A stretch of DNA of 55,676 bases from assembly GCA_029821875.1 (NCBI GenBank), contig JALGXW010000023.1, positions 1 through 55,676 on the forward strand, read 5' to 3'. Positions within the stretch are counted from its first letter, which is position 1. Every line of letters starts with the position of its first letter. Below, piece by piece: positions 1 to 55,676 of this stretch. The notes below the pieces were generated by a model, which saw nothing but the letters and a program-made list of their open reading frames with translations, made no database searches and had not been told where the DNA came from. This DNA is from Candidatus Hebobacterum abditum. GTDB lineage: Bacteria; Armatimonadota; Hebobacteria; Hebobacterales; Hebobacteraceae. A program made the position numbers and the translations under genes.

Positions 1-96
1 CCGACGATAGCATGCGCGTTGTCAGCGCCGATAGGGACATGTCTCATATAGAGACTACTGAGTGATCGTCAGGGCACCCCACAGGGGATGGTTGAC

Positions 97-126
97 GACT
101 CGTCTTATAGGGACTCGTCTTATAGG
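97..126. repeat. Two perfect tandem copies of a 15-bp unit
   Basis: The unit GACTCGTCTTATAGG occurs at 97-111 and again, without any change, at 112-126. It lies in non-coding sequence. With only two copies it is most simply a slippage duplication. Confidence 0.85.
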
Positions 127-187
127 AACAACGACCGACTGGATCAGCAGCGCGGAGACTGCCGGCGGCGCCAGCGTAGGGAACGGA

Positions 188-210
188 CGTTTGTGGGCAC
201 AGAACGGCGC
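188..210 (-). repeat. Diverged, inverted copy of intergenic repeat A
   Basis: Positions 189-210 are the exact reverse complement of 34875-34896, a 22-bp perfect match about 34.7 kb away. Both contain the CACAAAC core of repeat A (plus orientation at 34891-34896). This copy runs opposite to all other copies in the window. Confidence 0.6.
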
Positions 211-344
211 GTCTGTGCCCTGCCCTATCCTTTATATATGCGGCGCACTCAGCGCGGTACTCAGATCCGTCGTCCGCCAGAACTCGTGGGACGGCCCAAT
301 GGCGCCGTATCGGCACTTCTGGCCGGTCAGATCGGGCCGGAGCG

Positions 345-1877
345 CTACTGCTCGATCCAGATGGGCGACGTCCACGCCATCTGGCCATTAGTCTGGCTCA
401 CCCTCAAGTAATAGTAGCATCCCGCAGGGGCATCATCTGAGAAGGTTGCCCGCGCGGTATACCCGTCCTGGGGAACTCCCTTGTGAATCTTGATTTTCGG
501 TGCATTGTGGTACAGCACGTCAGGACTTGGGATGTCCACCGGTGCCAGCCCGAACTGGTCCTCGAGAGCAGCGCGTGCTTCGTCGAGCAGGGGGACGACC
601 CGCGAGCCCCTGAGTGCATCCTTAAGGGATAGCTGCACCGTCTGCCCTTCCACCTCCAGAGACAGCCGAGCGTCTGAGCCCCCTGTCAGCTCAAACACCA
701 CCCCCTGAACGTTCTCCTCGGGGTGGCGCCGGTCCGATGTCGTCAGCTCCCACTCCCACTGCCTCTCCGAGACCCGCCGAAGACGCTGCCCGAAGCGAGT
801 GAAGCACCCGCGTGCCCTCGCGATCTCCCCTCCTTCGATTGACAGGCGCCCGTTCCACCGGCGCTCGAAGGATCTCAGACCATACTCGCGGCCCGAGCCC
901 CACCCGACCGTGACACGCAGCTTGGCGCGCACGTGCGGGCCGGGCGTCTCCACCTCCCACGTGCCAGCGTGGCAGTGCGTGGCGACGACCTGCCCGTTCC
1001 GCACCAGCTCGATCCGGTCGATGGCGGAGTCCCCGATGACGGAGGCCGAGAGCTTCACCTCTCCCCGCCTCTTGATCACGCTACCCATGGGAGCGCCGTC
1101 CACCCGGAAGTCGACCGACATGCGGTCCCCTGTCACGCCATAGGTCCGTTTCTGGAGCAGCGCCTCCCACAGCGCCTTCCGCGTAAGCTCCTCTGCCCAG
1201 ACCGCGACAAGCCCGTTGTTCCACACTCCTGGGTATCCAGTGTGCGTGTCGCCTGAGGCGATGATCCCCATGCGGAGGCCTCTCGCAAGGCCCTCCTGGA
1301 TGGTGCCTCCACTGACCCGCGGCCCCATCGACCTGTTCTGAGTCATGCGCAGCGGCGCGTCGACCGCCTCCGAGCACCCGTGATGGGAGTAGATCTCCGC
1401 CACTGGCGACAGGCCCTCATCGTGCAGGCTCCAGTCCTTACCCCGACTGCCGGGCCCGGCACGATAGGCAGTATGATGTGGGATCGCAACCGCCCCGCTC
1501 GCGCGGCACTGCTCGTACAGTTCCGGCAGCGTGTCGGGCAGGGCCAGCGGCCCATCCTCTCGGTAGAACACGTTGTGATCACCACCTGACCGGCGGTTTC
1601 CGTGCCACTCGTATCCCGCGAAGGTCACGAACCTCCCTGGGTCATTGTGCTTGCGGACCGCCGCGCGGACTGTCTCCCAGTCACGCAAGCTCTGCTCGGA
1701 GAGTCCGATGCTCTCTGACTTCAGCCCCTGGGGCAGTTGCTGGTAGTCATAGGGATAGTAGGCGATCGGGAAGAAGTCCAGTTGCGCCCGGGCGGCCGTG
1801 AACACCGCATCGATCCGGGATACGTCTCGGTGGTGCAGGTTGAGGTGCATGTCGCCCCAGTAGAGGTGCTCTGACAT
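345..1877 (-). CDS. DUF3604 / PHP-like metal-dependent hydrolase
   Basis: A 510-residue protein that begins with a metal-site motif (YWGDMHLNLHH, residues 6-16), as in the DUF3604 branch of the PHP/amidohydrolase-like superfamily. Later histidine-rich segments (EIYSHHG, ASGDTHTGYPG) fit a binuclear metal centre. The C-terminal third looks beta-rich, with a segment on pairing a ligand or substrate (IELVRNGQVVATH), and probably forms an accessory domain. There is no signal peptide. The ATG has AGGAG six bases upstream. Members are usually annotated only as DUF3604 proteins and their substrates are largely unknown. It follows the GH4 gene on the same strand after a 350-bp gap that holds repeat A, so it may have its own promoter. 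Family call is firm; reaction unknown. Confidence 0.8.
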   Translation of the reverse strand: MSEHLYWGDMHLNLHHRDVSRIDAVFTAARAQLDFFPIAYYPYDYQQLPQGLKSESIGLSEQSLRDWETVRAAVRKHNDPGRFVTFAGYEWHGNRRSGGDHNVFYREDGPLALPDTLPELYEQCRASGAVAIPHHTAYRAGPGSRGKDWSLHDEGLSPVAEIYSHHGCSEAVDAPLRMTQNRSMGPRVSGGTIQEGLARGLRMGIIASGDTHTGYPGVWNNGLVAVWAEELTRKALWEALLQKRTYGVTGDRMSVDFRVDGAPMGSVIKRRGEVKLSASVIGDSAIDRIELVRNGQVVATHCHAGTWEVETPGPHVRAKLRVTVGWGSGREYGLRSFERRWNGRLSIEGGEIARARGCFTRFGQRLRRVSERQWEWELTTSDRRHPEENVQGVVFELTGGSDARLSLEVEGQTVQLSLKDALRGSRVVPLLDEARAALEDQFGLAPVDIPSPDVLYHNAPKIKIHKGVPQDGYTARATFSDDAPAGCYYYLRVSQTNGQMAWTSPIWIEQ

Positions 1878-2227
1878 CTCGCTCTCCTGGGGACCGCGTT
1901 CGTCGGCCCGGCCCGTCTTCCCCCCGCCACCCGTAGCGGGTAGGAGATCACGGGTCAGGAGTGCCCCTCCCCAGGGAGCATGCGCCGGCCCGCGGATGCC
2001 GTGGCGTCGGGACAGAAGGAGCGTTTCGGGTCCACAAACAGCTGTGTGGTGCCCGGCACGGTTGTCTGAATCAGGCGCTCGCCGGCAACACCAGCCTGGG
2101 CATTCTGACGTCTCTCAGCGGTGTCGCATCGTCATCTAACAAGCACACACAGTCGCTTAACAACGACCGACAGTCTCGGTCGCGCTTGACCGCGGCACCC
2201 GGCCAACCTACGGGCCGAATGGATATC
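1878..2227. other. Intergenic region with repeat A1
   Basis: A 350-bp gap between two minus-strand genes. About 130 bp of it (2011-2142) is a copy of the dispersed repeat A. The rest shows no open frame with support. Confidence 0.6.
2011..2142 (+). repeat. Intergenic repeat A, copy A1
   Basis: This copy has the core GTTTCGGGTCCACAAACAGC followed by TGTGTGG (2022-2049). The downstream block (GTCTCTCAGCGGTGTCGCAT, about 2110-2130) matches blocks at 24803 and 21675. Its stem at the TTTCG loop is poorly paired, unlike copies A2 to A4. It lies upstream of the minus-strand DUF3604 gene. Confidence 0.7.
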
Positions 2228-3574
2228 TCAGTGGTAGTGTTCGCGCAGCTCGCCGTGGTAGGGCAAACCGAAGATCTCATCTATCAAGTCCTCAGCCTGC
2301 TTCTGCGAGGTTATCCATTTGTCCGTCATCACCAGATGTGTGAGGAGATTGCGGCTCCCCTGCTGGTAGGCCTCCAGCTCAATCTCCACCGGCGCCACTC
2401 GATCTCGCAGGAGGTGAGCGAGAATCGCTTTGGGCAGGCCGTCGGTCTTAATCCCCTGCACGCCGCGGCGGCTTATCAGCGTCGGGATCTCCACCTCGAA
2501 GTCGCGGGAAACGCCGGCGACAAATCCGTTCGTGTTCTGGATGTTGGTGATGAAAGTCCGAGGGATGTCACAGGCGATGGACTCGATGATCGGGATCTGC
2601 AGCCCGTGAGCTTCCGGCCCTTCGGAGGCGTTGACGTATTCGCGGGACTCATCCTGCACCAGGCGCTTGAACTTCTCTGGCGCCGTTCTTACGTGCTCCA
2701 CGTACTCGTACCACCATTGTCGGGAATCCGTTCTCCAGTGCTGTTCCACTTCTTCGCTGCTGTGGTACCACCACGGCCAGGAGGCGCCCGTGATGCTGGC
2801 CGAATCGCCGATGGGAATCGCCCCCAGCTTCCGATAGAGGTCCATCTTCTTCCTCCCCATCTCGCCCTCGGGGTGCTTCTCCCAGTAGCGCTCCGCCTCC
2901 GTTTCCAGCCATTGGTCGATCATCGGGAAGACGTCCCGACCTTCGTAGTACATCTTCGTCAGCCAGATGAAGTGATTGACGCCTGGCACCTCATAGGTGA
3001 TACGCTCTCTCTCCAGCCCCAGCACGGATGCGATCTCATAGACTGAGCCATCGGCCCCGCAGAGCCCTACCATCTTCAGATCTGGATATGTGCGGGTGAG
3101 GAAGGTGGTGCCAGCCAGCACCGGGTTGGAGATGAGCAGCAGCCAGGCCTCCGGGCAGAGCTCGAGCATGTCCCGCGCGATGCCCTCGAAGAGCTGGAGC
3201 TGGTAGTAGTTGAGCCAGAAGGGCTCGTCGTAGAGAATGTGATAGCTGCCGCCCCACTTCACGCCGTGCTTCTCGGCGATGAGCCAGCCGTCTTTCATCC
3301 GCCGCGCGCCATCCACCAAGGCGGTGTTGATGACGAAGTCCGCGCCCTTGAGCGCTTCCCGACGGTCGAGGGTCTTCTCGAACGTGACCTCTACTCCCAT
3401 CTGCTCGGCCACCCGGCGGCAGATCACATGGGTGTCGTCGAGCCGGTCTTCGTCGATGTCCATGAGGCTGACGAGGCTGCCCTGCAGATTGGGCGTGCGA
3501 CAGAGCGCGCGCACCTGACTCAGCGTGAATCCGCCGCTCCCCGCGCCGATAAAGGCGACCTTCACTCGTGCCAC
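2228..3574 (-). CDS. Glycoside hydrolase family 4 (alpha-galactosidase/glucosidase-like)
   Basis: A 448-residue NAD- and metal-dependent GH4 enzyme. The N-terminus is a Rossmann nucleotide-binding start (VKVAFIGAGSGGF, residues 4-16) followed by an acidic strand end (LMDIDEDRL). The GH4 metal/catalytic Cys is in VGLCGAD (C172) and the metal-ligand His in GVNHF (H201). A SNPV motif is at 149-152. GH4 enzymes cleave glycosides by oxidation-elimination at C3 and can accept either anomer, so the sugar cannot be read from the sequence. There is no signal peptide, so it is cytoplasmic. The start is GTG with AGGAG eight bases upstream. It lies 93 bp after the URO-D-like gene and probably shares its transcript. 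A second GH4 gene sits at 17352. Confidence 0.88.
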   Translation of the reverse strand: MARVKVAFIGAGSGGFTLSQVRALCRTPNLQGSLVSLMDIDEDRLDDTHVICRRVAEQMGVEVTFEKTLDRREALKGADFVINTALVDGARRMKDGWLIAEKHGVKWGGSYHILYDEPFWLNYYQLQLFEGIARDMLELCPEAWLLLISNPVLAGTTFLTRTYPDLKMVGLCGADGSVYEIASVLGLERERITYEVPGVNHFIWLTKMYYEGRDVFPMIDQWLETEAERYWEKHPEGEMGRKKMDLYRKLGAIPIGDSASITGASWPWWYHSSEEVEQHWRTDSRQWWYEYVEHVRTAPEKFKRLVQDESREYVNASEGPEAHGLQIPIIESIACDIPRTFITNIQNTNGFVAGVSRDFEVEIPTLISRRGVQGIKTDGLPKAILAHLLRDRVAPVEIELEAYQQGSRNLLTHLVMTDKWITSQKQAEDLIDEIFGLPYHGELREHYH

Positions 3575-3667
3575 TCGTGTCTCTCCTATTCGGTCAGTAC
3601 CCGCCGCAACCCGTCAGATGGAGCGAGCATCTGTCGTCGTCAGGCACAACCGGCTGTGCCCAGTCGA

Positions 3668-4906
3668 CTACGCAGCGGCCCCTTCTGCTTCTTCCCGGGC
3701 GATCTGAGTCCACCGACTCACGCGGTACGGATCGCCCCTGATGTTGTCCGCGGTGTCGATGATGAACTCCATGGCGCACCCGTGCTCCTTGCCCAGCGAC
3801 ATCGTGTCTCGGATGCTCTCTCGAACTGCGTCCTCGTCGAACACGTCGGAGGCAAACACCATCGGGTCGGACTTGCACTCGAACACGTAGTCGGGGCCAA
3901 GCTCCTGCGCGCTGATGCGCTTGTCGGCCCAACGGCTGATGGAGACCTTGCGTAGGTTCGGCACCAGCCGCTTCAAGAGAGGGATCTTATGGTGCAGCGG
4001 CTCGCAGCATCCATAGTAGGTCAGTCCGAAACGCTTCAGGATCGGCACTTGGTACCGCAGCACGAACTCCTCGTGCATCGCAGGCGAGACCGGCGCCATG
4101 GTCTGGGAATCCGCGAACCCCCACAGGTCCTTCAGCCGAACGTGCCCGTTGAAATCCGGCGCGGGGAGTTCGTCGGTGAGCCCCGATCCCCCCGAGCCCA
4201 CGGAGCCGTCGGTGTTGTTCAGCGAGAGGAGGCCCTGAGATTCGGCCGATTCCAGCTCTGCGATTCTGCCCTCCATCAGGCGCCGCATGCCTTCGTGAAC
4301 CATGTCGGGGTCTTCCGCCATGTCCAAGAGAGTCTGGTTGAGACCGCGCAGGGCAGTCCATTCGTCAATCAGGCCGGCGTAGGCGTGGCAGCCGCCGTGT
4401 ACGCGCACCTGTAGGATGTCGCCAAAGAGCTCTTGATAGAACTCGAGCTCCTGCTGCGTGGCCTCCGCGTCGTGCTCGACCGTGGGGATCTTGATGAGGT
4501 CCAGGTCTTCGCGAGCCTTTATCGGCGGGTCCCAAACGTACGAGCCCCTCTCCTCCTGCGGATGAATGTACCTCGGGCCAACTCCCCAGCCACACGAGTG
4601 GATGACTCGGGGCACGGCGTAGGTGTCGTCGTTCACCTCATCGTCAGCGAAATTCTCCGCGGCGTAGATCCTCTGTCGTAGGACATACTCTATCTCCCGC
4701 GCTCTCTGACCTTGGCATTCCAGCACGCTCTCCGGCACCAGGACATCCCACGCGCAGACAGGATGGCAGAACACCGTGGGCCGGATCGGCTTCAGCGCGT
4801 TCATCGCATAGCATACCTTGCGCTTCTCCTCCTGGATCGGCCATGCCGCAATCTCAGCGATCCTTTCCGCAAGTCCGCGGACGATTTCTCTGTCGCGCAC
4901 GTTCAT
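3668..4906 (-). CDS. Uroporphyrinogen decarboxylase-like (URO-D superfamily) protein
   Basis: A 412-residue protein of the URO-D/methyltransferase-like superfamily. This branch is common in carbohydrate clusters of Armatimonadota, Planctomycetota and related bacteria. The segment LTYYGCCEPLH (about residues 291-301) has paired cysteines and a histidine in the position used for zinc and thiol binding by corrinoid-linked URO-D-fold methyltransferases. ISRWADK and FECKSDP follow in the C-terminal barrel strands. True heme-pathway HemE is shorter (about 350 residues) and lacks the CC motif, so porphyrin decarboxylation is unlikely. It heads a likely minus-strand unit with GH4. GAGGTGG lies just before the ATG. 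Repeat A2 sits 230-380 bp upstream. The exact reaction is unknown. Confidence 0.75.
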   Translation of the reverse strand: MNVRDREIVRGLAERIAEIAAWPIQEEKRKVCYAMNALKPIRPTVFCHPVCAWDVLVPESVLECQGQRAREIEYVLRQRIYAAENFADDEVNDDTYAVPRVIHSCGWGVGPRYIHPQEERGSYVWDPPIKAREDLDLIKIPTVEHDAEATQQELEFYQELFGDILQVRVHGGCHAYAGLIDEWTALRGLNQTLLDMAEDPDMVHEGMRRLMEGRIAELESAESQGLLSLNNTDGSVGSGGSGLTDELPAPDFNGHVRLKDLWGFADSQTMAPVSPAMHEEFVLRYQVPILKRFGLTYYGCCEPLHHKIPLLKRLVPNLRKVSISRWADKRISAQELGPDYVFECKSDPMVFASDVFDEDAVRESIRDTMSLGKEHGCAMEFIIDTADNIRGDPYRVSRWTQIAREEAEGAAA

Positions 4907-5393
4907 GCGTCCACCTCATGGCCGAAGAACCTCCGAACTGACTCCAGGCCGGAGGAAACAGTCGGCGTCGCTGGCGACCTCCAGACAGCTGGTTTGGCTC
5001 CCCCGTACGTGACTCCTCTCGTCGGCAGGGCAGCCCCAGCGGACCGCTGCAAGCCGCCTTGATCTGCCCACGTAGAGCTTGGGCGGCAGGCGCAGTTGAT
5101 TGGGTACTTCGCCATGTCCCGGTCGCGCAGCAGGTGGCCGTTGTCGGGCGACCGTGAGACCGACAGAGAGGGCTTCCCGTCTGGGCTCATAAACTCGCGT
5201 TTCGACGCGACAAACAACTGTGTGACACTCGATCCTGCGCTCTGCCCAGTTCCTCGACGGTCGTCTCAGCCACGCCCAACAGAGACCGGTGGTCTCACGC
5301 CTGCAACAGGACTCAGCCTCAGGAGTACCGAACCCCCCTCCACAGCCACTCAGGGACGCCGACGGGTTTCTGCGGACTACATGGGAATCAGAG
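4907..5393. other. Divergent intergenic region with repeat A2
   Basis: This 487-bp gap separates the minus-strand URO-D-like gene from the plus-strand heparinase gene, so it should hold both promoters. Repeat A2 occupies 5140-5285. A block near 5010 (TGACTCCTCTCGTCGG) also resembles a block of copies A4 and A5. I see no gene. Confidence 0.6.
5140..5285 (+). repeat. Intergenic repeat A, copy A2 (with perfect UUCG hairpin)
   Basis: The copy holds the conserved modules in order: GGGCGACCGTGAGACCG, then an AGAGGGCTTCCCGTCTGGGC block, a hairpin CGCGT-TTCG-ACGCG (5196-5209), the core ACAAACAACTGTGTG, and a distal GTCTCAGCCACGCCCAACAG block. A second weak stem pairs CAGA (5163-5166) with TCTG (5180-5183) and GGG (5170-5172) with CCC (5176-5178). 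Confidence 0.75.
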
Positions 5394-7685
5394 ATGGCGG
5401 TTAGTTCCTTCATGCTATGCGGTTTCACGCTACTTGCTTGCTGTGCCGTCGCCAGCGCCGTGTGCCCTCCCAGTCCCCCTGACGGGCATCCTCGCGTGAT
5501 GCTACGGCCGGCGGATATCGCGCGCATCCGAGCGCGCTTCCACTCGCCACTGATGGCGGACGTGAAGGCAGAGCTCCTGCGCGAGGCGACCCTGAGCGCG
5601 GACGGGCGCCTGCCCGACGGGAGGCCAGCGGGAGTCTGGGTGTCTGACGGCAGGCGCGTCTGCATGGCGGCGAAGGCATTCCTCTACCTGATCGAAGGCG
5701 ACGAGACCATGGGCCGCCAGGCCGTGGACATGATCCTGGATTACGTGGCCTCAATCGACGCGAGCTACGAAGATGACGGCTATCACGTGTCGGCCGCCAT
5801 GCATGCATCGATCCTGGCCGCCGCGATGGTATACGACTGGTGCTACCCTCTGCTATCCGATGAGCAGAAGCAGGAGCTGATTCGACAGATCGAACGGGTC
5901 TCCGGTGCCGCCGAGTACGGCTGGCCGCCGCCCGAGGGAGTGGGCTTCCTGACTGGCCACTACTCGGAGATCAAGCCCGTCTGCATGTTGGCCGCCGGTA
6001 TCGCCGTCTACGACGAGGAACCTGAGATCTACCACCTGATGGCGGACCACCTATGGAACGGATTCGCGCCAGCGCGCAACTTCTTCTACCCCGGCGGCAA
6101 GCACCACCAGGGCAGCGCCTACGGGTTCAGTCGCTTCCAGAGCGAAGTGATGTCGTCGTTCCTGGTGTCGCGCATGGGCATGCCCAATCCATGCCTCCCG
6201 GACCAGGCCAGGGTTCCCTACTGGTTCGTCTACGCGCGCTGCCCAGATGGCCTGACCCTTGTGGAGGGCGACGATTACCACCGCAGTGCCGGCCCCGGCT
6301 GGCGGGCCGACGGGGGGGCCTGGCTGATGTTAGCGGGGATGGAGGGTGACGCCTACGTCCAAGATCTAGCACTAAGGTCACGGTCGTCGTCGGTCCCTGC
6401 CGCGTTGCGCGCGCTTGCCCGGGACGAGACGCTTGAGGCCAAGGCACTCGAAGAGCTGCCACTGACGCGCTACTTCGGGTCGCCCTTTGGGCAGATGATC
6501 GCGCGCACGGGCTGGGAACTCGACGGGGGTCAGGACGCGCCGGTGGCGGTAGCGATGTTCCACGTCAAGGAGTGGATATTCGGCAACCACGACCACCTAG
6601 ACGCCGGGCATTTCTCGCTCTACTACAAGGGGTCTCTCACCATGGACTCGGGAATCTACGAGGGCCCCGACGGAGGGTACGGCTCCGAGCACTTCCTGAA
6701 CTACTACCAGCGCAGCGTCGCCCACAACACGCTGCTGGTGTTGGACCCAGACGAGCCAACGCCGAAATGGTGGGGCCGGAGCCTGGAGTCCCGCGACGGT
6801 GGACAGTTCTGGCCGAGCAGCAGGGCTGAGTACCAGTCCATCGACGATCTGATTGCCCTCGGCCCTCGGGCCGAAATCCTGGCGCACGAGTTCGGTCCCG
6901 ACCCCATCGTTCCTGACTACAGCTACCTCGCCGGTGACCTCGCGCGGGGCTACCAAGCGCCCGCGCCCTACCCACCGAAAGTCAGCGAGGTGGGGCGTTC
7001 ATTTGTCTTCCTGAACCTGCACGACGACCGGCGCCCCGCGGCGCTAGTCGTCTTCGACCGCATCACATCCAGGAAGCCTGAGTTCCGGAAGTCCTGGCTG
7101 CTGCACAGCATAAATGAGCCGGCCGTCGAGGGCCCCACTACCACGCTCACGCTCACCGAGGATGGGTACAACGGCAAGCTCGTCAACCACACTCTATTGC
7201 CCTCAGCCAGTAACTGCGAGATCGTCAAGGTGGGTGGGCCCGGACGCGAGTTCTGGGTGGACGGCCGGAACTACCCCTTCCGTCCGCGTGCGCGCGGCAA
7301 TAGTGAACCGGGCGCGTGGCGCATTGAGATCTCCCCCCGCGTGCCGGCCAAGACGGACCTGTTCCTAGACGTCATGGAGGTCATGGACTCGGTGGGCGGT
7401 CCGGGGTCGCTCGCGCCCGAGTTGATCGAGACGCACGATCTCGTCGGCGCGCGCATAGCGGACCGCGTCGTGCTGTTCGGCAGATCGAAACGGCGGCTAA
7501 CCGGTTCGCTCGGCTTCTCGGTTCCGGGAGTGGCCGGCGAGTTGCGGATCCTCGTGACTGGCCTATCGTCTGGCCGTTGGCAGGTGGGGGGGCCGGTGTC
7601 CCTCGACCTGAGGGCTACGGAAGACGGCGGCACGCTGTACTTCCGAGGACCCGTTGGCGACTACCGGTTGACCTTCGTCGAGTGA
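5394..7685 (+). CDS. Exported heparinase II/III family protein
   Basis: A 763-residue protein when started at the ATG at 5394. That start gives a clean signal peptide (LCGFTLLACCAVASA, cleavage near residue 22), whereas an upstream in-frame ATG would bury it. The N-terminal half is an alpha-toroid-like domain of the alginate/heparin lyase type. The C-terminal half carries the heparinase II/III signature (NHDHLDAGHFSLYYKG, about residues 397-412) with HDHLDAGH as probable metal and catalytic residues. A beta-sandwich tail follows. The family splits uronate-containing polysaccharides by beta-elimination, but substrate range is wide (heparin, alginate and others). It stands alone on the plus strand, divergent from the URO-D-like gene, and ends at a strong hairpin shared with the prepilin gene. 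Confidence 0.85.
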   Translation: MAVSSFMLCGFTLLACCAVASAVCPPSPPDGHPRVMLRPADIARIRARFHSPLMADVKAELLREATLSADGRLPDGRPAGVWVSDGRRVCMAAKAFLYLIEGDETMGRQAVDMILDYVASIDASYEDDGYHVSAAMHASILAAAMVYDWCYPLLSDEQKQELIRQIERVSGAAEYGWPPPEGVGFLTGHYSEIKPVCMLAAGIAVYDEEPEIYHLMADHLWNGFAPARNFFYPGGKHHQGSAYGFSRFQSEVMSSFLVSRMGMPNPCLPDQARVPYWFVYARCPDGLTLVEGDDYHRSAGPGWRADGGAWLMLAGMEGDAYVQDLALRSRSSSVPAALRALARDETLEAKALEELPLTRYFGSPFGQMIARTGWELDGGQDAPVAVAMFHVKEWIFGNHDHLDAGHFSLYYKGSLTMDSGIYEGPDGGYGSEHFLNYYQRSVAHNTLLVLDPDEPTPKWWGRSLESRDGGQFWPSSRAEYQSIDDLIALGPRAEILAHEFGPDPIVPDYSYLAGDLARGYQAPAPYPPKVSEVGRSFVFLNLHDDRRPAALVVFDRITSRKPEFRKSWLLHSINEPAVEGPTTTLTLTEDGYNGKLVNHTLLPSASNCEIVKVGGPGREFWVDGRNYPFRPRARGNSEPGAWRIEISPRVPAKTDLFLDVMEVMDSVGGPGSLAPELIETHDLVGARIADRVVLFGRSKRRLTGSLGFSVPGVAGELRILVTGLSSGRWQVGGPVSLDLRATEDGGTLYFRGPVGDYRLTFVE

Positions 7686-7749
7686 TGGCATCTGGAACCG
7701 GCGGTCTCGTTCGGCACTGCCGGTAAGACATGGAGCCGACTAGAAGGGT

Positions 7750-7777
7750 GGGTGGAGCGCGCTCGGGCGCTCCACCC
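7750..7777. terminator. Bidirectional terminator-like hairpin
   Basis: A perfect 11-bp stem (7750-7760 GGGTGGAGCGC with 7767-7777) closes a 6-base loop. It sits between the convergent heparinase and prepilin genes. No T-run follows on either strand, so termination may be weak or aided by other factors. A smaller CGTGC/GCACG stem follows at 7784-7800. Confidence 0.65.
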
Positions 7778-7807
7778 TCAAACCGTGCTCTTCCGGCACG
7801 CGACGGG

Positions 7808-8914
7808 CTAGTAGAGGAACTCCATGCCAGGTAGTGGCTCGCCGCACCAGTCGATGTAGCCCTCGCGGCTGCCAAAGCAGTAGTCGTAGGCGCCCTCGAG
7901 CTCTCCGTCGGAGTACTTGGCCAAGAGTGCTTCGGAGTTGATCCAGGCCGCATGGCCATCCAGGTACCCGAGGTTGACTCCGCCCAGGTGCCGAGTGTAG
8001 GAGTTCCTCACCTTGGGGTCCCAGTAGAACTCCATCTTGGTGCCGGCGTGCAGATCCGCGCACTCCGGGCAGTATGAGCCATCGGGGCACTCCACGTTCC
8101 AGTCATCGTCAAAGGTGGGCCAGCCCCAGCTACTCCAGACGACTCCACCGCACGTCGTGCAGCAGATGTCAGGATAGGCCAGTTCCCCGATGCCGGAGCC
8201 TTCCGTCAAGGAGCCGCCGTCGCCGCAGACGAAGAAGTTCACCGGATCCTCCACCTCGACCAGCTTCGTCCCGTACCAGTCGCTGTGGATGATGCTCTGA
8301 GTGAACGTCCCCTTGGCCTCGGCTTCGTCCAGGCCACCGGCAAGCCGCTGCTGAACGATCGAGTCCGTGACCTCGCCGCCCCAGCCGGGGGGATAGATCC
8401 AGCTGCAGGGGCCCCAGGGCGAGCCTCCCCCCGGCGAGCCTCCCCCCCATGCTCCCGCCGTTGCCTGCAGGTAGCCGAACCAATCCGCCATGGGGAGGAT
8501 GAACGTAGCGCCGGCCTCCATCTTCGCGCTGGGGCAATTCCACACATCGCGGTTCTTGACGTACTCGTCAAGAATCACCGGCCACCTGAGGTAGGGATTG
8601 CCCCGCGTGGCGTATGCTCGGGCCTTCGACCACGTCTCATCCACGCAGTCACGGTCTGAGCGGTGTCCACCGGCGTAGAAGTAGTCAAATATCTCCTGTC
8701 GGTGCTCGCGGGGCGGCAGCGTATCGTTGTTGTCCGCGAGGTACATCTGGAAGGCCAGGGCGATGTTCTTCACATTGGAGAGACACACCGCCTTGCGTGC
8801 CGACTCGCGCGCACGCGCAAACACCGGGAATACCATCGCTGCTAGAATGCCGATGATCGCGATCACCACTAGCAGCTCGATCAGCGTGAATCCCTTCCGT
8901 GTCCTTGTCTTCAC
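7808..8914 (-). CDS. Lone type II secretion/pilin-like protein with H-X9-DG motif
   Basis: A 368-residue prepilin. The short basic leader KTRTRKG is followed by the methylation segment FTLIELLVVIAIIGILAA, so a prepilin peptidase should cut before F9. The VFARARE...CLSN block and the H-L-G-G-V-N-L-G-Y-L-D-G ending are hallmarks of the abundant DUF1559-like pseudopilins of Planctomycetota and Armatimonadota. Several Cys pairs (CCTTCG, CPECAD) may bind metal or form disulphides. The start is GTG with a very strong GGAGGTGAT. It is not next to the pilus operon at 38-48 kb. Such genes occur in many scattered copies and may form surface or periplasmic pseudopili. Target and role are unknown. Confidence 0.85.
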   Translation of the reverse strand: MKTRTRKGFTLIELLVVIAIIGILAAMVFPVFARARESARKAVCLSNVKNIALAFQMYLADNNDTLPPREHRQEIFDYFYAGGHRSDRDCVDETWSKARAYATRGNPYLRWPVILDEYVKNRDVWNCPSAKMEAGATFILPMADWFGYLQATAGAWGGGSPGGGSPWGPCSWIYPPGWGGEVTDSIVQQRLAGGLDEAEAKGTFTQSIIHSDWYGTKLVEVEDPVNFFVCGDGGSLTEGSGIGELAYPDICCTTCGGVVWSSWGWPTFDDDWNVECPDGSYCPECADLHAGTKMEFYWDPKVRNSYTRHLGGVNLGYLDGHAAWINSEALLAKYSDGELEGAYDYCFGSREGYIDWCGEPLPGMEFLY

Positions 8915-9243
8915 AGATCTATCACCTCCAAGGGATGGTCACGGAGCGCTAGCAGGGGATTCCTGCAAGCTCACGCGGTCAGACTGTCCATCACCTCCTT
9001 CCTGCCAAGGTTGCCCAGTTCCGTCGCTCACTGCACACTGGCCAGGCCTTCATCAGCGCGGACGCGACGGCAGACCTGTGCCTCCTATTGCACGCTCTGC
9101 GCCCGGAACCTCCTTCCTGGGGGAAAGGCATCCTGGCTGCCTGGGCGGGCGCCCTGCCCGTTGCCGTCATGTCGAGCAAATGCCAGTCCACTATGGAGGA
9201 GGCAGATTCCGGTCGAGTGGCTGCGTAACAGGCCCACCGCGAA
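8915..9243. other. Intergenic region upstream of the lone prepilin
   Basis: This 329-bp gap contains the prepilin leader. A second strong Shine-Dalgarno-like sequence, AAGGAGGTGATG on the minus strand (9000-8989), lies about 75 bp upstream of the real start. It is followed by only six codons (ATGGACAGTCTGACCGCGTGA). A GC-rich near-palindrome (9143-9159) may end the upstream deacetylase transcript. Confidence 0.4.
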
Positions 9244-11448
9244 TCAGACGTCGAATGAATGACTGTGGTAGGCGCGGCACTTCACGGTCGTCCTCTCGGG
9301 GAGCTTCAGCTCCATGCGGTGACGGAAGTGCAGTCTGTGGGCATCGAGCCGGTACGAGTCAGGAGTCACCTTCTCTAGGACCACCAAGTCTCGGTCTCGC
9401 AGCCAATGATACGACTCCGCAAGCGTGGCGCAACGCCACTCTCCTCCGCCGTTGATGTGGTCGATGAGCGCTCCTATGCCGTCTTGGTCTTGCTCCTGCC
9501 AGAACCAGGGGTGAATCTGCGCGTAGAGCACGTCGTAGGCATCGCCCTCAGATGGTCGTAGAGACGGGTGATGCAACCGCCAGATGAGCTCATCCCCATT
9601 CCCCAGGGGCGGGGGCCGCAGGGGATCCTCGCACGGATATAGGTCCTCGACCCAAGCCACCGGGTGTCGCTTCCCAGGATCGCCCCGGATTCCGAGGCCA
9701 GGCGGGCCCTCGAAGTGGTTGACATCGTTGAGTGTCAGCACACCCTCTGAGTTGATCATGTTGTATCCGCGATCCGCCAGCTCGCGAGGAGCATTGAGGA
9801 GAACTGTCAGGTCGAGATGGTTGCGGATGACGAGATATGTCACGAAGTCGCCGTCTTCCAGCCATTGGTCTCCCGCTGCTTCGGGATACGCCCTGATCCC
9901 CGGATAGCCCCAGGCGACCATGGTGAACCCGAGCTCGCGCTCGACGATCTCCTGCACCGCGTCCACGTTCTGGTACTGAACGTCGTAGGGAATGCCCATA
10001 TGCTTGGGGCCGGCCTGCCCGTGATCCCACGTGTGGTTCCAGAGCTGGAAGCGTGAGAGATCCAGCGACCGGAGCCAGTCGAAGACCTCCTCGTCACACG
10101 TGCCCGGGCTGATGCCCATATCGGCCTTGCCGCCGTGGGTGTCGACGGTGTCGATGAAGCGTTGGAAGCCTTGGATGTGATAGAGCGACAGATCGTCCAG
10201 CTTGAAGATGAAGCGCCGTCGGAACATCGGCTCGAGAGGGCCGGCCTCGTCCTTGTCCACACAGTCGGGCTGCGCGACCGGTTGGAAGGCATCTCGGACG
10301 CGCTTCCCCCCCTCCCATCGAGTCCCAACCGGCGTCGCGTCTGAGGTCGGGAGAGTCAATTCGTAGTGGTGGCCAGGTTTGACATCCAGCCATCCGTGTG
10401 TCAGTGCCTGTGCGCGGCCGCCTTGGAAGGCGACGGATGGCTGAGACAGCCGGGAGTCCTCCACGGTCCGGTAGCCTATGGTCGTGACCATGGCCGCCAC
10501 AACGCCGGGCCTCACACCGAACTGCGCCACTCGGCGGCCCCCGACTGTGACTGTCTCGTATGTCCTCACGTCGGCGCGGTCGCCCCGCGCCTGCACGACC
10601 ACAAATCGGGTCCAGGAACCCGGAACCGGAACTCGCACTGTCAGCGGCTCATCGTACAGCTCTGAGAGCGGAAGGCCAAACGTCTGGATCTTGCTTTCGT
10701 CACACTCTATCGCCAAGCGGAAGCCATCGTCGGTCGGATCGGCGAGAGACACTGAGGAGACTGCCTGGTACTCCTGTTCGTACTTCCACGCGTCGCCCTC
10801 GGTGGCGACCCACAGCTTGTCCTGGTTCGCCACGAGGAAGTCACAGAGGCCCAGGAAAGCCTCCTTCGTGCAGCTTATCCATTCACCGCCGATCCCGTGG
10901 AAGTGGACCTGCACCCAGCTCTCGCCCTCGATCGCCTCCTGGGCGTGTTCGATGATGTCGCCTGGATGATAGTACTCGCTCTCTGGGTCGTCACAGATGC
11001 CGTACTTGCTCGGACGTTTGAACAAGTAGTACCTCCGCATGAGCTCGCACATCTCTTCCTCGCTGATGCTCCATGTCGTGCCCCCGCCTCGTGCGAAGGG
11101 AAGCAACTTGGACCTGTCGGGGTAGAGTCGCCAGATGTGGCGCGAGCACTCGCCGATCTCGCGCTCCGCCTCCTCGTAGCTGGCGGCCCCCGCGTGGCTC
11201 ATGGTATGGTTGGCGAGTTCGTGGCCGAACCTGGGACAAACCACCTCCCAGGTATCCCTGTGCGGACCGTATCTCCTGTGCCCAGGGTTGATGAAGAACG
11301 TGCCGACGAGGCGTCTCTCATCCATGATCGGAATGGCGATCTCGGCCTGGGTCTCCATGCTGTCGTCGAACTGCATCGTGAACGCGCCGGCTTTCCCGTT
11401 CCTGAACCGCATGAGCTCTGGCTCACCGTAGTGTGAGGAGACGGACAT
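9244..11448 (-). CDS. Tandem NodB-like polysaccharide deacetylase
   Basis: A 734-residue protein with two deacetylase-type segments. The first starts at once: FTMQFDDS (DD at 28-29), then ANHTMSH (H81, H85), matching motifs 1 and 2 of carbohydrate esterase 4. A middle beta-rich region (about 230-370) follows. The second has FKLDDLS (about 415) and WNHTWDHGQ (about 471), spaced like the same two motifs. CE4 enzymes use Asp-His-His to hold a metal and remove N- or O-acetyl groups from glycans. There is no signal peptide, which is odd for an enzyme acting on polymers. I chose the ATG at 11448 because GGGGAG lies nine bases upstream; an ATG at 11454 is also possible. The gene diverges from the DUF6785 gene. 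Confidence 0.75.
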   Translation of the reverse strand: MSVSSHYGEPELMRFRNGKAGAFTMQFDDSMETQAEIAIPIMDERRLVGTFFINPGHRRYGPHRDTWEVVCPRFGHELANHTMSHAGAASYEEAEREIGECSRHIWRLYPDRSKLLPFARGGGTTWSISEEEMCELMRRYYLFKRPSKYGICDDPESEYYHPGDIIEHAQEAIEGESWVQVHFHGIGGEWISCTKEAFLGLCDFLVANQDKLWVATEGDAWKYEQEYQAVSSVSLADPTDDGFRLAIECDESKIQTFGLPLSELYDEPLTVRVPVPGSWTRFVVVQARGDRADVRTYETVTVGGRRVAQFGVRPGVVAAMVTTIGYRTVEDSRLSQPSVAFQGGRAQALTHGWLDVKPGHHYELTLPTSDATPVGTRWEGGKRVRDAFQPVAQPDCVDKDEAGPLEPMFRRRFIFKLDDLSLYHIQGFQRFIDTVDTHGGKADMGISPGTCDEEVFDWLRSLDLSRFQLWNHTWDHGQAGPKHMGIPYDVQYQNVDAVQEIVERELGFTMVAWGYPGIRAYPEAAGDQWLEDGDFVTYLVIRNHLDLTVLLNAPRELADRGYNMINSEGVLTLNDVNHFEGPPGLGIRGDPGKRHPVAWVEDLYPCEDPLRPPPLGNGDELIWRLHHPSLRPSEGDAYDVLYAQIHPWFWQEQDQDGIGALIDHINGGGEWRCATLAESYHWLRDRDLVVLEKVTPDSYRLDAHRLHFRHRMELKLPERTTVKCRAYHSHSFDV

Positions 11449-11780
11449 GGCCATAGACTCCCCGGACTAGGACGTGAGGGCCGCGTGGCAAATGTCAGAA
11501 TGGGCTCCGGACCGGGCGCCATTCCAGTGGAGCGGCCCAGGTCACGTCTACGAGGCCTCCCTGGCATCACCTTCTGTCACGCGACGGGCTGTTCGCCCGC
11601 CGCAAAGGACTTCCGATGGGTATCCCGAACTCACAGCGCTGATCAGCGAGGGAGGGCCCCGCTCTCCTCTAGGCGGCTGGCGGCCCGGGCCTGCGGTAAG
11701 GACCCACGCCGCGGATCGTCGAAGGGACCTATCCCATCTCGCCAATGAGCCCTGACGAGAGATGTGGGGAGACAAGCACG
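11449..11780. other. Divergent promoter region, no gene
   Basis: This 332-bp gap separates the deacetylase (minus) and DUF6785 (plus) genes. It contains a perfect 12-bp palindrome at 11637-11648. I see no other structure or supported ORF. Confidence 0.45.
11637..11648. promoter_or_regulatory. Perfect 12-bp palindrome, possible operator
   Basis: CGCTGATCAGCG is a perfect palindrome in the gap between two divergent genes, where an operator could control both. No regulator gene is nearby, and a 12-bp palindrome can arise by chance. Confidence 0.3.
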
Positions 11781-13697
11781 ATGGACCGGCGTCGGGCCGG
11801 CGTCTCCACCCGAGTGCTGGTGCTTGGGTTCGCGCTCATCCCGTTGAACGTCTTCTTCATCACCGGCTTCTCATGGCTCATCGACGACTTCACGGGCTGG
11901 TCCCCGATCTTCGCGAATACCCTGACGATCATCTTTGCACTGGCACTGTTGAACCCGTTTCTCCGTCGCTGGCGACCCGGGTGGGCCTTCAGTCCAGGAG
12001 AGATGCTGACGCTGTACGTTCTGATCGGCATCAGTACCGGCCTGATATCTGTCGTCTGGGCCGTGGGCGGCGTGCTGGCCGGGGTCATCTCCTACCCCTT
12101 CTGGTTCGCGACCCCTAGCAATGATTGGGAGCACCTGTTGTGGCCGAACCTGCCTCACTGGCTGACCGTTCGCGACCGGGGCCTCCTCGAGGGCTTCTTT
12201 GTGGGCGCGAGCACGGCCTATCGGTGGGAGGTGGCTCACGCGTGGGCCACTCCGGCATTCTGGTGGGCGAGCTTCGTAACCGCTCTCATGTGGGTCTGCT
12301 TGTGCCTCAACTCAATCGTGCGGCGTCGCTGGGCCGATGAGGAGAAGCTTCCCTTCCCTCTGGTCACTGTCCCTGTTCAGGTGGCGGACGAGCGACTCGG
12401 CCTGCTGAAGAACAAGGTGTTCTGGGTCGGCTTCGGGGCCTGTCTGGCCCTTCACTTCTGGAATCTGCTGTCGAGCGCGGTTCCGAGCGTGCCAGGGATC
12501 ACGCTGCACCTCAAGTTCTTCCATGCCCTCGCCAACAAGCACCCGTGGGACAAGCTGCCCTACCCGGTCATGAACATCTCGCCCTGGTCCTTCGCCCTCA
12601 TCTACCTTATCCCACTGGACATGGCATTCTCGCTGTTCTTCTTCGACCTGATGTGGAATGTGCAGTACGCTTTGTCTGCCTGGTTCGGGTGGAGTCTCTC
12701 TCGGCTTTCGGGCTTCCCATACGGGCAACATCAGTCGGCTGGCGGCCTGCTGGCAGTTGTGGCGGCGTTCTGTTGGCTGGACCGGCGCTACTTCGCGGAG
12801 ATCCTCAAGAGGGCCCTTGGCTTGAGGTCGGCGCTACAGAGCGACCGCGATGAGGCCTTCAGCTTCCGTGCCGCTCTCCTCGGAGTGATGATCGGCTGTG
12901 CCTACCTCTGGTGGTTCCTCAATCGGGCCGGAATGCAGCACTGGCTGGTCGGGGCATTGCTCAGCCTGTATTTCGCCTCCATCCTCGGGCTGGTACGCAT
13001 GCGGGCCCAGGTGGGGCCACCAGCTCACGACTTTGCCAACATGATGCCGGACAGCGTCATCATCACTGCTCTGGGAACGCGGACGCTCGGCACAGCCTCA
13101 ACAGGCATGCTCTCTCTTCTGGAGCCATATCTCGGTCAACAGGGGAATAACCCCGTGCCGCTCCAGCAAGAGGCCTTCAAGATGGCCGAGGGCGGACGGA
13201 TGGAGCGGCGTCGGATCGCCCTCGCCATGGCCCTAGTGGTTCCGCTGACGGTGTTGTGCTACTTCTGGGTGAGTGCTCACTACGGGTATCAGCTTGGACT
13301 CGCGAGTGGGCGCGCGAACCGCGAGATGCTGATGTCCCCGCGCTACATAGTGGTCGACATGGACAATTTCATCCGCAATCCGTCTACGACAGATACTTCG
13401 GCCAGCGCGGCCATGGGGTTTGGGTTCGCGTTCACCATTCTGCTGATGCACTTGAAGCTCCGGTTCGCGTGGTGGCCGATCCACCCCGCTGCCTTTCCCA
13501 TTTGCCTGTCGTGGGCCATGCAATCACTCATGCTGCCCCTCTTCGTCGTCTGGCTGTTCAAGCTCATGCTGCTGCGATATGGCGGGTTGAGGGCCCACCG
13601 CCGTGCTCTCCCCTTCTTCATCGGAGTACTCGTGGGCACGACTGTGTCTGGCATGTTTCACGGACTTCTGTTCCGGGTGCTGGGAGTGCGATGGTGA
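11781..13697 (+). CDS. DUF6785/DUF6784 multi-pass membrane protein
   Basis: A 638-residue integral membrane protein when started at 11781, where GGGGAG lies nine bases upstream (an in-frame ATG at 11745 has weaker support). Many hydrophobic segments follow a short basic N-terminus, beginning with STRVLVLGFALIPLNVFFI. The conserved ending (PAAFPICLSWAM, VVWLFKLMLLRYGGLRAHR) matches the DUF6785-DUF6784 pair, often compared with oligopeptide-type transporters. It is the only transporter-like gene in the catabolic region, so uptake of a breakdown product is plausible but unproven. A degraded tail of a second member lies about 125 bp downstream. Confidence 0.75.
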   Translation: MDRRRAGVSTRVLVLGFALIPLNVFFITGFSWLIDDFTGWSPIFANTLTIIFALALLNPFLRRWRPGWAFSPGEMLTLYVLIGISTGLISVVWAVGGVLAGVISYPFWFATPSNDWEHLLWPNLPHWLTVRDRGLLEGFFVGASTAYRWEVAHAWATPAFWWASFVTALMWVCLCLNSIVRRRWADEEKLPFPLVTVPVQVADERLGLLKNKVFWVGFGACLALHFWNLLSSAVPSVPGITLHLKFFHALANKHPWDKLPYPVMNISPWSFALIYLIPLDMAFSLFFFDLMWNVQYALSAWFGWSLSRLSGFPYGQHQSAGGLLAVVAAFCWLDRRYFAEILKRALGLRSALQSDRDEAFSFRAALLGVMIGCAYLWWFLNRAGMQHWLVGALLSLYFASILGLVRMRAQVGPPAHDFANMMPDSVIITALGTRTLGTASTGMLSLLEPYLGQQGNNPVPLQQEAFKMAEGGRMERRRIALAMALVVPLTVLCYFWVSAHYGYQLGLASGRANREMLMSPRYIVVDMDNFIRNPSTTDTSASAAMGFGFAFTILLMHLKLRFAWWPIHPAAFPICLSWAMQSLMLPLFVVWLFKLMLLRYGGLRAHRRALPFFIGVLVGTTVSGMFHGLLFRVLGVRW

Positions 13698-13770
13698 TTA
13701 CCGCAGGCCATCCGGGCCGACCTCTGGGTGAGAGCTGGCTCACCGCGTGCCCAGCCGTCCTTGCCGGGCA

Positions 13771-13805
13771 TCCGTGAGACCGGCCTGGGACGCCTCAGAG
13801 GGATC
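13771..13805 (+). repeat. Fragment related to repeat A
   Basis: The string CCGTGAGACCG, followed shortly by AGAGGG, matches the first module of repeat A (copies A2, A4, A7). The rest of the element is missing or too diverged to follow. Confidence 0.4.
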
Positions 13806-13822
13806 CCTCCGGGGCCCGTGGA

Positions 13823-14080
13823 GTGGTATCACAGTTGCTCAGCAATGGCCGATGGTTTCTACGCCCGGCCGCCTTCCTTCTGGTTCTCGGCTGGATCGTC
13901 AGGGAAACGATGGTATTCCTGCTGGCGGTCTGGCTCGTCAAGTTGATCCTTGTACGATGCGACGGGACACGCGCCCACCGCGCGGCGCCTCCGTGCTTCC
14001 TCGGCCCGCCGATCGGCGGCCTCACTGCCCAAGGTCTGGCACGTTGGGTGGAGAAGCAGGTCGGAGTCGTCTGGAGTTGA
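13823..14080 (+). pseudogene. C-terminal remnant of a second DUF6784-type membrane protein
   Basis: From about residue 10, this 85-codon frame aligns with the last 70 residues of the intact gene just upstream. RPAAFLLVLGW matches HPAAFPICLSW, and VWLVKLILVRCDGTRAHR matches VWLFKLMLLRYGGLRAHR, followed by a shared glycine-rich membrane segment. Everything upstream of that segment in the family (over 500 residues) is absent, and the ATG has no ribosome binding site. The simplest reading is the tail of a former paralogue left by deletion, or a partial duplication that has since diverged. It could instead be expressed as a two-helix peptide, but nothing supports that. Confidence 0.65.
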
Positions 14081-14193
14081 CCACGTATGTGGGGCCACCC
14101 GGAGGCCTTCGGCATCATGTCGGGAGGCCGTGCAGGGGCCGCACCAATCCACATACAGCGTTGGCTTGCACTCCACCCAGAGAGAGGATTGTG

Positions 14194-15510
14194 ATGCTCA
14201 GAGTCGGTGTGGCGAAGACCGATATCACGCCACCCGTTGGAGTCCGAATGGAGGGGTTCGAGGGACGCGCCTTCAGCGCTCTCGCGGTGCATGACCCGCT
14301 CTGGGTCCGGGCACTTGTTCTTGACGACGGCGAACGTCGCGCCGGCATAGTGGCCCTCGACATCTGCGGAGTCTCGGAGGAGATGGTTGCTCAGGTGCGC
14401 GACGCGGCGTCATCCTGCTCGGGGGTCTCGCCAGACGGGCTTATGATCGCGGCCACCCACACGCACTCGGGTCCGCGGGAGCCCGGGGACGACGCATCTG
14501 ACGACGAGAGGGCCTACTGGGGTTCACTTCCAGAGAAGCTGATCGGGGTCATTGGCGAAGCTGCTTCGGCCGTCGAGCCGGCCCGCATTGGCGCGGCGAG
14601 TGGCTGGTCTGCGGTCGGGATGAACCGGCGGCAGCGGATGTGGGGCGGCGGAGTGTGGCTGGGCCGCAATCCTCTGGGGCCGTTCGACACAGAGGTTGGG
14701 CTGGTCCGGGTGGACAGAAGCGATGGAGCCCCTCTCGCGGGTGTTCTCAACTACGCGTGTCATGCCGTGTGTCTCTCGCACCACAACTACCTGCTCTCCG
14801 CCGATTACCCGGGATATGCCATCCACTTTCTGGAGGAGCGGATGGGAGATGGCGCGACAGGGATCTTCCTCAACGGTGCCTGTGGTGACATTGACCCGAG
14901 GGAGTACTGGGAGGGCTACGGATTCGCGAACGATAGCGGCTTTCCGCAGGCCGAGAGCGCAGGAAGGGACCTAGCAGCACGCGCCATGGCTGTCTGGGAC
15001 ACGACAGATATGCGAGACGACGCGAGACTCGCCTTTGAGCGACGACAGGTCGAGCTTCCGACGAACCCCGGGCGCGCCATTGCCGCGAGCGAAGAGGCAC
15101 TCGCTAGGGCGGAGCAGGCCACGGCCGGCCCCGATGAGGCGTGGTCTCCCTACGTAACCTGGCAATCTAGGCCCGACCCGGAATGGGCGCGCCAGCGTCT
15201 CCAGCGCCTTCGGGAGGCCGGGGCGGGCCCCGTGACCGGTGAGATCCAGGCTATCAGGGCCGGTCCCGTGACATTCCTGGGCTGGCCTGGAGAGATCTTC
15301 TGCGAGCTCGGAATGCGGGTGAAGCGAGCATCGCCTCTCGCGTCGACATACATCATCGGGTATGCCAACGGCTCCATAGGGTACGTTCCCACGCCTGAGG
15401 AGTTCCCGCTGGGCGGCTACGAGGTTGATTGCGCGGTCCACCTCGACGACAACGCGGGACTCGTCCTAGTGGAGCAGTCGCTGCGCCTGCTTGACGGACT
15501 CAAGAGCTAG
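14194..15510 (+). CDS. Neutral/alkaline ceramidase-like N-terminal domain protein (paralogue 1)
   Basis: A 438-residue protein that starts directly with the family signature (VGVAKTDITPPVGVRMEGF). The ATG at 14194 has GAGAGG eight bases upstream; a much longer upstream frame is not needed. Zinc-type motifs ATHTHSGP (H89, H91) and NYACHAVCL (H190) are kept, as is the LSADYPG segment. The motif that holds the nucleophile in true neutral ceramidases (GDVSPN) reads GDIDPR here (231-236), so the Ser is Asp. The C-terminal immunoglobulin-like ceramidase domain is also absent. Hydrolysis of another amide or ester is more likely than ceramide cleavage. The paralogue at 21792 has exactly the same length. 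Confidence 0.78.
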   Translation: MLRVGVAKTDITPPVGVRMEGFEGRAFSALAVHDPLWVRALVLDDGERRAGIVALDICGVSEEMVAQVRDAASSCSGVSPDGLMIAATHTHSGPREPGDDASDDERAYWGSLPEKLIGVIGEAASAVEPARIGAASGWSAVGMNRRQRMWGGGVWLGRNPLGPFDTEVGLVRVDRSDGAPLAGVLNYACHAVCLSHHNYLLSADYPGYAIHFLEERMGDGATGIFLNGACGDIDPREYWEGYGFANDSGFPQAESAGRDLAARAMAVWDTTDMRDDARLAFERRQVELPTNPGRAIAASEEALARAEQATAGPDEAWSPYVTWQSRPDPEWARQRLQRLREAGAGPVTGEIQAIRAGPVTFLGWPGEIFCELGMRVKRASPLASTYIIGYANGSIGYVPTPEEFPLGGYEVDCAVHLDDNAGLVLVEQSLRLLDGLKS

Positions 15511-15529
15511 ACGGCATCGAAGTGTTCCC

Positions 15530-15549
15530 GAGCGGCCGACAGACCGCTC
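15530..15549. terminator. Hairpin between convergent genes
   Basis: GAGCGG (15530-15535) pairs with CCGCTC (15544-15549) around an 8-base loop, 20 bp after the stop of the ceramidase-like gene and before the convergent amidase gene. No T-run follows. Confidence 0.4.
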
Positions 15550-15753
15550 CCTCGAATGCTCGGCATCCCGGACTAGGCTCTGGGGTGGACCCATTCAGGG
15601 AGCCGGAAGCAGGGCCGCTACCCAGGCAGACGCGTCGGCTGACGGCGACGTGGGGGCAGGTGCGAGTGCCCCCGTACGACGTGTCGTCAGGCAGCCCTGC
15701 AGTGTCCGCCCGATGACCACTCATCGGCCTCCTCTGCTACTCACGGCCCCGCC

Positions 15754-16719
15754 CTAGGCTCCTTTCGCGTCGAATCTAACCGATCTCGTGTCCTGTTCCC
15801 GTCCCGTTGGTGTCGCGAGCACCGCATACAGCTCTGGCCGTCGAGTCCGGATCCACCTTCTGCCCGTGCACTCGTCGAGCAGCGACGCGTCGAGATCTGC
15901 GATGACCATATCATCGCCAGCTTTCCATGTCTCCGCGAGGATTCTCCCGTAGGGATCGATGATCATCGCATTGCCAGTTCGCACTTCGTTGTCGTCCACT
16001 CCCACCCCGTTGCTGAAGATGAGGAACAGGCCGTTATCATGCGCCCGCGTCGGCAGCCAACGCAGCAGCCAGTCCCGGCCCTTCGGGCCCCGGAACTCCT
16101 CCTCGATCGCCCCTGGGTTCGATCCTCTCTCATCCCAAAGGTGACGGTCGATGATGCCCATGACATCTGGGTCCTTGGAGTCGACTCCCCCTGTCTGGTG
16201 GGGGGCCAGTAGAATCTCCGCTCCCATCAACGCGGTGATGCGCACGTTCTCTCCGATGTTGTTGTCGTAGCATGTGAGCACTCCGGCTCTGCAGCCGTGG
16301 GACATGTCGAAGACCGTGTACTCTGATCCGGACTCCATGTGTTCGCTGATGAACGTGTGCAGTTTCCGGTGGCGTTGGAATCGCCCGTCCGGCATAGCCA
16401 CTATATAGGTGTTGTGCAGAGTCCCCTCTGGAGTGATCTCAACCAGTCCTGCTCCAACGGTCATCCCGCGTTCGGCCGCAAGCGAAGACAAAGCTCGCGA
16501 GGATGGACCATCTGGCACGGGCTCCGCCAGCGCCTCCAACTCGGTCCGCGACAGTCTGCGGAGGAACCAGTAGCCGGTAATGCAGCATTCTGGGAAGGCC
16601 ACGATCTCAACGTTCCGGTCTGCCGCCGCTTCCACGAAGCTCCGGATCCTGGCAAGGTTGGCCTGCTTGTCTCCTGCCGCGTGTTCAAACTGAACCGCCG
16701 CCACCCGCGTGTCCCTCAT
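15754..16719 (-). CDS. Carbon-nitrogen hydrolase (nitrilase superfamily amidase)
   Basis: A 321-residue cytoplasmic hydrolase with the complete Glu-Lys-Cys triad: FPECCITGY (E44), QRHRKLHTF (K119) and VLTCYDNN (C150). Length and motif spacing fit the superfamily, which hydrolyses amides, carbamoyl groups or nitriles. The region after the Cys (HQTGGVDSKDPD, then a loop with WDERGSN) is a longer insertion than in small amidases, so the substrate is unclear. The start at 16719 has AAGGAG eight bases upstream; a GTG at 16728 overlaps that site and is unlikely. It converges on the ceramidase-like gene. A role in removing amide or carbamoyl groups from sugar breakdown products is possible. Confidence 0.88.
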   Translation of the reverse strand: MRDTRVAAVQFEHAAGDKQANLARIRSFVEAAADRNVEIVAFPECCITGYWFLRRLSRTELEALAEPVPDGPSSRALSSLAAERGMTVGAGLVEITPEGTLHNTYIVAMPDGRFQRHRKLHTFISEHMESGSEYTVFDMSHGCRAGVLTCYDNNIGENVRITALMGAEILLAPHQTGGVDSKDPDVMGIIDRHLWDERGSNPGAIEEEFRGPKGRDWLLRWLPTRAHDNGLFLIFSNGVGVDDNEVRTGNAMIIDPYGRILAETWKAGDDMVIADLDASLLDECTGRRWIRTRRPELYAVLATPTGREQDTRSVRFDAKGA

Positions 16720-17351
16720 AAGAAGCACTCCTTCTCAGAGATGACTCCGGCCGGCCAAGGCTATGCAGTCCGACGGCCAGGGCCACGCCGAGGCATTCCC
16801 TTCACGGAGGAGCGGATGGAGTCCTTCGCGTCTCTGGCGTTGGTGAGCGTCGAGGTGAGCTGGCGGCGACGTTACCGACCGGCGAGCCGTCCAGGGTGCC
16901 TCCTATTGCGGTCTGACGTACGCAGGCTGTGCCGCGTCCCAAAGGCAGCGTTAGCCAAGCGCGGGAGGCCAGCCTGGCGCGCGCGTTCATCGGCCCGAGT
17001 CTTCGACTACCGCGCGTCGGCGGGAAGCCACCAGAGGTCAGGCGACATTGGGGCGGCGGGGGCACCAACGTAGGCGCAGGCGCGCACTCGCGGACGAGTT
17101 GCCGGGAAGGAGCTGACAGTTCCTGGCATGGTGAGCGGGTCCGCGCATGTAGGGGCCGGCAGGACGGTCCTGAACAGGTGTTGGGATTGTCCAGGTTGAC
17201 TCGGTGCCGTATGGTAGAATGCGTGAGGCTGAGAGACGTGCCTCCACGGCCGTCAGTGTTCTCGCAGAGCTATCAGAGGCCCGCAGAGAATATCGCGAGA
17301 TAGGTCACAGGAGCAGGCCAGGAGTCAGAGGACTATCAGGAGAGTATGGGC
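16720..17351. other. Divergent intergenic region, mostly featureless
   Basis: This 632-bp gap separates the amidase (minus) and the second GH4 (plus). Open frames in it overlap one another and lack ribosome sites. The only element I can point to is a possible sigma-70 type promoter near 17187-17215. Confidence 0.45.
17187..17215 (+). promoter_or_regulatory. Possible promoter for the second GH4 gene
   Basis: TTGTCC (17187-17192) and TATGGT (17210-17215) are 17 bases apart. They would start transcription about 130 bp before the GH4 start. Both boxes are only partial matches to consensus. Confidence 0.3.
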
Positions 17352-18659
17352 ATGAAGATCGTCGTTATCGGGGCTGGCAGCGCGGACTTCGGTATGGGCA
17401 ACCTGGCCGCACTGATGCGCTGCAGGAAGCTGCAAGGAGTTCACTTGGCGCTCGTCGACATCGATGAGCAACGGCTACGGTTGGTCGAGGGCCTAGCGCG
17501 GAGGTACAACGCCGAGTGGAGCAGCGGCCTGAGCATCGCGGCCAGCATAGACCGCCGACAGGTGCTGGGAGAGGCCGACTTCGTCATCGTATCAGTGGCC
17601 GTGGACAGAGAGGAGCGCTGGCGACACGACTTCGAGGTGACCCTGCCCTTGGGCCTGCGACAGCCCTATGCGGAGAACGGTGGGCCGGGTGGGATGGCCC
17701 ACTCCCTTCGCAACATCCCCATTCTGATGGGAATTGCGCGCGACATGGAGGAGCTCTGCCCGGGCGCCTGGATGCTCAGCTACACCAATCCAGTGCCGCG
17801 CATGGTGCGTGCCGTCGATCAGTTCTCGTCTATCCGCATAGTGGGGCTGTGCCCGGGGTTCTACATCGTCGAGCAGCAGATCGCCCAGGTCTTAGGCCGG
17901 TCGGCCGAGCAGATCGGTATTGTCGGCGCCGGCCTCAACCATTTCGGCTGGGTGCTGGACATCCGCGACACCACCACTGGAGAGGACCTCTACCCGGCCT
18001 TCAGGGAAGCGGCCCGTCGGCCCGACGCCTCCTGGTCGCCTCTCTCTCGCGCGCTCCTGCAGCGCACGGGGTACTTCCCCTATCCCAGCGATGACCACGT
18101 CGCCGAGTATCTCAACCTCTGCCACCACCCGGATCGCAAGCCTTGGGAGCGCTGGGGCCTTCACCAGTACAACTACCAGGCGCACGTATCGGGTCGGGAT
18201 TCGCTCTGGGACCGCATTCGCACGGTCGTAGAGGAAGGCGCTGACCTGGACCTGATCGGCGACAGCGCAGAACGCGAGATGACCATTCCCTTGATCCTCG
18301 GCCTAGGCTTCGGCGAGGAAGTCACCATGCCGGCCGTCAACATCCCCAACGACGGCCACCTGACGAATCTGCAGGTCGGTGGCGTAGTTGAAGTTCCCGC
18401 CCTCATCAATGGGCACGGCGTCCACGGTACTGTCCTGGGCGAACTCCCCGAACCCATCGCCGGCTGGTGCAACCTCCAGATCTCCATCTGCAACCTCGTC
18501 GCCGAGGCGGGTGTTGCCGGCTCGCGGGAGAAGGCACTTCAGGCCCTGCTGCTGGATCCCATGGTCAACGACATCGTGCAGGCGGAGGAGATAGTGGACG
18601 CCTACCTTCGGATCCATGCAGACTACCTCCCTCAGTTTGTGGATGTCGAGCGCTCGTAG
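17352..18659 (+). CDS. Glycoside hydrolase family 4, second copy
   Basis: A 435-residue GH4 enzyme. The Rossmann start is [16 protein letters not shown], with VDIDEQRL after the second strand. YTNPV (144-148), VGLCPGFY (C167) and GLNHFGW (H197) give the Cys and His metal/catalytic ligands of the family. It differs strongly from the GH4 at 2228, especially in the loop after the Rossmann fold ([13 protein letters not shown]), so the two probably take different glycosides. There is no signal peptide. I chose the ATG at 17352 because AGGAG lies nine bases upstream, whereas the ATG at 17346 is too close. It stands alone on the plus strand. Confidence 0.87.
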
Positions 18660-18758
18660 GACCGTGGGGCGTTGCTAGGGGGTCGTGAGACCAGCCTGAG
18701 GGTCTCCTGAGTCTGCTCCGCTTCCGTCAAGCTGTCCTATCGTCTGAGACCGTTTGTG

Positions 18759-18855
18759 GTGGTCACCTCGCCGTGGAACCGTCCCAGCCTTGCCCTGACG
18801 CGTCCTCTGCTGTATCGTGGGCATTCCATCACGCTGGATGGTGAACCCGCGTGTG
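18759..18855 (+). repeat. Intergenic repeat B, copy B1
   Basis: This copy reads GTGGTCACCTCGCCGTGGAA, CCG, then a CAGCCTTGCCC block, TATCGTGGGCATTCCAT and a stem CCATC/GATGG before GAACCCGCGT. The same blocks occur in the same order at 33235, and the first half at 34793. Confidence 0.8.
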
Positions 18856-18895
18856 GGTGTCGACCGCTCATGAGGCCGCCGCGACGGGGTCATCG

Positions 18896-18945
18896 GGGCC
18901 CAGAACTCGCGTTTCGACGCGACAAACGCCCGCGTGATGGACTGG
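18896..18945 (+). repeat. Intergenic repeat A, copy A3 (UUCG hairpin, joined to B1)
   Basis: GGGGCCCAGAACTCGCGTTT leads into the perfect hairpin CGCGT-TTCG-ACGCG (18908-18921), followed by ACAAACGCC. The hairpin is identical to that of A2. Here A starts about 40 bp after B1, giving a B-A composite also seen at 34.8 kb. Confidence 0.75.
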
Positions 18946-19162
18946 TCGTCTGTCGCTACGACCACCTTTGTCTGTCCAGGGTCCGTGAGATAGCCGTGTG
19001 GGCCCCTGACAAGCGGATGGTCTTCTGAACACCGCGGGGCGAGAGTGCCTCGAGATGGGCGGCACGAGCATCCTGGGAGCCAGATGAGTTTCTGGACAGC
19101 ACGGGCTATCTTGGATGGCCCGCCAGACCTGTCTCATCGCTGTCCGACATGCACACTACGGC

Positions 19163-21346
19163 CTACGGTCGGACACAACGGTCACCGAAGACTCTCTTGT
19201 GGTAGCCGGTCCCTGGCGATCCTACGAAGACCACGCTGGGATTTTGAGTGTCGACTGCGACGGGGATTGCGAAGGGCCACGCCAATCCCTCGTTGACCTG
19301 AGTCCAGCTCTTGCCACCGTCCGTGCTGCGGATCACCCCGTGAGAGCCTTCAGGGTCACCACCAGATGTCATGACTGCAGAGGACGTCGCGTAGAGGATG
19401 TCTGGGTTCCTTGGATCGACCGCCACACACCGCATGTAGTCGTCGGTCCAGAGCTTGTCCCATGTATCCCCACTGTCCTTGCTGCGGTACAGACCCTTGC
19501 CCTTACCCTTGACAGCAACGTAGACCCATCCTGAGTTCGATGGATCAGGCCGGATGTCATATACGCCTTCGTATCCACTACTCCAGAAGCGCTCTATGGA
19601 TCCCCCCACCATCTCGGCAGTCCCGATGCGCTGCCACGTCCCGAGTGTGCCCCCCTCCAGCGACCGCCAGAGGCCCCCCTCGCCACCCGCGTAGACCAGC
19701 TTGCCGTTGAGCTGATCGACTGCCGTGAATCGGCAGGCGGCATCTGCCAGGACCCGAGACCACTGCTGCCCGTCGTCGGTGCTCCTGTACACATCACCAT
19801 CGCAGGTGACGAACAGTGTCCGCTCATCCTCATGACTCGCGCGATCCAGCGAGAGCCCCGAGATGTACCCCCTCGGCATTCCGTGGTTCGCGTACTCCCA
19901 ACTCCCAATCGCGCCGCCGCCCCGGCTTCTCAATAGGGTGGACTCGCTCATGGGCTCCGCCATCGTCGCCCAGACCACTCCAGGTCGTGTGGGGTCAGCG
20001 AGGACCGTACTCGTGTTGCCGCCTCGGCCCTTCCAGTCATGGGTGTAGTCCTCGTGGTTGCACGATTGCCAACTCACGCCGCGGTCAGTGCTCCGCCACA
20101 AGCCCAAGTCGAAGAAGCTGGCGTAGATCTCGTCTGGGCTGGCTTCGCTGATCGCCAGGGAGATCACGCACGTGTTGCTGATACCTCGCGTGCGCCACCA
20201 GCCAGATCTGACTTCATGGGTGAACAGATTCTGGAACCGGGTCCCGCCGTCGACCGAGCCGAAGACGAATTGCCCGTCTACCCAGAAGATCGCATCTGGA
20301 TCAGATAGGTCCTGCCCCAGGGTCTTGGCAACGGCGCTCGCCTTCTCGTAGACCCACCCGCGGACCTGCCATCCGGGGTCCCAGTCCGATGGCGATGATT
20401 TCCTTCGCCAGCTTCCCCCTCCATCGACTGACTCCCAAACGCCACTCTCTGGATCCTGAGCATCCCGACCCACGTCGACAACTCGTACTACCTCCGGCTG
20501 ATCCTCTTTCAGTAGAACGGCACCGGTATGGTCCGCCTTCTTCTCCCAGGTCTGGCCCTCATCCACGCTCTTGTATAGGCAGCCGGCCCACTGCCATCCG
20601 GGAAGGTCGACATGCGTCGTCACATACATCACCCGAGGATCGCTGGGGTCCAACGCCATATCAAGTATCTCCCCACACCCTTCAGCAAGTCGGCTCCAGT
20701 TCACGCCACCATCGGTGCTGCGGTACAAGGCACCCGGGCTCTCGGCAAACCAGGTCTTGCCAGCAACGAGGTAGACGGTCTCGGCGTCCGTGGGGTGTAC
20801 GACCAACTTGACTATCCGCATCTTCTCAGACGGGGACGCGGAGAACACACGGCGCCACGTCAGGCCCCGGTCCGCCGTCCTGTAGACCTGCCCCTGTGTC
20901 GAATCGTGCTTGGGATGCCGGGATGCGTAGGCGACGTGGGGGTCACTCGGTGCGATGGCTATGTCCGTGATGTACCCTGACGGGATGACCTGCTGAAACT
21001 CCTCGCCGGCATTCGCGCTTCGGAACAGGCCCCTCGCAGTGCCCACGTAGATGATGTTCGGAGCCACCTGGTCGAATCCTACCGCGGAGGCATGGGTACT
21101 GGTGAGGCCGTGGTAGTATCCGATGACGTCCCAGGATTTCCCACGATCCACGCTGCGGTATACGCCACTGAGATCACTGCATGCGATGATGGTGCCCGAA
21201 GGACCGGCGCCGATGCAGCTGAAAGCGCCGCCTCCCCCAGGCTCTGTGTTCATCCAGGTGTGCGTCGGCATGACTTCGGCGTGGAGCGACACGCCGGCCA
21301 GCAGCAGCACAGCGCTTAGGGTCAGCACGCGTCGCGTGTGTGCCAC
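19163..21346 (-). CDS. Exported BNR/Asp-box propeller protein, GH74-like
   Basis: A 727-residue secreted protein when started at the GTG at 21346 (GGGAG six bases upstream). This gives a signal peptide (RRVLTLSAVLLLAGVSLHA, cut near 23). About ten Asp-box motifs S-x-D-x-G-x-x-W are spread along it (SVDRGKSW, TADRGLTW, STDGGVNW, SVDEGQTW, STDGGKSW and others), the pattern of tandem seven-bladed propellers in GH74 xyloglucanases and sialidase-like proteins. CSDLSGVYRS (D58) resembles the GH74 TD-x-GG-x-YR segment that holds a catalytic Asp. I could not place the second catalytic Asp with confidence, so this may be a binding rather than a cutting protein. Confidence 0.75.
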   Translation of the reverse strand: MAHTRRVLTLSAVLLLAGVSLHAEVMPTHTWMNTEPGGGGAFSCIGAGPSGTIIACSDLSGVYRSVDRGKSWDVIGYYHGLTSTHASAVGFDQVAPNIIYVGTARGLFRSANAGEEFQQVIPSGYITDIAIAPSDPHVAYASRHPKHDSTQGQVYRTADRGLTWRRVFSASPSEKMRIVKLVVHPTDAETVYLVAGKTWFAESPGALYRSTDGGVNWSRLAEGCGEILDMALDPSDPRVMYVTTHVDLPGWQWAGCLYKSVDEGQTWEKKADHTGAVLLKEDQPEVVRVVDVGRDAQDPESGVWESVDGGGSWRRKSSPSDWDPGWQVRGWVYEKASAVAKTLGQDLSDPDAIFWVDGQFVFGSVDGGTRFQNLFTHEVRSGWWRTRGISNTCVISLAISEASPDEIYASFFDLGLWRSTDRGVSWQSCNHEDYTHDWKGRGGNTSTVLADPTRPGVVWATMAEPMSESTLLRSRGGGAIGSWEYANHGMPRGYISGLSLDRASHEDERTLFVTCDGDVYRSTDDGQQWSRVLADAACRFTAVDQLNGKLVYAGGEGGLWRSLEGGTLGTWQRIGTAEMVGGSIERFWSSGYEGVYDIRPDPSNSGWVYVAVKGKGKGLYRSKDSGDTWDKLWTDDYMRCVAVDPRNPDILYATSSAVMTSGGDPEGSHGVIRSTDGGKSWTQVNEGLAWPFAIPVAVDTQNPSVVFVGSPGTGYHKRVFGDRCVRP

Positions 21347-21791
21347 CGCTGTCTCCCTACGATCGATGCCTTGGGCAGCCCTACGCCTTGCCAGGATCGG
21401 AGGGCATGACAAAGCCATTTCGGCATGGCGGTCCTGCTCCCTCTGTGGTGGAAGCGCCGTTGCGCCCATATGAAGCGGTCAAGTTGGCGTGATACCGCTC
21501 CGCGTCTCCCCCGAAGAGTCCCTATGAGCCAGTGCGAGCGCTGACTCCCCTAGAGGTGACACCGCCGGTCGCTGTTGGGCGTGCGTGAGACCGATGCAGA
21601 GGGCGTTCCGTCTGGGCCCGTAACGGGTGTTTCGGCGCCACAAACAGCTGTGTGATGTGCGGCGCGCGTCTGCCTTCTCTCGGCTCCGCGGTGGCTCATC
21701 TCCGCGCAAGAGGAACGCCCTGCACACAGCCGGGGAGGTCTCACGCGCGCTCGACGAGTACAGGTGGGAGCATCGGTGCCGTGCTGGCGCG
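21347..21791. other. Intergenic region with repeat A4
   Basis: A 445-bp gap between two minus-strand genes. Most of 21541-21720 is repeat A4. The upstream in-frame extension of the BNR gene lies in the rest and is probably untranslated. Confidence 0.55.
21541..21720 (+). repeat. Intergenic repeat A, copy A4 (hairpin with changed pairs)
   Basis: This is the fullest copy: CTGACTCCCCT block, CGTGAGACCG (21583-21592), CAGAGGGCGTTCCGTCTG, the hairpin GGTGT-TTCG-GCGCC (21626-21639), CACAAACAGCTGTGTG, then CTCGGCTCCGCGGTGGCTCA and CGCGCAAGAGG. Relative to A2/A3 the stem bases differ on both sides, yet all five pairs stay possible as G-C or G-U in plus-strand RNA. Confidence 0.75.
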
Positions 21792-23108
21792 TCAGGTCCT
21801 CAGGAACTCCATCAGCGACAGCGATTGCTCCACCAGCACCAGGCCCGCATCGTCCGCGAGGTGGGCGGCGACTTCGGCCTCGTACCCACCCTCCTCAAAG
21901 GCTTCGGGGACCGGCACGTACCCGATCGAGCCGTTGGCGTAGCCGATGGTGTAGGTGGGGCCCAGAGGTGCGCGCTGCTTGACCTCTTGGCCGAACTCGC
22001 AGAATACCTCGCCGGGCCAGGCGACGAAGCTAACTGGGCCCACGGTTAGGGCCTGGATCTCACACTCCACTGGGGCCTCCCCTTGCGCCGTCAAGTGCTC
22101 CACGCGCTTCTGGGCGCGCTCCACGCTCGGCGGGTCGTACCAGGTCAAGTAGGGGCTGCATTCCGGCACCGGACGACCCGTCACGCCCTGCGCACGCTCC
22201 AGCGCCGCCTCGGCGTTCTTGAGCGCACGGGCGCGGTTGGTGGGAAGCGAGATGCGGCGGCTGGTCGATTTGACCTCCGCGGCCTCGCCCGGTACCGCCT
22301 TCTGCCAGGTGAGCACGGCCTCGCGTGCGAGCGCTTCGCCGGCGTGTGCGGCGATTGCGAAGCCCCCGCCGCTCATCAGTCCATGGTCTACCGCCGCCTC
22401 CCGCGGGTTGACGTTGCCGCAGGCGCCCTGGAAGAAGATCCCCATAGCGCCAGGCAGACTCTCTTCGATCGCGTGCATGGCGAATCCGGGGTAGTCAGCG
22501 CTGATCAGGTAGTTGTCCGCCATCAGACAGACAGCGTGGCAAGCGTAATTCACCATCGCAGCCAGAGGAGTGCCGTCAGTGCGCTCGACGCGTACCACAC
22601 CGACCTCGGGATCGAAGCGGCCGAAGTGGCTGCGCCCCAGGATGACGTTGCCCTCCGGCGTCACCTCGCGGCGGTTGATGCCAATTGCAGACCAGCCGCT
22701 CGCGACTCCGACGCGCACCGGCGCGAGCGACCCGGCCGCCTCGGCGACCGCGCTCGCCAGCTTCTCCGGGAGGGCAGCCCAGTAGGCTTCTTCCAGTTCG
22801 GCGAATCGGTCCTCATCATAGAATGCGGGGCCGGAGTGAGTGTGCGAGCCCGAGATCATGACCGCTTCGGGCACCAGGCCGGCGGAGGTAGCCACCTGCT
22901 CGCGGACGGCGGCCACGCTCTTCTCGGAGATGCCGATGAGGTCCATTCCTACCATGGCCACGCGGCTGTGTCCATTGTCGAACACGATGGCCTTCGCCCA
23001 TAGTGGGTCGTGCACGGCCAGCGCCGGGAAGACTCGTCCCGCGAAGCCGGCCATGCGCGCGCCAACCGGGGGCGTCACATCTACCTTTGCCACTCCTGCC
23101 TTCAGCAC
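21792..23108 (-). CDS. Neutral/alkaline ceramidase-like N-terminal domain protein (paralogue 2)
   Basis: A 438-residue protein, the same length as the paralogue at 14194. The start is set at a GTG (23108) because GGAGG lies six bases upstream and the product then aligns end to end with paralogue 1 (LKAGVAKVDVTPPVGARM). Kept motifs are GSHTHSGP, NYACHAVCL and ISADYPG. The ceramidase nucleophile motif reads GNVNPR, so Ser is Asn. Only the domain core is present. It sits 122 bp after the GH1 gene on the same strand. Most likely a hydrolase of an unknown amide or ester on a sugar or lipid; ceramide cleavage is unlikely. Confidence 0.78.
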   Translation of the reverse strand: MLKAGVAKVDVTPPVGARMAGFAGRVFPALAVHDPLWAKAIVFDNGHSRVAMVGMDLIGISEKSVAAVREQVATSAGLVPEAVMISGSHTHSGPAFYDEDRFAELEEAYWAALPEKLASAVAEAAGSLAPVRVGVASGWSAIGINRREVTPEGNVILGRSHFGRFDPEVGVVRVERTDGTPLAAMVNYACHAVCLMADNYLISADYPGFAMHAIEESLPGAMGIFFQGACGNVNPREAAVDHGLMSGGGFAIAAHAGEALAREAVLTWQKAVPGEAAEVKSTSRRISLPTNRARALKNAEAALERAQGVTGRPVPECSPYLTWYDPPSVERAQKRVEHLTAQGEAPVECEIQALTVGPVSFVAWPGEVFCEFGQEVKQRAPLGPTYTIGYANGSIGYVPVPEAFEEGGYEAEVAAHLADDAGLVLVEQSLSLMEFLRT

Positions 23109-23230
23109 GTCACTCCTCCCCATTGGGCTCAGCACGGACCACCGCTAGCAGCGCCAAGCGCCCTATGCTGCACCAACGTACGTGTGCGGGGGACTCTCGC
23201 GAGAGGAGCGCGTTCCCCGGGTGCCAGAGG

Positions 23231-28190
<4,960 letters not shown>

Positions 28191-28294
28191 GGTAGACCCT
28201 TCCCTTCGGCCGACCCGGTGCCGCTCAACGCCGACCACGCGATCATCCCAGGCGAGGCTGACAAGCGTGATGCGCCGTGGCGGCGCACGCAGCG

Positions 28295-29248
28295 TCACAG
28301 CCGCCTGCTCATCTCCACCTGCGTCCGGATGACGCGATAGCCGACGCGCTCGTAGTAGCGGCGTTGGCGTTCGCCGGTCTGCGCGAACCAGCCGAAGCGA
28401 AGACCTTCCTCTGCCATCCCCTCCAGCAGGTGGTAGAGCATCAGAGTCCCGATCCCTTTCCCGCGAAACTCGGCCCTCACGCCGAAGGGGCCAGTCCGCT
28501 CGGCGTGGTGCCCGTAGCGCCGTTGGCAGTAGCCGATCACCTCGGCCCCCCGCCGCGCGATCACCATCTCGCGGTGGTCGTCACCGCGCCGTAGCTTCTC
28601 TATCAACAACGAGAGCCAGGTGGGGAAGCACTCCTCTAGGAACGCGAGCGTGGGCAGGAGGTAGTCCCGGCTGAAACACTCTACGACAATGCCTTCTCGG
28701 ACGAGCGCTTGCTCAGACTCCGTGGCCTCCGGCGGCCTGCGGAAGCCATGGAGGTCGATCCCCATGCCGAAGCTCTGACCGTCGACCTCGAAACCATGGC
28801 GCACAAAGAACTCCTGCGCGTCCGGATAGGCTTCCGTATCGACGCCGCTCAGCACGTAGTTGGGCGCGTAGTTGCCGAGGACGACTCTCTTCGCGCCCCG
28901 TGCCTCGAGGAATCCGAGCGCCTCTTGCAGGAGAGCACTCCCGATACCGTGACGGCGGTGGGCCTCTTCCACGAAGAGCGCGAACACCCATCCTACCTCT
29001 CGGTCGCTCTCGAATTCGGACTCGAACCCCCACGGCAGCGGGGTCTGCCGTGTCAGGGCATACGCGAACCCAACCATATTGCTGTCCAGTTCGGCGACGC
29101 GGCAGCCGGCGGGGTCGAAGTTCGGGTCGAGCAGAACCTTCTCCTCGAAGATCTCCCGCGTGATCGGGTCGACGGCGAGGCAGCGGTTCCACAGAGCAAC
29201 GACTTCTGGCATATCGAAGGGATCATATGCCCGGATTCGCAGGTCCAT
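28295..29248 (-). CDS. GNAT acetyltransferase with two GNAT domains
   Basis: A 317-residue protein. The first GNAT domain (about 1-165) contains VGWVFALFVEEAHRRHGIGSA, with the acetyl-CoA motif RRHGIGSALL. The second (about 170-317) has FGVRAEFRGKGIGTLML with RGKGIG. Domain two is complete, so either half could be the active one. The family moves an acetyl group from acetyl-CoA to an amine. The start at 29248 has GGGGAG seven bases upstream, only 14 bp after the PIG-L stop, so the two are almost certainly co-transcribed. A deacetylase beside an acetyltransferase suggests that amino-sugar acetyl groups are handled here. The substrate is unknown. Confidence 0.82.
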   Translation of the reverse strand: MDLRIRAYDPFDMPEVVALWNRCLAVDPITREIFEEKVLLDPNFDPAGCRVAELDSNMVGFAYALTRQTPLPWGFESEFESDREVGWVFALFVEEAHRRHGIGSALLQEALGFLEARGAKRVVLGNYAPNYVLSGVDTEAYPDAQEFFVRHGFEVDGQSFGMGIDLHGFRRPPEATESEQALVREGIVVECFSRDYLLPTLAFLEECFPTWLSLLIEKLRRGDDHREMVIARRGAEVIGYCQRRYGHHAERTGPFGVRAEFRGKGIGTLMLYHLLEGMAEEGLRFGWFAQTGERQRRYYERVGYRVIRTQVEMSRRL

Positions 29249-29262
29249 GGGCCCTCTCCCCA

Positions 29263-29967
29263 TCAGTCCAGGTAGGCCTGCGCCGTCTTCCACACCTCCA
29301 CGGAGCGCATCAGCGCGGCGGCGCGCCCGCAGCGCGCTTCCGCGCCCCGGATGGAGGCAAGGGATTCGTAGTACCGACGATAGGGGAAGGAGACCACCTC
29401 GCCGCGGAAGAGGGCGTACTTGCTGGCGGCTTCCAGCCACCTGTCATAGCTCTCCGATATGTCGATGTAGAGCTCTGGCCGGAAGTCCTGGGGGTCCTCC
29501 CAGTTCTCCGGGAAGAGGACCTGGCTGACGTTATGGGGAGGAAGAGCACGGCGACAGGAGGTCGATCGTGCGAGCGCTATGCCGCTTATCACCAGATGAT
29601 GAGAGAGCACGTGGTCGCGGTGGAAGCTGCCTCGCCAGTGGGTGAGCACGATACGAGGTCGCAGCTCTCGCATGAGGTCGCACACCTCCAGCTCTGCCTC
29701 GGGAGTGGCCGGAAGCGCAGCGTCGACATGGGAGAGCCAGCGCACTTCCGCTCCCAGTGCGTCTGCGGCCTGCCGGCACTCCACCTTCTTCTGCTCGGCA
29801 TAGTCGGCCAGCGACATCTCCGGGTGGCCGGCTTCGCCCAGCGTGAGGTGTACGATCGCCACCCGGTCTCCGCGCTGCGCGTGCTTGGCTAGCACCCCGC
29901 CGCAGGAGAACTCCACGTCGGCCGCATGCGCGCCGAAGGCCACAATGTCGCATGGCCTCTCTGTCAT
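29263..29967 (-). CDS. PIG-L/LmbE-type deacetylase lacking the usual catalytic Asp
   Basis: A 234-residue protein of the PIG-L family, which removes acetyl groups from N-acetylglucosamine-type substrates using zinc. The distal zinc motif is intact: SFHRDHVLSHH (H116, D118, H119). The first motif, normally AHPDD, reads AHAAD (H14, A15, A16, D17). The zinc-binding His and second Asp stay, but the first Asp, the general base in MshB-like enzymes, is Ala. AGGAG lies six bases before the ATG. It heads the longest minus-strand run and diverges from the DUF4838 gene. It may be weakly active, use another base, or serve only to bind. Confidence 0.82.
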   Translation of the reverse strand: MTERPCDIVAFGAHAADVEFSCGGVLAKHAQRGDRVAIVHLTLGEAGHPEMSLADYAEQKKVECRQAADALGAEVRWLSHVDAALPATPEAELEVCDLMRELRPRIVLTHWRGSFHRDHVLSHHLVISGIALARSTSCRRALPPHNVSQVLFPENWEDPQDFRPELYIDISESYDRWLEAASKYALFRGEVVSFPYRRYYESLASIRGAEARCGRAAALMRSVEVWKTAQAYLD

Positions 29968-30104
29968 CCTTGTCTCCTAGGACGTCGGCAATCCGCCGCG
30001 TAATTCGGTTCCCGGCCGGCGTGTCCTCCCTCCTGGCAGGGGGGAGCGTGGGTGCCGATGTTGAAGAGACCGGCGACAGCTAGAGAGTGCGAGGAGAAGC
30101 GCCC

Positions 30105-31805
30105 ATGGGGAAGTGCGTGGTACGGATAGCTGGGCAGCCGGTACGCGCGGCGACGCACGCCATCGCGATCCCGCAGGTGTCGACACCACAGGAGCGGCAC
30201 GCGGCGGCCGAGCTATGTGCGCACCTTGCGCAGATCACCGGAGAGACGCTTCCGGTCTGTGCGGAGCGAGAGGTCGCAGACCGGGTGCCAATCGTGGTGG
30301 GGAAGTGCGATCTTCTGGCTCGGCTGGGCATCTCCGTGGACTTCGCCGCGTTGGGCGAGGAGGGTATCCACCTCCAAAGCAAGGGGCCGGCCCTCGCCCT
30401 GGCCGGCAACCGGCGAGGTGTGCTCTATGCCGTGTCCACTTTTCTGCAGGACTGCCTGGGCTGTCGCTGGCTCGCTCCTGGCTGTACCGTCCTACCCGAG
30501 TCAGAGAGCTTCGACCTCCCCGAGATAGAACGGCGCTACGTGCCGCCGCTGGAATACCGCACCACGGACTATGTCTGCGCGCGCGATGCTGACTGGGCCG
30601 TCCGCAACAAGCTGAACGGGCAGTGGTCTGAGGTTGACGAAGCCCGCGGCGGCACGGTGCTCTACCGTGGGTTCGTGCATACGTTCAACGCGCTGGTGCC
30701 ACCGGGAGACCACTTCGCCGCGCACGCCGAGTACTACTCGGAGGTCAAGGGAAAGCGAGTGGGCCCGGACCGGTCACAGCTCTGTCTCACCAATCCGGAG
30801 GTGCTGCGGATCGCGCTCGCGACACTGCACGAGTGGATTCGCGAGTGGCCCGAGGCCGACATCTTCTCCGTCTCCCAGAACGACTGGTACAGCTTCTGCG
30901 AGTGTGCGCGCTGCAGCGCGCTGGCCGAGCGCGAAGGGAGCCAGATGGGCCCCATCTTGCACTTTGCCAATGCCATAGCAGAGGAGATAGCGAAGGACTA
31001 TCCGGACAAGCTGATCGACGTTCTGCCCTACCAGTACAGCCGGAAGCCGCCGATCCATGTTCGCCCCCGGCCCAATGTTGTGGTGCGGCTCTCGAACATC
31101 GAGTGCTGCTTTGCCCACCTCCTGGAGAGCGATCCCTACAATAGCTCCTTTCGGGAGGACCTCGAGGCATGGGCGAAGATGACCAACCGGCTCTGGATCT
31201 GGGACTATGTCATCAACTATGCGCACGCCATTCTCCCCTTCCCCAATCTCTACGTGCTTAAGCCCAACATCGAGTACTTCATAGCGAACTCAGTGACCGG
31301 CATCTACGAGGAGGCGAACTACTTCTCGCCGGGCGGGGAGCTGGCGGAGTTGCGCTCCTACGTGATCGCACAGACGCTGTGGGATCCGAGTTATGACACC
31401 GACCGCGCCATCAATGACTTCGTAGCCGGCTACTATGGCCCGGCCGCCACGCCCATCCGCGACTATATCGATCTGATCCACAACGAGATGGCGGCCCGGC
31501 CCGACCTGCACGTCCGTATCTACGCACCGCCGGAGATCGGATATCTGACGCCGGAGGTCCTGGCGCGATCGGCCGAGCTCTTCGATCAGGCGGAGGCGGC
31601 CGTGGCCGGCGACCCCATCTTGCAGCACCGGGTGGCCGCGGCGCGTCTCCCCGTGATGTACGGGCAGGCCATGTTGGGCAGACACACGCGTGCCTCGCGC
31701 GAGGCCTTGGTCAACAGGTTCGAGCGCATTGCGCAGGCCGAAGGCATCACTATGGTGGGGGAGTCCTACCCGCTGACGCGCTGGCTGCGTCGACAGCGGA
31801 CCTGA
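30105..31805 (+). CDS. DUF4838-domain protein, glycoside hydrolase-like
   Basis: A 566-residue protein. The first 130 residues look like the alpha/beta domain that precedes the barrel in GH20/GH67-type enzymes (HAAAELCAHLAQITGETLPV, then GNRRGVLYAVSTFLQD). The barrel part is DUF4838: FSVSQNDWYSFCECARC, VDVLPYQYSRKPP-like and IWDYVINYAH segments are typical. The C/E-rich CECARC may bind metal. No biochemical function is firmly set for the family, but its fold places it among alpha-glucuronidase or hexosaminidase relatives. There is no signal peptide. ATG 30105 has GAGGAG eight bases upstream. It probably acts on a uronic-acid or amino-sugar product. Confidence 0.75.
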   Translation: MGKCVVRIAGQPVRAATHAIAIPQVSTPQERHAAAELCAHLAQITGETLPVCAEREVADRVPIVVGKCDLLARLGISVDFAALGEEGIHLQSKGPALALAGNRRGVLYAVSTFLQDCLGCRWLAPGCTVLPESESFDLPEIERRYVPPLEYRTTDYVCARDADWAVRNKLNGQWSEVDEARGGTVLYRGFVHTFNALVPPGDHFAAHAEYYSEVKGKRVGPDRSQLCLTNPEVLRIALATLHEWIREWPEADIFSVSQNDWYSFCECARCSALAEREGSQMGPILHFANAIAEEIAKDYPDKLIDVLPYQYSRKPPIHVRPRPNVVVRLSNIECCFAHLLESDPYNSSFREDLEAWAKMTNRLWIWDYVINYAHAILPFPNLYVLKPNIEYFIANSVTGIYEEANYFSPGGELAELRSYVIAQTLWDPSYDTDRAINDFVAGYYGPAATPIRDYIDLIHNEMAARPDLHVRIYAPPEIGYLTPEVLARSAELFDQAEAAVAGDPILQHRVAAARLPVMYGQAMLGRHTRASREALVNRFERIAQAEGITMVGESYPLTRWLRRQRT

Positions 31806-32059
31806 TTGTCCCTGTCATCCGCGTGCAAAGCCGGCCGTTCTTCCTCTGCGCCATCCGGCCGGGGCTCCAAGAGTGTTCTCTCACTAAGGAACACTGGCAC
31901 GGGAAAGGGCGGCCCCATCCGTACTTCCGCAGTTGTGACACCGGGTGTCCTCGTCAACCGCCCGTGAAGCCGCCGCCGTGGGCCGGTATCGCTCCTTCTG
32001 GCCCGACCGGAGAGAGTCGGGAGTGTCCGGATTGCATTCTCGGAGAGGACAGGTCGAAG

Positions 32060-33112
32060 ATGAAGACGCCTCGATGGACAGCACTGACAACGCTCGCGCT
32101 CTGTGCTATGCTTGCCGCCTGTAGCGAGTCACGGAGAGGCGGAGCGCCACTCAAGCCACGGGAGGGACATATGGATGTCTTCGCTCAGAACGAACGACTG
32201 GCACGAGGGGTGAACATCATCGGGTACGACCCCGGATGGTCGGAGCTGGACCAACACCGGATGCAGGAGGAGCACTTCAGGCTGATCAAGGAGGCGGGCT
32301 TCGCGCACGTGCGCGTCCCCCTGCATCCGTTCGAGCACATGGCCGACGTTGACCAGGACTACCGGATAGAGCCGAAGTGGTTCGTAATGCTGGACTGGGT
32401 GCTGGAGCAGGCGCTGGCGAACGACCTGCTGATGATCCTGGACTGCCACGAGTACAACGCCATGGCGCAAGATCCACAAGGTCTGAAACCCAAGTGGTTG
32501 GCCTTCTGGCGGCAGATGGCCCCGCGCTATGCAAGCGCGCCTGACACGGTGCTGTTCGAGTTGCTGAATGAGCCCTACCGAGATCTGACGCCGGAACTCT
32601 GGAACGCGTTCCTGGTCGAGGCGCTGGCTCTCGTGCGTGAGTCGAATCCCGGCCGGACCGTCATCATCGGGCCCGGCGAGTGGAACAACATCGGCAAGCT
32701 CGCGGAGCTGGTACTGCTGGCCGACGACCGAAACATCATCGCCACGGTGCACTATTACGAGCCTTTCACCTTCACGCACCAGGGGGCAGCCTTTGAGGGG
32801 CGCGAGGACGATGTCGGCTATGAGTGGCGGGGGACAGAGTCAGAGCAGGCCGCGATCAAGGCCGACTTCCTGATCGCGGCGCAGTGGGCGAAGGAGAACG
32901 AGCGACCGATCCTGCTGGGTGAGTTCGGCGCATACGATGCCGGGGACATGGACTCCCGCGCGCGATGGACGTCGTTCGTCGCGCGACGGGCCGAATTCCA
33001 CGGCTGGAGTTGGAGCTACTGGCAGTTCGACAGCGATTTCATCGTCTACGACATCGACGCCGGCACGTGGGTGGAGCCCCTTCGCGACGCTCTCATCCCT
33101 GCTGCCCAGTAA
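32060..33112 (+). CDS. Glycoside hydrolase family 5 lipoprotein (cellulase-like)
   Basis: A 350-residue lipoprotein. The ATG at 32060 gives a lipoprotein signal (ALTTLALCAMLAAC, lipobox LAAC, C21). The upstream in-frame 79 codons would spoil it. The GH5 barrel shows ARGVNIIGYD, RVPLHPFEHM, the acid/base Glu in ELLNEPYRD (E171), HYYEP and the nucleophile Glu in LLGEFGAYD (E288), ending with WSYWQFDSDF. It cleaves beta-1,4- or beta-1,3-glucan/mannan-type chains at the cell surface. It follows DUF4838 by 254 bp on the same strand and ends at a strong hairpin. Confidence 0.9.
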   Translation: MKTPRWTALTTLALCAMLAACSESRRGGAPLKPREGHMDVFAQNERLARGVNIIGYDPGWSELDQHRMQEEHFRLIKEAGFAHVRVPLHPFEHMADVDQDYRIEPKWFVMLDWVLEQALANDLLMILDCHEYNAMAQDPQGLKPKWLAFWRQMAPRYASAPDTVLFELLNEPYRDLTPELWNAFLVEALALVRESNPGRTVIIGPGEWNNIGKLAELVLLADDRNIIATVHYYEPFTFTHQGAAFEGREDDVGYEWRGTESEQAAIKADFLIAAQWAKENERPILLGEFGAYDAGDMDSRARWTSFVARRAEFHGWSWSYWQFDSDFIVYDIDAGTWVEPLRDALIPAAQ

Positions 33113-33135
33113 TCCTTCGTGCGCGATCAGTCGCA

Positions 33136-33165
33136 GCGGGGCTCGACACCTCGACGGAGCCCCGC
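33136..33165 (+). terminator. Terminator-like hairpin after GH5
   Basis: GCGGGGCTC (33136-33144) pairs perfectly with GAGCCCCGC (33157-33165) around a 12-base loop, 24 bp after the GH5 stop. There is no clear T-run. Confidence 0.6.
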
Positions 33166-33234
33166 AGCGTAAGTGGTTAGCCTTCATGGGGCGGACCGAG
33201 GCACGGGCTAAGCAACGCTCTGGGTCTGCGTGTA

Positions 33235-33328
33235 GTGGTTACTTTGCCGTAGAACCGCCCTAGCCTTGCTCAGAAGGCATCTCCTGCTCTATCGTGGGCA
33301 CTCCATTGGCTGGAGGATGAACCCGCGT
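33235..33328 (+). repeat. Intergenic repeat B, copy B2
   Basis: GTGGTTACTTTGCCGTAGAA, CCGCCCTAGCCTTGCTCAGA, then CTCTATCGTGGGCACTCCAT and GAACCCGCGT match B1 block by block. The inner stem is CTCC/GGAG instead of CCATC/GATGG. No A hairpin follows, only a weak GGTCCCAGA. Confidence 0.8.
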
Positions 33329-33520
33329 ACACCGGTCCCAGACCATGCGGGCGGAGGTCGGCAGGAGCAGGCCCACGACCCACTCAGGACGGTCCTACGG
33401 GCGCCCGTCCAATGGAGACACACGCATCGGTTGCGAGGATGGCCTGGCCTGGGCCACTGCACAGAGCGCCGGGAGGTTCACTGGGCGCTTCGAGGCTGCG
33501 TCGCGGTCCGACTCGGCTGG

Positions 33521-34789
33521 CTAGTCGATGGCCAGGGGCAGCTTCTGCCGGCGATAGACCTGGGACCCCCAGTCGAAGTCCTCAGGGAGGAGGAAGCACC
33601 CACCGCCCCCTGTGGGCAACGAGCGGCCCGAGTGAAGGACACTAAGGATCGCGCGCTGCAGGCTGGTGTCCCGCGGTGCTTGGCTCAGATCGACCGGCAC
33701 GCCGTCGAACACGTTCCGGAGCACGGAGTCATCGCCGATGCCGGTCGGGACGAGATAGACCTCGCGCTGAAAGCGCACGAGGTTCGAGGTCGGCGGAAGC
33801 AGTGACTCGAGACCGGCGTCGAGTATCCACGAGCCGCACGAGAAAGCGGTGAACGGTCGCTCAGGGAAGTGGCGGGGGAAGAAGTCGAGGGCGGAGCGGA
33901 GGGACTCCCCACAGAGCTCGTGCGACATCGGACCGCCGCTGGGGATGTGGATGTGCAGAACGGGGTCGCCCTTGGCGAGCACCAGGCCCCAGTCGACGAG
34001 AGGAAGTCGTACCGTTCGCGGCCGAGCGTGCCCTGTGGGCATGATGGGATTCCCGATGGCTTCGTCATCCGTTAGTTCGAGGCTGGACATCCATGCGCCG
34101 CGGACCTCGCTGCTTCGTGTGACCCCGCCGTCAGGCAGGTAATGCACGCCGTCTTCGCACAGCGCGACGACCGCGCGCGATGTCGTATGCTGAAAGACCC
34201 GGATACGGTGCTCCAACGTCCCGTACTGGAACTGGAAGCGGCCGAGCCGGTAGAGGTCACCGCCAGTGTGGTATCGAAGCCAGGCGACGTTGCCGGGGCT
34301 GAAGCCCCAGCTGTCTGGGCCGCGGTGACCTTCTTCGTTCCCCAACGAGTTCTCGATGTCGAGCAGCGTGTCGCGCGTGACCTCCGGCGGCACTCCATGG
34401 GAACGGTGCAGCGCCAAGACGTCAGGGATGTTAGAGAGCAGCAGCACGAGGTAGAAGGCGCCGGCGTCAGCGTCGAGGGATGCCCCCAAGGTTGGCCAGC
34501 CGCCAATGTCGTCCCACACTGGAGTTCCCGAATGGTAGAGGCGGTAGTGGAAGTGCCACATCAGGCGGGCCAGGTCGGAGCTGTTGGATATCCGCTGAGC
34601 GGCGGCAACAGCGGCCTCGCCGGCCTCTATGGGTAGGTGGGCATCCCGGGATGCCGTGCGTAAGAAGTCCGGGGCAAGGAAGTCGATGTCTCCTGTCGGC
34701 ATGGCTGTCTGCGATAGGTCCCATTCAGGACGAATGGCATCGGCAGATTCAGTGAGGTGCAGGGAGGTCAGGACTTCCTCGAGCGTCAT
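33521..34789 (-). CDS. Acyltransferase-domain protein (NAT_N/GNAT_C type)
   Basis: A 422-residue protein related to two-domain N-acyltransferases (NAT_N plus GNAT_C). The N-terminal helical part contains LYRLGRFQFQYG, close to a signature of this family. The C-terminal part carries LHIHIPSGGPMSHELCGESL and FTAFSCGSWILD, also family hallmarks. The acyl donor and acceptor are unknown. The ATG at 34789 has no Shine-Dalgarno sequence, and repeat B3 begins three bases upstream of it. Either the mRNA is leaderless or the repeat acts as the leader. The gene is alone on the minus strand. Confidence 0.72.
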   Translation of the reverse strand: MTLEEVLTSLHLTESADAIRPEWDLSQTAMPTGDIDFLAPDFLRTASRDAHLPIEAGEAAVAAAQRISNSSDLARLMWHFHYRLYHSGTPVWDDIGGWPTLGASLDADAGAFYLVLLLSNIPDVLALHRSHGVPPEVTRDTLLDIENSLGNEEGHRGPDSWGFSPGNVAWLRYHTGGDLYRLGRFQFQYGTLEHRIRVFQHTTSRAVVALCEDGVHYLPDGGVTRSSEVRGAWMSSLELTDDEAIGNPIMPTGHARPRTVRLPLVDWGLVLAKGDPVLHIHIPSGGPMSHELCGESLRSALDFFPRHFPERPFTAFSCGSWILDAGLESLLPPTSNLVRFQREVYLVPTGIGDDSVLRNVFDGVPVDLSQAPRDTSLQRAILSVLHSGRSLPTGGGGCFLLPEDFDWGSQVYRRQKLPLAID

Positions 34790-34792
34790 GAA

Positions 34793-34842
34793 GTGGTCAC
34801 TTCGCCGTAGAACCGGTTCAGCCTTGCTCAGAAGGCATCCGT
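34793..34842 (+). repeat. Intergenic repeat B, first half (copy B3)
   Basis: GTGGTCACTTCGCCGTAGAA, CCG, then CAGCCTTGCTCAGAAGGCAT match the first half of B2 nearly base for base. The second half is missing, and sequence continues straight into repeat A6. Confidence 0.8.
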
Positions 34843-34849
34843 AGGGTCC

Positions 34850-34905
34850 CAGAACTCACCAGTCAAAGCGGGAAGCGCCGTTCTGTGCCCACAAACTCGT
34901 GTTCT
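34850..34905 (+). repeat. Intergenic repeat A, diverged copy A6 (joined to B3)
   Basis: GGGTCCCAGAACTC opens like A3. The middle differs: no TTTCG hairpin is seen, but CACAAACTCG follows. Positions 34875-34896 are the exact inverse of 189-210. Confidence 0.55.
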
Positions 34906-35177
34906 CTGGTGGTTGCCAGTAGCGCCTGGGGGAGGGTGACAGACGGCAACACCGTGCTGATTCCTAGCAGGATCCGGCTCAGATCTGGCATGATCTGGCC
35001 TGTGTTTCGCAGCCACACGCCAGAGCGGCGATCGGGGTCACCTCGCTTCTCTCCCCCGCAGGACTCATGCGCAGAGGTACTCGAATCTAGCTCCACAGTC
35101 GGCCGCCGTGGCAAGCGGGTGTGCCAATGCTGGCAAACTTGAGAAGGGGGCCATTCGAGGCCGTTCGACAGGCGCGG

Positions 35178-35277
35178 CCGCCACTCCGCCGCTACTGGGC
35201 CGCTACCGGACCGCTACTCCAGACAGGGTCGGGCCGCTACCGATCCGCTGCCAAACCGCTACCGATCCGATGCCCCA
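35178..35277. repeat. 11-bp direct repeat array, exactly phased
   Basis: Units near the consensus CCGCTACCGAT begin at 35178, 35189, 35200, 35211, then 35234, 35245, 35256 and 35267. Spacing is exactly 11 bp except for one degenerate 12-base gap (35222-35233). Examples are CCGCTACTGGG, CCGCTACCGGA, CCGCTACCGAT and CCGCTGCCAAA. Because 11 is not a multiple of three, coding repeats are unlikely. The period is close to one helical turn, as for iterons or recombinase arm sites. Confidence 0.88.
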
Positions 35278-35412
35278 ATCAGCGTCGCCTCGACCATGCA
35301 TCGCGGGCCCCGCGGAGCCGATTCTTCCAGCAATCATGCGGGGAAATGGCCCCTGGCTCACGACGGCCGCTTAGCTGAAGATGCGCGAAGATGCCGCACA
35401 ACCCCCTGAATT

Positions 35413-35445
35413 CCGCTACCGAATCGCTACCTTTCCGCTACCCCT
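35413..35445. repeat. Second block of the 11-bp repeat (three units)
   Basis: CCGCTACCGAA (35413), TCGCTACCTTT (35424) and CCGCTACCCCT (35435) repeat the same unit with the same 11-bp spacing, 146 bp after the last unit of the first block. Confidence 0.85.
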
Positions 35446-35499
35446 GGACCGACAACTCGGCTTACAGGCCCACTCCTCTCTTCTTGGCCAACCTCGCTG

Positions 35500-35559
35500 A
35501 TTCTAGGCAGCAAATCGCGTGGGCGCATAACCGTACATACGTGCATAGGTCCCTAGAAT
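35500..35559. repeat. 8-bp inverted repeat in the recombinase upstream region
   Basis: ATTCTAGG (35500-35507) and CCTAGAAT (35552-35559) are perfect inverted copies 44 bp apart. TAGAAT at 35554-35559 also resembles a -10 box. Function unknown. Confidence 0.4.
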
Positions 35560-35603
35560 ACCGGACTTCGTGCCCTGGACTTTCTTGGGCTTCCAAGTGA
35601 TGA

Positions 35604-35641
35604 ATGTGACGCCTGAATCCCGTCCAAAGGAGGCGTCACAT
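35604..35641 (+). promoter_or_regulatory. Perfect 11-bp inverted repeat covering the recombinase RBS
   Basis: ATGTGACGCCT (35604-35614) pairs with AGGCGTCACAT (35631-35641) around 16 bases. The Shine-Dalgarno sequence AAAGGAGG (35626-35633) lies half in the loop and half in the stem, just before the ATG at 35643. In RNA this could hide the ribosome site. In DNA it could be an operator or recombinase-binding site. Confidence 0.65.
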
Positions 35642-35642
35642 C

Positions 35643-36605
35643 ATGGCCGGAAGCGCCGTCGATGCAGCCGCCGCACCACCGGCAGTAACCGGGGAAGACC
35701 CTATCACCTTCGACGAGGCCGTGCCGAAGTTCGTTGACTACTTGGCGTCGTACCGCAGCTACTCGCCGTCCACAGTCCGAGCGTACAGTCGCGACCTCCA
35801 CCTGCTACGGGAGTTCCTAAGTGGGGGCAACGGTCATCTGCCCCGCCCCGGTGAGATCACTCGCCAGCAGGTCATCCAGTTCGGGGTGAGCCTCTCGGGG
35901 ATGGCTCCCCTGAGCGTACGCCGCAAGCTGGCCTGCCTGTCCTCCTTCTTCGGCTTCCTGCAGGACATGGGCTACATCCAAGGCAACCCGGCGCGCCGGC
36001 TGCCACTGCCGAAGACCGAACAACTCGTGCCCGTCACGCTCAGCGAGGAGGAGGCACAGCAGCTGGTGGCGGCGGCTGATAGGCCGTGGACTCGCTGTCT
36101 CGTTGTCCTCCTGCTGACAACTGGCATGAGGCGAAGCGAGGCCGTCGACATCACCCTGGAGGATATCGACCTGGCCAACGGGCAGTTGCTCGTGCACGGC
36201 AAGGGATCGAAGGAGCGAACCGTGCCCTTGACCGGGGAGGCGATAGCAGCCATCCGAGACTACCTCAAGCACCGCAGGAAGACCAACTGCCAGCGGCTGT
36301 TCGTGAGCCAGACGGGGGAAGCCTTTCAAGGTCGCATCGTGAACCGTATCCTGAACCGCGTGGTGGCGAAGGCAGGGCTGAAGGGCAGAGGCATTACCCC
36401 ACACGCCCTGCGCCGTACCTTCGCTACTCACCTCATCCGCAACGGCACCGACATCCGGACCGTGCAGGAACTGCTCGGACACTCTGATATCCAGACCACC
36501 GCGCGCTATCTCCACTCAGACACGCGGACGAAGCAGACGGCGGTGGGAAAGCTGAGCAGGCTGCTAGAAGCAGGCGACGGCCCTGAGAGAGCGGATGATC
36601 GCTAG
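35643..36605 (+). CDS. Tyrosine recombinase, XerC/XerD-like
   Basis: A 320-residue recombinase of normal Xer length. The SAM-like N-terminal core-binding domain spans about 20-110 (FVDYLASYRSYSPSTVRAYS). The catalytic domain has all key residues: TTGMRRSEA (R163), HGKGSKERTVPL (K region, 186-196), HALRRTFATH (H254, R257), LLGHSDIQTT (H280) and the nucleophile in ARYLHSD (Y289). AAAGGAGG precedes the ATG. Chromosome-dimer resolution is the usual Xer role, but its isolated position, the 11-bp arrays and the RBS hairpin point to a local recombination system or a self-regulated integrase. No mobile-element cargo is evident next to it. Confidence 0.93.
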   Translation: MAGSAVDAAAAPPAVTGEDPITFDEAVPKFVDYLASYRSYSPSTVRAYSRDLHLLREFLSGGNGHLPRPGEITRQQVIQFGVSLSGMAPLSVRRKLACLSSFFGFLQDMGYIQGNPARRLPLPKTEQLVPVTLSEEEAQQLVAAADRPWTRCLVVLLLTTGMRRSEAVDITLEDIDLANGQLLVHGKGSKERTVPLTGEAIAAIRDYLKHRRKTNCQRLFVSQTGEAFQGRIVNRILNRVVAKAGLKGRGITPHALRRTFATHLIRNGTDIRTVQELLGHSDIQTTARYLHSDTRTKQTAVGKLSRLLEAGDGPERADDR

Positions 36606-36659
36606 GAGACGGACGGGGGAAGTACCGACCTGGTACTGGAATGGCGATCAGCTGTGCCG

Positions 36660-36800
36660 ATGAGCCCGATCCTACTCGGGCTTGCTGGGGTCGCGGTCGG
36701 TCTCGCCGTACGACTTGTGACGTGCGTCGTTAGGATTGCGATTCCGGCTGGCGTAGTGCTGGTCGTCAGCGCTGTCGTCTGGCACCTATTGGGTGGTTAG
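36660..36800 (+). CDS. Possible 46-residue hydrophobic membrane peptide
   Basis: An ATG at 36660 opens a 46-codon frame ending in TAG at 36798-36800. The product is strongly hydrophobic, with GLAGVAVGLAVRLV and IPAGVLVVSAVVWHL as possible membrane segments and two arginines between them. There is no good ribosome site, and no homologue comes to mind. It sits between the recombinase and the thioredoxin-like gene. It may be a real small protein or chance. Confidence 0.35.
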   Translation: MSPILLGLAGVAVGLAVRLVTCVVRIAIPAGVVLVVSAVVWHLLGG

Positions 36801-36861
36801 AAGGAGCGATCTTGACAGGGCGCATGGGTTCTGGAATCCTGCGGTTCAAGGAGAAGCGATC

Positions 36862-37917
36862 ATGAGACCTGTTGTCGCGGCCTTACTTATGGCGATGTGC
36901 TGTCCGGTGGCTTGCATAGGTGATGTAGAGACCCCGCTGCCCGCGGAGCTGCAGGCTGCCCAAGATGCCCTCAGCCAGAACCTGGCGCTCGGGGAGTCCT
37001 TGGCCGGTGGTCCCGCCACTGCCGAACAGGCGGCAGAAGCGGAGAAGCTGATCCAAGACGGTCTGGCTGCGGCCCGCTCCTATGCCAGCGAACAGCCCGA
37101 AGTGGCGGAAGCGCACCATCTGATTGGCATGCTACTTCTGTTTGCCTACCGGCCGGTCGTCTCGACGGTGACTACAACTGATGACGATGGCAGTACATCA
37201 GAAGTGACCATCACAAGCCTGCGTCGCGGCGGCGAGATGTACTGCGAGGAGGGACTGACGGAACTACGAGCGGCCAAGACACTGGTGCCGAAGGACATCC
37301 AGTACCAGCTTGACTACGCCGAGGGGCTGCAGGCCTGTGGTCAGGCCCAACGCTCAGGGAATCTCCTCACAGCACTCTGGCTGCGCGCCGCCGAGATGAC
37401 TGCCACCGAGAAGACGCGTGCGGCGCGCCTACTCGCCCTGGCGGCCCGGCAACAGGGTCAGCCTCACGAGGAGGCGCGCTGGCTGCGTGAGGTGGTGAGC
37501 AACGACCCCCAGGACGAGGAGGCGAATCGGCGGCTGGCAGAGCTGAGGGCCAGCACGCGAGGCACCATCGCCTGGCTCGACTACGAGGCCGGGATGAGGT
37601 CGGCGCAGCAGCAGAGAAGGCCGGTCATGATCGACTTCATGGCCTCCTGGTGCCACTGGTGCAAGAAGCTCGACAGAGAGGTGTACACCAGTCCGGAGGT
37701 CATCGCACTGAGCCAGGAGTTCGTGTGCGTCAAGGTGGACGGGGATCGCAGGCCGGGTCTGGCGCGAAAGCATCGCGTTTCTGGTTACCCGACCATTCTG
37801 TTCCTTGGCCCGAAGGGCCAAGAGCTGAGCCGGGTGAGGGGGTATGAACCGACTCAAGCATTTCTGTCGGACATGCGCAAGGCACTGCGGCCGCGTGGGG
37901 GGATTAGACAGCGGTGA
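36862..37917 (+). CDS. Exported TPR-like protein with C-terminal thioredoxin domain
   Basis: A 351-residue protein. Starting at the ATG at 36862 (AAGGAG eight bases upstream) gives a signal-like N-terminus (RPVVAALLMAMCCPVAC); it may be lipidated, but the lipobox is imperfect. Residues about 30-240 form helical, TPR-like repeats (for example ARLLALAARQQGQPHEEARW). Residues about 245-345 are a thioredoxin-like domain with the redox pair CHWC (C264, C267) in MASWCHWCKKLDREV and the cis-proline in SGYPTILFLG. This suggests periplasmic disulphide reduction or thiol repair, perhaps for Cys-rich pilins, but no direct link is shown. Confidence 0.8.
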   Translation: MRPVVAALLMAMCCPVACIGDVETPLPAELQAAQDALSQNLALGESLAGGPATAEQAAEAEKLIQDGLAAARSYASEQPEVAEAHHLIGMLLLFAYRPVVSTVTTTDDDGSTSEVTITSLRRGGEMYCEEGLTELRAAKTLVPKDIQYQLDYAEGLQACGQAQRSGNLLTALWLRAAEMTATEKTRAARLLALAARQQGQPHEEARWLREVVSNDPQDEEANRRLAELRASTRGTIAWLDYEAGMRSAQQQRRPVMIDFMASWCHWCKKLDREVYTSPEVIALSQEFVCVKVDGDRRPGLARKHRVSGYPTILFLGPKGQELSRVRGYEPTQAFLSDMRKALRPRGGIRQR

Positions 37918-38156
37918 GGCCACTGGGCACTGTTGGGCGGTTCTGAGACCGCTCAGACTGGCATCAAAGGGAGCGATGCCGGCCCAGTCAGTCCGGTCTC
38001 GTGGGTCCTCGAGACACGCAATCTGTCTCAGCAACGCTGGCGACTTACGTCTCTCGGTGCCTACTGAGTCGAGAGATAGCTTCCTCGGACGGGGCGCTGA
38101 GAGTGGGCGCAGGGACGGAATGTGCGCATATCATCGCTACCAGGCAGTGCGCCTCC

Positions 38157-38185
38157 TTGACAGCCCTGCGGGAACCTGATAGCTT
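38157..38185 (+). promoter_or_regulatory. Possible promoter before the Cys-rich small ORF
   Basis: A perfect TTGACA (38157-38162) is followed 17 bases later by TAGCTT (38180-38185), a poor -10 box. A start here would fall almost on the ATG at 38190, implying a leaderless message, or else be chance. Confidence 0.3.
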
Positions 38186-38189
38186 GAGT

Positions 38190-38339
38190 ATGGGCGTCCA
38201 CCCTACCTGCCCTGAGCCACCTTGCTGCCTTCCTGGTGAGCCGCCCGCATCCGCTCCATGCCCGTATTGCCGAATGGGCCTGGGCGAGACAACAGAAGAG
38301 CTGCTAACCCAGAAGGCACCGGCCGCGTTCCAGTACTGA
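38190..38339 (+). CDS. Possible 49-residue cysteine-rich protein
   Basis: ATG 38190 opens a frame of 49 codons with a CPEPPCCLPG...CPYCRMG pattern: five cysteines in two clusters plus prolines, like a tiny zinc ribbon. There is no ribosome binding site. A longer in-frame start at 38001 has no similarity. It may be a leaderless small protein behind the TTGACA box, or chance. Confidence 0.3.
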   Translation: MGVHPTCPEPPCCLPGEPPASAPCPYCRMGLGETTEELLTQKAPAAFQY

Positions 38340-38681
38340 GTTCGTCGCACAGCCCGTCGCCCCAGATGCAGTCACGCTTGCGTCACGTTCCAGTTCGGGC
38401 ACCAGCACCAGTTCCGTGGGCTTCAGGTCGGTACTTGAGTAGGTGGTAGCACGGCGGGCAGTTGAGTTTGGCGAGTTTGGACGCGCGAAGGGAGAGGGCC
38501 CAGGACAGGTGGGGGACCTGTCGGCGCGCGCCTCTCTGTCTTCTTATTACCATCTCCTGCTCCCCCGACTTCCAGCTCACCCCTATCGCGGGGCACCGCG
38601 TCTTCCTCAGAGCGCGGGCGGACACTGCCGTAGGTCCACTGTGCTGTTCGGCGCACCACTTTGGCACTGAGTTGAGGAGCC

Positions 38682-40409
38682 ATGTCTGAACTGCAGCCGC
38701 AACAAGCCGATCGCGTACACCTCGGTCAGTTGCTGTTGGAGGAGAAGCTGATCAGTCAGCGGCAGCTGGACGAAGCGCTGGCGGTGCAACGCAGCACGGG
38801 CGCGTTCCTGGGAGACACACTTGTCACCCTCGACCATGTCAAGAGCAAAGATGTCGGGCCCATCCTCGCGAGACTGCTGAGAGTGGAGTACGTCGATCCA
38901 AGAGAGGTCGAGGTTGAGGAAGCAGTCATGGACGTGGTGCCGGAGAGCTTCAGCCGACAGCACGGTGTAATGCCTCTTCGGATCGAGGAAGACCGTCTCC
39001 ACGTGGCGATGAACGACCCGCTGAACCTGTCCGTGCTGGACGATCTGAAGCTGATCGCCGGAAAGCCAGTGGTGGCCGCGCTCGCGATGGAGAGAGAGCT
39101 GATGGCCGCGGTCAACACGCACTTTGACTCCCGGCGCCATGCCGAACAGGCGATCAGGGACATCGACGCAGAGAAGGCGGCGAATGGCGCGGCAGTCGAC
39201 GAGCTTAGCACCGAAGAGCTGTGGACGCTGGCTGCGGACGCGCCGGTCGTGCGGCTCGTCAACTCCATCATCCATGGTGCCCTCAACCGCGGAGTCAGCG
39301 ACATCCATCTGGAGCCCCAGCGGGAGGAGACGCGGGTCCGGTACCGCCTGGACGGGCTCTTGTATGATCACATGACGATTCCGAAGCACCATCAGCCGGC
39401 GGTGGTCTCTCGGGTGAAGATCATGTCGCGCATGAACATAGCAGAGAGACGGCTGCCCCAGGATGGGCGCATCGAGGTGGAACACCACGGGAAAGAGTAC
39501 GACCTCCGGGTCTCGACTATGCCCTCGATCTTCGGGGAGAAGGTCGTAATGCGCGTGCTCGACAAGACGTCCACGCGCATGAGCTTCGGGCAACTCGGCT
39601 TCCTGCCAGGGCAGCAGGAGATCTTCGAGTGGCTCGTAGCGAGGCCCTACGGGATGATACTCGTGACTGGGCCCACCGGTTCGGGGAAGAGCACAACTCT
39701 GTACGCGGCGCTGTCGACGATAAACCAGCCCACGAAGAACATCATCACGATCGAAGACCCGGTGGAGTACCAGCTGCAAGGCATAACCCAGACACAAGCG
39801 AACCCGCGGATCGGCATGACCTTCGCCCGGGGCCTGCGGACGATGGTGCGGCAGGACCCGGACGTGATCATGGTGGGCGAGATCAGGGATCTGGAGACCG
39901 CTGAGATCGCCATCAACGCCGCACTCACGGGGCATCTCGTATTCAGTACTCTGCACACGAACGACGCTCCCGGCGCTCTCGTCCGCCTCGGCAACATGGG
40001 GGTAGAGCCATTTCTCATTTCATCCTCAATCATCGGGGTGTTGGCCCAGCGGCTCGTTCGCGTCGTGTGCCTGGCGTGCAAGGAGCTCTACTCACCTTCT
40101 CCCGAGTTCCTTGCGCGCCTGCAGGCCAACGGCGCGGCGCTCCCTGGCGAGGTGAAACTCGCTCGGGGTGCTGGATGCCCGGAGTGCAACCAGCTTGGCT
40201 ACCAGGGGCGCACGGCGGTCTATGAGATCATGAGGATGTCAGATTCACTCCGGGAGGCTGTTCTCCAACAGAGGTCCGCGGTCGCGGTGCGGGAGCTCGC
40301 CCGTGGGGAGGGGATGAGGACGATGAAGGAGAGCGCGCTGGAGAAGGCGGTCGAGGGCGTCACCACAGCGGAGGAGATACTGCGCGTGATCTACGTGGAG
40401 GAGGAGTAG
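38682..40409 (+). CDS. pilB: Type IV pilus assembly ATPase PilB/GspE
   Basis: A 575-residue cytoplasmic motor ATPase. The MshEN-type N-terminal domain (about 10-150) is followed by the ATPase core: Walker A GPTGSGKS (330-337), Asp box IEDPVEYQ (about 358-365), Walker B DVIMVGEIRD and the His box STLHTNDAPGALVRL. A zinc tetra-cysteine module follows (C463, C466, C499, C502), as in GspE/PilB. It powers pilin extrusion. GAGGAG is close to the ATG. It opens the pilus operon, only 7 bp before pilC. No retraction ATPase gene is in the window. Confidence 0.95.
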   Translation: MSELQPQQADRVHLGQLLLEEKLISQRQLDEALAVQRSTGAFLGDTLVTLDHVKSKDVGPILARLLRVEYVDPREVEVEEAVMDVVPESFSRQHGVMPLRIEEDRLHVAMNDPLNLSVLDDLKLIAGKPVVAALAMERELMAAVNTHFDSRRHAEQAIRDIDAEKAANGAAVDELSTEELWTLAADAPVVRLVNSIIHGALNRGVSDIHLEPQREETRVRYRLDGLLYDHMTIPKHHQPAVVSRVKIMSRMNIAERRLPQDGRIEVEHHGKEYDLRVSTMPSIFGEKVVMRVLDKTSTRMSFGQLGFLPGQQEIFEWLVARPYGMILVTGPTGSGKSTTLYAALSTINQPTKNIITIEDPVEYQLQGITQTQANPRIGMTFARGLRTMVRQDPDVIMVGEIRDLETAEIAINAALTGHLVFSTLHTNDAPGALVRLGNMGVEPFLISSSIIGVLAQRLVRVVCLACKELYSPSPEFLARLQANGAALPGEVKLARGAGCPECNQLGYQGRTAVYEIMRMSDSLREAVLQQRSAVAVRELARGEGMRTMKESALEKAVEGVTTAEEILRVIYVEEE

Positions 40410-40416
40410 GGCCCGC

Positions 40417-41631
40417 ATGCCCGTCTACAGCTACACGGCGCGCGACATAGACGGTCAGATCGTGACGGGAAGCAGCGCCGCCGCCGACGAGACCATCATC
40501 CGCCGTGACCTGCGGGAAAACGGCCTGTATGTCGTCTCTCTGGCCGAGCAGATGGAGAGGCGAGGCCTGGCTGACCTGTGGGCGCGTGTCCGGGGCGTGA
40601 AGCTCGGCGATCTGGTGATCTTCAGCCAGCAGTTGTCGACCATGGTGGGCGCCGGGCTTCCGATCCTTGAATGCCTTCACGAGCTGATCGATGGGACCGA
40701 CAGCCTCCCTCTACGCCGCGCTCTCCAGCAGGTCGCGCGGGACATCCAGGGCGGCTCCACCTTCAGCCAGGCCCTCGCGCAGCACCCCAAGATATTCTCT
40801 GAGCTGTTCGTCGCCCTCGTGCATGCAGGCGAGGTCGGCGGCGTCCTTGAGCAGAGCCTCGAGGCCATTGCGGAGAGCCTGGACAAGGAGCAAGAGCTCC
40901 GCGAGAAGGTCAAATCCGCCTTCGTATACCCAGTTGTGGTGCTCCTGGTGGCGGCCGGCGTGGTGACCTTCATGCTGCTCTACATCATCCCGATCTTCGA
41001 GCGGGTGTACGCGCAGTTCAGAGCACAGCTTCCTGCCCCTACGCGGATGCTCATCGCGGTGAGCAACGCCATGACCGAGTACTGGTGGATCGGATTCCTC
41101 GGCCTCATTGGTCTGGTGCTCGGCTTCCGCGCCGTCATCGCGACGGAGCGCGGGGGACGCATATGGGACCGCGTCAAGCTCCGTATACCGTTGCTTGGGA
41201 AGCTGATCCGAAAGATCGTGGTCGCTCGGTTCGTGCGTACCCTCGGCATCCTCCTCGGCGCGGGAGTTCCCATGTTGAGCGCCCTCCGCACGGCTGCCGA
41301 TGTGGCCGCCAACTCGGAGTTCCGCGACGCGATTTCTGGTGTCGCCACAGATGTCACCGAAGGGGCATCGCTGTCGGTGCCGCTGAGAGCCTGCGGCAAG
41401 TTCCCCAACCTTGTGCCGCGTCTGGTGCAGGCCGGCGAGGAATCAGGGGACTTGGACGGCATGCTCCTCAAAGTGGCGCACTTCCTCGACAGGGACATAG
41501 AGTATACGGTGCGGCGCTTGACGACGCTGATGGAGCCCGCGCTCACAGTTGTTCTCGGGGGCATTGTCGGAACGATAGTGGTGTCTCTCTATATGCCCAT
41601 ATTCACCCTGGCCGTGGTCGTTCGACGCTAA
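40417..41631 (+). CDS. pilC: Type IV pilus inner-membrane platform PilC/GspF
   Basis: A 404-residue polytopic membrane protein with two GspF domains (about 70-190 and 270-395). Signatures include FSQQLSTMVGAGLPILECL and HAGEVGGVLEQSLE in the first half, then RFVRTLGILLGAGVPMLSAL and QAGEESGDLDGMLLKVAHFL in the second. Three hydrophobic segments lie near 168-190, 215-235 and 375-400. It anchors the PilB ATPase and helps load pilins. The start is 7 bp after pilB, with GGAGGAG upstream, so the two are translated from one message. Confidence 0.95.
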   Translation: MPVYSYTARDIDGQIVTGSSAAADETIIRRDLRENGLYVVSLAEQMERRGLADLWARVRGVKLGDLVIFSQQLSTMVGAGLPILECLHELIDGTDSLPLRRALQQVARDIQGGSTFSQALAQHPKIFSELFVALVHAGEVGGVLEQSLEAIAESLDKEQELREKVKSAFVYPVVVLLVAAGVVTFMLLYIIPIFERVYAQFRAQLPAPTRMLIAVSNAMTEYWWIGFLGLIGLVLGFRAVIATERGGRIWDRVKLRIPLLGKLIRKIVVARFVRTLGILLGAGVPMLSALRTAADVAANSEFRDAISGVATDVTEGASLSVPLRACGKFPNLVPRLVQAGEESGDLDGMLLKVAHFLDRDIEYTVRRLTTLMEPALTVVLGGIVGTIVVSLYMPIFTLAVVVRR

Positions 41632-41755
41632 TCCCGTTAGAGATCACAATCTAGACAGCCAGGAAGGAGGGATGAAGCGAAGGCTGCTTAGTCGGCGGGA
41701 CGGCTTGAGGAGTTGGGAACAAGGACATAGATCCTTAGCTAGAAGGAGGACGGAG

Positions 41756-42223
41756 ATGCAGTACCTGCGAAAGAGGAGCGGCTTCACTCTGATCGAGTTG
41801 CTGGTGGTGATCTTGATCCTGGCGATCTTGATGGCCATCGCACTGCCGCTCTATCTGCGTGCCGTGAGAGACTCCGAGCGGCAGACCTGCCGCTCCAACA
41901 TGCAGACCATCGCGGTCGCATGTCAGGCCTACAAGGTGAGGAACATAGGCCATTTCTATCCCGGCGTCGCCAGCACGACTGGTCCGCTGGATCTGGATCT
42001 GGACCTGTTAGTTGGGACGACTGACGAGTACGACCTGCAGGCGCTACCTGTGTGCCCGAATGACCTTACACCAGGTGATAGCTACGACGGTAACCTCAAT
42101 GCTGATGGCACGATCACCATCTACTGCCAGACCGATGACGCAGCTGTTGCGACATTCCACAACGAGCTAGGTGTAGACAAGGGGGGCCAACGGGGCTTCA
42201 CCCCGGGGCAAGACTCGAGGTAG
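41756..42223 (+). CDS. Type IV prepilin (GspG/PilA-like)
   Basis: A 155-residue prepilin. I place the start at 41756 (AGGAGG six bases upstream) because it gives a short leader QYLRKRSG before the hydrophobic segment FTLIELLVVILILAILMAIA. The in-frame ATG at 41672 would add 28 residues of odd basic sequence, although it too has a purine-rich site. The peptidase should cut before F. The globular part ends with a Cys pair (CPND, YCQT) that may form a disulphide loop. Its place right after pilC suggests a major or core pilin subunit. Confidence 0.85.
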   Translation: MQYLRKRSGFTLIELLVVILILAILMAIALPLYLRAVRDSERQTCRSNMQTIAVACQAYKVRNIGHFYPGVASTTGPLDLDLDLLVGTTDEYDLQALPVCPNDLTPGDSYDGNLNADGTITIYCQTDDAAVATFHNELGVDKGGQRGFTPGQDSR

Positions 42224-42343
42224 TGCTGACTTGAACATCTGGAGAAGGAGGGGGCCCCACCCGGGGTCCCCTCCCCGCCAGACGAAGAGGGTGACGCGAG
42301 GATGTGGGGACCTGCTATCAGAGATGTGAAAGGGAGGCGGCCG

Positions 42344-43699
42344 GTGGGACACACTGATCGTCGCCGCGGTGGAATGGCCCTCGTACTCGCGCTGGTCGCA
42401 ATCCTCATCATCAGCATACTCCTTGCGGGGAGCCTTCTGCTGAGCGTCTCACATATGTCCCTGAGCAACCTGAACAACAACTACGCCAATGCGCTGAACC
42501 TGGCGGAGGCCGGTGTCAACTGGGAGCTGTGGAAGATCAGCACTGACTTCTTGTCGGCCGACAACAGCCCGGTGACTGTGGAAGTGCCGCCGGACTCCGG
42601 CCGGTCGTTCGAGGTCCACGTGGAGGCCTATCCGGGTGGGGGGGCCTGGGACGGACTGGGTCCCTTCTGGATCATCTCTACCGGGACCGTCTCCGGGGTC
42701 AGCCGAACGGTGCGCGTGGTGGCCCGAGGCTACGGGCTGGCCGGGCTCTACGCGCTCTTCGGGATCGACAGTCTGAACGTCGGCGGCAATGCCACCATCA
42801 ACGGTGCAAGTGGGACGAACGGAACGGTGCAGATCGCAGGCAGCCCTGACATCAATGGGAACTTCCTCTACTGCGGCACGGCAACAGGCGATACCGTGAT
42901 CCCGACCCCGCCGGGAGAGGTGATACACACACCGCTGGCGGAGTCGTTCCCGACGGTCAATGAGCTCGCGAACTTGAGAGCATGGGAGAAGTACGGCGTG
43001 CAAACCTACTTGGGGATCGACTTCTTCTCCACCAGCGAGGGAGGCGTGCCATACAATGACAACGCGAGCATCGTGGACACGGCAGGCACGCCGATCAGCA
43101 TCACGGCCTACCGTATCGGGCCTCAGACCTTCTTGCAGGCCGATACCGATGACAACCCCTATCTCGAGGACGGCATCACTCCGAATCCCCTGTACGGCAA
43201 ACGCGTGATCGTTCTTGGGCCGGGGGACTACTACTTCGAGAGCTTCGACGTGCAGGGCTCCAACGGGATCAAGATCGACGACTCAGAGGGAATTGTCAAC
43301 ATCTGGCTCGGGCCCTCCGGGGGCTCGGGCTCGGCCGACATCATAAACGGCAATTGCCTCTTCTTCACCAGCCAGGACCCCAGCCACTGCAACATCTACC
43401 AGGGCTCCAAGCGAAGCATCACGCTGACCGGAACGATGGATATGTATGCGAACGTCTACGCCTACAACGGCCCCGACGGCTCGGGCGACTACTACGGACT
43501 CATCGATATCATCGGCGATGGGAACATCTGGGGCTCGGTGATAGGCTACGATGTTCGGAAGGCCACGGGGAGCGCCACAATCAACTTCCCGAGCTCAGGT
43601 GGCACCGGTCCTGGTGGGACAGGGCCCGGGCCGGCCCCGGGCGAGCCGATCCTCTTCTACGGCTTCGACCGAAGTTGGGAGGAGGTGGACGCGCTATGA
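42344..43699 (+). CDS. PilX-like pilus protein with large beta-helix-like domain
   Basis: A 451-residue protein when started at a GTG (42344) with GGGAGG six bases upstream; an ATG at 42302 would add 14 residues. The N-terminus RRRGGMALVLALVAILIISIL is PilX-like, without a normal GFTLIE site. A short conserved membrane-proximal region (ALNLAEAGVNWELWKI) follows. The large remainder is Gly/Asn-rich with repeated INGN, GSADIINGN and DGNIWGSVIG segments, like the DUF7305-type beta-helix domain of pilus-tip proteins. Its stop overlaps the next start by ATGA, so translation is coupled. Confidence 0.78.
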   Translation: MGHTDRRRGGMALVLALVAILIISILLAGSLLLSVSHMSLSNLNNNYANALNLAEAGVNWELWKISTDFLSADNSPVTVEVPPDSGRSFEVHVEAYPGGGAWDGLGPFWIISTGTVSGVSRTVRVVARGYGLAGLYALFGIDSLNVGGNATINGASGTNGTVQIAGSPDINGNFLYCGTATGDTVIPTPPGEVIHTPLAESFPTVNELANLRAWEKYGVQTYLGIDFFSTSEGGVPYNDNASIVDTAGTPISITAYRIGPQTFLQADTDDNPYLEDGITPNPLYGKRVIVLGPGDYYFESFDVQGSNGIKIDDSEGIVNIWLGPSGGSGSADIINGNCLFFTSQDPSHCNIYQGSKRSITLTGTMDMYANVYAYNGPDGSGDYYGLIDIIGDGNIWGSVIGYDVRKATGSATINFPSSGGTGPGGTGPGPAPGEPILFYGFDRSWEEVDAL

Positions 43700-44106
43700 G
43701 ACGCCGAGGCCTGACGTTGATCGAGTTGCTAGTGGCGCTGTTGCTGATCGGGGTAGCAGTGGCCGGACTGGTCGCGCTGTGGCCCTTCGGGTTCACGATG
43801 ACACGCCTGTCACAGGACTTGGGCGTCGGGTATAACGTGGCTCGCCAGGAAATGGAGCGGGCGAAGAACATCGGGTATCTGGTATTGCCCGAGGCCAGTT
43901 GGACGGCCGGATACGACGGGCTGGGCAATCCGACGGCAGACGAGGACCCTCACTACACTGCAACGGCCAGTGTGACGACGATTCCCGACGAAGCCGGCGA
44001 GGTGCACTCTCGGTGTCTGCGTGTCTTCTACGTTCGGGTGGTTGCCCGAGACATGACCGATGCGGTGTTCGAGACCACTGTGTACTTCGCGCGAGGCGGC
44101 ATATGA
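43696..44106 (+). CDS. Minor pilin, PilV-like
   Basis: A 136-residue prepilin. The basic leader RRRG is followed by LTLIELLVALLLIGVAVAGL, so the peptidase site has Leu at +1, as in several minor pilins, and Glu at +5. The rest is short, with few recognisable features (FTMTRLSQDL, YFARGGI). Its ATG overlaps the stop of the PilX-like gene and its own stop overlaps the PilW-like start. This tight packing of three minor-pilin genes is typical of type IV pilus tip (priming) complexes. Confidence 0.8.
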   Translation: MRRRGLTLIELLVALLLIGVAVAGLVALWPFGFTMTRLSQDLGVGYNVARQEMERAKNIGYLVLPEASWTAGYDGLGNPTADEDPHYTATASVTTIPDEAGEVHSRCLRVFYVRVVARDMTDAVFETTVYFARGGI

Positions 44107-44648
44107 CGTCGAGGGCCCTGCGAGGCCCGGTCCTGGGGTGGCACGGATCGGGGGCCGGGCTGACACTTGTGGAGGTGTTGGTCGCGTCGTTGGTTCTCCT
44201 TCTGCTGCTTGCCGGGGGGGCGCAACTCCTTGCCGGATCCTGGCAGTCTCAGGAGACGGTGACCGGGCAGAACGAAGTCCAGAAGCGCGCGCAGCAGGCT
44301 GCGGATGCGGTAATAGACCCCCTTCGGGGAGCGGCCGGAGTGCAGTATGGGGAGCCCTCCCGCGTGACGTGCTTCTTCGCGAATGACAACACCACGACGT
44401 ACTACCTGGCAGACGGGGAGCTGCGGAGAGACACCTACGATGCCGGGACCGGGACGACAGTCCTCGGTTATGTGGTCTGCCGGGACGTGACGGACCTCAG
44501 CTTCGGGTACTATAGACGAGCAGGCAGTGTCTGGGCAGAGGCGGCGAGCGCAAGTCTGGCCGAGTCGCTGCTGGTCTCTGTCACAGTGTCCGAAGAGAAG
44601 TACCAAGCAACTCAGACATCCCTGGTGAAGTTCCGCAACAAGGTGTAG
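44103..44648 (+). CDS. Minor pilin, PilW-like
   Basis: A 181-residue prepilin with an unusually long leader of about 18 residues before GLTLVEVLVASLVLLLLLAG (Leu at +1, Glu at +5). PilW-like features are NEVQKRAQQAADAV after the membrane segment and a C-terminal beta region with SFGYYRRAGSVW. Start overlaps the previous stop by four bases. It completes the minor-pilin trio. Confidence 0.78.
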   Translation: MTSRALRGPVLGWHGSGAGLTLVEVLVASLVLLLLLAGGAQLLAGSWQSQETVTGQNEVQKRAQQAADAVIDPLRGAAGVQYGEPSRVTCFFANDNTTTYYLADGELRRDTYDAGTGTTVLGYVVCRDVTDLSFGYYRRAGSVWAEAASASLAESLLVSVTVSEEKYQATQTSLVKFRNKV

Positions 44649-44680
44649 TCTGGCTCGACCGACGGTGGCAGGAGAAGTAG

Positions 44681-46300
44681 ATGGCCTCACGGGTCGGCAT
44701 TGGCCTCGATATCAGCGACGATCAGATCCGCGCGGTGCTATTGCGACGTACTCGACACGGCGTGGAGCTTGAGCGACTCGGATCCACGCCAACACCGCGG
44801 GGTGCTGTAAGCGGCGGCAGTGTGCACGACCCGCGGCTTCTAGCGGCAGGCATCCGGCAGTTGCTGAGGGACAACGACATCCGGGGATCAGGGCTTGTGG
44901 TCGGCCTGTCCGGGAGGGCCGCGGTCTTCCGGTCACTGCAACTCCCTAAGATGCGGGAAGATGAGCTGCGCGCGGTCGTCGCCGGCGAGATGGAGCACTA
45001 CCGGATGGTGCCGACAGGACAGAGCACCTTCGACTTCTTCCCCCTGGGGGACCCGGACGAGGAACAGCTACAGAACCGGCTCTTGCTGGCGGCAGCGGAC
45101 CGGACCGTGGTGGACCGCCATCGCGAGGCCCTACGCTTGGCGGGAAGGCACATGATCGCGCTGGAGCCCGCTCTGCCGGCCTTCTGCCGCGCGGCGTTCC
45201 CCTTCGTCAACGAGGGAGGAGCGGCCCTGATCGGAGTGAGCGCCCGGACGACAGAACTCGCCGTGTTCAGCGGTGGCACGCTGTCCTACTCTCGCCAGAT
45301 AGATACTGGATCGCTCGATCTCCTCGAGAGGGGGACGGCCGGCGCGCCGCCCCCAGCGCAGGACCTGGGGCCGCAGCAAGAGCCTCCCGGGGATGGGCCG
45401 CAGCTAACGCAGGTGGCATCGGGCGAGGTCGACATGGGATCCCTCGCCTTCGAACTCGAACGCTCGCTCGACTACTATCACCGCGAGATGCCCGCGAGTT
45501 CACAGGTCGAGCGCCTCGTCCTCTGCGGGGAGATTGACCGGCTCGAAGGCCTGGACGACTACCTGGCTGACAGCCTGCGACTGCCGGTATCTGTCTGCCA
45601 GCCATTTGAACACATGCAGGTTCGCGACGCCGAAGTCACTCGTGCGAAGCTGGCCCGTGCTGGCCCCTCGTTCGCCTGCGCCACCGGCCTGGCGCTTCAC
45701 GCCATGGGTGAGGTCCCGGAGGTGTCGACTCTCGACCTGTCCGACACTGGACGGGAGAGTCGGCTCTCGAAGATAGCTCCGAAGTGGCTCTCAGGATCGC
45801 TCATCCTCTCGATCGTGGTGGTCATTGCTGCTCTGCTCATCTCGCTTGTTGTCGGGCGGGTGCTCTCAGCACGGAAGCAGGCCCTGGCTGCGGCTCAGGT
45901 CGAGCTGGAACGGGTAGCGCAGCTCGAGCGAGAGCGCACCAAGGCCGCGCGCCGGGCACGGGAGGCCATCACGCTCGTCGAGCTGCGCGGCCTGCCCTGG
46001 TCCGATATTCTGTTCCAGGTGTCGGCGTTCATGCCCGACGGAGTGTGGGTCACCAACGTGCGCACTGAGCGCGGCGATATGCTGTCGCTGGACGGGACGG
46101 CCCTCTCGCCCGATGCGGTCGCCGATCTGATGGAGTATCTCATTGAGGCGCCGCTGTTCGCGATGCCGCGTATGATCCAGATGCGGAAGGGGAGTGTGGG
46201 CCGGACGCCTGTCGTTCGGTACACGATAAAGGCCAGAGTGGTGCCTCCTCGCAAGCAGCCGGAGCCGTCGGCAAATCCGTCGGGCCCAGGAGCGAGGTGA
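44681..46300 (+). CDS. pilM-pilN: Fused PilM-PilN assembly protein
   Basis: A 539-residue protein that joins two proteins usually made separately. Residues 1-345 are the actin-like PilM fold: VGIGLDISDDQIRAV start, LVVGLSGRAAVFRSLQLP and LERSLDYYHREMPASS. Residues about 346-539 are PilN: a single membrane helix (SGSLILSIVVVIAALLISLV, 371-390), a coiled coil (398-430) and the small C-terminal domain (DILFQVSAFMPDGVWVTNV). Because PilM binds the cytoplasmic tail of PilN, the fusion hard-wires the partners, with PilM inside and PilN facing the periplasm. AGGAG lies upstream of the ATG. The stop overlaps the pilO start. Confidence 0.85.
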   Translation: MASRVGIGLDISDDQIRAVLLRRTRHGVELERLGSTPTPRGAVSGGSVHDPRLLAAGIRQLLRDNDIRGSGLVVGLSGRAAVFRSLQLPKMREDELRAVVAGEMEHYRMVPTGQSTFDFFPLGDPDEEQLQNRLLLAAADRTVVDRHREALRLAGRHMIALEPALPAFCRAAFPFVNEGGAALIGVSARTTELAVFSGGTLSYSRQIDTGSLDLLERGTAGAPPPAQDLGPQQEPPGDGPQLTQVASGEVDMGSLAFELERSLDYYHREMPASSQVERLVLCGEIDRLEGLDDYLADSLRLPVSVCQPFEHMQVRDAEVTRAKLARAGPSFACATGLALHAMGEVPEVSTLDLSDTGRESRLSKIAPKWLSGSLILSIVVVIAALLISLVVGRVLSARKQALAAAQVELERVAQLERERTKAARRAREAITLVELRGLPWSDILFQVSAFMPDGVWVTNVRTERGDMLSLDGTALSPDAVADLMEYLIEAPLFAMPRMIQMRKGSVGRTPVVRYTIKARVVPPRKQPEPSANPSGPGAR

Positions 46301-46968
46301 TGAGCATCGCGACGCTCAGGCCTCAGACTCAGATCGCCCTTGCAATCATCGTGCCGATCTGCTGCTTCGCGCTCGGCGCGATCCTGGTCTGGCCTCCCGT
46401 GTCCGGACTCAACACGGTCAAGCAGGACCTCGAGAGCACGCAGCAGGCCATTGTGGAGAAGCAGAAGATCATTGAGGAGGCCGAGGCGGCAGCTGCGGGA
46501 AGGCCGTTGGCGCTGGCCGTCGCGGCTCGCGAGGAGCAGGAGCCAATCGACTTCCTCAGGCAGTTCTCCGCCTTGGTTGCGGAGAGCGGCGCCACCCTCG
46601 TTTCGGTGCGCGCCACGAAGCTGCCTCCCATTCGGGCTCCGGGCGCCCAGCCGGCCAAGAAGAGTGCTTCTCCGCAACGAGGTCAGACAGGTGGTGCCAC
46701 GCCGGCCCCTGTCGGCGGACAGCGCCCCGTGTTGCCAGCCACGGTCAGCGAACTCAACGATCAGGTGACCGTTAACGGGACGTTTGGATCCATACTTTCC
46801 CTGCTGGTCCGGATTGAGACCTTCGAGCGGATACTGAGCGTCAGTAGATGCCGTGTCACGGCCGGGACCAGAGGCGGATATCCGCGACTGAGCGCCGTCT
46901 TCACGCTGAGCCGGTTCGTTGCGCTGCCAGAGTCGCAGATCCCGCCGGAGACTACAGAACGGCGTTGA
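46300..46968 (+). CDS. PilO-like pilus alignment protein
   Basis: A 222-residue bitopic protein. A membrane helix near 10-31 (IALAIIVPICCFALGAILVW) is followed by a coiled coil (KQDLESTQQAIVEKQKII) and a periplasmic alpha/beta domain with a long Pro/Gly-rich insertion (about 110-145). PilO pairs with PilN and passes force to PilP. ATG 46300 shares its A with the pilMN stop (TGATG) and has AGGAG seven bases upstream. Position supports the call more than sequence does. The 3' end overlaps 17 bp of an opposite-strand gene. Confidence 0.75.
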   Translation: MSIATLRPQTQIALAIIVPICCFALGAILVWPPVSGLNTVKQDLESTQQAIVEKQKIIEEAEAAAAGRPLALAVAAREEQEPIDFLRQFSALVAESGATLVSVRATKLPPIRAPGAQPAKKSASPQRGQTGGATPAPVGGQRPVLPATVSELNDQVTVNGTFGSILSLLVRIETFERILSVSRCRVTAGTRGGYPRLSAVFTLSRFVALPESQIPPETTERR

Positions 46969-47275
46969 GCCCCAGCAGATGGTAGGCGGTTACCACCATC
47001 ATGGTCACTATGCCTGACCAGGCCACAAGCCGAGCCGGCCCGACTGAGTACAGGAGGGCCACCAGCACCGCGACGATGCCAGTCATGGCGAGCTTCGCCG
47101 GGACGAAAAGGCCGTGCCCATCCATCCACCGCAGGAAGGGGTTTAGCTCAGGGAAGCCCAGCTGGAAAGCCGCGAGCGAGCACGTGAGGTCGACGATGCC
47201 GAAGACTACATACAGCAGCGCCACGAACGTGCCGCTGAACCGCGCCCGACCTAAGGACCACCTGCCTCCAGGCAC
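46952..47275 (-). CDS. DUF5658 membrane protein inside the pilus operon
   Basis: A 107-residue membrane protein with three hydrophobic segments. The motif DLTCSLAAFQLGFPELNPFL resembles the DUF5658 signature (acidic start, ...E-x-NP). FVPAKLAMTGIVAVLVALLY forms another helix. It starts at a GTG (47275) with AGGAG seven bases upstream and runs against the operon, overlapping the end of the PilO-like gene by 17 bp. It interrupts the usual pilM-N-O-P order. Function unknown. Confidence 0.7.
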   Translation of the reverse strand: MPGGRWSLGRARFSGTFVALLYVVFGIVDLTCSLAAFQLGFPELNPFLRWMDGHGLFVPAKLAMTGIVAVLVALLYSVGPARLVAWSGIVTMMVVTAYHLLGLNAVL

Positions 47276-47379
47276 CGCGTATCTCCTGTCTCTTCCCTAT
47301 CACTCTATATACCCGATACACGCCTGTGGCTCAAGTGTCGCGGGGGATTGTCGCGCGGATCCCACACAAGGAAGCTAGC

Positions 47380-47934
47380 ATGTTCAAGTTACGGAAGGGA
47401 GATCTCGGAAAGGCCATTGCCCTAATCGCGGCGATTGTGGCCCTAGGATTCTTCATTGTGCGCACCCTGGTGGCCGCGTCTCGTCCACCCGCAGTCGCCG
47501 GGATGGGGGCGCGCGCAGCGGGGGCCTCCGAGGCCGAGGATGCCAGCGGTGCCCCCACTGAGGGCAGGCGGTTGTTTGCCCATAGGCCGCGGACACCGCT
47601 CGCGGACATCGCGAGGGCGCAGACGGCTCCCGATCCCTTCCGGCCGTACGTGACAGTGAGACAGGCCGGTTCGGGGGACTCGGGATCAGGAGGCGGCTCG
47701 GCTGTAGTCGCCGCTGAACTCGGGGCACTTCGACTGACGGGCATCATATCGAGTCCTGAGCAGCCTCTCGCGGCCCTGACCGACGGGCCTCGACACTACT
47801 ACCTCCGAGTGGGCGAAACCCTCCCCGGGGGATGGCGGCTGGTCGCTGTGGGGACCAGTACCGTGACCTTGGCCAAAGGCCGCCAGCGAGTCGAGTTGGG
47901 GTTGAGGGAATCCGGCCGAGGGACGCGTCGGTGA
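47380..47934 (+). CDS. PilP-like pilus protein
   Basis: A 184-residue protein. I start at 47380, where AAGGA precedes the ATG and the leader FKLRKGDLGKAIALIAAIVA forms a membrane anchor (12-32). A disordered Ala/Gly/Arg-rich linker (35-115) leads to a small beta domain (LGALRLTGIISSPEQPLAAL, then LRVGETLPGGWRLVAVGT), as in PilP and GspC HR domains. It should couple the inner-membrane complex to the secretin. It is separated from pilO only by the DUF5658 gene. No secretin gene follows. Confidence 0.75.
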   Translation: MFKLRKGDLGKAIALIAAIVALGFFIVRTLVAASRPPAVAGMGARAAGASEAEDASGAPTEGRRLFAHRPRTPLADIARAQTAPDPFRPYVTVRQAGSGDSGSGGGSAVVAAELGALRLTGIISSPEQPLAALTDGPRHYYLRVGETLPGGWRLVAVGTSTVTLAKGRQRVELGLRESGRGTRR

Positions 47935-48148
47935 TGCCCGGGCATTTGCATGCGGACCGCCTCAGGATTCGAGGGAAGGCTAGAGGGCCGCTGAACCGCG
48001 ACGCGTCGGGCCCACTCAACCCATCCCGTGTCGGTGCCTGTGAGCCGGTCTATCGCGGCGCGTCTTGCCTCCGCTCAGCAGCGGCGAGGACCCTTGACCA
48101 TCTCGCGACCAGGGGCGTGCCCTGGTCGAACACGGCGGGACGAACGAA
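47935..48148. other. Gap after the pilus operon
   Basis: This 214-bp gap starts with the perfect 12-bp palindrome ATGCCCGGGCAT (47934-47945), which overlaps the PilP-like stop codon. It is too short to be a convincing terminator. Confidence 0.35.
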
Positions 48149-49120
48149 GTGGCCGTGGCTGTGACGCCACGCGCTGGCGCGAGGCGTGTCGGCAGACCGC
48201 GGGAGCGGCGCTGTTCGGGGCGCGTGGCCGCGGCAGTTGCCCTCGTTGGCCCTGTCCGGAAGGTGGATCCGGCAGTGCTGCTCGTGTGCCTCTGCCTCCT
48301 CGCAGTCATGGGGTGTGGGAGAGACGACGGGACCGGCAGTGTGCATGAGGGATCCAGGCGGGACGACGAAGGCAGTATGGCAGCGGGAGACACCGTGGGT
48401 CTGTATGACAGTCAAGTTGGGATGTTCTATCTCGCTGGTACGAACGCTCCTGGGTTGCCTCATCGCCTCATTGCCGCTGGCATTGGCGGGAGGGGCATGT
48501 GGCCGATCGCAGGAGACTGGGACGGAGATGGCAGAGACACGATAGGGCTCTACGACCCAGCGACCTCTCAGTTCTACCTGGACGACACTCTCAATCGCAA
48601 CGCCCCAGTGCAGGCATTCGCCTTTGGCCAGCCAGATTCTGGCCAGGTCCCCATCGCCGGTGACTGGGACGGAGACGGCAAGACAACGGTGGGCCTCTAC
48701 GATCCTACTGACTCGACGTTCCGGCTCAGCAACAGGCCGATGGGCAGCGAAGCTGACCTGACCACATTCTCGGGAAGCGCCGAAGGCGGATATCTGCCGG
48801 TGGCCGGCGACTGGGACGGTGATGGGACGACATCCGTCGGCATCTACTCGCCGACCGCTGGCACTTTCTTGCTACTGGAGGGTCAGGGAGGCGCAGAACA
48901 GGCCACGAGGCTTCACTTTGGCCCGACCAACGCCGGTCTGCGACCCATCGCTGGCGACTGGGATGGCGACGGTGACGATTCCGTCGGCCTGTACGACACG
49001 GAAACAGGTGTCTTCTACCTGAGCAATCGCCTGAGCGACAGCGCGGCTGATTCTGAGTTCAGGCTGACGGTAGAGGGCTCCGATTCACTGCCGGTGGCGG
49101 GAAACTGGGGGGCCGGGTAG
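48149..49120 (+). CDS. Propeller lipoprotein with five FG-GAP/VCBS-like units
   Basis: Up to 323 residues. A lipoprotein signal is visible at LLVCLCLLAVMGC (C56 of the longest frame). The true start is unsure: GTG 48149 is the longest, GTG 48224 gives a normal-length signal. Four full units of about 48 residues carry PIAGDWDGDGxxxxGLYDP...FYL; each DWDGDG resembles a calcium loop. The chain begins with a half unit (VGLYDSQVGMFYL) and ends with the other half (LPVAGNWG), so the ends would close a five-bladed ring. Likely a surface binding protein. It follows the pilus genes. Confidence 0.75.
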   Translation: MAVAVTPRAGARRVGRPRERRCSGRVAAAVALVGPVRKVDPAVLLVCLCLLAVMGCGRDDGTGSVHEGSRRDDEGSMAAGDTVGLYDSQVGMFYLAGTNAPGLPHRLIAAGIGGRGMWPIAGDWDGDGRDTIGLYDPATSQFYLDDTLNRNAPVQAFAFGQPDSGQVPIAGDWDGDGKTTVGLYDPTDSTFRLSNRPMGSEADLTTFSGSAEGGYLPVAGDWDGDGTTSVGIYSPTAGTFLLLEGQGGAEQATRLHFGPTNAGLRPIAGDWDGDGDDSVGLYDTETGVFYLSNRLSDSAADSEFRLTVEGSDSLPVAGNWGAG

Positions 49121-49166
49121 ATGGCTGACGGCTACAAGGGTCCGGGATTGTCCTGCTGGCGGGCAC

Positions 49167-51191
49167 ATGTTCATGCCTCGTAGCAGCGCACGGACGCAGC
49201 GACGGGCGCGGAGATGGGGGCGCTTCGCGCTCGGCCTCGCCGTAGTACTCGTGCTGGGCCTCGCCGTCATCACCCTCTCCGCGAAGGTGGGCGGCGACCC
49301 GAAGGTAGCCGGGCCTCGGAGGGGCGCTGACTCGGGCGATGTGATGGAAGTGCGGGTTACTCTTGCCACCGACCATGGCGAACCCGTCGAGGTGTGGGGA
49401 GAACGAGTGCTGTTCTCGGCCGCCGATGCCCTGCTGCCCGTCAGGACAGTCGAGGTCGATCTCACTCCCTATGCGGGGCGACTGGTCCGGTTCGACGTGG
49501 AGGGATCCGTCAAGCGCGAGGGCCCGTCCTCCTCGCCACCGGGCTATGTTGGCTGCTCGGCAGCGCTTGTCGACCAACGCGGCACGACCTCAATCGAGTT
49601 CGTGAGCTGGCACAATGACGGCGACCGCCGGGCGCACGTAGGAAGCCTCGGGCCCCGCTCGCGGGTTCAAAGGCAGAGCCCTGACATGTCATATGCGTAC
49701 GCCACGGAAGGGCCGCTGTGGCACGTTCTGAGGGCCACCCAGGGCGCCACTCTGCTACTGCGCGTCATGCCGCTGCTGGCCGAGGATGTCGAGGCATCTT
49801 CGGGGGGGACCACTCAAGTTGCCATCGGCGAGGCAGATCGCGTTGCGCCGATTCCCGCCCCGTCCCCTTCGGGGCGGCCGCCGGACGTGTTCATCTATCT
49901 CATCGACGCGTTGCGGGCCGACCACCTTGGCTGCTATGGCTACGAAAGGAACACGTCTCCGCACATCGACAGGTTTGCCGCTGAGGCCGTCCTCTTTGAG
50001 CGCGCTCATACGCCCACTACTTGGACGCGGCCGGCGGTAGCCACCATGTTGACAGGACTCTACCCTTCCGTTCACCATGTGCACGACTCGGTGGACCGAC
50101 TTGATGACTCAGCCCTGCTTGTATCCGAGGTGCTGCGCCGCTCCGGCTATCGGTCATACTGCGTCGTGACGAACCCTCACGTCAGCGAGACCTGGGGATT
50201 CAACCAAGGGTACGAGGCGTTCGAGTTCTACGACGGGCTCGTGTCCACAGCCACCGATCTATCGGACTGGATCTACGGCCATGTGTCGACATTCCTCGCC
50301 CAGGAGGACTCGGACCAGCCGCTTTTCATGTACCTACATGCCCTCGAGCCACACGGGCCATATTCCCCCAGCTCGGAGGCTCGTTCGCTGTTTGACCGCG
50401 GCGGCCAGGGCATATGTGATGGGACCGGGAACGCCCTTGCGGCAGCGGGGAATGTCTATCCCTGGCTTTCCAGTTCCGACGTGCGTCATCTGGTTGATCT
50501 GTATGACGCTGAGATCTACGACAACGACCGGAGCTTCGGGGAGTTTCTGAGCCTGCTTCAGCGGCACGGCCGCTACGAGAATGCGCTGATAATCCTGACG
50601 GCCGACCATGGCGAGGCCTTCGGCGAGCACGATACCCTCGCACATGGCTCCGCATTCGGCCAGGAGGAGATGCATATACCCCTCATCATCAGATTCCCCG
50701 GTGGGAGGTCCTCTGGTGGGCGCGTGAGGCAGGCGGCCAGCCTGGTCGATCTGGTCCCGACAGTCCTCTCACAGACCGATGTCGAGTCGGGTCTGGGCGA
50801 TGACCTTCCCGGAATGGATCTCTCAGAGTGCTTGCGCCGTGACCTCGCGGAGAAGGGGCGGCGGATCTACGGAGAGATGTGCCATCGAGGCGGCGCGCTG
50901 GATCTGCTCGCCGTCGTTGACGAAGACGGATACAAGCGCGTGGTGAAGATGTCGCGCGGCGGGACCGCGAGGAGAGCAGTGGGGCTATGGGACACAGAGG
51001 CCGACCCCGCGGAACAGGTCGACCTGAGCACAGCACTCCCAGCCCGGGCCGCGTACCTGGAGCAGCTTCTGGCGTGCTGGATGGTAGCACAGGCGGATCA
51101 GGATGGACGCGTCAGAGAGAGTAGTCCGCCGTCGACTGAGATGAGTGAGCAGATGAAGAGGCAGCTAAGGGCGCTGGGCTACCTGCACTGA
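49167..51191 (+). CDS. Sulfatase-fold membrane protein with Thr at nucleophile position
   Basis: A 674-residue protein anchored by one N-terminal helix (RFALGLAVVLVLGLAVI, 19-35). A beta-rich region (60-230) precedes the alkaline-phosphatase/sulfatase domain: IYLIDALRADHLGCYGY (metal Asp 247 and 252), TWTRPAVATMLTGLYPS and LTADHGEAFGEH (metal DH). In sulfatases the third motif is C/S-x-P-x-R and holds the formylglycine residue; here it reads T287-R-P-A-V. Phosphoglycerol and phosphoethanolamine transferases of this fold use Thr, so a phospho-transfer or phosphatase role at the outer face is more likely than sulfate release. It precedes DUF2723. Confidence 0.75.
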   Translation: MFMPRSSARTQRRARRWGRFALGLAVVLVLGLAVITLSAKVGGDPKVAGPRRGADSGDVMEVRVTLATDHGEPVEVWGERVLFSAADALLPVRTVEVDLTPYAGRLVRFDVEGSVKREGPSSSPPGYVGCSAALVDQRGTTSIEFVSWHNDGDRRAHVGSLGPRSRVQRQSPDMSYAYATEGPLWHVLRATQGATLLLRVMPLLAEDVEASSGGTTQVAIGEADRVAPIPAPSPSGRPPDVFIYLIDALRADHLGCYGYERNTSPHIDRFAAEAVLFERAHTPTTWTRPAVATMLTGLYPSVHHVHDSVDRLDDSALLVSEVLRRSGYRSYCVVTNPHVSETWGFNQGYEAFEFYDGLVSTATDLSDWIYGHVSTFLAQEDSDQPLFMYLHALEPHGPYSPSSEARSLFDRGGQGICDGTGNALAAAGNVYPWLSSSDVRHLVDLYDAEIYDNDRSFGEFLSLLQRHGRYENALIILTADHGEAFGEHDTLAHGSAFGQEEMHIPLIIRFPGGRSSGGRVRQAASLVDLVPTVLSQTDVESGLGDDLPGMDLSECLRRDLAEKGRRIYGEMCHRGGALDLLAVVDEDGYKRVVKMSRGGTARRAVGLWDTEADPAEQVDLSTALPARAAYLEQLLACWMVAQADQDGRVRESSPPSTEMSEQMKRQLRALGYLH

Positions 51192-51201
51192 GGCTGGAGA
51201 G

Positions 51202-51217
51202 GGGAGTCCGCGCTCCC
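51202..51217 (+). terminator. Small hairpin after the sulfatase-fold gene
   Basis: GGGAG (51202-51206) pairs with CTCCC (51213-51217) around a six-base loop, 10 bp after the stop. The stem is short and no T-run follows. Confidence 0.3.
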
Positions 51218-51447
51218 TATGGTCACTGCGAGGACGCGAAGGCCGAGGCATACGACGGCACTGGCTTGGCGCTCTGCGACATCGTGGGTGGGCCTCGCCG
51301 CGTTGCCGGCCGGTCGGTGCGCTGAGGGCGCCAGCAAGCATGCTGCTGGCAGGTCGGAGCCTGCAGCGGCAGTATCTGTGACTTCTCATTTGGCTGGCGG
51401 TAAGGAGGCCGGCAGTTAGACGACACTGGCCTGGAATCATCTCCTCA

Positions 51448-53337
51448 TTGATGGCGCTCGTCACATATGGGCGGGCCACATGCCCCACCGTGTACGGCTT
51501 CGATAGTGCCGAATTTGCCACGGCCGGCTACACTCTGGGCCTCGCTCACTCTCCGGGCTACCCTCTTTACACACTCCTGGCGAAGGGCGCCACACTACTC
51601 CCGGTGGGCGAGGTCGCGTACCGAGTGAATCTCGTGTCTGCGGTGCTGGGTGGCCTCAGCATAGGTGCGCTCTACGCCTGTGTGTGGCTGCTCGTCCGCT
51701 CGCGGCTGGCCGCCTGCGCGGCGACTCTTGCCTTTGCCTTCAGCTACACATACTGGGCCCAGGCGGTTGTGGCCGAGGTGTACACACTCCAGATACTCCT
51801 TGTGGCCCTTGCCCTAGCTTTCTTCCTGAGCTGGCAGAGGAGTGGAAAGCGGTCGTCGTTGTTGGCAGCCGCGGCGTTCTTCGGGGCTGCAGTCACACAC
51901 CATACCTCAACCGGCCTCCTGTTGCCGGGAGTTCTCTACCTTCTGTGGCGGCAAGCACACCGACGGCAGATGCGTGGCAGAGAGCTACTCGCAGCCGCGG
52001 GCTGCTTCCTGGCTCCTCTGGTCGTTTACGCCTACATACCGATCAGAGACGCGATGGACCCGGCCTACAACTGGCCAAGGGACGTGGGGCTCGATGTCCG
52101 TACGGCCAAGGGGCTATGGCTTCATGTGACCAGCGCGTCGTTCCGACACGCGCTGTCCCTCTCCCCGGAGGTGACGTCGGAGGGGGCGATGAGCCTTGTG
52201 ACCTGGCTCGGGCGCAACTTCGTGTGGCTAGGGGTCCCGTTCGGCTTGGCCGGGCTGGTCAGGCTATGGGGGCGGGACAGGGAGCTCCTGTGGTTCTCAC
52301 TGATTCTGTTCGTGCCAACGGCCGTGTTCTTCGTCCACTACGATGTGTTCGACCAGGAGGTGTTCTTCCTGATTCCGTTCTTCATCTGGACCTGGTGGAT
52401 GGGTTCAGGCTTTCGAGGGCTCCTCGATGGTCTCAAGCAGTGGTTCCCGGAACGTCGCGTCGCGCTGGTGTGCGGCGGGCTGATTGCGCTGGCTCCCGCT
52501 CTCTTCTCGCTGGCGAGCAACTTCCCGAGGCTTGACTTCAGCCGGCAGACGGCCCTGGCGGAGGACTGCCGGTCGACTCTAGTGTCCCTGCCACGAAACG
52601 CGTGGGTGTTCTCAGCATTTCCCCTCGCACAGCCCCTCAGGTACTTCCAGATCGTCGAGGGTCTTCGACCCGACGTGGAGGTGTACGACAGCAGCCACAT
52701 GGCGGTCGCGATCGACATGCTGCCTGAGAATCCTACCTCGGAAGACATAGCTGAGGCTGTAGGTGGGCTACACCGGGAGGACGCGGCGCGCGCACTGGAA
52801 GTCCGACCGACCTATACGACCTATGTGGACCACGGGCTTTCGCTCGCCTTCGACTTCCATCGGGACGGCAATCTGTATACGATCAGCCCGAAGCGTGCCC
52901 CGCGTCAGATGAGCAGTCTGAATGTGGCGCGTCCTCTGTTCGTGACCTTCGACAACACGCTGGTGCTAGCCGCTGTCACTGTGCGGCCGACGACTCTGCG
53001 CCCGATTGACCCCTTCCGCGTGAGCTTCGCCGCCGCTCTCCGCCGCCCGACCAGTAAGCACTACCGTCTGTATCTCGTTGTCAGCGAGGCAGACAGTGCT
53101 CGGCGTGTCCTCGTCACCAAGTACGAGCCCGGCTCTCTGGCGGAGACAACGGACACCTGGCCCCAAGACGTCTTCTTCCAACAGAGCTATGACGTCGGGA
53201 TACCGGGCCCGGTCGACCCGGGGAAGTACCTGGTCTCGGTCGGAGTCATTGACGAGGACGGACCGGTTGCGCCCACCGATCCGCGAGGGATCCCGACGCC
53301 TGCGGTTGCTGTGACCTACTTGCAGCTGGAGTACTGA
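51448..53337 (+). CDS. DUF2723 membrane glycosyltransferase, start uncertain
   Basis: A 629-residue protein from TTG 51448 (ATG at 51451). The first periplasmic loop carries the DUF2723 signature: GFDSAEFATAGYTLGLAHSP then GYPLYTLLAKG. About ten hydrophobic segments follow, up to residue 370, then a soluble C-terminal domain of about 260 residues. DUF2723 proteins resemble protein O-mannosyltransferases that take sugars from lipid carriers. The start lacks a ribosome site and cuts the first membrane helix. The frame stays open upstream to 51382, adding RRHWPGIISSL, and AAGGAGG lies at 51402-51408, with no usual start codon after it. The true start may be non-standard, or this gene may have lost it. 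Confidence 0.78.
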   Translation: MMALVTYGRATCPTVYGFDSAEFATAGYTLGLAHSPGYPLYTLLAKGATLLPVGEVAYRVNLVSAVLGGLSIGALYACVWLLVRSRLAACAATLAFAFSYTYWAQAVVAEVYTLQILLVALALAFFLSWQRSGKRSSLLAAAAFFGAAVTHHTSTGLLLPGVLYLLWRQAHRRQMRGRELLAAAGCFLAPLVVYAYIPIRDAMDPAYNWPRDVGLDVRTAKGLWLHVTSASFRHALSLSPEVTSEGAMSLVTWLGRNFVWLGVPFGLAGLVRLWGRDRELLWFSLILFVPTAVFFVHYDVFDQEVFFLIPFFIWTWWMGSGFRGLLDGLKQWFPERRVALVCGGLIALAPALFSLASNFPRLDFSRQTALAEDCRSTLVSLPRNAWVFSAFPLAQPLRYFQIVEGLRPDVEVYDSSHMAVAIDMLPENPTSEDIAEAVGGLHREDAARALEVRPTYTTYVDHGLSLAFDFHRDGNLYTISPKRAPRQMSSLNVARPLFVTFDNTLVLAAVTVRPTTLRPIDPFRVSFAAALRRPTSKHYRLYLVVSEADSARRVLVTKYEPGSLAETTDTWPQDVFFQQSYDVGIPGPVDPGKYLVSVGVIDEDGPVAPTDPRGIPTPAVAVTYLQLEY

Positions 53338-53533
53338 CATCGCTCGTCGCTGTCTACGAGTTGCGGCCAAGAGAACCGGGTGGCTGTTACATGGAGGGCG
53401 TGCGCGAGAGGCAGCGCAACGTCGCGACCGGTCATGTGCACTGCGGTCGCAGGCGCGAGACTATCGCACCACGTGCGACGCCGGAGGACCTCAGCCGGTC
53501 GGGATCGGCGCTCGCGAGAGAGGAGGGCGTGTT

Positions 53534-53791
53534 ATGTCAGAACTGACTCCGCAACTGGCCATGGTGCTCCTGATCGTCGGCGCGGGCCTGCTCGTTGCGC
53601 CGGTGGCCCTTGCCGCCTACCTCCTCGGACGGTGGAGGGGGGCTCGGCGTGCAGACCGGGTCTGGACCACATGGACTGGCATCGAGCCGAGCGAACTCCC
53701 GACGCGGCAGTTTGAGCGCGAGCTCCGGGATCTGAGGAACCGTATTGGGCGCGCCGCGGACTACTGGCCAGAAGGGACACGAGAGGACTAG
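53534..53791 (+). CDS. Small single-helix membrane protein
   Basis: An 85-residue protein with a strong AGGAGG seven bases before the ATG. One membrane helix (LAMVLLIVGAGLLVAPVALAAYLLG, about 8-32) is followed by a basic patch (RWRGARRADR) and a charged, probably cytoplasmic, helix (QFERELRDLRNRIGRAADYW). I recognise no family. It might be an accessory subunit for nearby envelope enzymes. Confidence 0.7.
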   Translation: MSELTPQLAMVLLIVGAGLLVAPVALAAYLLGRWRGARRADRVWTTWTGIEPSELPTRQFERELRDLRNRIGRAADYWPEGTRED

Positions 53792-54173
53792 GCGATGGCT
53801 CTCGGCAGCGCCCTGCATCGCCGCGAGAGAGCGATGGGTTCCCGGGTCTGGAGAGGAGGGTGCGAGAACGCGTGTCCAAATGCCGACGCCAGCGAAGCGG
53901 GCGACCCAAGGGTTCGGCCATCTGGGCCACTCGCCTGCGCTGCTGCGCCGATGGACGCGGCCAGCCGTGGGCCTCGCTTGGCCCTGCGGCCTCGCCGGCC
54001 GTGGACTTCCGTGCTCACGTCGTCCATTATGCTGAAGTGCGTCGAGACGCGCTCGACCATAGCAGGATCTCTATGTCGCGCCACGGAGCGACTGCTCGGA
54101 GCTGTGCCTCCCCACTGAGCACGGGCAACGCGTCGCTGCCCCACATGGCACTTTCCCGTAACGGAGGGATGAG
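53792..54173. other. Intergenic stretch, no supported gene
   Basis: A 382-bp gap. Several overlapping open frames are present, as expected in GC-rich DNA, but none has a well-placed ribosome site or similarity. I see no repeat A or B here. Confidence 0.5.
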
Positions 54174-54497
54174 GTGAGCTCATGCAGACATACGAAGCTA
54201 ACTGCCCTGCACTTCGAGGCCGGAGCGGGGAATGCTGGGAACGTCGAGCGTCTGCTCGCAGGCGGCACCGATGTCAACTGCGTAACCGACCATCTCTGGA
54301 CTCCCCTTCACTTCGCGGCTGCCTGGGGTCGGCCCGCAGTGGTCAGTCTGCTGCTCTCCAGGGGAGCGAATGCGAACGCGAAGGCCGATGACGGCAGGAC
54401 GCCCATGGATCTGGCTCAGGACCACGGACACGACGCAGTGGCCGCGCTACTGCTCGATCATGGGGCGGGCCCAGGAGCAGGATCTCAGCTCGGCTGA
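54174..54497 (+). CDS. Small ankyrin-repeat protein
   Basis: A 107-residue protein from GTG 54174 with GGAGG six bases upstream. It has three ankyrin units: LTALHFEAGAGNAGNVERLL, TPLHFAAAWGRPAVVSLLLS and TPMDLAQDHGHDAVAALLLD, each followed by GA-x-x-N-type turns (GGTDVN, GANANAKADDG). There is no signal peptide. Ankyrin repeats bind other proteins; the partner is unknown. No toxin or effector domain is attached. Confidence 0.85.
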   Translation: MSSCRHTKLTALHFEAGAGNAGNVERLLAGGTDVNCVTDHLWTPLHFAAAWGRPAVVSLLLSRGANANAKADDGRTPMDLAQDHGHDAVAALLLDHGAGPGAGSQLG

Positions 54498-54846
54498 GAA
54501 GTCGAAGCCGGGCAGGCCCGTCTTGTGTCAAGAACACTGGCGCGCAGTGCTCGTTGTTGGCTGGGCAGGTGGGCAAAGTGTCGGGTCGGCTCTTGCCCGG
54601 AGTCGAATCTAAGGCGACGCTCCGGCCGAGTTGTCTGGCTCAAGCACCCTCTGGCTGCGGGGAGGCACAGGCTGCCGCCACCTGGGAAGGCGAGTCCGGC
54701 AGCCGTTGGAACAGGTTGCTGAGCTGGAGGTCGGCACCTGTGCGTTCGCCGTCAGTCTGCACGTTGTTCAGCAGCCTCGGCACGGGAGGCGCCCGCGAGT
54801 GTCTCAGGGGATGCCTGTGCCGCTCCCCCGAGAACGGAGGCAGGCA
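54498..54846. other. Intergenic stretch, no supported gene
   Basis: A 349-bp gap between the ankyrin gene and the last membrane protein. In-frame extension of the latter up to 54631 has no similarity. I see nothing else. Confidence 0.5.
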
Positions 54847-55407
54847 ATGCGACAGCCTGATGACGCCGATTCACTGCCGCAGCAGGAACGGCCGGCGGCG
54901 GAGCACCGCTGCTCGTGGGATGCCTGGGAGAGTTGGGCTACATCCTGGCTTCCGCCGTGGCGCTCGAGCGTGCCCGGCGTGCTCAAGCTGTACATGCTCC
55001 TAGGCTTCGCATTGGGAGTCGCCGCGCTCGCCTTGGCGATCTCCGGCCGAGTCGTCGTGATTGATGATCCACACACTGCGGGCCCCTTGGGATGGCGCGC
55101 AGCACTGGGAGTATGGGGCGCGTTGGCTGTGCTTCAGGCCGCATTGATACTGATACGGCATCCTCTGGGTCTCTACGCCTTCTGGGCACTCCACGCGTGG
55201 TATGTCCTCTTGGCCGCGCTGTACTGGCTACTCCTCTCGGGCGGCAACCTGTCATCCTCGCACGTAGCGTCGAGGGCTACGGTCTGGTCAACACTGATGG
55301 CACTGTACGGATGGTACCGCAGGAGTTGGTTCCTTTCGAAAGGTGAACGGGCACAAGGGGTGCTGGGTCCGTCGGGAGCTAGCGAGGGGGAACACGACCA
55401 GAACTAG
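54847..55407 (+). CDS. Four-helix membrane protein of unknown family
   Basis: A 186-residue protein from ATG 54847 with GGAGG six bases upstream. A soluble N-terminal stretch (1-45) is followed by about four membrane segments, including LKLYMLLGFALGVAALALAI, ALGVWGALAVLQAALILI and FWALHAWYVLLAALYWLLL. The C-terminus is polar. I recognise no family. Confidence 0.65.
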   Translation: MRQPDDADSLPQQERPAAEHRCSWDAWESWATSWLPPWRSSVPGVLKLYMLLGFALGVAALALAISGRVVVIDDPHTAGPLGWRAALGVWGALAVLQAALILIRHPLGLYAFWALHAWYVLLAALYWLLLSGGNLSSSHVASRATVWSTLMALYGWYRRSWFLSKGERAQGVLGPSGASEGEHDQN

Positions 55408-55425
55408 GCCCCCCTCTCGATACGG

Positions 55426-55548
55426 CTACCGCTTCATCGCCTCCCGCAACGTCCTGCCCATCTTCCATGTGTCGACCGCCGGTGGGATCGCCCTGAGTTG
55501 CATCTCTGCGTGTGGTTGTTGGAGCACTCCGTGAGTCCACAGGAGCAT
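55426..55548 (-). other. Short minus-strand frame, possible gene remnant
   Basis: A 40-codon frame that ends in TAWKMG-like sequence (VDTWKMGRTLREAMKR). Its amphipathic ending looks like a natural protein C-terminus, so it may be the tail of a lost gene. There is no ribosome site and I recognise no family. Confidence 0.25.
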
Positions 55549-55614
55549 GTCAGGCGATCGTAGAACTGGCGGTCTCAGGAACGTCCGATAACGACCGCTG
55601 GTTCCATCTGCCGG

Positions 55615-55676
55615 TGTTGGGCGACCGTGAGACCGGCACAGGGGGCTTCCCGACTAGGCTCATAACGGGTGTTTCG
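55615..55676 (+). repeat. Intergenic repeat A, copy A7 (truncated by window end)
   Basis: GTTGGGCGACCGTGAGACCG and GGGCTTCCCGACTAGGCTCA are followed by TAACGGGTGTTTCG at the last bases. This matches A4 up to the hairpin loop. The ACAAAC core should follow beyond the window. Confidence 0.7.

Follow-up and report, generated by a model that had tools for sequence, protein, structure and literature searches.

The window, meaning the whole 55,676-nucleotide stretch analysed here, is contig C12 of a 4.3-Mb genome (G000) from the Hebobacteria, an Armatimonadota group described from marine sediment (PMC10290634). It carries a gene (int; 35643..36605) for a 320-residue, Xer-like tyrosine recombinase, preceded by a phased array of direct repeats, a predicted recombination core and a conserved box, all on the + strand. 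The surrounding genes are ordinary ones: glycoside hydrolases, a sulfatase and type IV pilus genes, the last in a type IV pilus or type II secretion-like cluster (38682-46968; ATPase, GspF-like protein, pilins, PilM/PilN) whose ATPase has relatives at only ~50% in a sister genome of the same genus, G001. Neither an acyltransferase gene (33521-34789) nor a close version of this ATPase was found in G001, and a cellulase and a 3.5-kb heparinase block have 88-91% counterparts elsewhere. Gene content on both sides of the module thus differs from that of the sister genome. Other comparisons involve one further genus (G007) and two related genera (G003 and G005); the assemblies are fragmented, with breaks common at repeats such as the array-core-int modules described below.

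An array in fixed register with a recombination core

The array comprises 11 units of 11 bp, each with the consensus YCGCYACY followed by three spacer bases. Run 1a (35178..35221) has four units, starting at 35178, 35189, 35200 and 35211, or -278, -267, -256 and -245 relative to CTCGGC in the core. Extra bases at 35222..35233, conserved in length in full copies, give a 23-bp step (35211 to 35234) to run 1b (35234..35277), whose four units start at 35234, 35245, 35256 and 35267 (-222, -211, -200 and -189). A spacer (35278..35412) of poorly conserved sequence (69% pairwise identity) and fixed length, 146 bp unit to unit (35267 to 35413) or ~14 helix turns, then leads to block 2 (35413..35445), with three units at 35413, 35424 and 35435 (-43, -32 and -21). 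In the window copy the closing unit of the second run (1b), CCGATGCCCCA, is degenerate, although most homologues have a good one there. A preliminary description of this DNA had placed two blocks with exact 11-bp spacing upstream of a tyrosine recombinase; position, strand and the count of 11 units all hold, although the units fall into three runs (4+4+3), not two unbroken blocks. Repeats in direct orientation, one turn apart on a single helix face, are what a winged-helix RDF or PhoB-type array would present.

Nine units lie within one mismatch of CGCTACC, and six neighbouring pairs are spaced at exactly 11 bp, compared with means of 1.4 units and 0.006 pairs (maxima 6 and 1) in 1000 dinucleotide shuffles of the region, a test that is somewhat generous in that the motif derives from the very sequence under test. 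A lag test that uses no motif gives weaker support, with 8 of 1000 shuffles reaching the observed value. The pattern CCGCTAC-N4-CCGCTAC occurs at a single place in the whole 4.3-Mb genome, this array, and a search of both strands found no other 11-bp motif pairs in the window. The only ORFs that cross the region are short, overlapping ones of 85-88 aa.

Stronger proof than the shuffles is the conservation of the array in separate copies. The recombinase has its closest homologues (89-91% identity) in G001, in three copies that all carry the array, so the refuting case named in the preliminary description, homologues that always lack the array, fails for close homologues. A fourth array-core in G001 (C405) has lost its recombinase. 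Five copies from two species align nearly gap-free over array and core, and unit positions relative to the core are identical wherever a unit is recognized, some units being degenerate in some copies. The single G007 copy has block 2 at the same three positions, block 1 shifted by 1 bp, and then a recombinase start; partial or decayed arrays occur in G003 (C184 and C205), G005 (C167) and another genome, G002. Identity between copies is 84% at unit positions 1-8, 71% in the spacers, 69% in the inter-block DNA and 95% in the core, such that the unit positions are kept far better than spacers and inter-block DNA, as for serial, putative binding sites. The array is absent from the loci of distant homologues and of the phylum's other tyrosine recombinases, one chance pair aside. 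Array, core and recombinase form one module of fixed geometry.

The module's left segment (34875..35177, +) is common to the G001 copies C78, C418 and C405 and, more weakly, to G003 C205. Its first ~25 bp (GCGCCGTTCTGTGCCCACAAACTC; also given as GCGCCGTTCTGTGCCCACAAAC) occur alone elsewhere, at 184-210 (-) of the window and in contigs C7, C53 and C1 of the same genome; the window copy forms an inverted repeat, GGGCACAGA-CGCGCCGT-TCTGTGCCC. Between core and recombinase lies the conserved box GGCAGCAAATCGCGTGGGCGCATAACC (35506..35532), a possible right arm or promoter region, and the core-to-int distance varies by ~15 bp between copies. The right border falls at 36554..36804 (+): homology of most copies stops at 36553-36576, and a fragment on G000 C87 shares sequence up to 36804. 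Module fragments also lie, in opposite orientations, just upstream of a MORN-repeat gene in G000 (the int 3' end; L094 5050-5365) and G003 (block 2 and core; L087 8441-8573). A dispersed ~100-bp repeat, TAGTGGTCACTTCGCCGTAG ... GGAGGATGAACCC, recurs at 18755-18852, 33231-33328 and 34789-34839 of the window and in many copies in G001 and G003; two of the window copies bracket the acyltransferase gene (33521-34789).

The core, the RNase P RNA gene and the recombinase

The array ends directly before ACTCGGCTTACAGGCCCACTCC, the 3' end of RNase P RNA (rnpB), which occupies 35454-35476 of the window. The stretch to the right of block 2, GACAACTCGGCTTACAGGCCCACTCCTC, also closes the full RNase P RNA genes of G003 and G005, both complete (Rfam RF00010, 289 and 282 bits) and ending at the core. 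In these two related genera a homologous recombinase lies downstream of rnpB (G003 C239 and G005 C157, the latter after hicBA), so that an intact target gene abuts the integrase end, as at an attL. The core therefore matches rnpB, and rnpB-core-recombinase junctions exist in both genera. Neither junction has the array, which is what one would predict for an array that is part of the other arm.

Spanning this match, the predicted recombination core is GACAACTCGGC-TTACAG-GCCCACTCCTC (35451..35478, +), an 11-6-11 arrangement. The inverted repeat around TTACAG is the best-scoring (tied) Xer-like geometry in the window core, and the same TTACAG-centred geometry, with shorter arms, is best in the rnpB of G001. 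The geometry is weak: only about two thirds of arm positions pair (7/11), and G007 scores other placements higher. Variable core bases often match the host's own rnpB, with TTATCG in G005 and TTACAG in both the rnpB and two of the four module copies of G001, but the match does not extend to every copy, the overlap bases of G001 C78 and C405 differing from G001 rnpB.

An intact rnpB is absent from the assembly of the window's own genome. On its contig C58, two short RNase P RNA 3' fragments (39 and 34 bits; L092 6539-6687 and 8304-8440) flank a hemA-like ORF, and may be scars left by past insertions. Downstream of rnpB in G001, and likewise in another genome, G012, comes the N-terminus of another tyrosine recombinase, whose gene starts 130-190 bp from rnpB (G001 C10, L084 5318-5464; G012, L106 from 2099). 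Among the lineage genomes with a full-length rnpB, two thus have the recombinase studied here just downstream and two a different one.

The recombinase itself has core-binding (residues 29-107) and catalytic (133-294) domains only; the core-binding domain begins at residue 29, and an N-terminal arm-binding domain of the lambda/Tn916 type is absent, which rules out a lambda-type arm-binding integrase. It also falls below the curated equivalog cut-offs for XerC (236 against 335 bits) and XerD (212 against 330), which excludes a housekeeping XerC/XerD, and the genome has other Xer-like genes. Its score against TIGR02249 (131 against 265 bits) likewise excludes an integron integrase. The nearest solved structures are XerD, XerA and an archaeal XerC-like protein; the predicted model reaches a mean pLDDT of 66.7, a moderate quality, and has low confidence at the N-terminus (residues 1-18). 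The gene is under purifying selection (dN 0.034, dS 0.44).

Cargo and neighbours differ among the related loci. The rnpB locus of G005 C157 (L091 6500-20000, L176 1-8700) holds rnpB, hicBA, the recombinase, an Avs-like STAND/HEAT gene, HmaC, HmaB and HmaA, and by its predicted content looks like a defence island because an Avs-like STAND protein and HmaC, HmaB and HmaA lie beyond the recombinase, cargo of a kind typical for islands. The four G001 copies have unrelated flanks, and the decayed copy at G001 C405 shares its neighbours with G003 C205, an alpha-L-fucosidase and an SDR whose proteins are 95-96% identical between the two genera. Unrelated neighbours on the one hand and shared fucosidase-SDR flanks on the other indicate that modules can persist away from rnpB.

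What the array probably does

We consider it probable that the array serves as the left arm of an attP-like site, belonging to a family of integrative elements that targets the 3' end of rnpB. In this respect there is good support for the preliminary suggestion of an undescribed element's arm-site array at its recombination site: the units stand in exact register to an rnpB-matching core, and in relatives with the same recombinase that core is joined to rnpB. We infer a circular form, strand exchange, an accessory protein and directionality as follows. On the circular element, proteins would occupy the 11 units as neighbours along one helix face, and the bound arm would fold onto the core, providing synapsis and directionality for the Xer-like recombinase. 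Strand exchange within the core would join the element to rnpB, which would stay whole, and integration would set int beside rnpB, while the array would end up at the opposite end (attR), remote from the integrase. Since the recombinase has no arm-binding domain, array binding by the enzyme itself is doubtful, and the reader of the array is most likely a separate protein, perhaps a winged-helix or similar accessory or excision factor encoded by host or element. The 11-bp, one-face phasing suits head-to-tail binding. By analogy, the best precedent for such a putative array-binding protein is offered by winged-helix factors in which each monomer covers roughly one turn, RdfS and BldC among them (PMC11963761).

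The module works like an RNA-gene-targeting integrative element and displays most of its testable features, excepting attR: no clean attR, with array and core joined to DNA downstream of rnpB, was found in these fragmented assemblies. Array-core loci without a recombinase keep the right-hand box wholly or partly and so look like decayed modules; G003 C184, considered as a clean attR, was rejected on this ground. Against the attP-arm reading stand the copies that lie beside unrelated genes, the lack of an intact rnpB in the assembly of the window's own genome, and the overlap bases of C78 and C405, which differ from G001 rnpB. In addition, an integrated element would not normally present an intact attP-like module amid ordinary genes on a contig. 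Three explanations are left for this: islands in tandem at rnpB, where the inner junctions would have exactly this appearance; a small module that occurs dispersed; or an element captured as a circle or out of its proper place. The window is not a circular contig, as its ends do not overlap.

The second of these can be put more generally. The 1.7-kb unit from 34875 to ~36576 could be a small, dispersed, formerly mobile unit with an internal array-core-int, the copies at rnpB being special cases. This is a serious contender that we nevertheless think unlikely to be right. Four G001 copies sit in unrelated flanks, four copies share their left start base and most stop near the int stop codon, fragments lie elsewhere in G000, and flanking genes are common to G001 C405 and G003 C205. 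Yet recombination at the core cannot move the unit as a whole, because the core lies inside it; no target duplication was seen; the left border of copy C39 differs; and G005 has large cargo after int at rnpB. An empty-site comparison shows G000 C53 sharing the left flank of G001 C418 up to GCGCCGTTCTG-GCCCACAAAC; because other DNA follows there and the right junction was not found, we make no claim of transposition or of a target site from the left border. The small-unit reading is about how large the mobile unit is, and an att-arm role for the array can hold alongside it.

It is improbable, in our estimate, that the array serves mainly in transcriptional control, with a head-to-tail regulator of the OmpR/PhoB, SARP or BldC type acting on the recombinase gene. 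Such regulators use direct repeats of about one turn, and a heptamer plus a 4-bp spacer, as found here at 11-bp steps upstream of int, is their classic layout. RdfS, moreover, binds att DNA and promoter DNA alike (PMC11963761). However, the register of the array is fixed to the core and not to the int start, which shifts by the ~15 bp noted above, the nearest unit is ~200 bp from the recombinase start codon, and no sigma-70-like promoter was found (a weak test). The int genes at rnpB are intact without the array, which is therefore not an obligatory part of the int promoter.

The preliminary description had also offered iterons, and one-turn direct repeats do resemble them, but replication iterons of a plasmid or phage-like element are very improbable: no replication initiator was found among the main ORFs of the 55.7-kb contig, which, as noted, ends without overlap, array and flank have no match in phage and plasmid collections, and the heptamer array is not enriched in IMG/VR. 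There, six contigs match three phased units, against 4, 17 and 4 for shuffled heptamers, and we rejected the idea that the array is widely conserved in viruses. No relatives of the recombinase were found in viral contigs, and matches in the phage collection are all below 60% identity.

Relation to known elements

The attP-arm reading places the module near several known systems. Integrative elements and genomic islands at the 3' ends of tRNA or tmRNA genes have been catalogued in the Islander set (PMC4383910). Shared with them are a recombinase beside its target, an element that carries the 3' end of the RNA gene while the gene stays whole, and defence cargo; the target here, unlike theirs, is rnpB. 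Xer sites such as cer and psi have a ~11-6-11 core with an accessory region of ~200 bp on one side, where ArgR or ArcA acts with PepA, and serve plasmid dimer resolution. An Xer-like recombinase, a ~11-6-11 core and a one-sided accessory region recur in the window, but no such phased array is known from cer or psi. The attP of ICEMlSymR7A, recognized by IntS, spans 283 bp and has several arm sites beside the integrase, and its winged-helix RDF, RdfS, covers ~10 bp per monomer (PMC11963761). The likeness lies in these arm sites and in that footprint; in ICEMlSymR7A, however, five arm motifs are taken as integrase sites, whereas here there are 11 units in strict 11-bp steps, no arm-binding domain and no RDF identified. 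Finally, the Int of mycobacteriophage Brujita is characterized in PMC8138268, on the authority of Lunt and Hatfull 2016, as simple, arm-less and directionless. On that characterization, both enzymes have core-binding and catalytic domains only and act on mobile elements, but a conserved arm array flanks the core here.

The literature searched holds no description of an rnpB-targeting family, which is no proof of absence. We put forward, tentatively and as somewhat less than an even prospect, that this is an undescribed rnpB-targeting family in which an arm-less, Xer-like recombinase would be made directional by a separate protein filament on the 11-unit array, the arm function having moved off the integrase. 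At the level of the lineage, rnpB may be an insertion hotspot. Most tyrosine-recombinase mobile elements depend on an arm-binding domain of the integrase, and simple recombinases are a minority (PMC8138268); here a simple recombinase goes with a large arm array in strict phase, which gives a way to look for the protein that reads it and to test candidates.
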